Assembly (NCBI GenBank): GCA_964035545.1
Contig: OZ037765.1
Span: 963,501 to 1,023,500 of the forward strand
Length of the DNA stretch: 60,000 nucleotides
Reading direction: 5' to 3'
Source of the DNA: Bugula neritina
Taxonomy: Eukaryota; Bryozoa; Gymnolaemata; Cheilostomatida; Bugulidae
The notes under the pieces were generated by a model. The model did not search any database. It was given only the letters and a program-made list of their open reading frames with translations, and was not told where the DNA came from. Of the stretch, positions 1-60,000 are shown piece by piece. The translations under genes were made by a program, and so were the position numbers. The number at the start of each line of letters is the position of its first letter. The stretch's first letter is position 1.

Positions 1-1468
1 TGTAGCTTCCCGCAGCCGCACTAGTAGTTGCAGAGTTTTCTAGCCTTAGTGCATTCTGTGCGAGTTGAGATCTTCTATTGTGTTCTGCTAGACGATCTTC
101 CAGATTTTCATTTACATCTGGCGCACTACTAAGAGGCACAGCAACTGCCAGATCTCTTGGAGGTGGACGGGGAAGAGAGAGAGGAGTTCTGGTGTTGTGA
201 GTTCCTCCACTATGAGATGGCTGTATCAGCGCAGACCTCTGAACATCTATTCTAGTTCTCTGTTGCTCCTGCTCTCCTTCCTCGCCTTGGGTAGGGGTCA
301 CGGTCACTCTCGTGTTGTTACCATTCCAACGTACTGTGTGATTGATGTTGCCCCAGGTGAGCGGGCTGACATTGGCAGCAGCTGCATTTGATCTCTCTGC
401 ATTAGAGACTAAATTTTCTAACCAGTTGATATTACCAACAATGATGTCTTCAGGAGTCTCTAGATCCGTGTTGATGATTGGAGCTACTCTCTCTCTGTTC
501 TCGTCAGGGAAGTACCAAGGTTCTTCCTCATCTCTTCTCACTCTTCTATTTCTCTGGCGCTGCCGATGTCGTCTGCCGTATCTTCTCCGTTCTCTTCTTC
601 CATGGTGACCAGACCTCCTAGTTCTGTTCCCATCTTCGTACTCTGCTGTTTGGTCAGTTCTACTTTCACTACAATGATGTCACCCCACGCTGGTTGACTT
701 ATTCTCATTTATAGAACTCTATCCTCACTAAACCTGAATTTTAGTTGTTTGTCAAAACGTTTTATGTTGTGAATGGTCTCTACTTTCAATTTTAGTGCGT
801 AAAAAGTTATCAGGTAATTTTATATTATGCAATTAGAAGGGTAAATTTGGTCTACTATATCATATAATTTAGTTACCTAATGCTCACACCTGAGTTTATC
901 TCGCATAAAATATTAATCTTTTATTGATAAAAAAACTTACTAAGTACAAGAAACTCTACAAAAACCCAGCCTTATGAAGTGAATGATACTTTAACTCAAT
1001 TATAACTATATTTAACAAGTGCTCCTTCACGGTAAACTAAACGCAGTGTCTTTTCTAATTGGCCTATATACCATAAAACTACACAAGCTAATAAAATATT
1101 CTGTTGAAATCTTTTCATTCCAACAATAAAATATAATATATTTGCTTGAAAACGTTTTTGTTTATAGATAATAGTTGTGTTTAACACAGTCACACGGTAA
1201 CACAGTCACATGGTATAACACAGTGATATAGTAATACAGTCACATGATCATGTGACTGCGTTATCATATGTTATATTATCATGTCATTACGATTACGATA
1301 ACGCAGAATATGGTTGCCTCTTTATACTAACCTTTCTTCAACATCTCTACCTCGATCTAATCGGCTACGACTTCTATTTCTCCTACTTTCTCCGGAGATC
1401 TCGTTGCCGACAGCCGTGTCGTACCCGTCACTGTCGCTGTCATAGTCAGACTCTGTGCTCCAGCTCAT
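1..1468 (-). CDS. Unrecognised Arg/Ser-rich protein, N-terminal part (gene runs off left edge)
   Basis: I do not recognise this protein. Two exons are visible: 1468..1332 (ATG start, 45 codons plus 2 nt, donor AAAG|GTTAGT) and 668..1, which continues past the window edge. The acceptor TTGTAG|TGAAAG restores the frame exactly (codon AG|T), and exon 2 then has no stop for 222 codons. The protein opens MSWSTESDYDSDSDGYDTAV, acidic and Ser/Asp-rich. A very basic Arg-rich stretch follows (GRRERRRYGRRHRQRQRNRR, about residues 70-90), then a mixed polar region with DEEEPWYFPDENRERV, a Pro-rich patch (PLSLPRPPPRD) and a Gln/Asn/Ala-rich end. Composition suggests a largely disordered, possibly nucleic-acid-binding or nuclear protein; that is inference. 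The 662-bp intron contains a perfect palindrome. The first exon could be preceded by a 5' UTR splice (GCAG just upstream of the ATG). The reading is supported by frame continuity and clean splice sites only. Confidence 0.6.
1237..1258. repeat. 22-bp perfect palindrome
   Basis: The left arm CAGTCACATGA is followed at once by its exact reverse complement. It lies in an intron of the left-edge minus-strand gene, next to degenerate CACAGTCACATGG-type direct repeats (about 1188-1245). No function is evident. Confidence 0.8.
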
Positions 1469-1815
1469 AACACCTGCAGTAACTTGCTGAACTCTCTTTC
1501 AATTTTTTTAACTTTTGTTTTGTTTCTTTTGCTTTCATATCAGCCTAAAGTTATACCTGCAGAATGTAATGTTTTTTTGCCTTTAAATGTTTTTTGTTAG
1601 AATATTTTAACTTTCATTCACGGAAATTATGTTATTAAATATTTATCAAAATTTAATGCTGATCATAATTTATCAAGTTTTTAAAATAATATTTTATTGC
1701 TTTCTTTAAAATTGGGCATTCTTATTGAAGAAATTTAAGATATGAGTAACTTGTTCAACAAGCTTCATGTAATTTGCTGTTTGTTTAAGGCAGCTAATAT
1801 TATATGTATTAGAAT

Positions 1816-1911
<96 letters not shown>

Positions 1912-3130
1912 TATGCAATATATTATATATATGCAATAGTCAGAGACATTCAAATAGTACCATATAGCTATAACTTTACCTCATATGTCATGTAACTCTT
2001 CAGAAAGAAACTTCATTCAGGGCCAGCCTTTTAATTTTTTTCAAGGTTTATTAACAACTACTGAATATTTCTTTATTATAGCCTTTTCTTATATTGACTA
2101 GTTTATTCATGGTGAAATATTTTAAAGAGTTAAAATGTGTCTAACATTCCAACAGCATTCTTACAATATCAAATAAAATTATGCATATAATTTTTTGTAA
2201 AATAATTCACTTATAATAAAATTTATTTAATGAATTGGAAGCACAGAATTTTTCTACACTGTGTGGACGTATTAGCTGTATTATTTCCTATATAATTTTG
2301 TTTATATAGCTCAGTGAACTAAAAATCATAGTCATGGATGGTTTTACAAGTTTTATTAAACCACTAATTAGCTTGAATAACTATGTCCAGGTTTGAGTTT
2401 GGGTTTGATGTACATCGGTTTTGGTGTAAGCAGCTTTTCTTGTTATGTATAGAACTCATGCCATAGCTTAAATAAAAGTGTAGATCTTAAATAAATGACT
2501 TTCTTGAGAACCCAATATACTATTTGGCAGGTTTTATTATTGATTCTGGGTTGAACTATAGACTGCTTATGCAGCCGAGTTGCAGTAATTTCCATGATAA
2601 CTTGGAAGGTTTATTAGATAGGACTATCTAAATATAAAATGTATATAAATGTAATCTAATAGTATGTTATTATAGCTGCGTAGTTGCTTTTATATAGTGA
2701 CGTTATAGACAGCTAATCATAGACTTTGAGTTGTGGTATTAATGTAGTATATATAACTTCAAGACTTTTTGTAGTCACTGCAGCAAGCAAATTGAAAAAT
2801 AAACATGCTTGAGTTTATCACAATAATGTAAATAACAGATGCCAGTTATCAGTTTATAAGAAGACCTGGCATATATACAAGTTGGCATTTATTTAAATAT
2901 TTATCTAATTTAATTAAAATAGAAATTGGTAATTTAGAGAGGCTTCCTGAGAAATTTCTTATCTTTAGGTAGACTAAGTTTTATATAACATTTGGAAATA
3001 TTATGATAGTGTTACATGATAGTAGCTGCAAGACAAAGCTATGCAAATATATACTAACTAAAAGGTTCGTAATCTGACTGATGATTGGTCAATTTACACA
3101 CCAATTCATCAGCCCACCTGACAATACCAC
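1469..3130. other. Intergenic spacer between divergent genes, with (TA)n microsatellite
   Basis: The spacer separates the minus-strand gene from the first TRIM-like gene. It holds a (TA)n run at about 1819-1932 and otherwise AT-rich sequence with no reading frame I would call coding. Because the flanking genes diverge, promoters for both should lie here. Confidence 0.6.
1819..1932. repeat. (TA)n microsatellite
   Basis: Almost pure alternating TA for about 90 bp, with small interruptions at the right end. Short ORFs made of Tyr/Ile on the minus strand are artefacts of it. Confidence 0.95.
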
Positions 3131-3135
3131 AATAA

Positions 3136-3214
3136 TATAAAACACTAGCATCTATTTGATTGTAACAAATAGCTTCATTTATAGCCATCAACTACATCAG
3201 ATCTAGAATAGCAG
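3136..3214 (+). promoter_or_regulatory. Probable core promoter and 5' UTR exon of TRIM-like gene 1
   Basis: A TATAAAA at 3136-3142 lies about 75 bp before a good donor (GCAG|GTAAGC, exon end 3214). The next acceptor (TTTTGCAG, exon from about 3343) leads into the coding exon. This gives a short non-coding first exon, as the second TRIM-like gene also appears to have (donor after 13851, acceptor before 14329). The start site itself is inferred. Confidence 0.4.
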
Positions 3215-3357
3215 GTAAGCAGAGTTGATTTTAGAATGTTGTTTCTGGAGTTCCTCAACCCACAACAACAGACTGTACATGTAGTTGAACATGAGTATTG
3301 TATTTATTTAAAGAGAGTTTTATTACCATATCTATTTTGCAGATGTTTGCAACAGCA

Positions 3358-6300
3358 ATGGCTGACTCTAGAATTATCAAAAAGAGGCTAAATGACTCAT
3401 ACAGATGTGGATACTGCAGACAACATTTCAATAGACTTGAAGATCCCAGGACCCTCCCCTGTCTGCATGTCTACTGTATGGGTTGTTTGGTTACAGATAT
3501 TGGCTACAGGAAGACCCATATCCAGTGTGCCTATTGTGGGTGAGTTACTGTCAATCTACAAAAATTCATTCTTTTAAACATATTCCTTAAAGGTTTGCAC
3601 TCATAAGCATGAATATTTGAATGAACTAGAAATTTTAAAGTAGCAATTTGTGCAAGAATTGGATCATAGGGTTTTCCTAAGAAACTGTAGCAGCACCATT
3701 TTTAGCGTATTATTCATTGCAGGTTTGCTAATGCAAGCTTTTTCAATGTAAAATTCGCATAAAATTCAATTTGTTTAAATAAGTGGCACAAGCTATAACA
3801 GGAGTAGTAGGTAAAGATTTCCTAAATACAAGTTCACACAGGCTAGCTAGCTAGGTAGTATAAAGTATTTCCAGTTGGTAAAGCGGTGCACATAAAGTTT
3901 TGAGTTCTCTGCTCAAAAAGTTCCATGCTGACAATATTGAGGAAACGTCACTATATACTAATAATAAACCCCAAAAAATACAATGTCATATATCCAATTA
4001 AATGAGTTGCAATGCAAATATCCAACATGTCAACTGGAACTCTCTCATGTAACTAAGAAAATCTATCCTGTTAAAATGGCACCTGTAAAAATGGTACAGG
4101 TAAAAAAATGAATGGCATAGGTAAAAATGGCATAGGTAAAAATGGCACAGGTAATAATGGCGCAAGTGGCCAAGAAGGTAAAAATAGCACATTTTCAATA
4201 TTAGGGTTTGGGGTAGAAGTTGGGGGTTTGGAATGGGGAGTTTGAGTTTGGGGTTGGAGTTTAACGGTTGGGGGCTTGGGTTGGGAGTTTAGGAAAATTT
4301 AACATCAGTGTGCCATTTCTACCTAATTTTCATTTTTGCCATTCTATAAAACATCACTATGTAAACACAGATGGGTTGAAGTCTTTAGAGATAGTTGATT
4401 TTCCTTTTTTGTAAGCCAGCTAAGTTTATCTGTATCTAATTAAGTTTGTGTATTACATTACATTTTATTGGGTAGTTTTTGCTCATAGCTAAATAAATGA
4501 TATTGAAACACTTCAAACTTATCTCAGCAATATTGCTTGAATTTGCTTTCCTTTACCAAATTATACCACACAGAGGAGCTCGGCAAATCTGTGATCTATG
4601 CTCAAGTTTATTTAACTTCAACAATGAAATAGTTTGTAAACAGTGCTTATCTCAATAATATTTGCAATTTGATACATAAGTTACAGTGAAGCACAAATAT
4701 TTTTTGTAACATATGAAGTGTGACATTTAAAGTAGTTACTAATCTGACAGTTTGTGATAGTTGTCATAGTGACATGCGTATATTGACAATAACTCTAAGC
4801 TGCCTGGTAGTACTAAGGAAGCATGTAAACTGGTTATAAATTATACATACAAAAGTAAGGCATTGTAAACTAGGTATTTAAAAATTAGCTTTCTAACCTG
4901 TCAACATGGCTCTACTGTAAGAATTGTAAGGGTGTCAACTGTTTAGCAATAGGCTTTACCTACTATAACTAAAATAATATTTCAATTCATTCTCAAATTT
5001 TAATTATAAACTCATGTGTAGCCTTGGAAAAAATTTTTGGTTCATAATTTTCTCAAACTCAAAATAAATTCTCAGGTTCTCAAATATCCTTAATATCACT
5101 GCTGCTACTTACTGGAGGTATTAGTTTCTGTCATTTATTATTCTACTACACATAAACCACAGGGTTAAGAGTAATTTAAATTTTCAAAATGAAACTAGCT
5201 GTCAATTTATTTTTAGCCTTGGAATACTTTGGCTTACAGAAAAGTTCTACAGGTTTAAGATGATTAGTAATTGTATTAAATAATAGCAGCTAAGATAAAT
5301 AAAATAAATCAAATTTTTATGAAATGAACTGCACTTTAGCGTAGGTTATAACTTATATAATTATTGCTTACAGGTAGTGACTGTGCCACTAGCTGCCACA
5401 ATTGCCAATCTCCGCCTTTGTCATAAAACATTTTATTTTATTTAATCGAATGACCTGTTTCCAAGTTTGCGGTTTTCCTTCGATGCAACCGTTTCAGAAC
5501 ATTAAATGAAAAATCCATTCAAATAAGCTTGTCAAAACTGCACTACGATTGTTTTGACAGGCAGCGCTATTGCATTTCCATAATATAAAATTATGATAAA
5601 ATGTGAGCTATAATATTATAATAATAACTCTACTTTAGCAAACAAGCTAAACACTACATTTAAGAATTCATGCATTTATGCTTATACTAATTGAGAGGCC
5701 TTTTATTTTAATACAATTACTATCTATTTCAAAACTTTGCCTCCAGTTTACTAGTCCAATGCTAATGCTCTGTATATTCATTTGCCATTAGAACTATGCT
5801 GCGTTAAGTAAGTATTATATTACTATTGTATTACCGAATTAAACTCTCTGATGAGTTCATATATTACAATTGCATATTGGTTATTATAGTAATAAATCCA
5901 ACTACAATATACCTACTAGAAAGGTATTTCGATTTTTCAGCATAGGCGTTTTGCAAGGGTCTGGTTATCCAATTGAATGAAGCATTACAACACATCGTAC
6001 CATTACATGATTATTGTATAACTGCTTACATATATTATGTATTAAGCTACAAAATAATATTATAATGCTAAAGATTTACTCAAGCTTTGTTAGTGGCGTA
6101 GTGGACGTGGGCATACATCATGCTACCCCCAACATTGCCTGTGATATACTCGATTAGCATTCCACGAACTCACACATGGTAGTTAGTAACATTGTGCAAA
6201 ACTACAACAGTGTTATACCCAAGATTGGTCATTCTAAAATACAGATAAGCCAAGTAGGTTGATAAATAAATGGCATTCAAACTTCCAAAATTTTCACTGC

Positions 6301-9300
6301 AGGTAAACAGTATATGTTTTTAATCATAGAATATAATTTATTAGTAACTGGACATGACTGTGAAAGGAAGTATCTTTCTTAAGTTTATTCATAACCTAGT
6401 ATTGTAAAAAATGTTGAGCTTGTGGGAGGAGAAGCAACTGATCACGGAAAGTTTTTCAGTAGTCATAAGAAATAAGACTAAAACATTTAGAAATGTCATG
6501 AGTGGGCAAAAAAGTTTATTAGTAATAATAGCACTGCAATCTAGACTGCCATTTATCTAAAAATAGTATTAGTTTTAGTATAGTATGTGATGTTCAGCAA
6601 GAGTTTAACACCTGCAAGCATTTCATCATGTAGCCTGATAATTATTTAGTAGCCAGAAAGTAATTTAGCTATAATAATATCATATAACGTTTTGCAAAAA
6701 GGAAAAGGAAGCAAAAGCTCTGAATTTGTTGTTCTAATCTTGACTCAAGAGTAATAAACAAGTTTTGCTGTGTAAAATATGTAGCATTTATAACTGTTTG
6801 GTAGACTTTTTATATTAAGATATAAACATTGTTTCTTATCTTCTGACAATATCAAATTGGACCTGTCTAGAATGTTATGCAACAATCAGAATGAATGATA
6901 ATTGCATGCATATAATTATGTTTCCAGTGAGAAATTCCATGACATCACCGATCCCACAGCTCTACCTGTAGCCAAGTTAGGTGATCCAATAGAATATAGA
7001 TCTCCACCCAAACCTGTGCCCATTCCATGTGATGTTTGTGAAGATGGAACAGAAGCTGTAGTGTTCTGTGTCGAGAGTGAGAAGAAGTTGTGTGAACAGC
7101 ATCAGCAGGTAGATCACTATTGGTATAATACAGTATGGTATAGAGCTTTGAACAAGACACACATTTTTAACCAATTATAACTGATAGCTGCCATAACTAT
7201 AGCATATATATCTATGAAACTTGCATAATTTCTGTATATTACATTCAAAATATTTATAACATGGTGCCTTGTATAAACCAGTCCTTGTGGCTGACAGTAT
7301 ATTAGAAAAAAGTACCCCTGGAGTTGCTTAAGCTCTCTGGCTTGAATCCAAACACCTTTTAAATATACTTTTAAGAAAAAGTATTAGTTTCTTCTATTCT
7401 TAAGGTGTGGGCCATGGTACTCTGTTCTGTGCTAAGAAGGGATAAACCCTGAGACAGCTGCTGTACACATATTGATTCATTATTGAATTATGTGCATAGA
7501 ATTTTAATATTGTGGCTTGTGACCAAATAATGTATTTTGTTGTTAGAACCACGAGAAGTGTATGAAGACTTACATGAACACTAGACATCAGTTTATACCC
7601 ATTGATGTCTACACAGCATCTCCACAACGCTATACTACTACTAACTGTGAACATCATGAACATCATCAGCTGATAGAGGCGTGTTCTGAGTGTCACCAGA
7701 GATTCTGTGTTCGGTGTGACTCTAAGAGTGGATGTGGAAATAACGCAGGTACTTTTATAATAATATTTTGTTTCCTTATAAAAAATGAAAAAGATTGGTA
7801 ATAGCAGCAAATCATCTTATCAAGATTTTCTCTGTGCTATAACACCCCACACCAACAGGTTTCTTACAATAATTATGACCAAATGATTTTGGCTGCAAAC
7901 AAACTCGACAATCAGGTTTTTACATAAAATTTCTGGAAATTGACAAACTGACAAACTTGCTATAAAATTCAAATAACAAATTTTCAGCATCTTTTAAATA
8001 GTCCTACGTATTATAGATAAGAAACTGGCGATAAAATGTGCCCATGATTTGGGATGCTTAAATCAATACTGTTTTTAAAGGAAAGGCAACTCTCCACAAC
8101 ATAACGTCACTCTCTAAGCTATCAGATGAAATGAGAAAAAACCTGACTGATAAAATATCTACTTTATCAGAGAAGATTTCAGTGTTGAATGACATGTCAA
8201 AGGATGCCTGGAAAGAATTGAGTGAAATAGAAAAGGATGCTAAGAAGATGATTGCCAGAGTAGATGATATAGCTAATGCTAAGGTAGGCATATATAAACA
8301 ATATTGCAATATATATATATAAATATATATATAAATATATATATAAATATATATATATAATATATATATATATATATCTTTTACCAGATAGAAGAGATCA
8401 AATCTCACTCACAGAAGCTGAAAGAAGAGATACGAGAGTACATGAGAAAGAGTGGTAAGATAGTAGATGAATACAGAATAGACTTAGCTTGGAACAAAAC
8501 ACTAGACAAAGTGACTCTGTTAGATTCTGCACAGCATATGGTTGATGAATTCAATGATGCAGAGATTGTCAAGACTTACAAAAAGACAAGCAAAGATGTG
8601 GAGGCTGCATCAAGCATCAGTATGATTGAGAAATGCTCAGTTTCGCACAAGTTCTTGGTGCCCTCATGTAAGGAAATTGTGTTTTCAAAAATGGTTTAAG
8701 CTTCTAACTTTAAAATTACTCAGAGCTCAGAGCCTTTGAAATAAAGCATGGGGTATCATCTATTAACATTTTTACAAATTTGCTGTGCAAATAAGTTAAA
8801 ATGGTTTGAAGAAGTAGGCAAAGCATTGGAGAAGTTTGGGAAAAGCCTGTGTTCTAGAGCAGAAATTTTGCAAAAGTAGTTATATTCTCATGGGATTTTC
8901 AATCTAGCTCCCCAAATCAAAATTTATAATGACAACATTAAAGAAATTAGGCTATTGAATTTTATCTCTTACTGCACTAAATAGTTTTGAAGTGCTATAT
9001 AGGGAATGACATTCTTTTATTGTGTGTGTTGTGTGTGTGTATATAATATATTGTCTGTTTGTATGAAAATACTACGCATATAACAATTTATTTATTTGTT
9101 ATATAAATATTTTGATCCAATCTTTCTAGATAATGAAATTTTAAAGTGATAGAACAACTATTTCATTTTTGCAGACTGCGAAAATATGCTAAGGTTTAAG
9201 TTGGTTCAGCCACCAGCTTCTTTACAATTTGATGGACTCCCTGCTAGTGGAGTATGTGGGAGAGTTAACATCACAGTTGAAGGAGATTTGATGTGTGAGG

Positions 9301-10429
9301 CACCGAATGGTATACAAGTAAGAAATGCAGATACTCTGAATATCACCAGGACAGTGAGCGACACCAACACTACAGTGTGGTGCGAAATAATTCAGCCCAA
9401 AGATGTGATGGTTGCCAGCTGCTTCAATGAGAAGGAAAAGATAGCTGAAGTCGTCCTTCTTGACCCAAATACTCTACAAAAAACACACTCTCTCTATAAA
9501 AACTTGGTGAATACATTCACCGCTTATAGAATTGCTCATTTCCAAACCATAGTTTATATTTTAGATGTCAGAAAAAAACTTCTGATAGTCTGTACTTTAC
9601 GAAACAATGCAGTAGAGAAGTTCCCTATTTCTGAGATGATGGACCCTCAATCTTTATGCATTCTCCCAGACTCCAATATACTAATAGGAGACTGTACTGA
9701 AAATGGTAAAGTGATTAGATATAAGTTAGACAACTCCAATCTTGTTAAAATATGGGAGTTCCCTGGCATCTCACAACCAACTGGCATGTCATATGATCTT
9801 AACTCTGAGCTCATTTATGTCTGTACCGAAAGAGGACCCCTTTTCATCCTTTCTCTTGAAGGTAAAGCAATAATAGTTTTGTTGTTTTAAACCATTTTAG
9901 GAGGTTAAAGCAAACAATTAAATTAAAGATAATGTTTATCATATAAAAGTTAACTGTAACTTATTATATCACAGCTGGATAAGCATCTGTAGTTTAATAG
10001 TTCTTTCCTTACATCACAAAACTATCTCAAAATAAACCTGAGCAGCTTTAAAAATTGCAATGCATATTTTTAACCGGTATTATTTATTTTTAGTGTACAA
10101 ATTAACCGGTGATTGTAACTTATTTTGCATAAATTAGAAAATAATAAAATAAATGTTTATAATCATTCTTCTCACTTAAAAACATATTAATTATAATGAA
10201 ACATAGTTCATTATTGCAAATATATAATGTCAAGGTCAATTATGTTTTTACTATCCGTTAGCTCAATACTATACTTTGTTATTTATTTCATACAGGTAAA
10301 CATATAGAAAGCATTTCATACGAAAGTCTTGGTGTGAGAGGATGGGTGTGGGACATAGCTGTGTACAGAGACAAAGTGTTTTTAGGATGCAGCTTTCATG
10401 GCCTGAGGAGATACACAATAAAGTATTAA
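3358..10429 (+). CDS. TRIM-like RING/B-box/coiled-coil/beta-propeller protein, copy 1
   Basis: Probable E3 ubiquitin ligase of the TRIM type. Exons: 3358-3539, 6928-7108, 7547-7748, 8081-8283, 8388-8667, 9175-9861, 10296-10429 (622 aa). The RING finger in exon 1 shows CGYC, then PCLHVYCMGC, then CAYC, i.e. the C3HC4 spacing. Exon 2 carries a B-box-like site (CDVC, VVFC, KLCEQH) that continues into exon 3 (NHEKC), followed by a second zinc site (CEHH, CSEC, FCVRC). Exons 4-5 (about residues 190-350) are a charged helical coiled coil. Exons 6-7 (about 270 aa) look like an NHL/YWTD-type beta-propeller that would bind the target, closing with VYRDKVFLGC and GLRRYTIKY. I chose the ATG at 3358 because copy 2 starts at the same place; an in-frame ATG at 3343 would add five residues. 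It is a tandem paralogue of the gene at 14343. The target, and the exact propeller family, are unknown. Confidence 0.85.
3540..6927 (+). other. Long first coding intron of TRIM-like gene 1
   Basis: A 3.4-kb intron, against 1.3 kb at the same position in copy 2. It holds imperfect repeats of AAAATGGCACAGGT type (about 4075-4160) and a strand-asymmetric G-rich stretch (about 4200-4300) with many GGGG/GGGTTTGGG runs. The rest is AT-rich with nothing coding that I can see. Confidence 0.6.
8301..8378. repeat. (TA)n-rich microsatellite in TRIM-like gene 1 intron
   Basis: ATATATAAAT/ATATAT repeats fill almost the whole 104-bp intron between the two coiled-coil exons, ending just before the TTTTACCAG acceptor. 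Copy 2 has no such run in the corresponding intron. Confidence 0.9.
9021..9055. repeat. (GT)n microsatellite
   Basis: TGTGTGTGTT followed by GTGTGTGTGT and a TA tail, inside the intron before the propeller exon of TRIM-like gene 1. Confidence 0.85.
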
Positions 10430-10819
10430 GCTAATCAACTACAGCTTGTTAATAATCAGCTTAGTGAGGTACTGATGGATAAAATAAATAATATTTGTGA
10501 TCATTGACTGTAAATGCTATCAATATGATAAGTATCTTCATTACAATTCATCAATACACACACCCATAATGTCAAATAATATATTATTAAGTGGTACCTT
10601 ATACACTCTACAGTATAATAATACTTGAGTATAATATATATTCCCCAGGACTTACACTGCACATACAGTACTTGATGTTAGTCTATCATAAGTAATTTGT
10701 GTTATTATATAGAGAAATAATTATTTTTTCTTTGCCTCTGTTTACCAATTAATGAACAAGTTTGAGTTTTCTTATTCATAATCAACTTTTACCTCACTGT
10801 GTGTCTCTACTTTTATTCT

Positions 10820-11182
10820 ATTATATAGCCTTACTCACATATATTATGTAATATATTATGTATTTTATTATATAGCCTTACTCACATATATTATGTAATA
10901 TATTATGTATTTTATTATATAGCCTTACTCACATATATTATGTAATATATTATGTATTTTATTATATAGCCTTACTCACATATATTATGTAATATATTAT
11001 GTATTTTATTATATAGCCTTACTCACATATATTATGTAATATATTATGTATTTTATTATATAACCTTACTCACATATATTATGTAATATATTATGTATTT
11101 TATTACATAGCCTTACTCACATATATTATGTAATATATTATGTATTTTATTATATAGCCTTACTCACATATATTATGTATTT
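10820..11182. repeat. 47-bp minisatellite, about 7.7 copies
   Basis: A 47-bp unit (AGCCTTACTCACATATATTA followed by AT-rich sequence) repeats nearly perfectly, with single-base changes in two units. It starts about 390 bp after the TRIM-like gene 1 stop codon and is absent after copy 2. Confidence 0.95.
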
Positions 11183-12528
11183 GGAAACTATTGAATTGAA
11201 TTGAGAAACACCAAAGAGTGTTAATATAATTTAACCAGCTCTCATTTCAAACCATATTATAGTAATCATACAGGTTCGAGAAATGCTAGTAAAGATCAAC
11301 TGCATATGAACAAGGATGCTATTGCAGCACCACGCAACGTCCAGCTGTCATAATATACCTAAAACAGGTTAACACTTCCTGATTGAATCAGAGTGAAGTT
11401 TGAATTTTAAAGGTGGAGCTTCAATTTATGGATTTAGTTAAAAGACACTTTTAATACAAAATTAAGCACAACAATAATTTATTCAAAAACATGTAGGAGG
11501 CTAATGTGTAGAGAAAAGAAAACCGATTCCAAATTATCGAATGTTATCAAATCTTAGAACCATTTTGGCTCGGAATGCATTGGATCGATAAAAATTCTGA
11601 AGTCATGCAATCAAAATAAATCATCAATCACCAAATATTTGTTAGTTCACAAAGCAAAAGTCAAATAGCAGACCCAGTAGTAGCTCAACTATGAAGTTGT
11701 GTACCCCTAATAGCAGAAAACCCAACTCCTCTTAGTACCTACCACTATTATAAGGCTTACGCTGAAAATACGCAAAGAACCAATTTTAATGCCAAAATTA
11801 GTCTATTATAAGTGCAGATAAGCATATTTTGCTTAACTGGGGTTTATAACTTCTGATTTAGAGTTTGGGTTTGAAGTGTGGTTGCTTTCTTGCGCAGGCA
11901 AACAACCCCTCATGCTACAAATACATGATAGAACTAAAACTATAGTAAAAAACCTGAAACTCTGCACCCAACCATACGCATCACAAACAAGCTTTTACTG
12001 CAAAAAAACATTTTTGTAACAATTATGCAAATAATATGCAAATTTTTGACAACTTTTGATTTATATAAAATTGACGGTATTCGAATAAACTACATGTAGG
12101 TTAAAACTTCCTATAAGTGTTTGTTAAATTTTATAACTGTGCAGGGATGCTCAACACTATTATATAATCACGATTAATAACTTATATAGTGATTATATAA
12201 TATAATAGTTATAATGGTTGTCTATTGCACAGCATAGTACATGGTACACCATAGTCTCAACAAAGATTGAGTTAAGTATATAGCATATACCTGTATAGTG
12301 ATGGTACAGTAAGTATATATAGCATAGCATATACCTGTATAGTGATGAGCAGAAAGTATATTACAGCATACCTAGTTGATAGTATATAAATAATTGCATA
12401 ACCTTGCCGTGACAGAATATAGATATTTTAAATATCTACAACCTGGGAAGATATAAGCTTTCTGCTTAGTTCCATTGGATTGTTAATAATCAGTAATCTA
12501 TATAATCTATAATCTATATTGTCTATAT
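11183..12528. other. Intergenic sequence, no gene seen
   Basis: AT-rich spacer. It contains a dispersed GAGTTTGGGTTTGAAGTGTG-type segment (about 11860) resembling sequence near 39250, and a two-copy direct repeat of about 30 bp at 12272-12346 (GCATATACCTGTATAGTGAT core). Confidence 0.55.
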
Positions 12529-12867
12529 CAGGGGTGTCCAACCTTTTCAAACCAAGGGCCACAGAAATGAAATATTTCATGGCGAAGGCCACATTGTAAG
12601 CTTCAGCTTGTGCTGGGGGCCACAGCATCAGTATTTTTCAAACTACTTTATTCCAAAACTTTATGAATCATTACACAATTAAGTCTCAATAGTTACTGCC
12701 AGCTGCATTTTTTGTGCTATTTGTATAAATAAGGCATTTAAAAGGTGGCTTTTCACTTTAATTCATGTAAACAGTGAAAAATTATTTTAGCTTTATGCCT
12801 TCGAGAGCCACATAAATGTAGGCTGGGGGCCACATCCAGCCCTAAGGCCGCCTGTTGAACAGCCCTG
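12529..12867. mobile_element. Non-autonomous hAT-type DNA transposon (MITE), 339 bp
   Basis: The element begins CAGGGGTGTCCAACC and ends with the inverted complement of CAGGGCTGTTCAACA; the two 15-base termini match at 12 positions. It is flanked on both sides by the same 8-bp sequence GTCTATAT (12521-12528 and 12868-12875), a perfect target-site duplication of the length hAT transposases make. The inside has GGGCCACA-type subterminal motifs common in hAT MITEs and no transposase frame, so it must have been moved in trans. The intact target duplication suggests a fairly recent insertion. Confidence 0.9.
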
Positions 12868-12875
12868 GTCTATAT

Positions 12876-13840
12876 AGTTGATAATAGCCATTATTGCTAA
12901 CTGGTTGTTTACACAATGGTATGTTAAATGCTAGCTTACAAAATAGCTAAATGTTTTCATGAGTTTCAACCGAACTTTCAACATATGATTTTAATGTTGG
13001 TGATTAAACTGTTTCACCTTTGATACGTGTATGCACTACTTGCAGATTTCTTTACAATGATCCATCTATAATAAATAACATGTATTGAAGTAGCTATATT
13101 ATTAGGAGCAACTTATTATATAGACACCAGGTACCACATGTTTTATGTTAAGGCTTACATAAGTCCTGAAGGAGTTATCTAGTAGTACTATTGGGAAAGA
13201 CATCCAATCAAAATTACCTATGAATACACGGTGTCAGCATGGATTGTACATATAGCGTAGGAGGACAATAGCCCTCAAAAACTTACCTTAACCCCTTAAT
13301 AAAATAATGGTAATAGAAATGAGATAACAACGAAAAAGACCGAGTCGCTCATAAAATTGGTCAACATGTTAATATTGCGTTATGTAAATACGAAAAATCT
13401 ATTTACAAAACCCCAAAGCCAAGCAGATTTTAAACTTAGACACAGGCTTTGATAAATATAATATGTTCAACATGATTGGTTAAATTTTTTTCTTTAAATT
13501 AATAAATTGGTTTTGTTATGAAAAAAGGAACTTTAAACTTGGCAATTGTGTTTGTGAAAGTTGTTGATGATCACGTGACATATTATGTCAGACTCTATTG
13601 TTAGATATTGTATAGCTTTTGTTGGAATAAAGGGTTAAAGGTCACACTTTGTATAGGAATGAGTGACTCACAGAGCTACGATTTCTACTGTACAGAACTC
13701 TAATCAACTCATTGAATATCAGGATCTACAAGGAAGTAACGCTGCAGTAGAACACTACTAAGTGGAAACTAGCTGATTTCTTTGTATTTTACTTCTGTGG
13801 CTGCTGTAGCTCATTCATTTCACACCAGCACGTGAGATTT
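12876..13840. other. Intergenic and upstream region of TRIM-like gene 2
   Basis: No gene seen. A candidate 5' UTR exon ends at 13851 (ACTATCAG|GTTAGT). No convincing TATA box like that of copy 1 was found, so the promoter is not placed. Confidence 0.45.
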
Positions 13841-14078
13841 TGAACTATCAGGTTAGTAAAACACTCATCTTACTTTTATTCACAAGTAAAAGACAAGTTC
13901 CACAATGCACCGGGTGTCAATAAAGCTGATGATCATCTTTCACATTCGGTATAGCAAAAACATCATAAAGTAAAATATGCAAATATTTGAATTACCTTTA
14001 TAGTTGACTAGCTTTGCGAATAAATGCAAATATAATAGGATATTTTTAGAGCAACGTTTGTTATAAAAGTAGATAGTG

Positions 14079-14165
14079 GGGCAGTTGTGTTTTGGTGGTT
14101 AGAACACTGGCTCAGTAAATTATACATTTGGTTTTAGGTCTAACGACTTATCAATAGGGATGCCA
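14079..14165 (+). repeat. Possible degenerate tRNA-derived SINE
   Basis: The segment GGTGGTTAGAACACTGG resembles a tRNA D-arm/A-box, and GGTTTTAGGTCTAAC a decayed B-box about 40 bp later. It lies in the 5' UTR intron of TRIM-like gene 2. The match is weak and could be chance. Confidence 0.25.
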
Positions 14166-14342
14166 GAAAATTATTCCCGTGCTGCTTTCAAACTATTTTT
14201 CTACATGGTGAGGGGACTTTTGCCCCCCCCTCCCTTAAAACAACTCCTTGGCATCAGTGGTTCTAACTAGTATTGGCACTGTACAACTAAATATTCAAAC
14301 TTGTATTAGAATAACTTCATTTATCCAGAAACTACTCAACAC

Positions 14343-17300
14343 ATGATGGCTGACACCAGAGTAGTGAAAAGGAGGCTAAACAACTCATACAGATGTGGAT
14401 ACTGCTGTCAACATTTTAATAAACTTGAAGATCCCAGGACCCTCCCCTGTCTGCATGTCTACTGTATGGGTTGTTTAAAGACGGATATCGGCTACAGGAA
14501 AACCCATATCAAATGTGCATACTGCTGGTGAGTCGGTTTCTATATGTTATACAGCATGCGTGTGTATTTAATTTAAAATGGAGTTATTTAATTTGAAAAT
14601 TATTGTAATAATAATGCTTGTATATGTTGCTATAATTTTTTAATTGGGCAAATATCAGAATAAAAGCCTAATTTTCAACAAATTGATTCTGCATACTATA
14701 CGACTCATTTAGATTTTAGAGGCTTTCATAGTTTGTCCAGAAGCTCTGAACTAAAATGTGCTGAACTTCAATGGGGCACCTGTTAGACTATTTGTTAGGC
14801 TAGGGACTTGCTTTTCAAGTTAAGGACTTAGGCTATGCCTGTTAAGCTAGTATACTACTACTATATATCTTAGTATATATGTAACGAATAGTTCCTGGTA
14901 CAGTAGACGCTGTGATATATTGTATAGAATACAGATTCTAGATTAATATACACCAGCTGGTTACCCCATTTCATGTCCTGTTCTAGTCAAAAGGTCACTC
15001 ACATGTCAGAGTTACACAGATATTGCATAGTTTAGCTGCTAACTACATCTAGTGTTGATGAGTTAGATTGATATATTATCAAAACTAATTATATTGTAAC
15101 TAACTGAGTACAATACCATCAATACATTGAATTGCTGCACAAGCCATTGTAGAAAAATTTTGTAAAGCTTTTATATAACCTCATTATCCTGATGCGCAGT
15201 TTCACCTCTTGAAAAGCTAAATATAACGAGTCATACAGCTTAAGTTATATTCCGCTAAACAACTAAAGGGTTATGGCCAAGACTATCAAATTTGTTTGGA
15301 GACATTAACTGCCTTATTCTAGTGTAGGCTATATATAAGGTCATGTAATTAAATCTTCTTTCAAATGACTGCTATTGGACATGCGGTTTCTTTGGCACTC
15401 TAACTTTAAAGCAGGTTCCTACAGTAAAAATTGAATAAAAAATACAATCTGTTTTTGCAACATCAAAACAGAAGCATTAAAACTTTTGGTGCGTTGAAAA
15501 AATTCACATACTAATTCAATATGCACAGCCATAACTTCACACAAGCACCATCATTTTACAATCCTTGCTCTTCCAGTTGATACTAAAGATGCTACAGACT
15601 TTAAACTAGATTTTCCTAAAAGATTCAGTTGATGGGTGTAAACTGTGTCTACCAACCAGCTAGTGCTAACATCAACCAAACCTAAGGCTATAGTTTTAAG
15701 ATTGCAGGCTAACCATATTCATCTTGCTTACTAAAGCTCCTATTATCTAAACGTAGTAAAAATAGATGACTGTATTTTCTGACTGAATAGTTCAGTTCAT
15801 AAAGCCAACTTATGTTTGCAGCAAGAAATTCTATGACATCACCGATCCCACAACTCTACCGGTAGCCAAGTTTGGTGATCCAATAGAATATAGATCTCCA
15901 CCCAAACCTGTGCCCATTCCATGTGATGTTTGTGAAGATGGAACAGAAGCTGTAGTGTTCTGCGTGGAGAGTGAGAAGAAATTGTGTGAACAGCATCAGC
16001 ATGTGAGTTGGTTACAGTGAATTTAATTTAGTCATTTTGTAAACCAAACAATATAGAAATTCTCCTTGTTGTATTATAGCTTTATCCCTATACAAGTTTT
16101 TGAAAAAAAAGCTTTCAGAGAAAAGCTATAAAAAGCTTTGAGTTAATTGACTAATGTCTTTGTATGTACTGTTTCACTCTCTGCATGTACTACTCTACTA
16201 TTCAACATGTTATGTGTACAACAAATCTTATTTATCTTCGTTCTAAACCAATTACATTCCTTTCTATGAGAGTGTCATAATAACTGAAATAAACTAATAT
16301 ATCAAATGACTATATATATAACCAGTATTCATGAAACATCAACCTCTCCTTTTATTGCTTGAAAATGAAAAACAACAATAAAATGTTTAAAGGATAAAAT
16401 GTATACACTTTAGTTTTTACTTTTAGAACCACAAAGAACATATGAAAGTTTACATGGACACTGCTCACCATTTTGTCCCCGTTCATATTTACTCAGCAAG
16501 TCCCAAGAGATACGCTACAGCTAAATGTGAACAACATAAAAATTATCAGCTGACAGAGGCGTGTTCTGAGTGTCACCAGAGATTCTGTATTCGGTGTGAC
16601 TCCAAGAGTGGATGTGGAGATGTAGCAGGTGATATTCAGCTCTACTATTTACTTTTTATATATTCTATTAATTTAAAACTGTAAAAATTATTTATAAAAT
16701 GTAGAGAGGAGACAGGTAAACCAAGTTTTGGGTATTCATTGTTACCAGCGAACATGTGGTTATATTGTGTATTGTTTTAGGCCAGAATACACATTCTCAC
16801 AGCATAGCATCTCTATATGATTTATCCCGTGAGCTGAGAGACAGGCTGGTTAACCAAACGGAGGCTTTATCTGAGAAGATCTCAGTGTTAAATGACCTTT
16901 CCAAGGACGCTTGGAGAGATTTTAGTGAACTAGAAGGAGATGCTAAGAAGATGCTTATTAAAGTGGACCAGATAGCTAATGCAAAGGTATACGCATAAAA
17001 TTTGTTAAACAGTTTGGAAGAAGATTCAACAGTACCGCGGCCTGCATTACCGCAGCTACTTTAATTGCAGCAAAAAGGAATTTCTTAGAAAATCTGAAAT
17101 TTATATAATTATAGTTTTGTATTGTCTTTTAGGCAGTATATGTGTGATAGAGTGATTTTATCTGCTGTAGTTTACAGTATAGAAATAATTGCAGATCTGG
17201 TTTTAATGTGTTCCTATTTGTAGATAGAAGAAATTAAATCTCACTCACAGAAGCTGAAAGAAGAGATACGAGAGTATATGAGAGAGAGTGGTAAGGTAGT

Positions 17301-20041
17301 AGATGAGTACAGAATAGACTTAGCTTTGAACAAGACATTAGACAAAGTAACTCTGTTAGATTCTGCACAGCATATGGTTGATGAATTCAATGATGCGGAA
17401 ATTTTAAAAGCCTACAAAAAGACAAGCAAAGACGTGGAGGCTGTATCAGACATCAGTATGGTTGAGAAATGTCTGGTATCTCGCAAAGTCTTGGTTCCTA
17501 GAAGTAAGTACAATCATCTTCATATAAAAACCTAGCCATGGTCTGCAGATTTAAAGTTAGTTCTAAGGAATTAGAGCTAATGCAGTTATGTTTTGAGATT
17601 TGGCCAATGTTTGTCTTTACATGAGTCAGTTTTGAAATACTACATTTGACATGCAAAGATCATTTCCTTCCTGTTGTAGTTCTCAGTCATTTGAAAAATG
17701 GTTCTTGATCTTTGAGATTTTCCTGATGTTTATGAAAAATAGTTTAAGACTTGACTGTGTGTTTAATTTTGAGATCCCATTTTATCTATGTTCATCACGA
17801 GTTACTTACAACTATGGCAACTTTAGTTTGAGTTTCTACATTTCAAATGGTCTCAACTTGTAGTCTCATTCATTTCCCACTTACTTAGCTAATGTTAGAA
17901 GATATGCTGCTATCTGCCTCAGACTATAGCCTTTAGAAGTGATGCTATCATGTTGTAGCAGATGAGGAAGATGGGTTAGGGTTGAAGTTGGTGCAGCCAC
18001 CAGCTTCTCTACTGTTTGAGGGACTCTCGGCGAATGGAGGATGTTGGACTGTAAGCGTTACATCTGCCGGAAATCTCATGTGCCGAACAGTAGATGGAGT
18101 AGAAGTAAAAAACACAGACATTCTCTATACAATCAGAACGGTGAGAGACACCAACACTATAGTGTGGGGAGAAGTCATTCAATCTGAAAATGCAATGATT
18201 GGAAGCTGCTATAACAAGAGGGAGAAAGTAGCAAAAGTTTTCCTTCTTGACTCAATTTCCCTTCAGAAAACCCAAACACTCTATAAACACCCAGTAGACA
18301 AACTCACTCACTGTAGAATAGCTCAGTTCAATTCCACAGTCTATATTCTAAACTGGAGAGAGGGGCAGCTAGTAGTATGCTCTCTGTTAAATGACAACAA
18401 GAAAAAGCTACCTATTCCTGGGATGGAAAACCCCGGAAGTTTATGCGTCTTACCGGACGCTACTTTGCTAATAGGAGAATCCACTGCAGATGGTAGAGTG
18501 AGTAGATACAAAATAGAAAATTCCAAACTCACTCAACTGTGGAATTATCCCCACATTCCGAGACCAACTGGCATATCTTATGACCCAATATCTGGACTGA
18601 TTCATATCTGCACATTGCAAGAACCTCTTTTCATCCTTTCTATTGAAGGTAAATTGACAAACTATTCACTGAGTCTGCTGAATTTGTTATTTCATTTAAT
18701 TCTTTTTAAGTGATATTTTGTAGTAAATGATTGCATAATAGCATAGCTAGACAAACTCATACATAGGCTATACATAGTTTGTAGTTATCTACCCCATGCA
18801 GGCTACATGTAGTTTGTAGTTATCTACCCCATACAGGCTACATGTAGTTTGTAGTTATCTACCCCATACAGGCTACATGTAGTTTGTAGTTATCTACCCC
18901 ATGCAGGCTACATGTAGTTTGTAGTTATCTACCCCATACAGGCTACATGTAGTTTGTAGTTATCTACCCCATACAGGCTACATGTAGTTTGTAGTTATCT
19001 ACCCCATACAGGCTACATGTAGTTTGTAGTTATCTACCCCATACAGGCTACATGTAGTTTGTAGTTATCTACCCCATACAGGCTACATGTAGTTTGTAGT
19101 TATCTACCCCATGCAGGCTACATGTAGTTTGTAGTTATCTACCCCATACAGGCTACATGTAGTTTGTAGTTATCTACCCCATGCAGGCTACATGTAGTTT
19201 GTAGTTATCTACCCCATACAGGCTACATGTAGTTTGTAGTTGTCTACCAATTACAGTTATCATGAGTAAAAAGGGTTTAGCCTTTAAAAATAATCTATAA
19301 AAAGCAGTGAGCTATTCTATTTATGAGTAAATTGTGTGAATTGTATGTGCACTGTATTTTATTGGGAAAATGTTTCAGAAATAGGCTGGATTTTTACAGC
19401 CGTCATTTTACGTAGTTGGTTTTTATTTTATTTCTATATTTTAAAATGAATATACAATTCATGGCTGAAATCAATTGATGTAGTGTACTACAATAATATA
19501 TATAATAATATAATAAAATATATTGTATAGCATATTATTATATACTTTGCTATAATATATTATATACATATACATATTAGGATGTATTATACAATATATC
19601 AAATATTATATCATATAATATATTATATAATATATTATGTAATATACTATATGATATATTACATAATATAGTGTATAATATATTACATAATACATGATAT
19701 AATATATTACATAATATATCATATAATATATTATATACTATATTATGTAATATATTATATAATATATCAAGTAATATATTATATAATATGTTATACAATA
19801 TATCAAGTAATATTTTATATAATATATTATGTAATATATTATATAATATATTATATAATATAGTATATAATATATTATATGATATAATGATATAATATTA
19901 TCAACAGGTGAGCTGATCCAAACTATTGGCCGTGAAAGTCTTGACATGAATGACTCAGTGTGTGACATAGCTGTATACAAAGATAAAGTGTTTCTGGGAT
20001 GTGATAACGATGGCGTGAGGAAGTACACAATGAAATACTAA
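14343..20041 (+). CDS. TRIM-like RING/B-box/coiled-coil/beta-propeller protein, copy 2
   Basis: Tandem paralogue of the gene at 3358, with the same seven exons and intron phases: 14343-14527, 15822-16002, 16427-16628, 16781-16986, 17224-17503, 17962-18648, 19908-20041 (624 aa; starts MMADTR, the second ATG aligns with copy 1). The RING (CGYC, PCLHVYCMGC, CAYC), the B-box (CDVC, VVFC, KLCEQH) and the second zinc site (CEQHKN, CSEC, FCIRC) are intact. The coiled coil spans exons 4-5. The propeller exon is clearly more diverged from copy 1 than the RING and B-box exons. It closes with VYKDKVFLGC and GVRKYTMKY. Probable ubiquitin ligase with an unknown target. The last intron (1.26 kb) is enlarged by a 35-bp minisatellite and AT-rich tandem sequence; the same intron in copy 1 is 434 bp. 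No inactivating change was seen. Confidence 0.85.
14528..15821 (+). other. First coding intron of TRIM-like gene 2
   Basis: 1.3 kb of AT-rich sequence without obvious repeats or coding frames, ending in ATGTTTGCAG. It is much shorter than the matching 3.4-kb intron of copy 1. Confidence 0.6.
18766..19247. repeat. 35-bp minisatellite, about 13.8 copies
   Basis: A 35-bp unit with core GTAGTTTGTAGTTATCTACC, varying mainly at CCATACAGG/CCATGCAGG. It sits in the last intron of TRIM-like gene 2. The unit contains CTACATGTAG, itself a 10-bp palindrome, so each unit carries an inverted repeat. Uninterrupted direct units without unique spacers rule out CRISPR. Confidence 0.95.
19492..19900. repeat. 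AT-only tandem/inverted repeat tract
   Basis: About 400 bp of ATAATATATTATATAATATA-like sequence in the same intron, ending 8 bp before the final acceptor (TATCAACAG). It is strongly self-complementary and may form cruciforms. It creates spurious long minus-strand ORFs. Confidence 0.85.
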
Positions 20042-21200
20042 ACTTATCAGTCATAACTCAGTCAAAATTGATAGGGAGTTAGGTGCCCTTGTTTATATTG
20101 TATGCAGAAGTTGTATGCTCTTTATTCTTTGATATTTTTCTTAGTTGGATTCTATACTCTAGTTTTACATAATTTTCTTTTTCTTCTTGTATTTCCAGAT
20201 GAATCAATAAATATATAAACACTGAGAATAAATAAAACTTTTCCTTGTTCATAAAATAGCAATGCATGCTATCACAAGAATAATAGAAGATAGCCATGCA
20301 GGCATTAGGTAGACAACAAGCTAAAATAACCAAGAGAAATACTGTAGATTATACAAAGTAAAACATAGCAAGCTACTGTAACTAAAGGAAAGTTCTTATA
20401 TAGGTACATAATGTAGCAAGTTGATGCAAGGTAGAATATAACATAGCTGGTAGTATAAGGAGGTTAGCAGTAGATAACTGGATAGCATTGGCTAAGGTCA
20501 AGGTTTGACCTACAAACATTAGAGTACCTATCAGCTTGATTATCAGGCTAGGGACACTGAAGATGGCACAAGGAGCTGCAGCAGTTTAACATATAAACTG
20601 TGAAGTAAGTCCAACGCAATGTCTTAACAGATAAAATGACAAGTTAGGGGTAAACAGAAGTTGTGTTCTCCTGACATATTGAGAGATTCGAGTCATGTCG
20701 GCAAGGATAGAAAGCTTTAGATGTGCAACTCTCTATGTGTGGAGCAGGAGGAGGTAGGTTTCATGTTATTGGCTAATTATGTGGGTGGTTAGCTGACCTA
20801 GATATTATAGTTGAACCAATAAAAAATAGATGCACAAAATTCCGTTTTCAACTAAGGTAAATCACAACACAATGTTTTTGTTAAGTTTAATTAGAACTGT
20901 TGGGAGATGCCAACCTCTATTCCATGTAGATTCAGTGCGATAATACTAAAACAGTAAGATGTGCATAGGTCTGAGATTGAGAAAGTGTACAAGCAGAGTA
21001 AACATGAAGTACCTACAAGTTGTAGTGTGGGCAGCACTTTAAAATATACTACAGTTAGAAATACAGACCACAAGTTTCTACAGTGTGTAACTCACCCCAA
21101 AACTTCTGCCAAGGGTTTAGATATGGTCTCCCAGTCTGCAATATTTTAAGTTTTGAGCAGTGCATCGAGTAAAGCAAGATATATGCCAACCAATCGATGT
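20042..21200. other. 3' flank of TRIM-like gene 2
   Basis: AATAAA-type signals lie soon after the stop (about 20205-20235). Nothing else that I can identify is present. Confidence 0.5.
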
Positions 21201-21632
21201 TTAGAATGGTGGGGGAGTTGGTGCGCTATTAATAGTTACTTTGTAGGCGTGTCCTTGCAAATAGCACTTAGTTGAGGCGGTGTAATAGCTAAGTCTTAAT
21301 GGTGTGCCAAAATCTATCCACTGAAACTTATTGAATTATAATATTAATTTATTATATTATATCTTATATATTATATTTCATAAAGTTAAACATAATAATT
21401 ATGCAATGAAGATATTTTCTTGGTTTAGTTATAATAATATAATGCAAAAAACATGCAAGATGGATATAATAATCTGTTAGTTTTATAAAATTATTAGTTG
21501 ATTATATATTATTGAATATCAATTTCAAAATAACTGAAAATAAAGCTGCAATGTTCATTCAAACTGTAATAAATTAGTTTTTAGTTATTGCATGTATTTT
21601 TTAAACATGGACATCATATATATATATATATA

Positions 21633-21706
21633 TTGCATATGTTGCATATGTTGCATATGTTGCATATGTTGCATATGTTGCATATGTTGCATATGTTGCC
21701 TATGTT
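21633..21706. repeat. 9-bp tandem repeat (GTTGCATAT)n
   Basis: About seven copies of GTTGCATAT right after a short TA run. Each junction forms ATATGTTGCATAT. The corresponding place upstream of lipoxygenase 2 (about 33280) has only one such motif, so the array expanded after duplication. Confidence 0.9.
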
Positions 21707-22880
21707 GGACGTATGAATTTGATGAAAATCTGCAAATTTAATCAATTGTTGATTCCATTGAATCTTTGATTTATTATTTGACTTGAACTTGGGTTAAAAA
21801 TTTTCTAATCACTTGATTTCAAAAAGTTCTGTTGCTCATAGTTAAAGATATATAGAACACTTACTTAGTTAGCAAAAGCTAGAGATGTCTACTAAATGCG
21901 TATAGAGATGTATAAACGGATTGTAAGCAAAAAGCCTTTATATTAAGCTTTGTCTAAATAGTCCTTTATGAGTTGATATGTTAATAATAGGTGAGACTAG
22001 TTTTACAGTCGGCTAAAATAACTATCTTTATAAATCTGCTACTAAAAGAGAGTTTCCTCAAAATATTTATGAGTCATAATCAGTTTTAAGGTTAGAATCT
22101 AGATCTATCAAGTCATGTTGAAGCATGAAATACAGAACTGAAATCTTAAATACATAAAAATAAGGTTTTTAAATATATTACAGATATGGAGCAGCCATGT
22201 TCTAGTGGCTGACTCAGAGTGACAAGAGTTGAGTCCTGGTTGCTAGGGATTTCTGGAAAAGCATCAGAGCGTAAGTGCAAAACCTCTTAAACTATGTTGC
22301 CAGCTTGCTTTTTCTCCAGGGGTTTTTACAGAGGTGGAAACTTTAAACAGACATGGGTTGTGTTAAGTATAGAGATAATGATAGTTGGCACTGGCTACAT
22401 TAAAGTAAATCAAGCTAACATATTAGTCAGTAAAATCTATTCACATCAACAGTCACGAGGTGCAATCATATTCAGGATGTATCAAACTGAACTTAGGATT
22501 CTGTAACCCTTATTATTATTACTGATTGTATTAAGAAATGCTACTATATACCAAAGAAATGCTTTTTTGCAACAAACAAGCAGTTTCATCACTTGTTTAC
22601 ATGAGATTCTTTCCATAGTATTGAATTTGCAAACATGCAGGCAGTGGCATCACAACATGGCCCATTGTGACATGACAACATGGAATATTGTGTTATTTGT
22701 TTCCCAACTTCTGAGCTTCCAATAAAATTTGAAATAACAGGTTACAACAACAAACATTTCTTTAGGTTGCGAAACATTTTCGCAGTAAAAAGTACAAATA
22801 ATTCCTTGAGTGACAATATGGGACATGAACATGCAGCCTAACACGATAGCGTAACCACTCATCCGTGACATAAACACAAG

Positions 22881-22940
22881 TATAAAAGAAGGAGCTGTAA
22901 GCCACTGTCTCTCATATTTCAAACTCAACAGTCAAGAAAC
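22881..22940 (+). promoter_or_regulatory. TATA core promoter and 5' UTR of lipoxygenase 1
   Basis: TATAAAAG at 22881-22888 is followed about 30 bp later by a pyrimidine-rich initiator-like CTCATATTTC, then a roughly 30-nt leader to the ATG at 22941. The block from about 22790 to 22940 is nearly identical before lipoxygenase 2 (TATA at 33941), while flanking non-coding DNA has diverged, which supports a functional promoter. Confidence 0.7.
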
Positions 22941-25900
22941 ATGGGAGCTGACTTAGGTAAAGACAAGCCAACACATCAGGTGTTTGTATACACAGGAGAC
23001 AAGAAAGGGGGCTCGGTACGAAATATTACGGTAAGTTGTCCAACACTTCTGTTCCAAGTTAAATAGTTATTGTTTATTATATTGTTTGTAAACTGAAAAT
23101 TATTGTATAAACTATTTGTTTTCAGTTTGTTAGTTCAATTTACAATTTTTAGTCTTGCTCTCTGAGAACTTTCACTTAACCGAGCATATCTCTAGCAAAT
23201 TGTTGACAAATAAACAACTGTCAATATTATAAAAGGAAAAGATTCATGCATTCATCACCACTTGTGTGTTCACATACACCAACCCTACACTTGATAAGTT
23301 AATGTGAATTTAATATGCATGTTTCAAACTATGTAATAAAACTAGTTTGTACTAGTAAATACCAGTTCACCTGTAGCTACGTACTCTTAGTATTTCATCA
23401 TAGTAAGTGGTCTTCTTCCATCAGTCATTTACACTTATGTGATGTTTGGCTGGGTTTCAACTTCCACACGTTTTGTAACTTGCAATAACATAAACTAAAC
23501 GTTATAATGCAAACCTAACATTCACAAAAATTGATTAGTTATTACATAATTCTGGTCAATAAATAAACTTTGTGAATTTCAAAACTACATATAATGAAAT
23601 CTTCAGTGATACACTTTGATGATTACCGTTTTTACTAGATCTATAGCATATACATTTTACTGATAGTTTTATTTTTTAACCGCCTTTTTCTTTTTATTTG
23701 AATTTTTCAGTTTCGTCACTTATTATTTTTTCTATCTTGAGGTTCAGTCTTAATATTTACATAGAACTAAGTGTATCTACTTTTTACTGAGGGGGCTTTA
23801 GACTACTCTCTCGTATGATTGACACCCATTGGGCTATAACTAATAACTATTTGACACCATTGCCTATGTCCATTATTATGGTGTAAAATGTAAACCTACT
23901 AAACAGGTCATACTGCCGCAGAAGAAGAGATTAAAATCATCTGTCCATTTTTGTGTCAAATAATTATGAAAGTCATGCTGATTATTATCTGACTATTACA
24001 TAATGTGTACATATTATCAGTAATGTATCATAATAGGAGTTGTAATACCGCACTAGTTGACTTGCTACTCATTATCTACAGGTTTTCCTGACGCTGACAG
24101 ACGTCTCTGGAGAGGTCAGCAAAGAGCAGAAGCTGACTAAGTGGTATGACAATGACTTTGGTAAATTGGATCGTGAGGAAATAGATTTGACGCTGCCTGG
24201 ATTCACCAAAATCACCGATATCGCTATTCGTCGAGGCGACGAAAGTGAAAAAGATGATTGGTAACTTATCAATGTTGCCTCCACTTTGTATTGTTTTATT
24301 CTTTATTTCTATCAGCTGTAACTGTAAAATTTTTACTTGGTTTTAATAACAATCAAACTTTTGGCATTGTTCTAGTTCATTCTCCCTACTTAATTGATCT
24401 AAGGAACTCTATTAACCTAGTCTCACATGGTGCTGCTGAATAATAATAAAGGAACTAACAAGCAGTTATAAGGCAAAAATTACACGCATCACACAAAGCA
24501 ATGCTACTATCTTATTACGTACGTTTTTAGCATAATTTATTCAAATGTCGAATTGTGATACGTAATATTTTCGGTTCTGCTATGCAGAATACACACAAAT
24601 TATTCTAGTTAGACAGACTTGCAACTCCAAACAAATAAATCCCTTTGCAGACGTATCAAACACTTTACAGGTACGTTGAGAGGATAGTGGTGGAGCACCA
24701 GAGCGATGACGGCGGGGTGCTACACTCGAGTATATTCCCGTTAAATAGATGGATACATGCTGGAGAAAAAATGAGCTTTGCAGAGTTTGATAGTTGTCTC
24801 CCTCAGTTTGATAAGTATTCTGCACAGAGGAAACAAGAGCTGCAGGAAATGAGAGAAGAGTATGTGTTGGTGCAGAAGATAGATGGAGCACCTCATCAGG
24901 TGAGGATGTATGACTCAATGAAAATGCAGACTGCTTGTAGATACTTTAGAATGTTTGTAGATACTCTATAATACATGTAAAGACTGTAGAATTTCTTTAA
25001 AAAAAATTGTATATTGTGTGCAGAAGTTGTAAGCATTGTGTAAAAATGGTAACTTGTTTATGAGATAATTTGTAAATTGTATTTCTTTCAACATCAAATT
25101 CTTCTTTCAGGTAGATGTCCTGCCTAGAAATGAAGAATTTACAACGAGATATTTTGTAAGTATAGTTTTGCGTCTACTAACCTCCTTTTCTAGTATTTAG
25201 TTTCAATGTTCTTGAAAAGTAAAAGGAGTACAAAAAACTGGTCAAGTCTCAATTTAAGTCAACTCAGCTGCTACTAAAAGAGTGGTTGGCTGCAGAATAA
25301 ATTCCAGTGCTGAAGCAGTCAATGAAGTTCTGCAGATAAGCATGTTCTAAATAGTGATCTGCTTCGAATTGACTTTGAATCTGTTATGTTACAGATAGAC
25401 GTGTCTGGGAGTCTTGCAGTAAGCGGCATAAAGACCGCAGTTGCCGGAGTATTCACTCAAGACTTTGATAGCCTCATAGACATTGAATCTCTGTATGAGG
25501 GAAAGTTTGCAACTCCAGAAGTAAGCTAGTTTTTTGAGCTCTTCACTGGCAGAATTATTTATTAAATGCATAGAGCTAATCAACACTATAAACTACTTTG
25601 TGTTTGACTTTGACTTTAACCATTAGCCTATTATAATTACAAGATGGTGTTTAGGGGTGGAGGGGTTTCAAACTGCCTTTGATTTTCACTGGACCTCATT
25701 GGTTCTTAAACATAAACTAGTGAGTCTCATTTTAAACATTGACTCTAAACTCTTTGATATAGCTATAACTGTTCTAGTAGGTCTGGCAATACAATCTTTG
25801 TCTGTAGGGTGTAAACCGGTGGAGAAGTGATGAAGAATTTGGTAATCAGAAGCTGGCCGGGTGTAATCCAGTTTTAATCAAGAAATGTCACGATGTGCCA

Positions 25901-28900
25901 ACTCAGTGAGTATAAGATTTTACTTTTTTATTATTCGGTTGAGTTTTTAATGTTTGATTTAGAAAGTCATCATGAGCTGTTTTGGTCAGGGGGCAGATAG
26001 CTCTTATGGAAGTCAAAATGCAACAATGAAAACAACTTTTTAAAACTGTTTTATAAATTATAGTAATTTTTTCAAATGAAAATTTTGTTTATTTATAGAT
26101 GCAGTTAAAAGTGCATTATTTAAATTTATTGTAGCTATTTTTATTTCAGCATTATCTAAACTGTAAAATTGTAATTTATAAAATAAAAATATAAGCTAAC
26201 TATATCTTTGTTTCCTAAGCAAATAAAGCGAAATGAAACTAGGCTAAATCTGTTTTCAAATTTTGACTAGAATACTTTGTTAAAATTTTAGTCAAATCTT
26301 TAGTGCACGAGTACAAAATATTTATTAACATAGTTCTTCTATTTAAACTTTTATATATGCCTAAAACTTATGCCTTAGAAAATATTATAGTTGGTGTTTC
26401 CATCACAAACAAATGCACAATGTTTTAGTCCAAAAATACAAAATATTTTGCTATGCACTTTAACTAAAACTTTGCATACTTAAAGCAGAATATGAACTGA
26501 ATTGCATTATAGCTGATAATCTTACAAGCAATTTTACTTGCAGTATGAGAGAGCTGGTAACCAACCCGAGCTTAATAGAGATTCACTTAGAAGGTATGAC
26601 AGTACAGCAGGCTATAAAAGCTGGAAAACTGTATGTTATTGACTTGAGGTACCTTGCAGATATAGAGTGTACAAATGGTAAAACGGTACGTAATACAGCA
26701 AATATGATTCCCATTAATCAAGTTTCATCTTATCAACTATAGTCAAAACAAGAAGAGAGTTTATATACTCGCTACAATCTACCTGTATTGACATTAATTA
26801 GGGACTTCCTTGATTACAACTGGCATTATTAATCTGCTTGTTGCATCATTGAATTGAATGTGGCAAAATAAATTGTTTCGATTGGCCAACAACATTTATC
26901 GAATTTTTTGCTTATTTATTTGCAAATATTCCTGTTGTTGCTAATAGTATTTCACAAACTCCTGAGTCATGATTTTCAACACGACTCGAGTATTGTGTAA
27001 CTCAATTTCCTGTTTCCGTTTACTGCAGTTGCCCGGACCAACATGTCTCTTGTTTGTAAGACACTCTGGGGATCTGGTGCCAGTAGCCATTCAGCTGATG
27101 CCAAATGCAGGAGCAGACAATCCTGTATGTACTTCAATATTTATATATTAAAATAATAACAAGAAAATGAAAGTGGGTTAAAGGTATAGCTTGCAATTGT
27201 AAATTCAGAAAGAAAGACCTACATTAGATTATATTGACTGAATTAGTTTATCAAATAAACTAGATGTTGTTAGAATAGAATTCATATTTTTGTATATTTC
27301 GTTATTCAAATAACCCAGTGCATAAAATTAGACAATAACACATTGAAGTAGCTGAAATATTAGCCTTTCACTGTATTTAATGCCCTATTGCTGTGTATAA
27401 TATATTCATGTATGCATAGTATGCTGGCTCTGCGCCAATTGCTAAGATGCACTGTATGTACTATTCTACTCACATTGAAGTAGCTGAAATATTAGCCTTT
27501 CACTGTATTTAATGCCCTATTGCTGTGTATAATATATTCATGTATGCATAGTATGCTGGCTCTGCGCCAATTGCTAAGATGCACTGTATGTACTATTCTA
27601 CTCACAGTATTATTAAACAACTGTAATCTCTGGCCATGGTAGAATACTACCTCTTCTGTAAGAGATTAGGTGATATATTTGGATATAAGTACTAAATACT
27701 ATAATTAATCATTTGAACTTAGGTGCATGTCATGTATTTTGATGCAATATTTATTACGAATAACTCAAAGTTTCAAACTACAAAATGTTATAACAACTAT
27801 TCTATGAGTATTTTTATTTAAAATCAGTCTTATTAATAACGACCCCTGAGATGTTATTTAAGTGCAAATCAGACGCAAAATGTGTATCTTATACTCTAAA
27901 ACAATTTTTTTCACTGAGATTCAAACCCGAGACCTCCGGCTTGCAAGCAGGCATTACACCATAGGACTACTGAGTAAACTCAACACTGCATGTACCTTGC
28001 AGAAACCGTTGCATACAGAATGGCTGCTGTTAGAATTTTTGCAACTTTATTCAAAAGTAGCAGCAAAATTTGATGCTATTTAAAAAAATCTATGTCATGC
28101 ATAAATTAAAATTTTTTTATTCATGATTAGGAACTTTTAATTTCAAGGGGATAAACTGATTCCTTTGCCAATAATCAATAGCCAATAATCAATAGCCAAT
28201 GATCAGTAGCCAATAATCAGTAGCCAATAATCAATACTTGTATTGGCTTTCCAGATCTTCACTCCAAGTGATCAACAATATACTTGGCTGGCTGCCAAAA
28301 TGTGGTTCAACCTCGCTGACTGTTCGCACCACCAGTCCGTCTCCCATCTTGGTAAGACAACTCCTATACAATTGCCTAAAGTACATATTTGCTAAGCTTT
28401 ATATTATTATCAGATGTGTTATAATATGTGCTATTATATAAATAAATAATATTTAATTTCATGTACTAGTTATTTTCATATACATTACAGGTATGACTCA
28501 TTTACTGATGGAATCTGTTGCCGTGGTAACCAACAGACAACTTTCTCGGTCCCACCCACTTTATAGACTACTTGCTCCACACTTTCTATTCATTATGAAT
28601 ATCAACTCGTAAGGCTTTAATTTAACATGAAAGTTACCAATTATGTTAAGTTTATTTGTAATAAAAGGATCAAGTCATTTACATTACGGACTTTTAAAAA
28701 AGTTTCTGAATAAAATGTAATTTTGAACAAGAAGTTTGAGTTTTGTTTAACTCGTACTGTTTTATTATGTAATAGTGAGATAAACTGTAGGCGGCAGTAA
28801 GCAACCGTGTCTTTTCAAATTATATATATGATTGGTGCAAAAGAGTAAATATGGCTTTAGTTGTATTTTAGCCACAACAACCTCTGTTTCTAATTTTAAG

Positions 28901-31690
28901 CAAAAAGAACTCAGAGCTTTGAGCTCTTGACTTCCTGTAGTGACAGCGTGCCATTATAGGCTTTATCAACAACATAAATTTTTAAGTATGCACATGCACT
29001 TTTTAAACTAAATATTATATACAACCTTTAAATCTTTACTTAAAATTGCAGTCTAGCAGTGGAAGCGCTGGTGTCGGTGGGAGGCTGGGTGGATACGGCC
29101 ATGAATATAGGACGCACTGGTATGTTCAACATAATCAAGGCAAATTGGAAGGACTGGAAGCTGGAGACTCATGGTAACTTGCCAGCAAATCTGAAGATCC
29201 GAGGAGTAGAGGAAATTCCCAACTACTTCTACAAAGATGATGCACTTCTGCTGTGGAATGCCATCAACAAATACGTGGCAGAAGTGGTCAACCAAGTCTA
29301 TGGTGAGCTCTGTTTAGCCTTGGTTCTCCATTATATAAAACTTTTTAGTAAATCTTTTACAGTATTCTTTGGCAAATAAGAGGTCTTGTTTATGTCATAA
29401 CAAGCACCAAGTCTTTTAGTCTTGATACATAGTTATTCAAGAAGAACTCAAATTACTTTGCTGTGTTGTATTATTTCAGTATAGGCAACAAATTATTGTT
29501 TAACTAAGCTAGTTATCATTATTTTATTTTATAGCTAAAAGTTGAATTATAGGCCTTCAAAAAAGTATGTGCTTAAATTTATAGGTTGTCAAAAAGTTTC
29601 CATTTAAAATTTTTTGCCAATTTTATAAATTAAACAGACTTTTATTCACAGAATTTGAAAGGAGTTCCTCTCAATACATATGAATGTAGTTGTCTTACCA
29701 CTTTACAAAAATTGTGTGCATTGACAAACATCTTAAAATTTTAGACACGGAGGAAAAATTTAGTGAAGATTATGAGCTGCACAATTGGTTGAAGATGTTA
29801 GAAGAGGAAGCAGAAATAGTAGGCACCTTTTCTATACTCTTAAATTAAATTAGTTTTCTTTATCACACTCTCCATAACTTATTCTGTAACTGCAGTTTCA
29901 ATGTTGTGTTGAATATAGAATAAAGCAAAACTATTTGCATTTCATTCTAAACAATAACCATGCAACACACATCAATTGTCACTTTCATTTTTAAAATTGC
30001 ATAGACTTTGCGCTGCTTTCACGCATAGTTTTTTTTAGGAATTTATTACATGATAACCTAAATTACATAAAAAGTTAAGTTACATAAAAATTTAAACAAT
30101 GTGAATAAAAATTTGCTTTACTAAAATAAAAGCTATATAAAATTAAACACTTACCAGTTGTTATTCTCACTTTGAAATTGTTAATATATATGAAGTTATC
30201 TTCTCAGGGAATGCCTAAGGAAGTGAGCAGAGAGAAGTTGATAGAAATACTGACTGTCTTTATTTTCACTTCGAGTGTTCAACACGCTGCTGTCAACTTT
30301 GGTCAATACGATGAGTACGCCTTTCCACCAAACTACCCCGCTGACCTTCATGGCACCAGACCTACAAGCAGAGTGAGTCATCGGTTTTCAATAGAATTAC
30401 ATCTTTTACTTTGCTAGCAAATGTCTGCTTGGGCCATCTAGGATCTTTCATTGAGAATAACTTCACTATCAAAGTAGAACTTGGGTTACCTAAAGAGTGT
30501 ACTATACCAAAAGCCTGTTTCTCGGTGTATCAGATTTGATAGGGCTGTGTTTTGCTATGGTACTAAGGCTGCAGCAACTATCCAGTTTGACAACTCAGTT
30601 TATTAGGCATATTCTAAAAGCTGTACTTTCTCATTTTATCTTTCAAATAAATTACAGTTTTGAATATACAATGAATAGTTTTTGGAAAAAGAAAACAACT
30701 ATTTATAGTCCACTCTGTTTTGTGAAATCATAATATTCAAAGCATGTTTCCACAAAAGTTACTGTATTTCAGAATGGGCTGACAGAAGACTCAATAGTAC
30801 AGATGGTACCAGACAAGAAACAGACGTTAGACATTCTTCAAATTACTCATGTGTTGAGTCAGAGAGGAACTAATGAACTCGGCAACTTTGAGATTCGCTA
30901 CGGATATGACCCCATAGCTTCCAAGGCTTTGGACAGGTAACTGATTTTCCTTTGAAATTTTCTGTGTTTATCTAAACTTTCTAAATCTTTGTACTCCATA
31001 AAAAAAAATATTCTAGAATAACAAAATATTAAAATTTTATTTAATTTTATTTGCATCCAGCATCTCAAAGAGCTTTCTGAGTGTTTTGTATCGTAGAATC
31101 CTCGTTTGAAGTATAATTATTTTTATAATAAGCAGATATAGTGAATATCTATCCCCTTTGTTGTAATAAACAATGACAGGTTACTAAGATGACATATCAT
31201 TAAACTATTATTTGCACAATATCTACAAGACTTATGTGTTAGAATTGTCTCACCATGCATACTTATAAACTCACCAATAACAGAGCCATCTTTTTTTGTC
31301 TTTTTGTTGCGGTAGACTGTGGAAAAACTTGCTTTTTTCAAATTTTACGTAACAAAATCTTAAAATTTACTTTAACTTGACTGAATATTTTTCGCCCAAT
31401 CTTAAAACCAGCTTTACAGATTTTTATTTAGAACCTCATTTATTAATTACTGAAAAGTTATTCTTATTTTACAAGCTTCTCGTCATAAATATAAAATATA
31501 CTTTTTTAGTTATCGTGTTTTCAAGTGTAATATTTTTATGGATGTTTAGAAAAGTTTTTATTATTTTATTGCTAGCTTTAAAGAAGAACTAAAAGCCATA
31601 CAGTCAACGATAGAAGAAAAGAACAAGACAAGGAAAAGGAAGTATGACATTCTGCAACCTAAAGATGTCCCTAATGCTATCAGTATTTAA
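22941..31690 (+). CDS. PLAT-domain animal lipoxygenase, copy 1
   Basis: Non-haem-iron dioxygenase that adds O2 to polyunsaturated fatty acids, resembling the animal 5-lipoxygenase class. Exons: 22941-23030, 24082-24260, 24671-24899, 25111-25155, 25395-25520, 25808-25905, 26544-26685, 27029-27124, 28255-28351, 28491-28608, 29052-29302, 29745-29818, 30208-30372, 30773-30936, 31576-31690 (662 aa; human ALOX5 is about 673). The PLAT/C2-like domain covers about residues 1-115 ([10 protein letters not shown], ending DDW). Catalytic-domain landmarks: [24 protein letters not shown] with iron ligands H366 and H371, [33 protein letters not shown] with H541 and N545, and the C-terminal ligand I662 (NAISI-stop). 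A409 in INSLAVEAL sits at the Ala/Gly stereocontrol position; Ala usually means S products. No signal peptide. Start chosen from the short leader and conservation with copy 2. Exact regiospecificity cannot be read. Confidence 0.93.
27341..27604. repeat. 132-bp tandem duplication in lipoxygenase 1 intron
   Basis: Two essentially identical 132-bp units (starting CATTGAAGTAGCTGAAATAT) lie head to tail in intron 8. Lipoxygenase 2 lacks the unit there, so it arose after gene duplication. The near-identity indicates a recent event. Confidence 0.92.
27912..27976 (-). mobile_element. tRNA-like fragment, probably a tRNA-derived SINE head
   Basis: On the minus strand the sequence reads as a tRNA-like segment: AGTCCTATGGTGTAATGCC (D-arm/A-box-like), CTTGCAAG (anticodon-loop-like, TGC) and GGGTTTGAATCTC (B-box-like, consensus GGTTCGANTCC). 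Acceptor-stem pairing is poor, so a functional tRNA gene is unlikely. It lies in intron 8 of lipoxygenase 1. Confidence 0.45.
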
Positions 31691-31707
31691 ATATTGGGAA
31701 GCATATG

Positions 31708-31780
<73 letters not shown>
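31708..31780. repeat. (TA)n microsatellite in lipoxygenase 1 3' UTR
   Basis: A pure TA run starts about 18 bp after the stop codon and lies before the poly(A) signal, so it should be transcribed. Copy 2 has only short interrupted TA runs here. Confidence 0.95.
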
Positions 31781-31782
<2 letters not shown>

Positions 31783-32185
31783 AACAGCGTGTAAGCTAAG
31801 AAAAAACTCTTAGAAGAGTGTTGTCTCTTCTTCTTCCACATTCAATCATAAAATTGCAACTGACAAACTCATAGTGAATGTTTCTACAAAGAAATTAATT
31901 TGTTAGATTTTATTAAAAAGGTGTTGGTGGTTTATTGATATAATTTATTATAGAACATGGAAATTTTTTGAGGTTAAGATTGACATCAACTTTATGCTAT
32001 GAAACTGAAAAATTGCTCAAATTTTATTAAATTATTGTAATTCGATTTAAAAATTTTATAATTATTTTCATAATGTCATCTTCTGTATTGCTTGTACTTG
32101 GTTTTGGTGTTTGTATTTTATTATGCTATTTTATTGCATGGACATTTTTCTAAAAATATAATCAAATGGTGTTACATTTATGCAC

Positions 32186-32191
32186 AATAAA
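32186..32191 (+). terminator. Poly(A) signal of lipoxygenase 1
   Basis: AATAAA in GCACAATAAACATTTGAA, about 500 bp after the stop. The same context occurs at 46466 after lipoxygenase 2, amid diverged sequence, which supports use in both genes. Confidence 0.6.
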
Positions 32192-32286
32192 CATTTGAAC
32201 TATTCATATATTTAGACAGGAGTGTCAGTACTACGTGTTCTTATGTTTGCTAATTTGTCAAAGTACTCAAAAGTTTGCACCAAATA

Positions 32287-32375
32287 TCAACAGTTTATTA
32301 TCAACAGTTCATTATCAACATTTCATTATCAACATTTTATTATCAACGCAGTTCATTATCAGCACTTTATATGAA
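32287..32375. repeat. Degenerate TTATCAACA(G/T)TT repeats after lipoxygenase 1
   Basis: Several imperfect units of about 15 bp (CAGTTCATTATCAAC). A related but longer array lies at 46612-46745 after lipoxygenase 2, so the array predates the gene duplication and grew or shrank separately. Confidence 0.75.
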
Positions 32376-32839
32376 CAATAACTTCTACATTCAGCATTAG
32401 TTTAGGTCGCAACTTGATAAATTTCAACTACAATAAATATTATGTAAATTAACTATTAGCACAAATATTGACAATAGAATGAATAAAATTTCATTAAAAT
32501 TTTCAAAAATTTAATGCTCAAATTAATGGCTGAGATGTAAACAAAAAAATGAAGAACTGAAGCTATACGTTATAGTCTCACGGCTATTTATAATAGTTTT
32601 CCACTTGCAACATATTAGATGGCATCACCTAAGAATGCTGTCTAATTGAGAAAGTATTCTATAATTATTTTTGATTGGTTTAGATGTCACATAATGCAGA
32701 CTTCACCAGGTCAAGAGCATGGAAGTAGTCATAGCATAGCTCTTCCAGGCATCACCATAGAAGAAGTGCTGTGTGGTTATGGTAACACAGTGCATCAAGT
32801 GAAGCATGAAATATTGCTGACTCAAACTAATGTCAAGAA

Positions 32840-34000
32840 TGGAATGGCTGAGATAGGTTGTGTGCTATTAATAGTTGCAGTGTAGGTCTGCTAGAGTCTT
32901 CCCAAATAGCATTTATTTGGGGTGATGTGGTAGTTAAGTCTAAATAGTGTTCCAAAATCCAGCAGTTGGATCAAAATACTGAAATTTATTAAATGACAAT
33001 TTTGTTTTATTATATTGTATGTATTATATTTCAGTGGCCAAGTAACTACAAATATAAAAATTCCAAGGCTGTAGCATACAAGTTATGGAAGGCATTGCTT
33101 TTGTCTATCTATAATATAATATATGATATAATATGATATGATACAATATAAAACAAAGAAAACATTCAAGATAGATCATATAGTGGTTTTCAGTTTTATA
33201 AAGCTGTAAAAAGTATCAATTTTAAAACAAATAAAGTTAAAGCTACCATGTTTATTCAATATATAATAAACTATTTTTTATTTAATGCATATGTTGGATG
33301 TATGAATTTGGTGAAATTCTGCAAATTGATTCCATAAACTCAATTAAGTTTTTGATCTATTATTCTACTGGACTCGCTGTAATTTCAAACAATTCCGTTG
33401 CTCATAGTCAGAGGTGTATAAAACACTTATTCAGGTAGCAAAAAGCTAGAAATGTATACCAAAAGCTAGAAATGTATACCAAAAGCTAGATATATATAAA
33501 TGGCATGTGAGTAAAAAGCTTTCAAAGTTAAACCTAAAGCTCTTTATGAGTTTACAGTTTAATAATAGTTGAGACTAGTTTTATAGTCAACGAGAAGAGT
33601 TATTTTTATAAATCTGGGACTAAAAGAGAGTTTACTCAAAAATATATTCATGAGTCATAATCAGTGTTAAGGTTAGATCTATCAAGTCATGTTGAAGCAT
33701 GAAATACAGAATTGAAACTCTAAACTCTAAATGATTAAAAATAAGGTTTTCAAGTATATTACAGATATGGAGCAGCCATGTTCTAGTGGCTGACTCAGAG
33801 TGACAAGAGTTGAGTCCTGGTCACTAGGGATTTCTGGAAGAGCAGTTAAGAAAGTACAACTAATGTTTTGAGTGACAATATGGGACATGAACAGAGCCTA
33901 ACACGATAGGGTAACCACCCATCCGTGACATAAACACAAGTATAAAAGAAGGAGCTGTAAGCCGCTGTCTCTCATATTTCAAACTCAACAGTCAAGAAAC
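32840..34000. repeat. Upstream block of lipoxygenase 2, duplicate of 21200-22940
   Basis: It matches the region before lipoxygenase 1 in order, ending in the nearly identical core promoter. It also contains a small 20-bp tandem repeat (AAAAGCTAGAAATGTATACC, about 33440-33490). Confidence 0.7.
33941..34000 (+). promoter_or_regulatory. TATA core promoter and 5' UTR of lipoxygenase 2
   Basis: TATAAAAG at 33941-33948, the same initiator-like CTCATATTTC and leader as copy 1, and the ATG at 34001. Confidence 0.7.
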
Positions 34001-37000
34001 ATGGGAGCTGACTTAGGTAAAGACAAGCCAACACATCAGGTGGTTGTATACACAGGAGACAAGAAAGGGGGCTCAGTACGAAATATCACCGTAAGTTATC
34101 CAACGCTTCTGTTTCAAGTTAAATAGTTATTATTTATTATATTGTTTGTAAACTGAAAACTATGTTATAAATATGCAGAGAAACTATTTGTTTTTAGTTT
34201 GTTAATTCAATTTACAATGTTTAGTCTTGCTTTCTGACAACTTTTACTTAACCGAGCATATCTTTAGGAAATTGTTGACAAATAAACAACTTTCAATATT
34301 ATAAAACGAAAGATTTATGTATCCATCACAGCTTGTGTGTTCACATAGACAAACCCTGCATTTGCTTAAACTTTAACACCATGTTTTCAAGCTTTGCATT
34401 ATGTGAATAGATTTTTTATTCAGTGTTTGAAACCGTTGCATAAAATGAAACCGCAACTATAAGTTCATGCAAACCTGCAACCACTAATTCATCTACACCA
34501 ACATCCTTTTCCGTTTTCTGGAAACAGCAGTTAATGTGAATAACATGTATGTTTCAAACTCTGTAATAAAACTAGTTATTATACTACTATACTATAGTAG
34601 TTTACATATGTCTACATAATCCTAGCATTTCATCATGGTAGATGGTAAAGATTTTTTTTCAACATCCATTTAAATTTAGGAAAGCATTGATGAATTTTGC
34701 ATTTTATAGAAATATATCAATGATGCATTTTAACAACTAAATGTTTATAAATGATGTTTCTATTAGGCTAAATACTGTAGTCTCTAAACTGATATATATA
34801 ATTGTTAGTAGCGCATCTGTTCATTTACTTCTTATTTATTACATATTTTTGTTTATCCACTTTATTTTCTGTGGGCCTTATATGGATACTTTCATTTAAT
34901 TTATCTTCCGTCACTAAGTTTTGCTTTATCACTTTTGTTCCCATTGAGCGTCCCTACCATTGCTTTCTTTTAATAGACCTCTACATCAATACATTTTATT
35001 TTGCTTTATACTTGAAAATTTTTTAAAAATTTGCTATTATAGTAACTCCTTGATCTCTGAGGCTTGAACAATGGTCCTACGGGATCTGCTGAAAAATCTA
35101 CTTCATACACATACAGATACCATAAACTTCTTTCTATTTAAATATTTAAATTTTTTTACCGTTTAGGTTTTCTTATATCTAAAAATACCCCAACAAAACT
35201 TTGTGCATTTACTTCTTGCTAGAGGCTTTAGATTATTCTCTCGTATTATATTGATATGATGGAACCCATTGGGCTATGACTTATATTTCATTGTCTATGT
35301 CCTCTATCTTGGTGTAGACTAACTAAGCAGGTCATGCTACCACAAGATAAAGAATTAGGATCACATGTCTGTGTGTCTAATAATTATGACAATCCTGCTG
35401 GTTATTATAGCTACTATTTCACTAAACTTCAAAGCGAGATGGTTTCTTGTAGCCCAATATCTTTATAACATGTAGGTTTCATGATTTTGGCTAAATTGTC
35501 CTAGCTCTTACCACACTAGTGGGTGTGATAGACTGAGTAATACATAATGTTAATAGCTGGAGTTGTCATAACATCCTAGTTCACAATTTTACAGGTTTTC
35601 CTGACGCTGACAGATGTCTCTGGAGAAATCAGTGAAGAGCAGAAGCTGACCAAGTGGCATGACAATGACTTTGGTAAACGGGATCGTGAAGAAATCAAGT
35701 TGACGTTGCCCGGATTCACAAAGATTACAGATATTGCTATTCGTCGAGGCGATGGAAGAAAGAGAGATGAATGGCAAGTTATCAGCTTGTTATCTCTACC
35801 TTTGACTGTTTTTTGTTCTGGGTCAGTTTACTTCATTTAGTACACACCAGCAAATTATGACCTAACATTAAAGTTTGCTCCAAATCCATTGAAATTTACT
35901 ATACATGGTATTTTTATGTGCTGGTTTTAATTACGCATAACAGCAAAGGCTGGGAGGGGATTCCCCAACATTAAAGCACAGGTCATTGTCATATGCACTT
36001 AATATTCTATATGCACGGACCGTTACGAAAAAACCGTAACGGTCCGTAACCAAAACTAGCTGAATAATTAGGGAAAAACGTGGGAAATGAAACAAAATTA
36101 AAAAGAACTTTGATTATTTAGGTGTATTTATTGGTGCTTGACTAGTTTTGGCCAAAAAACCATGCTCATTACCAGCTAAATTGTGAAAAATAGCTAAAAA
36201 CTGAAGATTTCGAGTGTGTACTAAATTAAGTAAAATGACCCTTCTACTTTTTGTTTTCATTTGTTATCACTGCGAAAGTTTTAAACATTCTCTCCTTAAT
36301 TAGTCTGAGGAACTCTATCAACCTATTATTTTATGTAGTGCAGCTGAGTAATGGTAAACTCACGAGAAGTAAGGTATAAATTACATGCATCAGTCGAGGC
36401 AATATTAATATCTCATCATGTTCTTAGCATAATTTATTCAAAAACGAATTGTGATACGTAATATTTTCGGTTCTAATATGCAAAATATCCATTAATTATT
36501 TTAAACAAGTGAATACCTTTGCAGACGTATCAAACACTTTACAGGTACGTTGAGAGAATAGTGGTGGAGCACCGAAATGATGAGGGCGGGGTACAACACT
36601 CGAGTACATTCCCTCTAAACAGATGGATAAATGCTGGAGATAGAATGAACTTTGTAGAGTTTGATAGTTGTCTCCCTCAGTTTGATAAGTACTCTGCACA
36701 GAGGAAACAAGAGCTGCAGGAAATGAGAAAAGAGTATGTGTTGGTGCAGAAGATAGATGGAGCACCTCATCAGGTGAGAATGTATGACTCAATACAAATG
36801 TAGACTGTTTGAAGATACTTTAGAGTATTTTTAGAAACTTTAAAATGTTTGTAGAAACTATAGATTGCCCTTCTAAACTGTATAATATGTAGAAGTTATA
36901 AATACTATGCAAAGATATTTGTTAGATTTACAAATGGCTTTTCTTTAAACTTCAAATAACTGTTTTAGGTCGAGACTATGCCTAAAAGTGAAGCATTCAC

Positions 37001-40000
37001 AACAAGATATTTTGTAAGTATAACTATATAGCTCTAAATCTATTTATATAGTTCTTAGTCTAATTTGCAAGTTTCCAGTCTATCAATTTCATGTTATTGT
37101 ATCAAGTTTCAATGTCTTTAGAAATCAAAAGCGTAAAAAAGCTACTTGAGTGCCAACTTAAGTCAACTCAGCTGTTACTAAAAGAATAGTTAGTTCCAGA
37201 CTAGACTCTACAGACAAAGCAGTCTAGGAAGTTTTGCAGATAATAACTTTTACGCAGTTCTGTTTCAGATTGACATGAAATCTGTTATTTCACAGGTAGA
37301 CGTGTCTTCCAGTCTCTTAGTGGGTGGCATCAAGACAGCAATTGTCGGAAGACGTACTGAAGAGTTTGATAGTCTCGTGGACATTGAAGCTCTCTACGAG
37401 GATAAGTTCCCAACTCCAGAAGTAAGATAATCTTTTGCGTACGACATACACTTTTGAGCTTTTCAGTAACATACTGACTAACTAGCTAACCAAGGCTTGG
37501 TAAAACAAGTGCATGACGTCAATCGGCATTATAAGCTAGTTGGTGTGAGACTTTGAACGTGTGACTTTTAACCTATTACGAGAAGTTATTTAGACAGAGA
37601 ACTATCAATGCTGTTTGTTATAGACCTTATTTATTCTTAGACATTAGAATTTTACTTTATACTCTTTGGTATAGCTATAACTGTTTTAGCAGATCTGGCA
37701 TTCCAATCTTTGTATGTAGGGTGTAAACCGGTGGAGAAGTGATGAAGAATTTGGTAACCAGAAACTGGCCGGTTGTAATCCAGTTATCATTAAGAAATGT
37801 CACAGCGTGCCAATGCAGTAAGTTCCCGTGATTATATCTTTCTATTATTCAGTTAGATTTTGTGTTTTATCAGTTGAAAATCGATTACAGTTGTTTCAGT
37901 TAGTGGGTAAATAATTCTTATAAAAAGAAGAGAGCAACAACATAAATAGCTTGTTTAATAATTTTAAGTAATTCTGCTCATCTATATAATTATAGAGGTA
38001 TTTTTTAGTTTTTGCATCTATATTTAGTTCAGCACTATCTACAAACTGTAATTGTAATTTATAAAAAGAACTAAACTAACTCTCTTTGTTTCCTTAGAAC
38101 GTAAAAAGTGTTTGACATGTCGAGTGACAAACTACTTCATTTCTTTAGTCTAGGAGTTCAAAATATTTTGCTTTGACTTTAATTAAAGTGTTCGCATATT
38201 CAAAGCATATAAATTGGATTGCATTCTATAGCTAGTGATCCTACAAGCAATTTTACTTGCAGTATGAGAGAGCTGGTAACCAACCCGAGCTTGATAGAGT
38301 CACACTTAGAAGGTATGACAGTACAGCAGGCTATAAAAGCTGGAAAACTGTATGTTATTGACTTGAGGTACCTTGCAGATATAGAGTGTACAAATGGTAG
38401 GACGGTACGTAATGCAGCAAGAATTTCTCATTAGTTTAGTTTTGTAGGCTACGACAAAAATAAGTACATGGCTTTCATATTTAAACACTATTTTAAGAAC
38501 ACGCCCGTTCTCTCCTCTCTTGTGTAAAGACTTATTAATATTATTGTATGCAAAAAGCTGCTATAAAAGATTCTGCTCTAATTCTTGGCAACCAAATATT
38601 AAACTCTCTATCTTTTAGCCTCAGGGTTCTATAAGAGTATGTTATCCAATTACCAAACTGTTTGGTATAGGTCTCACAATCATCAAATGAATTTTCGGCT
38701 ATTTGCGCACTTTCATATTCGTAATAACTACACTTCTCAAGGCACCAGCAGCATACCTCCTCTATTTCTGTTCCTTTGATTTCCATCCAGTCATTTCATC
38801 ACTTCGATCCAGACTTGTGTTAGTCATTAAATTTTTCTTAGTTTATCGACTGCCCTAATTGTTTTGCAGTATTTAATTTAGTGCTAAGAGTTCTAGTGCT
38901 ATAACTGTGTCTAGTACTACTAGTATTATTAGTGATATTAGTACTACTCTATTTATAGTACTGTTAGTACTACTGTATTTAGTACTATTTGTAGCCTACT
39001 ACTAATATACTAGTGCTACTAACTAATTGGTAGAGCTATAGATCTGAAATAGAATTGTTCATCTTGACCATTTGTTTCGCACTTTTACAAAACATAAGGG
39101 ATCAACTGCTTTTAGGATTACTTCAACAAAAATTTTTTTCTAAATATAATATATTAGTCACTAAAATCACGAGTAGGTGGGTGTGAGGGCTACAGCCAAA
39201 GTATTCTGCTGGGTGAATAAAACTTAGCCTAAAGGTGTAGGATTTTGGGTATAGGGTTTGGGTTTGAGGCGTGACTACTTTATTCCATAGATAGACAATT
39301 TCTCCCACTAAAGGGCGTTTTAGAACCTGGGCTTTTTTATTCAAGCAGAATTCTACATCCATCTATTAGCAAATCATTAGCAATAAGTGTTGATAGTTTT
39401 AGCTGAAGAAAGTAGTCTACAGGAGTTAATATGTGTACTTGCTACCATCTACCTGTCATGACATGTATTTGAGACTTCCTTTATCACGGCTGGTCCAATT
39501 AATCTGCTTGTTGCATTATTAAATTGAATGTGGTAAAATAAATTGTTTGATTGGCCAACTACAATATACGTTTATTTGTTAGAATTTTGTTGTGAAAATT
39601 GCTTATAAAAGCATTTCAGAAACTGTCGAGACATGCTTTTCAACACCACTCGAGTATTGTGTAACTCAACTTCCTGTTCCTGTTTACTGCAGTTGCCCGG
39701 ACCAACATGTCTCTTGTTTGTGAGACACTCTGGAGATCTGGTGCCAGTAGCCATTCAGCTGATGCCAAATGCAGGAGCAGACAACCCTGTATGTACTTCA
39801 ATAAAATAAATATAATATAATATAGATATAGCAAATAATATAAATATTATTTATACATTAAAACAATAGCAAGAAACTGGTTAAAATATAGCTTAGAATT
39901 TAAAATCTGAAAGATCTACAAATTAGAGTAGTGGGTGAATTAGATTATTAAATAAACAGATGTTGTTAGAAAAGAATTTATATTTTACAAAGAACTAGTT

Positions 40001-43000
40001 CAGTGCAATTTATAATATAGATATGAAATGTTTTGGCTGTGCATTATGCATGATGTATAAACCTAATAATTGTATACACTAAGGCTAAGTGCTAATCAAC
40101 ACTTATTTAAAACATTTTTATGTCACAGATAAAGTAACAACTCTTTATGTATGATTATAAACTCCATTTTTTCATATCTTTCCATATAAAACCTCATTAT
40201 TTTAATAGTTTTTGGCAACAACCAATAATCAATAATCAATACATGTATTGGCTTTGTAGATCTTCACTCCAAGTGATCCTGAATACACTTGGCTGGCTGC
40301 CAAAATGTGGTTCAACCTCGCTGACTGTTCGCTTCACCAGTCCGTCTCCCACCTTGGTAGGACAACTTCTAACCAATTACCTAAAGTACATACTTGCTAA
40401 GCTTTCTATCACTATCAGATGTGTTGTACTATTATATAAAGGAATTCTATTTTAATGAAGCGTCTGCATAGGCTAATTATTTTCATACACTTGACAGGTA
40501 TGACTCATTTGCTGATGGAATCTGTTGCCGTAGTAACCAATAGACAACTCTCTCGGTCCCACCCACTTTACAGACTACTTGCCCCACATTTTCTATTCAT
40601 TATGAATATCAACACGTAAGGCTAATTTAACATGCTGTCTATTGACTCTCGGGTTTACTTGTAATAACCAAGGTCAAATCATTGGCATCACAAGTTCAAG
40701 TTTTCAAAAATTTCTGAATAATATGTGACTTTAGAAGTAAAATAAATTCTATTATGTAATACCCAAGTAAACTGTAGGAGCTGCAGTATATAGCCAATCA
40801 TGTCATTCCAAACTGTTGATATGATTGGTGCAAGAAGCAGCTACAAGTATATTAGAAAAGGGAAAGCAGATTCTGTTCTTCATAGGTATAAGAGCTGAGA
40901 GCTTTTTAGTGCCAACATGCCATAGGCATTGATAAAAATTTATATTTTTAAGTATGTTTAAACTAATTGTGACATGCAACCTCTAAATTTTCATTGACTC
41001 GTAGACTGGCTATGGAAGCGCTGGTGTCGGTGGGAGGCTGGGTGGATACGGCCATGAATATAGGACGCACTGGTATGTTCAACATAATCAAGGCGAATTG
41101 GAAGGACTGGAAGCTGGAGACTCACGGTAACTTGCCGGCAAATCTGAGGATCAGAGGAGTAGAGGAAATCCCCAACTACTTCTACAAAGATGATGCACTT
41201 CTGCTGTGGAATGCCATCAACAAATATGTGGCAGAAGTGGTTAATCAAGTCTATGGTGAGCTCCGTTTAGCTTTGGTTCTCCATTATAAAAACTTGTTAA
41301 AGGCTTTTCAGCTATCCTTCCCAACTGAAAGTCTTGTTTACAACATGATAGGTTCTAAGTCAATATATATGACTATTTACAAGAGCTCTAGGGTTACTTC
41401 ACCGTAATGTCTTTTTTTGTTTTTCACTCTTCTAGTTTGTAGCCTACTGATAACAGATTACCAATTACTAGTTGTGAGTTATACTTGTTACTAGTTACTA
41501 GTTACTAGCTATTAGTTCCCAGTTACTAGTTACCAGTTACTAGTTAGCAGTTACTAGTTACCAGTTACTAGTTCCCAGTTACTAGTTTACAGTTACTAGA
41601 TACCAGTTACTAGTTACCAGTTTATTTCACAGCTAAATTCAAAATTATTTGCCTGCAGCAAAGTATATGCCTAACTTTATTAGATGTCTAAAATTTCAAA
41701 AGTTCCCTTAGTATAGAATAGGTGATCACTGCTACTGACCATAGTTTCCTTAATTCTTTACACAAAAGTAAGTCTGTGACCAAAGTTTTCATATTTTAGA
41801 CACAAAGGAGAAATTTACTGGAGATTTTGAAGTCCAGAACTGGTTAGAGGAGTTGGAAGGAGAAGCAGAAATAGTAAGAAACTTTATAATATCCTTGCGT
41901 TGAATTAGTTTTCTCTATCAGATCTGCTGCTCATCACTTACTTGATGGTCACAGTTCGTTTAAGGTCATACTTTTCATTTTCTGGCTCTTTGCCAGGTGC
42001 TTTATGTTCTATATGAACAATGTTCCACTGATAGCTCGAACAGGTTGAATGTCACAGGAACAAAAAAAATATGAAAAGATAAAGAAACTTATGTTCTCCA
42101 ATATACTTTTTTATTTTTTTCAAAAGCCAATTCATGTTTAAGTTATAGCTTGTTGAAAAACATAGTCCCCCTTCCACATTCTTTTTAATTTATACGCTCC
42201 TGACTTGTTATTGTGTCTCAATATGCCTTGTATTTGAGTGCTTGTTAGTCTCGCTTCACTAACTTTGCCTATACTTCACAAGTGCCAGTGCTGCTGGCTC
42301 AAAAGCTAAATGTTATAAACTGTCAGCTAAAACCCAATCTTGTATTCCTAGGTTGGTTGGCCTAAATAAAACAATAGTCAAATCATGATTTTATGTTTTA
42401 AAAATTTACTCTATTCTAACCTGCTGCCTAGCTAGTTCTATTTTTGATGTATAATTACAAAATTTGTGATACATTTTTTTGGCAACCATGTGATTTATAA
42501 AATGCAGTAATGGTACTTATAATATTATATTATTATCATTATAATATATTATATAGTATTATGTGTGTTTTTATTATACTGCATAATATCTATTTTATTA
42601 TTGTTGTTGTGCAAACAAGTGCAATTAACCTAGTTTTCAAAATGTACCTCTAAATTATCAGAATATCAGTTTAGATATTTTCATGCTTTGTAAGGTAAAC
42701 CTAAAAAAAGAGGCTGTATTCCCAAAGTAAAGGGTGTTGAACTATGAACTATATTAGATTAGCCACTCTGCTACCAAGTGCATCAGTATAATATTATATG
42801 AATAGCTCTGATGCTTTGTCTCCGGTGGCTGGCTGCGATATGATAACTTGGCCAACTTCCAAGAGTTTAAAATTGGCGCAATTATTCAAGAGGTTACATA
42901 CTGCACAGAGCTAGCAGTGATAGTAACCTTGCTATCGGCTGTACTTATTACAACTGCCAGCATATAAGCTGCATTGTAGAATGCCGTTGGGGTAGGCTAG

Positions 43001-45985
43001 TAAAACCAAATTCTGCTCTCTAATATACCTTAGACACAATGCAGCAACATAATTGTTCGTTTCAAATTACATTGCCACCCTTACATGAGCTGTGGGCTTC
43101 ATAAAGATTCATATGATTTATGCTATAGGCTAGCTATGGTGAAAAGAAAACACCATTGTCAAAGTTAACTTCAAGTATGTTGTTTTCCAGAAACTCAGTA
43201 ATGTCCATTTATATCTCTCGCATACAAATACTTATGTAATAGCATACAGCTTAAGTTTTATTTTAGAGCACATCTGCAAACTCTACAATAAGAGCTTGCT
43301 TTACCAGTCTATTTCAGACCTGTTTTTGTAGCTAGTAATACGCAAGCTACTTATTTTTAAACTTTTGGGTTATTTGTTCAAAACCATTAGCTTTGCTAGT
43401 AACCCGAGACTATTGCAACAGTTGACTGCTATCAACATGAATTGACAGCCTAATAATTATAACCCATTTGCGCGCAAAATATTTATGTACTCATAGTTAC
43501 TCATATAGTTGGAAATTTATTACCGATGACTGCGTGGTCCAGAGGTTAAAGGCGTCGGCGAGAAGCTGGTTGGTCAGGGTTCAATCCTAGTATGCTGCAT
43601 TTTTTTTTGTCAATTTATGCAAATCCTACGCATGTATAATAAATATGGCTATAATTGTAAAGTTTTTTTTAACTTTTGTTCAACAGTAAGACAACATACA
43701 TGCATAATACTTAGCTACTGAACACTGGGCTAAACTTTAAATTGATCTTATAGAATACAATGTACTTAAAATAATCATATGTGAATTAGAGAAACTGGAA
43801 GTACAACTGCTGCACTATAGACAGACCTTTACTGACAAGACTGCAAAGTGAAGTGATTTAGCTGAAATTAACTCTGCCAAACAAACAAAGAATTATGTTG
43901 TGCTGAGGCATTGTCAATAGATTGTAACATAGTGAGATGATTCAGCTAAGTGCTAATGTAAAACAGGGAACATTATATTGGCAGAAATCCAATAGATTGC
44001 CAATTTGTGCGAGAGGGTACTATATGTTATTGTGATAGCGCAGAGCGGCAAACGTACTAGGAATGTTATAATTAGTCACAGGAGCGTAGCTAGAACCACC
44101 ATATGAAGAATTTAGATAATTGCAGTGAAACTTGCAAAATGGTGTATGTTTTTACCAAATTGTAAAGAGCATAAACAGAATTTCAAAAAACAAAGAAAGT
44201 ATATTAGAGAAAACATATCAAGGAATGTCAAGTTTAACTTTTAGACTTTATAAAATGAATCCCCTGTGCTACAGCAGTGGAACATGGAGGGTGTAAAATT
44301 TTACTTATTATGCAACAACTTTCTCAGAAAATTTTTTATTGAAAAATTAAAAAAGTATATGAAAGAGGAATGCAAGAGCTATCTTTTCATGTAAAATTTG
44401 TTAATGTGAGACAAAAACTGTTCGAGCTATCCCCTGGAAACCGTTTATATATAACATAAAGCAGTGCCTGAATGTGGAAAGTAATGACCTTAAACTAACT
44501 GTGGTCTCATAATATTATTGCAATCCAAATTTCCAATAGGAGTTGTTCCTCTTTTTACTTGCTAGCAGAACAGCATTAAGTATATCAGTTGATGGAAGCA
44601 TTTATATTATGGTCCATATGATTTTTTTACAAAGATATTATGTTTTAATTCTTATATTTTCTATAATTAATTTATTATGATTCATTTTAAAATTACGTTT
44701 GCTTTGAGCTGCTTTCATGCATAGTAATTTAAGAATTTTTCAAATAATAATTTAAATTACATAATAGTTTAAAAGACATGAAAGAAAAATTTGCTTCACT
44801 GAAATAAAAACAATATAAATTCAAATATGTAGAAAAATTGATAGTCATTTAGGCTATTATAAACAACTATTACTCAGCACTCATCAAATGTTATTCTCAC
44901 TTTGAAATTATTAATATATATATGAAGTTGTCTTCTCAGGGAATGCCCAAGGAAGTGAGCAGAGCGAAGTTGATAGAAATACTGACTGTCTTTATTTTCA
45001 CTTCGAGTGTTCAACACGCTGCCGTCAACTTTGGTCAATACGATGAGTACGCCTTTCCACCAAACTACCCTGCTGACCTTCACGGCACCAGGCCCACTAC
45101 CAAAGTGAGTCATCAGCTTTCAATAGGCAATTATTTTACAAGGGGTTTAGGTTTGGGGATAGGGATTTGAGTATGGTAGTAATTATTCTGTTTCAAATAA
45201 ATGAAAATTTTCAACAATTTTATACAAAAATTTTATATAAGATAATTTTAGCACTCGTATCTAAAGAGTTTTTGTATATAAAATCATTCGCTGTGTTTCA
45301 GGATGAGCTGACGGAAGACTCGATAGTAAAGTTGGTGCCAGACAAGAAGCAGACGTTAGACATTATTGAAATCACTCAGGTGTTGAGTCAGAGAGGAACT
45401 AAAGAACTCGGCAACTTTGAGATCCGATATGGATATGACCCCATAGCTTCCAAGGCTTTAGACAGGTAACTGATTTTACTTCTGTGTTTATCCAAACTTG
45501 CTCACATTCTGTACCCCGTAAAAAAATTCTCTAAAATTTAAAATGGCAAAATTATATATACAGACGTTTGTAGGTCATTTTACATTTTTCAGTAGGTACA
45601 CACAAGCAAGTTAGGATTTAATATAAAAATTGGTTAAAAATTGTTAAAGTGAGAATTTTAATTATGTGTATAGAAAATCTTTCAGTTTGGAACTGCATAC
45701 TTCCAACTCTATCTGAAATCTAACTCAACAGACTCATTTTTAAAACTTTATTCAATGCTTACTGGAAAAGTCTGTTTACAAGTTTCAGCATAATGGTAAA
45801 ATAATTCTTTTATTTCAAGTACAATATTGTTTATGAATGCTTAGAAAAGTTTATATTATTTTATTGCTAGCTTTAAAGAAGAACTAAAAGCCATACAGTC
45901 AACGATAGAAGAAAAGAACAAGACAAGGAAAAGGAAGTATGACATTCTGCAACCTAAAGAAATCCCTAATGCTATCAGCATTTAG
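34001..45985 (+). CDS. PLAT-domain animal lipoxygenase, copy 2
   Basis: Paralogue of the gene at 22941 with identical exon lengths: 34001-34090, 35595-35773, 36545-36773, 36969-37013, 37296-37421, 37720-37817, 38263-38404, 39693-39788, 40260-40356, 40498-40615, 41005-41255, 41800-41873, 44940-45104, 45302-45465, 45871-45985 (662 aa). It keeps the PLAT domain (ending RDEW) and all iron ligands: SHLGMTH (H366, H371), [16 protein letters not shown] (H541, N545) and terminal I662. Ala is kept at the stereocontrol site (INTLAMEAL, A409). Differences from copy 1 cluster in the PLAT domain and in exons 3-5 and 12; exons 11 and 13 are nearly identical. Intron 2 has a GC donor (DEW codon TG|GCAAGT), where copy 1 has GT. 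Intron 12 is 3.07 kb, against 389 bp in copy 1, through an insertion of about 2.7 kb. Both genes look functional. Confidence 0.93.
35774..35775 (+). other. GC splice donor, lipoxygenase 2 intron 2
   Basis: The exon must end TG|G in a Trp codon to join GTACGTTGAG at 36545. The only fitting donor is AATG|GCAAGT, with a GC dinucleotide and otherwise good U1 pairing. Copy 1 at the same place reads ATTG|GTAACT. Confidence 0.75.
36015..36047. repeat. GC-rich perfect hairpin in lipoxygenase 2 intron 2
   Basis: The 13-bp arm ACGGACCGTTACG (36015-36027) and its exact reverse complement (36035-36047) are separated by the 7-nt loop AAAAAAC. It stands out from the AT-rich surroundings and I find no counterpart in the same intron of copy 1. 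Confidence 0.85.
38405..39692 (+). other. Lipoxygenase 2 intron 7: low-complexity AGT tract and dispersed repeat
   Basis: It holds an AGTACTACTAGTATTATTAG-like low-complexity tract (about 38875-39025) and a segment with GGGTTTGGGTTTGAGGCGTG (about 39260) similar to one near 11865. The same intron of copy 1 is only about 340 bp, so most of this is inserted or expanded sequence. Confidence 0.55.
41455..41625. repeat. TTACTAGTTACCAG short tandem repeats
   Basis: About 170 bp of imperfect 7/14-bp repeats (TTACTAG, TTACCAG) in intron 11 of lipoxygenase 2, not seen in copy 1. Confidence 0.85.
41960..44670. other. About 2.7-kb insertion in lipoxygenase 2 intron 12
   Basis: Sequence on both sides aligns with the 389-bp intron of copy 1 (TGAATTAGTTTTCTCTATCA on the left, GAGCTGCTTTCATGCATAG on the right), while the middle has no counterpart. 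It contains a tRNA-like sequence at 43525 and no long reading frame. I could not define terminal repeats or a target duplication. It may be several nested elements, or ancestral sequence lost from copy 1. Confidence 0.6.
43525..43599 (+). mobile_element. tRNA-like sequence: SINE head or tRNA pseudogene
   Basis: A textbook A-box TGGTCCAGAGG (43535) and B-box GGTTCAATCC (about 43578) with the usual spacing are followed by a T9 run that would stop RNA polymerase III. The D-arm resembles type II (Ser/Leu) tRNAs. Acceptor and T-stem pairing are incomplete, so I favour a tRNA-derived element or pseudogene over a working tRNA. Confidence 0.55.
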
Positions 45986-46465
45986 ATGTTTAAAGAAGCA
46001 TTATATACAATATATATATAACAGATATAATAAAAGTTATATATATATATATATTATATATAGATATCTAAAATATGCTTCAATTGCTAAGAAAAAGCTC
46101 TTCTATCAATCATAAAAATATTCTGACAAACTCATAGTGAATGTTTCATTGTAACAATCATTTTATAAAAAGAAATTAATTTGCTAGACTTTAATAAAAG
46201 GTGTTGGTAGTTTATTGATATAATATATATTATAAAGCACATAATTTATTCTAAAGTCAATACTGAGATTAATTTTTATGTGATAAAACTGCAATTATTA
46301 CTCAAAGTTTACTAAATTATTGCAATTCAGTTTTAACATTATATGATTAGTTTTATAGTGCTATTTTTTACATTATTTGATTTTGGTGTTTGTATTTTAT
46401 TATGCTGTTTTACTGCATAGAAAAGTTTTTCAAAAAAATGTTCAAATATTGTTGCATTTATGCCA

Positions 46466-46471
46466 AATAAA
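46466..46471 (+). terminator. Poly(A) signal of lipoxygenase 2
   Basis: AATAAA in GCCAAATAAACATTTGAA, about 480 bp after the stop, conserved with 32186 after copy 1. Confidence 0.6.
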
Positions 46472-46611
46472 CATTTGAAATAATATGAATATTTTTATAC
46501 AAGAGTGTCTGCACTATGTACTTTTATCTTTTCTAATTTCATCACAAGTTGTTTTCAAACAATCATAGCTTTAAGGTCGTTTCTTCAAATTCTTCATCAG
46601 TTTGAACCAAA

Positions 46612-46745
46612 TATCAACAGTTTATTATCTACAGTTCATTATCAACATTTCATTATCAACAGTTCATTATCAACAGCTAATTATCAACAGTTTTTGTTAT
46701 CAACAGTTTATTATTAACAGTTGATTATCAATAGTTCATTATAAA
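46612..46745. repeat. ATCAACAGTT(C/T)ATT repeat array after lipoxygenase 2
   Basis: Roughly eight imperfect 15-bp units, the counterpart of the shorter array at 32287. Confidence 0.8.
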
Positions 46746-47630
46746 CACATTATGATTAGTAACCATTATTTAGCATTAGATTTGCCTTATTGCAATAAAT
46801 ATACTATTAATACAATAAAACACTATAAATTTCATTCAAATTTTCAAAAAGGTGATGTTCAAGTAGCATAATATAAAAGTTAATAATAAAATTGAAGAGC
46901 TGAAGTTATTTTAGTCTCACTACTATTTATATATCATTCTTCTACTCTGATACTGCATATTATATGGCATTACCACACACGTCTAAGAACGCTGTCTGAT
47001 TTCAGGAAATGCGTAATTTATAACTGCTTTAGACTGGCTTAGATGTCCCATAATGCAGACTTTACCAGCTGCCAAGGTAATGGAATTAATCATAGATGAA
47101 GTGCTGGCTGGTAGAAATTAATAAGCAATCAGCACAATGAGGTGTACATATATCTAGCGTAGTTAGAGCTATAATGTAGTAGGTGCATTATAGAGCTCAA
47201 TAAGTTTATTTATCAGCCTTACAGCCTTTATCAGCCTTTTTCCCTTTTCCTCATTGTTTTTGTACAGTGCTATGCTATAGCGCTATTGTACAGTGCTATT
47301 GTGTAATCCTATTGATGCGGGTATTATATTACAAAAAAGCTAATAAGGTTAGTAAAGGTAAAGTGAATTACTAAAGACGCAGTTTTTTTGCTGGGATTAC
47401 ATACAGATGTACAGACAGACATAGGCACAGACAGAAGAATTCGTAGTAATTCTGCCTAGACCAGGTGATTTAGTTTAATCAAGACAAATGACTCAGAGTT
47501 ATAATGAAATGAAAGCCGATTCAAAGTAACTTATTTGGAACATCTAACATCTAACTCCATAGCAAAGTAAAGGCTTCGTTGTTTTGAAATTAATCAATCT
47601 AAACAGTCAATCGTGTTTTTTACAACAAGA
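46746..47630. other. Intergenic spacer, right end of lipoxygenase duplication
   Basis: Similarity to sequence after copy 1 (TAAGAACGCTGTCTGATT and CATAATGCAGACTTTACCAG, like 32632 and 32691) ends near 47090. Beyond that I see no gene. Confidence 0.5.
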
Positions 47631-47633
47631 ACT

Positions 47634-47862
47634 GTAGTATAGTAACTGTAGTATAGTAACTGTAGTATAGTAACTGTAGTAACTGTAGTATAGTAACTGT
47701 AGTATAGTAACTGTAGTATAGTAACTGTAGTAACTGTAGTATAGTAACTGTAGTATAGTAACTGTAGTAACTGAAGTATAGTAACTGTAGTATAGTAACT
47801 GTAGTATAGTAACTGAAGTATAGTAACTGTATAGTATAGTAACTGTAGTATACTAACTGTAG
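47634..47862. repeat. Tandem repeats of GTAGTATAGTAACT, just upstream of the ankyrin-caspase gene
   Basis: About 16 imperfect units, mostly 14 bp and some 9 bp (GTAGTAACT), ending about 100 bp before the chosen start codon. The array therefore lies in the probable promoter or 5' UTR. Short upstream ATG frames exist between it and the start (from 47887 and about 47955). Confidence 0.9.
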
Positions 47863-47967
47863 TGCAGTGTCTGAAGTAGGTATATTATGGCTGAATCATC
47901 AAATCAGCCATATTACTACAACCACTGCTTAATTCTTTCAAATTTTTTAATTTAATGAAGGAAAAGG

Positions 47968-50900
47968 ATGGATGAAAATAATAAAAGTGAGTCTGGAGAT
48001 GAGTCAGAGAATGACTCAGTCTCTGACGGACCTGACTCTCTAAGTTCAGACGACTCCTCCGAGTCCAGTGGTGAAGATTTCTCTCCAGATTTGTCTGATG
48101 GTGAGTTGGAGTGGAATCAAGATGACAACACAACTCCAGCTGTAAGTTTCTTAGTATTCAATGCAAAGCAACTGTTTACAAAGTTAATAACTGTATTCTA
48201 TGTGGAGCTTGAGATACTTCCAATAATAATGAATATGAAATAAACTCCTGTAGTCCAAAATATTTTGGAATAAAAGATACTAAAATTAGAAAACCAAGAT
48301 TTTGTGTGTTGGTACCCTAGCTACTCCTAATGATCTTAATCATACATTGCTAAATAATTCAATGACCAAACTCGTTTGTTTAATTGCAACAACATTTTAA
48401 ATTGCCTGCGTAACAGCAAAATATGTTTATGTGAAAAAGTAATTTTATTTTATCTATCCTCAGAATCAGTTGAAAATAGCAGCCATGAATGGTGACATAG
48501 AACAAATGAACTCGATTCTGAAGAAAGACACAGGTCAGAACCTACTGCTGAATACAGACAGTCAGGGGCGCACAATTCTCCACAACTGTAGCACAGTGGA
48601 GTCGGCGAAATACATCCTGTCAGTTTGTCCCGCAGAGAAAAAGAAACGCTTACTTGAGACCAAAAGTTATTCTGGGGAAACAGTCTTACATTGCGCCGTG
48701 CAGACCGGATGTCCAGACTTGACTAGACTTTTCCTGAATGAAGTAAACCCAAATTCTAAGAAGTTGCTATTTGAAAAAGACGGGCATGATAGTACAGCCC
48801 TCCACTTTGCAAGGAATGTCGAAGTAGCCCAAGTGTTGCTAAATGCACTCACTTTTGAGGATCAGATTGAATTTATATTTTTGACAGATGAGTTTGGTTT
48901 GACTGCACTTCATCAGGCGTCTACACATAGATGCCTGGATGTAATATCGCTTTTCCTTAACACAGTCAAGAGTGAAAGTCAAAAGCTGTTGCTTCAGTCG
49001 GACGTGTATGGCCGTACCTCCTTAGCCTATGCTGGAAACTCAGCAACCGTTGAACTGCTAGTAGGACATTTTAATGGTGATCCAACTGAGTACATTTATC
49101 ATGCAGACCTGGAAGGTAGAACTCCGCTGAGAGTGACGATAGATGAAGGTTATCGATTAGATGTTATTAGATACTTTATTGAAATGTTTGACTCCGAGAA
49201 ACAAAAATTGATTCGAATGGCAGCAAAAGATGGTAGCACAACTCTCCACGGAGTAGAAAATGTAGAAACAGCTCAAATCTTGGTAGAAGCTGTGGCTCTG
49301 GTGGATAGGATTCCTTTTATCTTCCAGGAGAACACAGAAGGCCAGACAGCTTTCCATTCAGCAGCAGAGTTTGACAAAGAAGAAGTCCTAATTTATTTGG
49401 CTGATCAAGTAAAAACTGATTGCATAAAGTTGCTGACTGCCAGAGACAAACAAGGTCGAAATGCGTTGCACCTCGCCAATGAAAAGGCAACAGCAAGAAG
49501 ACTCTTGAAGTTGTTCACAGCTGCGTTGGAGTTGAGCCCAGATTCCAGTGGAGGTTTGATCAACGGATGCTCATATATAATGCAACTAGATAACTGTGGA
49601 GACTCAGCAGTGAGCATCGCTTTAGTGAAAAACGATGTCCAATATGATACGTTTAAATACTTGCTAAAACATGCTCGCGAACATGGCACAAAACAAAATT
49701 TAAAGTTTCTCTTAGAGCACAGAAATATTTCTGGAAGAAATGTTTTTCATTTAGCTTGTCTTTCCTTTTCCATTGAGAAGTTATTCCGAGTTTTAGAAAG
49801 CTATAAGAATTTTGTGGATGTTCAAGCTGTAGTTTTACCTGACAAATATGGAAACAGCCCTGTAAGTTACATAGCTGCTAAATACTACACACACTGGTTT
49901 GCCGACATTCTAATGCAGCTGCCATTACCACTAAGACGAATTCTGTGCGCAAGTAAAAACACAAGAGGTGTCAATGTGAAGGAGATCGTTCATCGTCAGC
50001 AGTTTGACAGGAAGTACTTTCTGGAGTCGATACTCGGAGAGCCATACATGTTTGTCAAAGGTGCTGAGGGCAGTTCTCAAGCTCAAAGGACAGACAGTTA
50101 CTACCGAACATCTTTCCAAAACTTTGTGTACAAACCAAAGAGACGTGAAGATGACGTCATACTGAAAGTCATCAATTATGCTTTGAACTACTATTCCATC
50201 ATAGATCCTGGTTCAGTCACATCTCTTGCTCTCTGTGTTGATTCATTGGATCAATCTTCACACCACCAGTTCAAGAGAGGCACTATTTCAAAGGCAAGAA
50301 TTTATAATTAAAAATTGGCAATCAACCAAAGAGTGCTAACTTTAACAAAATAGCAGAACGCAGTTTTGCTGTTGATAAGATTTTATAGAAGTCCATATGC
50401 CTGAGCGTTTCACTGTTTTTATTTGTTTATTATTTTAAAACAGGTGAGTAAGAAAATAGACTTAGCAATGAAAGAAGACGGGTCGGCTTTGTGGCTGTTC
50501 CTTCAAAGTGGCTGTGATGATGATAAACTGAGGCTAACTCAGCAAGCAATCAACTCTATGGACAAACCATCTTACCATGGTAAACCTAAAGTAAGTTACC
50601 TACCGGGTTATAGCTGCCTTCTATAATGTTTCTTGGGCGTGAAACTGTTTATCATCTCTATAGATAGATTGTTATATGTGGTTATATGCTCTAATTTGCT
50701 TTCGAATTGAAAATACTATATATGCATCAGAATAATTGTAGGAAATTTTTAAAACCTGCCTTATATGAAAGTTAGTGTGCAAGAAAAAGTAACTCGAAAA
50801 TTAACTGGTAAAATGCACGCCCTATTTTAAGTTTAGCATATTTTATATTTATTAAAATAAAGTTTTTCAGCACAAAAGTTGCTGCAGCAACTTTTTAACA

Positions 50901-53900
50901 TTCAACAATTATAGGCTTTTAAAGCCTCTTTCGCCACCTATATCATAAGAAACAACTTGCTTTTTTTATTCTAAACCAGAATTAATATTATAGCTTTAAT
51001 ATAATCAAAATTTTAAATAAATTGTAGACATGCTTGTACATTTGCTCAGTTATTTGCAGTGACAGTTCTCATCTTACACATGTTACTAGGTAGCTGTTGT
51101 ACAAGTAGTAGCACCACCACCAGATGATATGCAAGGTTCTCATCACCAGACTAGTCTTATTCCACCTGGTCCTGATTACCTCATCATTTCAGCTTTTCTG
51201 AGAGCAAATCACGAGAGAGATGAGTAAGTAGTTAACTTTCTCACCTAGAGGGTTGTACTCCTGTATGTGTAGCCGTATAGTAAGCTGTAATTTCAGTGAA
51301 GTTTTAAATTTGTTTGCTAGCAGTATTTGGTTATAGACAATGTCATTAATAAACTTAGTCTGCTAAAACAAGTCTGTTCTACAGCTTTTTCAATCCATTA
51401 AAAGTCTTAAGGTTTACAAAATCCACTTATAATAATTATATCATGTACACAAGTAGGAAATCTCGTGATATTAGAGAGGGTAAGTGTCATATGGCTGAGT
51501 TATGAAATGGTTAAGAATAGTCCTTAATATGGTACTTTTATTTCTGACAATGTATAAAAATGTATGCATATGGGGTAAAAGTCACTTCTTTAGTTAGAAT
51601 CAGCTTTTTAATGACATGAAACAGTAAAGGGTATCAAAATAAGTCTAAGCAAAATACGAATTGATAGATTATCTATTAAGGTATTTTTTTTATTCTAGAT
51701 ACTCACTTATAAATGCAATAATTGCTAAGGAAATACAGAAACAATTGTTATACATTATGAGTATATACCTTATGTTGAAACTTGACTTTCTGAATGAAGA
51801 CATCACTGAGGCATAACATATGCAGCTAATGCTATTCCACACAGGTCCTGTGAGAGATGGACCTTCAGTTCTCAAGACACATTCAGATGTGATATAGACG
51901 CAGTGTTGAAGAGACTAGAAAGAGACAGCAATGTGAAGGATGTCCTAATCAACTCAACTCTTGGGAGACAATATCAGTCAAGTTCTCCGTTGACTGAATC
52001 AGAACAGGATATCTCTGAACACCCTCGAGTGGATTTTGGTGAAGCGTATGGAGGTAAAGCTCTGCTCATCTGCAATACATTGGGTCGTCGCAACTGGGAG
52101 AAAGAGCTGCTTGATGCCCAGACAGTCACTGAAAAGTACTTTGGACTTCAGGTGAGAAAATTAGCCCTATTTCCAATAATATTTCTCTTAAATACCAGCT
52201 ATGGAACAGTGGTTAGAGGTTACAATTCTATATTTAAAATGCAACAGATTTGCTGGTGCCAATAACTCTTTTGTTCTATTAATAATTCTATAACTGCCAA
52301 GATAGTTTGAGTAAAAGTCTGTAGAATGTTGTTAAAAATCCAACTAGTTAGATTTTATAAAGGACTTTATACTGAAAATATGAGTATTTCTAGTACAACC
52401 TCATTACATTCTCTGATGGGTAAGGTTTTTTAGTTTTAACCAGGATACATAGGATATAGTGAGGGTACATGGTATAGTGAGGGTACATAGTATAATGAGG
52501 GTATATAGTATAGTGAAAGTGCATAGCTGTCATACTAACGATCTTGGACATCTTGCAGACGACAACCAAGAAGGACTTGTCCAGCGCAGACATGATACAG
52601 GCCGTAGCAGAGTTTAGCCGACTTCCTTCTCACGGCCCTGTAACCTGTCTCATTATCATGTCTCACGGTGATCAGAGAGGAGATATTGTTGACAATGCTG
52701 GCTCCACCTGTACTGTGCAGAGTTTGCTCCATGCTTTAGTCTCCCCTGAACTGTCCCCAACGTACAAAGTAAGTGAAAATCAGTTTTAGTCTGGGAAATA
52801 TTTTCTGCACCGCATCTGCTTGTCCTAATGTGAGTTTATACACTGCGGCATTTAAGTCAATGGTACATAGATATATAATAAAGTCTCATTTTGATTTCCA
52901 AATGCTGATTTCTTTTAGCTGCATTTAATATTGTTTGCATTGTGGGCATAGTTAGTACTACTTATTTCACTTGTTATTAGATTTAGTAATATTTATAGAT
53001 GCTTGTTGAGAATTCTTTTCCATGTACTTTACAGATTGCGGTGTTCTCTTTCTGCCGGGGTAGTATACGGCGCAGCTACACAAGAGTAGAGTGTAGCTGG
53101 GAGTACACAGAACTGCCTAACATCCTACGCTCCAAGGACGTGCCGCTAGTACAAAAGACTTTGACAGAACAAGAACTTTTGAAAGAATGGGAAGACAACC
53201 CTTTACCCGGCATCCATATTCCTAAAGATGTGTTTGTATGCTTTACTACTCTCCCAGATAGCAAGTGAGTTAAATAGTTTATTATATTTTTTATTTAAAA
53301 TTAGCATTTTTGAAAATTGAAATATCGAAATAAAAATTCCTTGTAAAAATTTACAGGAGCAAACGAGGCTTGTTCCTGGATGCATTGAGAAGTAATTTAT
53401 CGAATATGTGTAAATACAATATGGCTGACAAGTTCAAGGACTTTCCTACACAAACTACAAATTCAATTCCCACAGAATGCAGCATCGTCAAAGAGTCTTT
53501 CACTAAAGTTACTTTAGAATTATCTACATCTGTTGAAAGTCATTGTAATAAAACTAGTGAGCTCACAAACAATAATAACATAGTTGACTACACAGAAACT
53601 AATGAGATCATCAACAACGCCATTACTGATGACATCACACCTAATCAAGCCAACATTACGGTTGACATTTCTATGACTGACAAAGTCCAACAAAACCCGC
53701 TGTTGAGTGACGCTACCACTGCAATGAGGAGCGAGAATTATAGACCTCCGAGAAGCAAAAAGAGAGAGTTTTCCAGCGTAAGCCCTGCCCACACACAAGA
53801 AAAGATGGCGTGGAAAAAAAGAAAAAGAAGCCAAGTGGATTTGGTGCATTTGATAACGGATGTAGCAGCCGAAGTACGTGAGAACTCAGGGTATGCAGTC

Positions 53901-53951
53901 TACATCAACTACTGCTACAGACCAGATAAACATGTCATGTTATCTTTCTAG
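47968..53951 (+). CDS. Ankyrin-repeat protein with C-terminal caspase-like domain
   Basis: Exons: 47968-48141, 48464-50293, 50444-50590, 51090-51223, 51845-52151, 52559-52768, 53035-53264, 53357-53951 (1208 aa). Residues 1-58 are Ser/Asp/Glu-rich. About 60-560 form a long ankyrin array (GRTILH, GETVLHCA, STALHFA, GLTALHQA, GQTAFHSA, GRNALHLA, GRNVFHLA), many units with longer helices than standard. A linker follows. The caspase-like fold spans about 825-1045: KALLICNTLGRRNWEKELLDA, CLIIMSHGDQRGD with the presumptive catalytic H900, then AVFSFCRGS with C941 in place of the usual QACRG. A p10-like strand (KDVFVCFTTLPDSKSKRGLF) lacks the SWR substrate-binding motif. The tail (about 1045-1208) is Thr/Asn-rich with basic patches RSKKRE and WKKRKRS, like a nuclear signal. 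Whether it cleaves protein is uncertain. The intron after 50293 needs a GC donor. Confidence 0.8.
50294..50295 (+). other. GC splice donor after the ankyrin exon
   Basis: CAAAG|GCAAGA fits the GC-AG donor consensus, no GT donor is available nearby, and the next acceptor (TTTTAAAACAG, exon from 50444) joins in phase to VSKKIDLAM. If the intron is kept, translation stops at 50309-50311 after five extra residues, giving an ankyrin-only protein of about 673 aa. Confidence 0.65.
50591..51844 (+). other. Introns 3-4 of the ankyrin-caspase gene
   Basis: Two introns of 499 and 621 bp flank the small exon 51090-51223 (VAVVQVVAPPPDD..., a Pro-containing linker). No other feature is seen in them. Confidence 0.6.
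52435..52530. repeat. Short degenerate repeat (GAGGGTACATAGTATAGT)
   Basis: Four or five imperfect units of about 18 bp in intron 5, just before the exon that carries the catalytic His. Confidence 0.7.
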
Positions 53952-55197
53952 GATTCTTCTAGAAGCACACTTGAGCTTTAAACTCCAGCGATCTACATTT
54001 AGTTTTGATTTGCCAGGCATGAACTAATCAACAGCTTGAAAGATTAGTCAACTGCTAATCTGAACTTGTTGAAGGAGAAAATATTTTATCACTATGGAAT
54101 AGTGTGGATAATATTCATATAATGTTTCATATTGTTTTATACTCTGTTATAATACTGCAATTGATATATTAAAGGGAAGTAAATCCTATATGCTACTATA
54201 TTTACAGCATACTTATGCTATTTATTGCAACATGGATCATAAGACAGATTACTGCTTTTTGGGAGATTTAATGGAAGAATTATTTTCACAACTAATCAAC
54301 ACAATATGAGTTGGACAATATATTTTACAAGCTTTTTATCTACAACTTTCCTGTGCATCACATCTAGTAGCAATATATCCTGCACGGTTATGCTGATAAG
54401 TTGGAGTTGCACTATCTTATTCACGAAGGAAAAATAACTCCAATTTCCAGACATGCACAAAACTGAAATAATTACTTATATAAATACTGGAATAAGAGAG
54501 AACAGAGTTGATGTAAATATAATTTGTATTTCCGTTACACAGAAACAAATGGACAAAATTATGAGAAATAAAATCAATCAATAAAATACAGAAAATACAA
54601 AACATAATTGCAGAATACTATAATCATTGTAAATCGGTATTAAAATATAATATAATATATTATACCCACACATACTATGTAGTTAAAGCCAACATAATGT
54701 TGTTTATCAAGCCAGCATAAATAGAGTTGTTTCCTCTCTGAGAAAACTAATATAAAACTATTTATGCCAGTCCCGCAAAATATTATTATTACAAGACTAT
54801 GCCAGTAAACACTATAAGGAGTTGTCATTCATTAAGCTGTTACCATTTCCATAATTATTTCCAACACAGCAGATATGCAGTTTTAGTGGCAGCATTCAAC
54901 GAAGGCGGGATGAGTTAGACTCAAATTGACAGATTAAGTCGGGTGGGGCGTGTTGCACCCCAACAAACAGGCACTTTACTTAGTTCAACAGAGCTGTAGG
55001 CCTCAAAACTTTCTTTAATACTAACTTAAACCTGGATGAGAGGTCATGTATTTTGAATACAGGACACGGCAGAGCTTATACAGTGCTTAGTGATGTCACA
55101 AGAGTGGTACTTGTGATGTCATAAAGTTCTCTACTAGTGTTATTAGAGCAGCTGTGATGTCATAAGGGCGCTGTGATGTCATAAGGGCGCTGTGATG
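53952..55197. other. Spacer between convergent genes
   Basis: It carries the 3' UTRs of the ankyrin-caspase gene (plus) and the MFSD14-like gene (minus). Near 55150-55215 a 19-bp unit (TGTGATGTCATAAGGGCGC) repeats about three times, which would lie in the MFSD14-like 3' UTR right after its stop. No gene is seen. Confidence 0.55.
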
Positions 55198-58100
55198 TCA
55201 CGGATTTTCATCTGATGATGTCAGCTGCTTTTCGTGGTCATACTTTGAGGAGCCTTGAAAGAAAATGAAAATGAAATTTAGAAAATTACTTGCAGCTCAA
55301 AACTCAGACAAGAACATAAAAGGTCCAGAACGAAAAGTTCAGCATAGAGTGAGTAGATAGAAGTATAGAGTGAGTAGATAGAAGTATAGAGTGAGTAGAT
55401 AGAAGTATAGAGTGAGTAGATAGAAGTATAGAGAGAGTATATAGAAGTATAGAGAGAGTAGATAGAAGTATAGAGTGAGTAGATAGAAGTATAGAGTGAG
55501 TAGATAGAAGTATAGAGTGAGTAGATAGAAGTATAGAGTGAGTAGATAGAAGTATAGAGAGAGTATATAGAAGTATAGAGAGAGTAGATAGAAGTATAGA
55601 GTGAGTAGATAGAAGTATAGAGTGAGTAGATAGAAGTATAGAGTGAGTAGATAGAAGTATAGAGTGAGTAGATAGAAGTATAGAGAGAGTATATAGAAGT
55701 ATAGAGAGAGTAGATAGAAGTATAGAGTGAGTAGATAGAAGTATAGAGTGAGTAGATAGAAGTATAGAGAGAGTATATAGAAGTATAGAGAGAGTAGATA
55801 GAAGTATAGAGTGAGTAGATAGAAGTATAGAGTGAGTAGATAGAAGTATAGAGTGAGTAGATAGAAGTATAGAGAGAGTAGATAGAAGTATAGAGAGAGT
55901 AGATAGAAGTATAGAGAGAGAGAGAGTAGATAGAAGTATAGAGAGAGTAGATAGAAGTATAGAGTGAGTAGATAGAAGTATAGAGTGAGTAGATAGAAGT
56001 ATAGAGAGAGTATATAGAAGTATAGAGAGAGTAGATAGAAGTATAGAGTGAGTAGATAGAAGTATAGAGTGAGTAGATAGAAGTATAGAGTGAGTAGATA
56101 GAAGTATAGAGAGAGTAGATAGAAGTATAGAGAGAATAGATAGAAGTATAGAGAGAGTATATAGAAGTATAGAGATAGTAGATAGAAGTATAGAGAGAGT
56201 AGATAGAAGTATAGAGAGAGTATATAGAAGTATAATGTGAGTATATAGAAGTATAATGTGAGTATATAGAAGTATAGAGATAGTAGATAGAAGTATAGAG
56301 TGAGTAGATAGAAGTATAGAGTGAGTAGGTAGAAGTATAGAGAGAGTAGATAGAAGTATAGAGTGAGTAGATAGAAGTATAGAGTGAGTAGATAGAAGTA
56401 TAGAGTGAGTAGATAGAAGTATAGAGTGAGTAGATAGAAGTATAGAGTGAGTAGATAGAAGTATAGAGTGAGTAGATAGAAGTATAGAGAGAGTAGATAG
56501 AAGTATAGAGAGAATAGATAGAAGTATAGAGAGAGTATATAGAAGTATAGAGATAGTAGATAGAAGTATAGAGAGAGTAGATAGAAGTATAGAGAGAGTA
56601 TATAGAAGTATAATGTGAGTATATAGAAGTATAATGTGAGTATATAGAAGTATAGAGATAGTAGATAGAAGTATAGAGTGAGTAGATAGAAGTATAGAGT
56701 GAGTAGGTAGAAGTATAGAGTGAGTAGGTAGAAGTATAGAGTGAGTAGATAGAAGTATAGAGTGAGTAGATAGAAGTATAGAGTGAGTAGATAGAAGTAT
56801 AGAGTGAGTAGATAGAAGTATAGAGTGAGTAGGTAGAAGTATAGAGTGAGTAGGTAGAAGTATAGAGTGAGTAGATAGAAGTATAGAGTGAGTAGATAGA
56901 AGTATAGAGTGAGTAGATAGAAGTATAGAGAGAGTAGATAGAAGTATAGAGTGAGTAGATAGAAGTATAGAGTGAGTAGATAGAAGTATAGAGTGAGTAG
57001 ATATACTGAGAGAATATTTACCTGGTAAGAGCGGAGAGAGAAGAGAACTGGCAGTAGAGTTGCTATTCTGTCTAGAGAGTTGTCTCCCCACCACTCCTCC
57101 GTTACCAGCAGACTTAGTGTTTGATTTGATAGATTCCGGTATGAAAGTGGCAATAACAATGGCGGCTAAAACTAAGATGGCTCCCAGGGCGAAAGGAGGC
57201 CCGGGTACTAACTGTAAAGGAAATGGAACACACGTGAGCATAAACTGGTGACATCACAACTCTCCCCGAATAACTTGACAAACTCTCAATACTAAATTAA
57301 TTCTGTGAAGCTGTCTTAATGATGAGTCATACTAAAAATTTCATCTTATAATCATTTGAGTTCATACATAAAGCTGTTGCGGAGTAAGCCAACAAAGACG
57401 ACATTCCATAGAATGATTGAAATTATTCATTAAAACTGGTATGCAAACAACAATGACATCAGCACACATATTGATTACATTATCACGTATATGGATGACA
57501 TCACGACTTACGCGATCAGTGAGACTCGTGCTCTCAGCCTGCACAGTTCTCGTGTCAGGCATGATGTTAGACTTTATAGAGCCTTCCTTTTTGTCGTTGA
57601 GATCAACATTGAACAGATAGAAGACGAATCCAAACAGCGCGGGTCCCAGTCCCATACATAATCCTCTAATGCCCGTCACCACCCCCTGCGCTACACCTGC
57701 AACAAAATTGACGTCTACAGTTACTCTCACGAGGCGATGATAGCTACAAACTACTTGATTAGCTAGGATTTGAATGATGAGACTGAATTTAAGTTGTCTT
57801 ACCCTGCTGGTCAGGATTAGCCTGTGAGGAGACAAAGGCGCTGATAGCTGGATAGGTTATACTAGAAACTGAGGCTACAAATCCAGCCACCCACATGACC
57901 CTGTAAACATCCAATATACTACAATCAGTACCACAATACAATCAGTACCACAGACACTACAATCAGTACCACAGACAGTACAATCAGTACCGCAGATAAA
58001 CAAACAAGGAGTTACCTCCCCATACACTAGGGTAGTATAAATAGTTTACCAATTGGTGGACCCGAAGCCATATAGCGTCAGCTGTATAGTCTCTGCTGAT

Positions 58101-59952
58101 AGACCTATTATTATGGCAGTTTTAGCACCAAGATACGACATCAAAATGGCCAGCAAAACAGTCTACAACAAAATGGATTATTATTACAAAGAAAATCAAT
58201 ATAAAAGAAAGTCAATAAAACAGTCTACAATAATATTATCCTAATGAAGTAAACTGATAGATGAAAGGAAAAAGCATTAGACTAATTACAAAAATGTTAT
58301 TAGAGGTAACACTGCATAAATATAAATTAACAATACACCATATAATATTAGCTTAGCCTCAGCTCACTAACCTGGGCCAACACGGATAGGATGCCTACAA
58401 AGGCTATGTATGACGCCACAGCCTGTTCACTGAAGTTCATCACCTGCAAGAGAGGATAACTCAGTGAAACAGTGTGTAGCAGTAGACAAGGAATAGCTGG
58501 CTACAGGTGAAGGTCACTGAAGAGATGAAGGTCACTGGAGAGGTGAGATCACACTTACCAGTTTGAGGTAGACAAAGAAACAAGAGTATTCCCCAGCTTC
58601 GGGCAGATAAGAGAGTAGAACAGTGAAACAGAGAAGTAAAATGAGCTTGTCGTGACCCAGTTTCTTCAACGCCTGCAATGAGCATTACCACTGTGACGGT
58701 ACACACAGCATTACCACTGTGACGGTACACACAGCATTGCCACTGTGACGGTACACACAGCATTGCCACTGTGACGGTACACACAGCATTACCACTGTGA
58801 CGGTACACACAGTATTACCACTGTGACGGTACACACAGCATTACAGTGAAAGTGATAACACAGCTAACTAAAGTGAAAGTGATGAATCAGCGAATCAGAT
58901 AGCTGTTATCAGGAAGCAAGAATTTCATCATAACAATCAACACAAGTTTGTCCTCAGTGTATAAATAGAGAAACATTATTCAATATTGAGACTTGAGTTG
59001 AAATAAATCAATCAATTGTCAGTATTTATCTACTCTCAGATCTGTTATGAAGGACATTGTACTGTCAACTGGCATTACTTTGGATCAACTGGTTTATACT
59101 GAATATGGTACAGCTGAACTATCATATACACTACAGCAGAATATAGGTACACTCAGCCCAGTGGAATATCAACAGTATCTGAAAGGAAAGAAGCGCGAAA
59201 CCCCCCCCCCCCCCTTACATTCAGAGACGGTAAAGGACACTTAGGCTAACAAGTAAAGGACACTTAGACAAAGTCTTACCCCGAACGGGTCTGCTTTCTC
59301 CCAGGAGATGTGGGAGCCCCAGGAGGTTGTGGGTCTCATCTTGTCTGGGAGAGACTCGGGCATGAATACGAGAATAAAGAGGATGTCTAAGGCAGCGACA
59401 GCGCTGGCTATTATAATGACTACATTCTGACTATATACATTCTCTATGAAAGCACCAATAGCTGGGCTGGTGATGAGACTGGCAGCAAATGTTGCTGACA
59501 CCTGAAAATAGAGTATGACACCTTGCTGACACCTTGTATATAGTATATACTGACACCTTGCATATATTGTATACTGACAGCTAGTATATTGTATATACTG
59601 ACACCTTGTATATTGTATATACTGACAGCTAGTATATTGTATATACTGACACCTAGTATATTGTATATACTGACAGCTAGTATATTGTATATACTGACAG
59701 CTAGTATATTGTATATACTGACAGCTAGTATATTGTATATACTGACAGCTAGTATATTGTATATACTGACAGCTAGTATATTGTATATACTGACACCTTG
59801 TACATATTGTATATACAGTATATAAAGAGACACTTACCAGACCATAAGCCGAGCTCCTCTCTTCTTCAGACGTTATGTCTGCCACGTACGCAAAAACTAC
59901 GCTAAACGTTACAGCAAACGCTCCTGAGAGAGAGATTAAAGCAAAGTACCAC
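55198..59952 (-). CDS. MFSD14 (HIAT1)-like major facilitator membrane carrier, C-terminal part
   Basis: Orphan major facilitator family protein, predicted in internal membranes; known MFSD14 proteins are solute-carrier-like with no firm substrate. Exons in gene order: 59952-59838, 59501-59280, 58672-58559, 58443-58372, 58162-58050, 57900-57803, 57696-57512, 57211-57022, 55253-55198 (387 aa seen; about 100 N-terminal residues lie beyond 60000). Strong family signatures: WYFALISLSGAFAVTFS, VFAYVADITSEEERSSAYG, VSATFAASLITSPAIGA, MPESLPDKMRP, ISWEKADPFG, LLSYLPEAGEYSCFF, YGFGSTNWVMWVAG, GIRGLCMGLGPALFGFVFYL and VPGPPFALGAI. These correspond to roughly the last eight or nine membrane helices. The cytosolic tail ends SSKYDHEKQLTSSDENP. 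All splice phases agree. Three introns carry minisatellites, the last one very large. It is convergent with the ankyrin-caspase gene. Confidence 0.92.
55337..57003. repeat. 21-bp minisatellite, about 79 copies, in last intron of MFSD14-like gene
   Basis: A 21-bp unit (plus-strand core GTATAGAGTGAGTAGATAGA) fills 1.67 kb with almost no length variation; one unit near 55915 has an extra 6 bp (GAGAGA). Variants (GAGAGAG, TATATAG, ATAATG, GTAGGTAG) form higher-order patterns: a 126-bp (6-unit) period near 55430-55770 and a 378-bp (18-unit) block repeated at about 56131 and 56509. On the gene's strand the unit has no stop in any frame. In the exon's frame it reads HSILLST. Confidence 0.97.
57917..57985. 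repeat. Short ACAATCAGTACCACAGAC repeats
   Basis: About four imperfect units of 15-20 bp in the intron between two MFSD14-like exons. Confidence 0.7.
58676..58846. repeat. 26-bp minisatellite, about 6 copies
   Basis: A 26-bp unit with core CACTGTGACGGTACACACAG, varying at ATTACC/ATTGCC. It begins at the acceptor of the 58672 exon, so the first unit overlaps the end of the intron. Confidence 0.93.
59201..59214. repeat. Homopolymer C run
   Basis: Fourteen consecutive C in an intron of the MFSD14-like gene. The length may be unreliable in sequencing. Confidence 0.95.
59520..59815. repeat. 24-bp minisatellite, about 11 copies
   Basis: A 24-bp unit with core GACAGCTAGTATATTGTATA (alternating GACAGC/GACACC) between the exons at 59501 and 59838. 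The unit is a multiple of three and is open in several frames, giving spurious ORFs on both strands. Confidence 0.95.
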
Positions 59953-60000
59953 CTGGAAAGTGTATATATGATAATAATATAGTATAATATAAAATACATT

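Follow-up and report, generated by a model that had tools for sequence, protein, structure and literature searches.

An ankyrin-caspase gene of Bugula neritina with a putative degenerate caspase half in front of a dyad-bearing caspase domain

Introduction

A locus of the bryozoan Bugula neritina raises the question of whether an ankyrin array and a caspase-like domain are encoded there by a single gene, and whether the resulting protein would be a protease or an inactive relative of one. It lies at positions 47968-53951 of a stretch of 60,000 nucleotides (contig OZ037765.1), which at its full length is referred to as the window. A sequence-only reading had described it as eight exons joining an acidic leader, an ankyrin array, a divergent caspase-like domain and a nuclear-localization-like basic tail. 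The caspase prodomains described in bivalves are CARD, DED, DD and dsRNA-binding (PMC7836458) and those of amphioxus are CARD, DED and DD (PMC3196919), and the word ankyrin occurs 0 times in the accessible part of either article; nor is an ankyrin-caspase described in the accessible parts of PMC8195603 or PMC4986451. A survey of titles and the starts of abstracts in the open-access literature, which cannot prove absence, turned up no ankyrin-caspase and, at the level of listings, no description of a bryozoan death machinery.

Results

Gene model and surroundings

The eight exons could be rebuilt exactly and form a single frame of 3,627 nt coding for 1,208 residues, with its sole stop at the end (Table 1), as the sequence-only reading had proposed. 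Six of the seven introns have GT-AG borders and the one at 50294-50443 has GC-AG; all seven contain stops in three frames and are AT-rich (GC content of 16-32%), and those from exon 2 through exon 6 measure 150-621 bp each. The acidic leader had no match elsewhere in the genome, and exon 1 is therefore the least supported exon. The least supported splice is the exon 2-3 junction with its GC donor, just past which lies an in-frame stop (50309-50311), since the place of this intron is inconsistent among the eight paralogs described below (phase 0 in four, phase 1 in two, and outside the sequence examined in the remaining two). When the whole model was searched with Pfam, the ankyrin array (Table 1) was recovered in front of a Peptidase_C14 domain at residues 832-1030 (E 2.1e-12, 47.7 bits versus a cut-off of 21.4). 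Only ankyrin families and C14 exceeded the cut-offs, that is, a CARD or DED prodomain is absent.

Table 1. Coordinates of the gene and its parts in the window.
Feature	Positions	Strand	Basis
Exon 1, acidic leader, residues 1-58	47968-48141	+	Frame, GT donor/AG acceptor
Exon 2, ankyrin array and linker, residues 59-668, repeats to ~560	48464-50293	+	Pfam Ank_2 2.4e-28; GC donor 50294
Exon 3, putative degenerate caspase-like domain, first part, phase 0-0	50444-50590	+	Splice sites, profile matches
Exon 4, putative degenerate domain, K/VAVVQ..LIPPGPDYLI (slash, intron), phase 0-2	51090-51223	+	Splice sites, profile matches; phases mirror exon 7
Exon 5, whole	51845-52151	+	Exon rebuild
Exon 5, first part, putative degenerate domain end (..VLINSTLGRQY, to residue 817)	51845-52010	+	Family profile, predicted fold
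Exon 5, last part, caspase domain start, first strand KALLICN, residues 831-864	52050-52151	+	Alignment
Exon 6, large-subunit part with SHG, phase 0-0; H900 at 52664-52666	52559-52768	+	Frame, splice sites, alignment with CED-3 and caspases
Exon 7, SFCRG (C941 at 53053-53055), inter-subunit linker, p10 strand FTTLPDS, phase 0-2	53035-53264	+	Splice sites, alignment with CED-3 and caspases
Exon 8, remaining p10, insertion, last p10 helix and strand, stop	53357-53951	+	Splice sites, paralog alignment
Insertion inside p10, ~residues 1034-1168, with basic cluster KKRKR at 53814-53828	53424-53828	+	Alignment with eight paralogs and canonical caspases; limits approximate
Final p10 helix and strand, residues 1169-1208 (40 residues)	53829-53948	+	Alignment with paralogs and canonical caspases

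Ahead of the gene, a 14-bp tandem array (AACTGTAGTATAGT) at 47630-47863 stops some 100 bp short of the start codon and may be part of the promoter or of the 5' leader. Immediately beyond the 3' end of the gene, about 79 units of 21 bp form a minisatellite (55344-57003) whose period keeps three frames of the minus strand open, and a membrane-transporter-like frame on the minus strand at 57362-57856 (RGLCMGLGPALFGF..) had no Pfam match and presumably resembles MFSD14/HIAT1. Elsewhere in the window, the similar open frames at 9153-9890 and 17943-18713 (LKLVQPPASL..) are probably a duplicate pair, the first having a weak NHL-repeat match below the cut-off, and the frame at 40973-41407 has a lipoxygenase match (E 5.4e-5) slightly below the cut-off. 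Rfam at gathering scores found nothing in the 60,000-nt window. In the assembly, COX1 matches were obtained on contigs C17, C65, C196, C295, C6 and C4; the copy on C295, with 9 in-frame TGA codons, is of the mitochondrial type, the one on C6 may be nuclear, and others may come from associated organisms.

An expanded family with the same layout

The genome searched comprised 215.8 Mb in 295 contigs and contained at least 176 exon-level matches to Peptidase_C14. The caspase domain of the window gene had 41 matches with E values up to 10 and its ankyrin exon had 125, and both struck the same places. Grouping of 40 of the 41 caspase rows (one row of the window was omitted), 46 of the 125 ankyrin rows and 8 of the 176 C14 matches gave 19 caspase loci, the window gene included, and each of the 19 is preceded on its own strand by an ankyrin match at a distance of 1.0-6.9 kb, for which the chance expectation, calculated with 35 ankyrin loci, is about 0.001 per locus. 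Ankyrin loci are not always accompanied by a caspase: a canonical caspase profile, run over 13 loci within the sequence examined, scored 36-60 at four loci picked for their ankyrin matches (L047, L057, L059 and L060) versus 193-251 at the nine others.

Paralogs were modelled with a home-made spliced aligner that had been checked on the window gene. Of 13 stretches, eight yielded ankyrins plus caspase and five (L049-L053) yielded ankyrins alone with the query used, and the family alignment covers nine of the 19 loci. All eight paralogs share three introns, equivalent in place to those at residues 864 (phase 0), 934 (phase 0) and 1011 (phase 2), the first of them two columns off in one locus. 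The five loci L049-L053, at C2:30.51-30.55M and C2:32.92M, represent a second ankyrin-caspase type, with the motifs THG, Q[SA]CAG and S-x-R at all five, and five of the eight C14 rows tested fall there, following ankyrin matches at a distance of 1.8-3.4 kb. When 22 caspase domains were placed in a tree, the window gene grouped with its eight paralogs and with four Bugula proteins (100/100), separately from the canonical caspases and from the second type. Elsewhere in the genome, an intron-less caspase-like frame (L001) keeps SWR and has DASFG at the Cys site; to judge from its sequence it is a probable dead caspase.

A paralog used as query against a set of 5.8 billion sequences retrieved two proteins, both from Bugula neritina (6.7e-98 and 2.4e-68), and residues 560-1050 of the window protein gave 7,055 candidates, none with an E value up to 10. 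The family profile, scored only on the 7,998 candidates with the most shared words, gave nine matches with E up to 10: six are named Bugula, at 1.1e-28 or better, one is at 1.2e-22, and two ankyrin proteins are at 0.2 and 5.2. Five Bugula neritina proteins, P0001 to P0005 (EB796_014620, EB796_009038, EB796_014945, 'CASP9' and EB796_007936), were compared with the window gene, to which they are 27-32% identical by BLAST; over 519 columns, P0003 and the paralog at C2:31.65M share 77% identity. All five have caspase parts with His and Cys as in the window gene, P0001 and P0002 also have the end of the ankyrin exon and the degenerate domain described below, and P0003 and P0004 have parts of the latter. 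Their models are incomplete, P0001 and P0005 being without the first strand region, P0002 without most of p10, P0004 without ankyrins and P0005 without the degenerate domain. The Bugula annotation itself joins ankyrin and caspase parts. Together with the layout shared by 19 of 19 loci and the caspase-domain introns of the eight modelled paralogs, this gives good support to the proposed ankyrin-caspase fusion, and we consider the gene itself confirmed at the sequence level. An expanded and clustered family of this kind suggests a role in defence or cell death.

A caspase domain with a conserved dyad and a changed pocket

Compared with PDB by sequence alone, the caspase part matched CED-3 (5.2e-6) and caspase-1 (1.4e-4). 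In the alignment, H900 corresponds to the His of SHG and C941 to the Cys of CRG, both in CED-3 from PDB and in canonical caspases entered by hand, five of which also served in the profile tests; this agrees with the dyad first assigned. Both catalytic residues are kept in all 14 aligned members, i.e. the window gene, eight of eight paralogs and the five Bugula proteins. By sequence, large- and small-subunit parts and the His/Cys dyad are all present, which places the protein in the caspase family (Peptidase_C14). It does not, judged in the same way, have the QACxG and SWR-type Arg of canonical Asp-specific caspases. As had been noticed before, SFCRG stands in place of the canonical pentapeptide and there is no SWR: none of the 14 members keeps the Q of QACRG, which is replaced by S in 13 and by C in P0002, and the SWR loop is shortened and replaced by TLPDS[KR]SK in all 13 testable members, P0002 being without the region. 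By eye, all eight paralogs show an Arg in the position of the S1 Arg of the large subunit, and in the window gene an RR appears displaced from it by about two residues.

The caspase domain had been thought to end at residue 1045 and to be followed by the basic tail. It reaches instead the last residue, 1208: the final 40 residues correspond to a p10 helix and strand, and the basic cluster sits within the insertion inside p10, which is longer in the window gene than in the paralogs. This cluster was not seen in the eight paralogs aligned, and the reading as a nuclear tail was dropped because of its position within the insertion. The Bugula homologue P0004 aligns through the end of CED-3, and the same stretch has low pLDDT in its model (mean pLDDT 57).

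A putative second caspase-like domain between the ankyrins and the caspase

A second caspase-like domain, missed by the sequence-only reading, was found between the ankyrins and the caspase (residues ~679-817). The family consensus of this part includes GKPKIAVIQS, LIPPGPDYLILSV and VQKVxVNSTLxKxY, motifs reminiscent of GKPKLFFIQACRG, of the strand ADFLYAYST in p10 and of the final caspase strand. The profile was built from seven of nine members (C8_7358 and C8_7345 were left out for their unsure splicing), with the parts of C4_18602 and C4_20318 outside the sequence examined masked, and mean column identity among the seven is 47%. Aligned by hhalign with five canonical caspases, it scored 31.5 (P 2.9e-4, 86 columns) with the first two motifs in matching register, and none of 200 column shuffles reached this value (best 21.3). 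With the family's own caspase domain the score was 28.1 (P 0.0014), versus 19.5 for the reversed control, and none of 100 shuffles on each side reached it (best 21.4). After four Bugula rows had been added both scores fell, to 30.9 with the canonical caspases (best shuffle 25.9) and to 25.1 with the own caspase domain (best shuffle 21.9), and 0 of 200 shuffles reached them in each case.

The exon structure agrees with these matches. In the window gene the phase-0 intron K/VAV corresponds to K/IAV of the live domain, and the series of phases 0-0, 0-2 and 2- occurs twice, in exons 3-5 and in exons 6-8. Of the eight paralogs, six have the K/IAV intron in the degenerate part (in two of these six the donor side lies in unread DNA) and five have the phase-2 intron.

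In the AlphaFold2 model of P0001 (overall pLDDT 51), residues 251-360 reach 59-88 by block, at least 80 in seven of 11 blocks, and their strands and helices follow the caspase order. The top six Foldseek matches of this model are caspases, at a best probability of 0.94 and E 0.038, and the output does not specify which of the model's two caspase regions is matched; no match reached E 0.001. VIA-align rows for the model are mainly ankyrin-type chains over residues 1-150 and uninformative on the degenerate part. Pairing in cis was not seen in the P0001 model, because its caspase domain is mostly of low confidence and the first strand region is missing. When searched alone, the degenerate domain gave no caspase in a PDB profile search, and Pfam, applied to it in four members, recognized no C14. 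The catalytic Cys and SHG are absent from it, with a Cys at or near the place in C4_20318 and C2_31650. From sequence and model, residues ~679-817 seem to be the degenerate C-terminal half of a caspase without catalytic residues, so that a dead N-terminal caspase-like domain would stand in tandem with a live one. This dead domain does not appear to have both subunit parts complete: it consists only of the strand-helix-strand up to the lost Cys site and of a reduced p10.

Divergence of the window gene

The end branch of the window gene in the 22-domain tree is 2.16 versus a median of 0.37, and it keeps 46 of the 78 family-invariant columns (59%), the other 32 being changed; the gene may thus be under relaxed constraint, as far as sequence can tell. 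At the active site, 15 of 15 invariant columns are kept versus 31 of 63 elsewhere (hypergeometric P 1.2e-4, the 15 columns having been chosen after the list of invariant columns was known), which favours kept catalysis over decay.

Discussion

In our preferred reading the protein is an active protease whose P1 pocket is altered, which senses by way of its ankyrins and carries a pseudocaspase partner of its own, and we give this explanation as a whole, architecture and mechanism together, a probability of roughly one half. That an ankyrin array, a pseudocaspase half and a dyad-bearing protease of caspase fold are put together in one protein of an expanded bryozoan family is, from the sequences, very probable. 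Caspases fire on the pairing of two units, p10-type strands are the caspase dimer interface, and strands of this type are retained in the pseudocaspase. The ankyrin array, in place of a CARD or DED, would dock to or sense a ligand; the pseudocaspase would pair in cis with the live domain, by analogy with c-FLIP and caspase-8, and hold or license it, setting a threshold; and ligand binding or clustering would release a protease whose P1 pocket would be unlike that of Asp-specific caspases. This mechanism of sensing, cis pairing and cleavage is tentative, with a chance somewhat short of even. More doubtful is the wider proposal of a bryozoan single-chain sensor and executioner, in which a variable ankyrin receptor, a c-FLIP-like half-caspase and a rebuilt P1 pocket would make up, at 19 or more loci, a repertoire used in innate immunity or in telling self from non-self.

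Several other explanations were weighed against this one. The live-looking domain could also be a pseudoprotease and the whole protein an ankyrin-guided scaffold or decoy, as might be expected from the replacement of Q (by S in 13 of 14 members and by C in one), the loss of the SWR loop in 13 of 13 and the long branch of the window gene; however, His and Cys persist in all 14 diverged members and the active-site columns are kept 15 of 15 versus 31 of 63 elsewhere, and we consider this explanation unlikely. The earlier alternative of altered specificity or inactivity, with the dyad in 14 of 14 members and both pocket elements gone, leans therefore to an active enzyme with an altered pocket, in so far as sequence can decide. 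If, on the other hand, the family is active and only the window copy is losing function, then its end branch (2.16 versus 0.37), the 32 of 78 changed invariant columns and its insertion, longer than in the paralogs, would be accounted for, but not the 1,208 codons without an internal stop, the splice sites, which are all usable, or the preservation of every active-site column, and such decay is quite improbable.

It is also conceivable that the ankyrin array clamps the protease directly in cis until a ligand releases it, the pseudo part being only a spacer. Ankyrin surfaces can bind caspases, since PDB titles list a DARPin with caspase-3, a DARPin with caspase-2 and the OspC3 ankyrin domain with caspase-4; however, a mean column identity of 47% over seven members is above what is expected of a spacer, and nothing in the analysis points to an ankyrin-caspase contact, which makes this clamp an unlikely arrangement too. 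The least likely of the rivals, and a very improbable one, is that the model has wrongly joined an ankyrin gene to a neighbouring caspase gene. The GC donor at exon 2-3, the in-frame stop at 50309-50311 and the inconsistent intron (phase 0 in four of eight paralogs, phase 1 in two) would fit it, but introns of 150-621 bp between exons 2 and 6 leave little space for one gene to finish and another to begin, all 19 loci have the same layout, the Bugula annotation joins the parts, and the introns of the degenerate part recur in the paralogs (K/IAV in six of eight, phase 2 in five of eight).

If the wider proposal of a single-chain sensor and executioner is true, it would add a further origin of the single-chain dead-plus-live caspase, beyond corals and mammals. 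A dead half-partner and a ligand-binding array fused to a live unit would make the pairing switch testable in one chain, and the family combines a pocket that lacks two of the usual Asp-binding elements with a conserved dyad.

Among the closest systems is caspase-X of the coral Acropora, encoded by several genes, in which a dead N-terminal caspase-like domain without His and Cys precedes a live one, as is proposed for the window gene; killing of HeLa cells is reported to be dampened by the inactive domain, and pairing was modelled via beta-6 in the manner of c-FLIP and caspase-8 (PMC4715348). In that account the live domain of caspase-X is typical in all respects, whereas the family studied here is without Q and SWR and seems, unlike caspase-X, to have kept no more of the dead domain than its C-terminal half; the word ankyrin occurs 0 times in the main text (PMC4715348). 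Mammalian caspase-16, as the accessible text describes it, has a prodomain derived from duplicated caspase exons with the dyad lost in the N-terminal copy only, an origin argued, as for the window gene, from exon phases; it is one mammalian gene, with large- and small-subunit segments in the prodomain, and no ankyrins are mentioned in that text (PMC12198278). The dead/live pairing of c-FLIP(L) and caspase-8, as these two sources present it in part, is the model for the proposed cis partner (PMC4715348, PMC12198278). Those two are, however, separate proteins with DED prodomains, unlike the single chain of the window gene. In C. elegans, CSP-3 is a caspase relative cut down to the small-subunit part that restrains CED-3; it stands alone and acts in trans, whereas the putative pseudocaspase of the window gene lies within the same chain. 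Since coral caspase-X and mammalian caspase-16 precede it, the dead-plus-live tandem is of a known kind, and this family is set apart by its leading ankyrin array, by a dead copy cut down to the C-terminal half and by its altered pocket.
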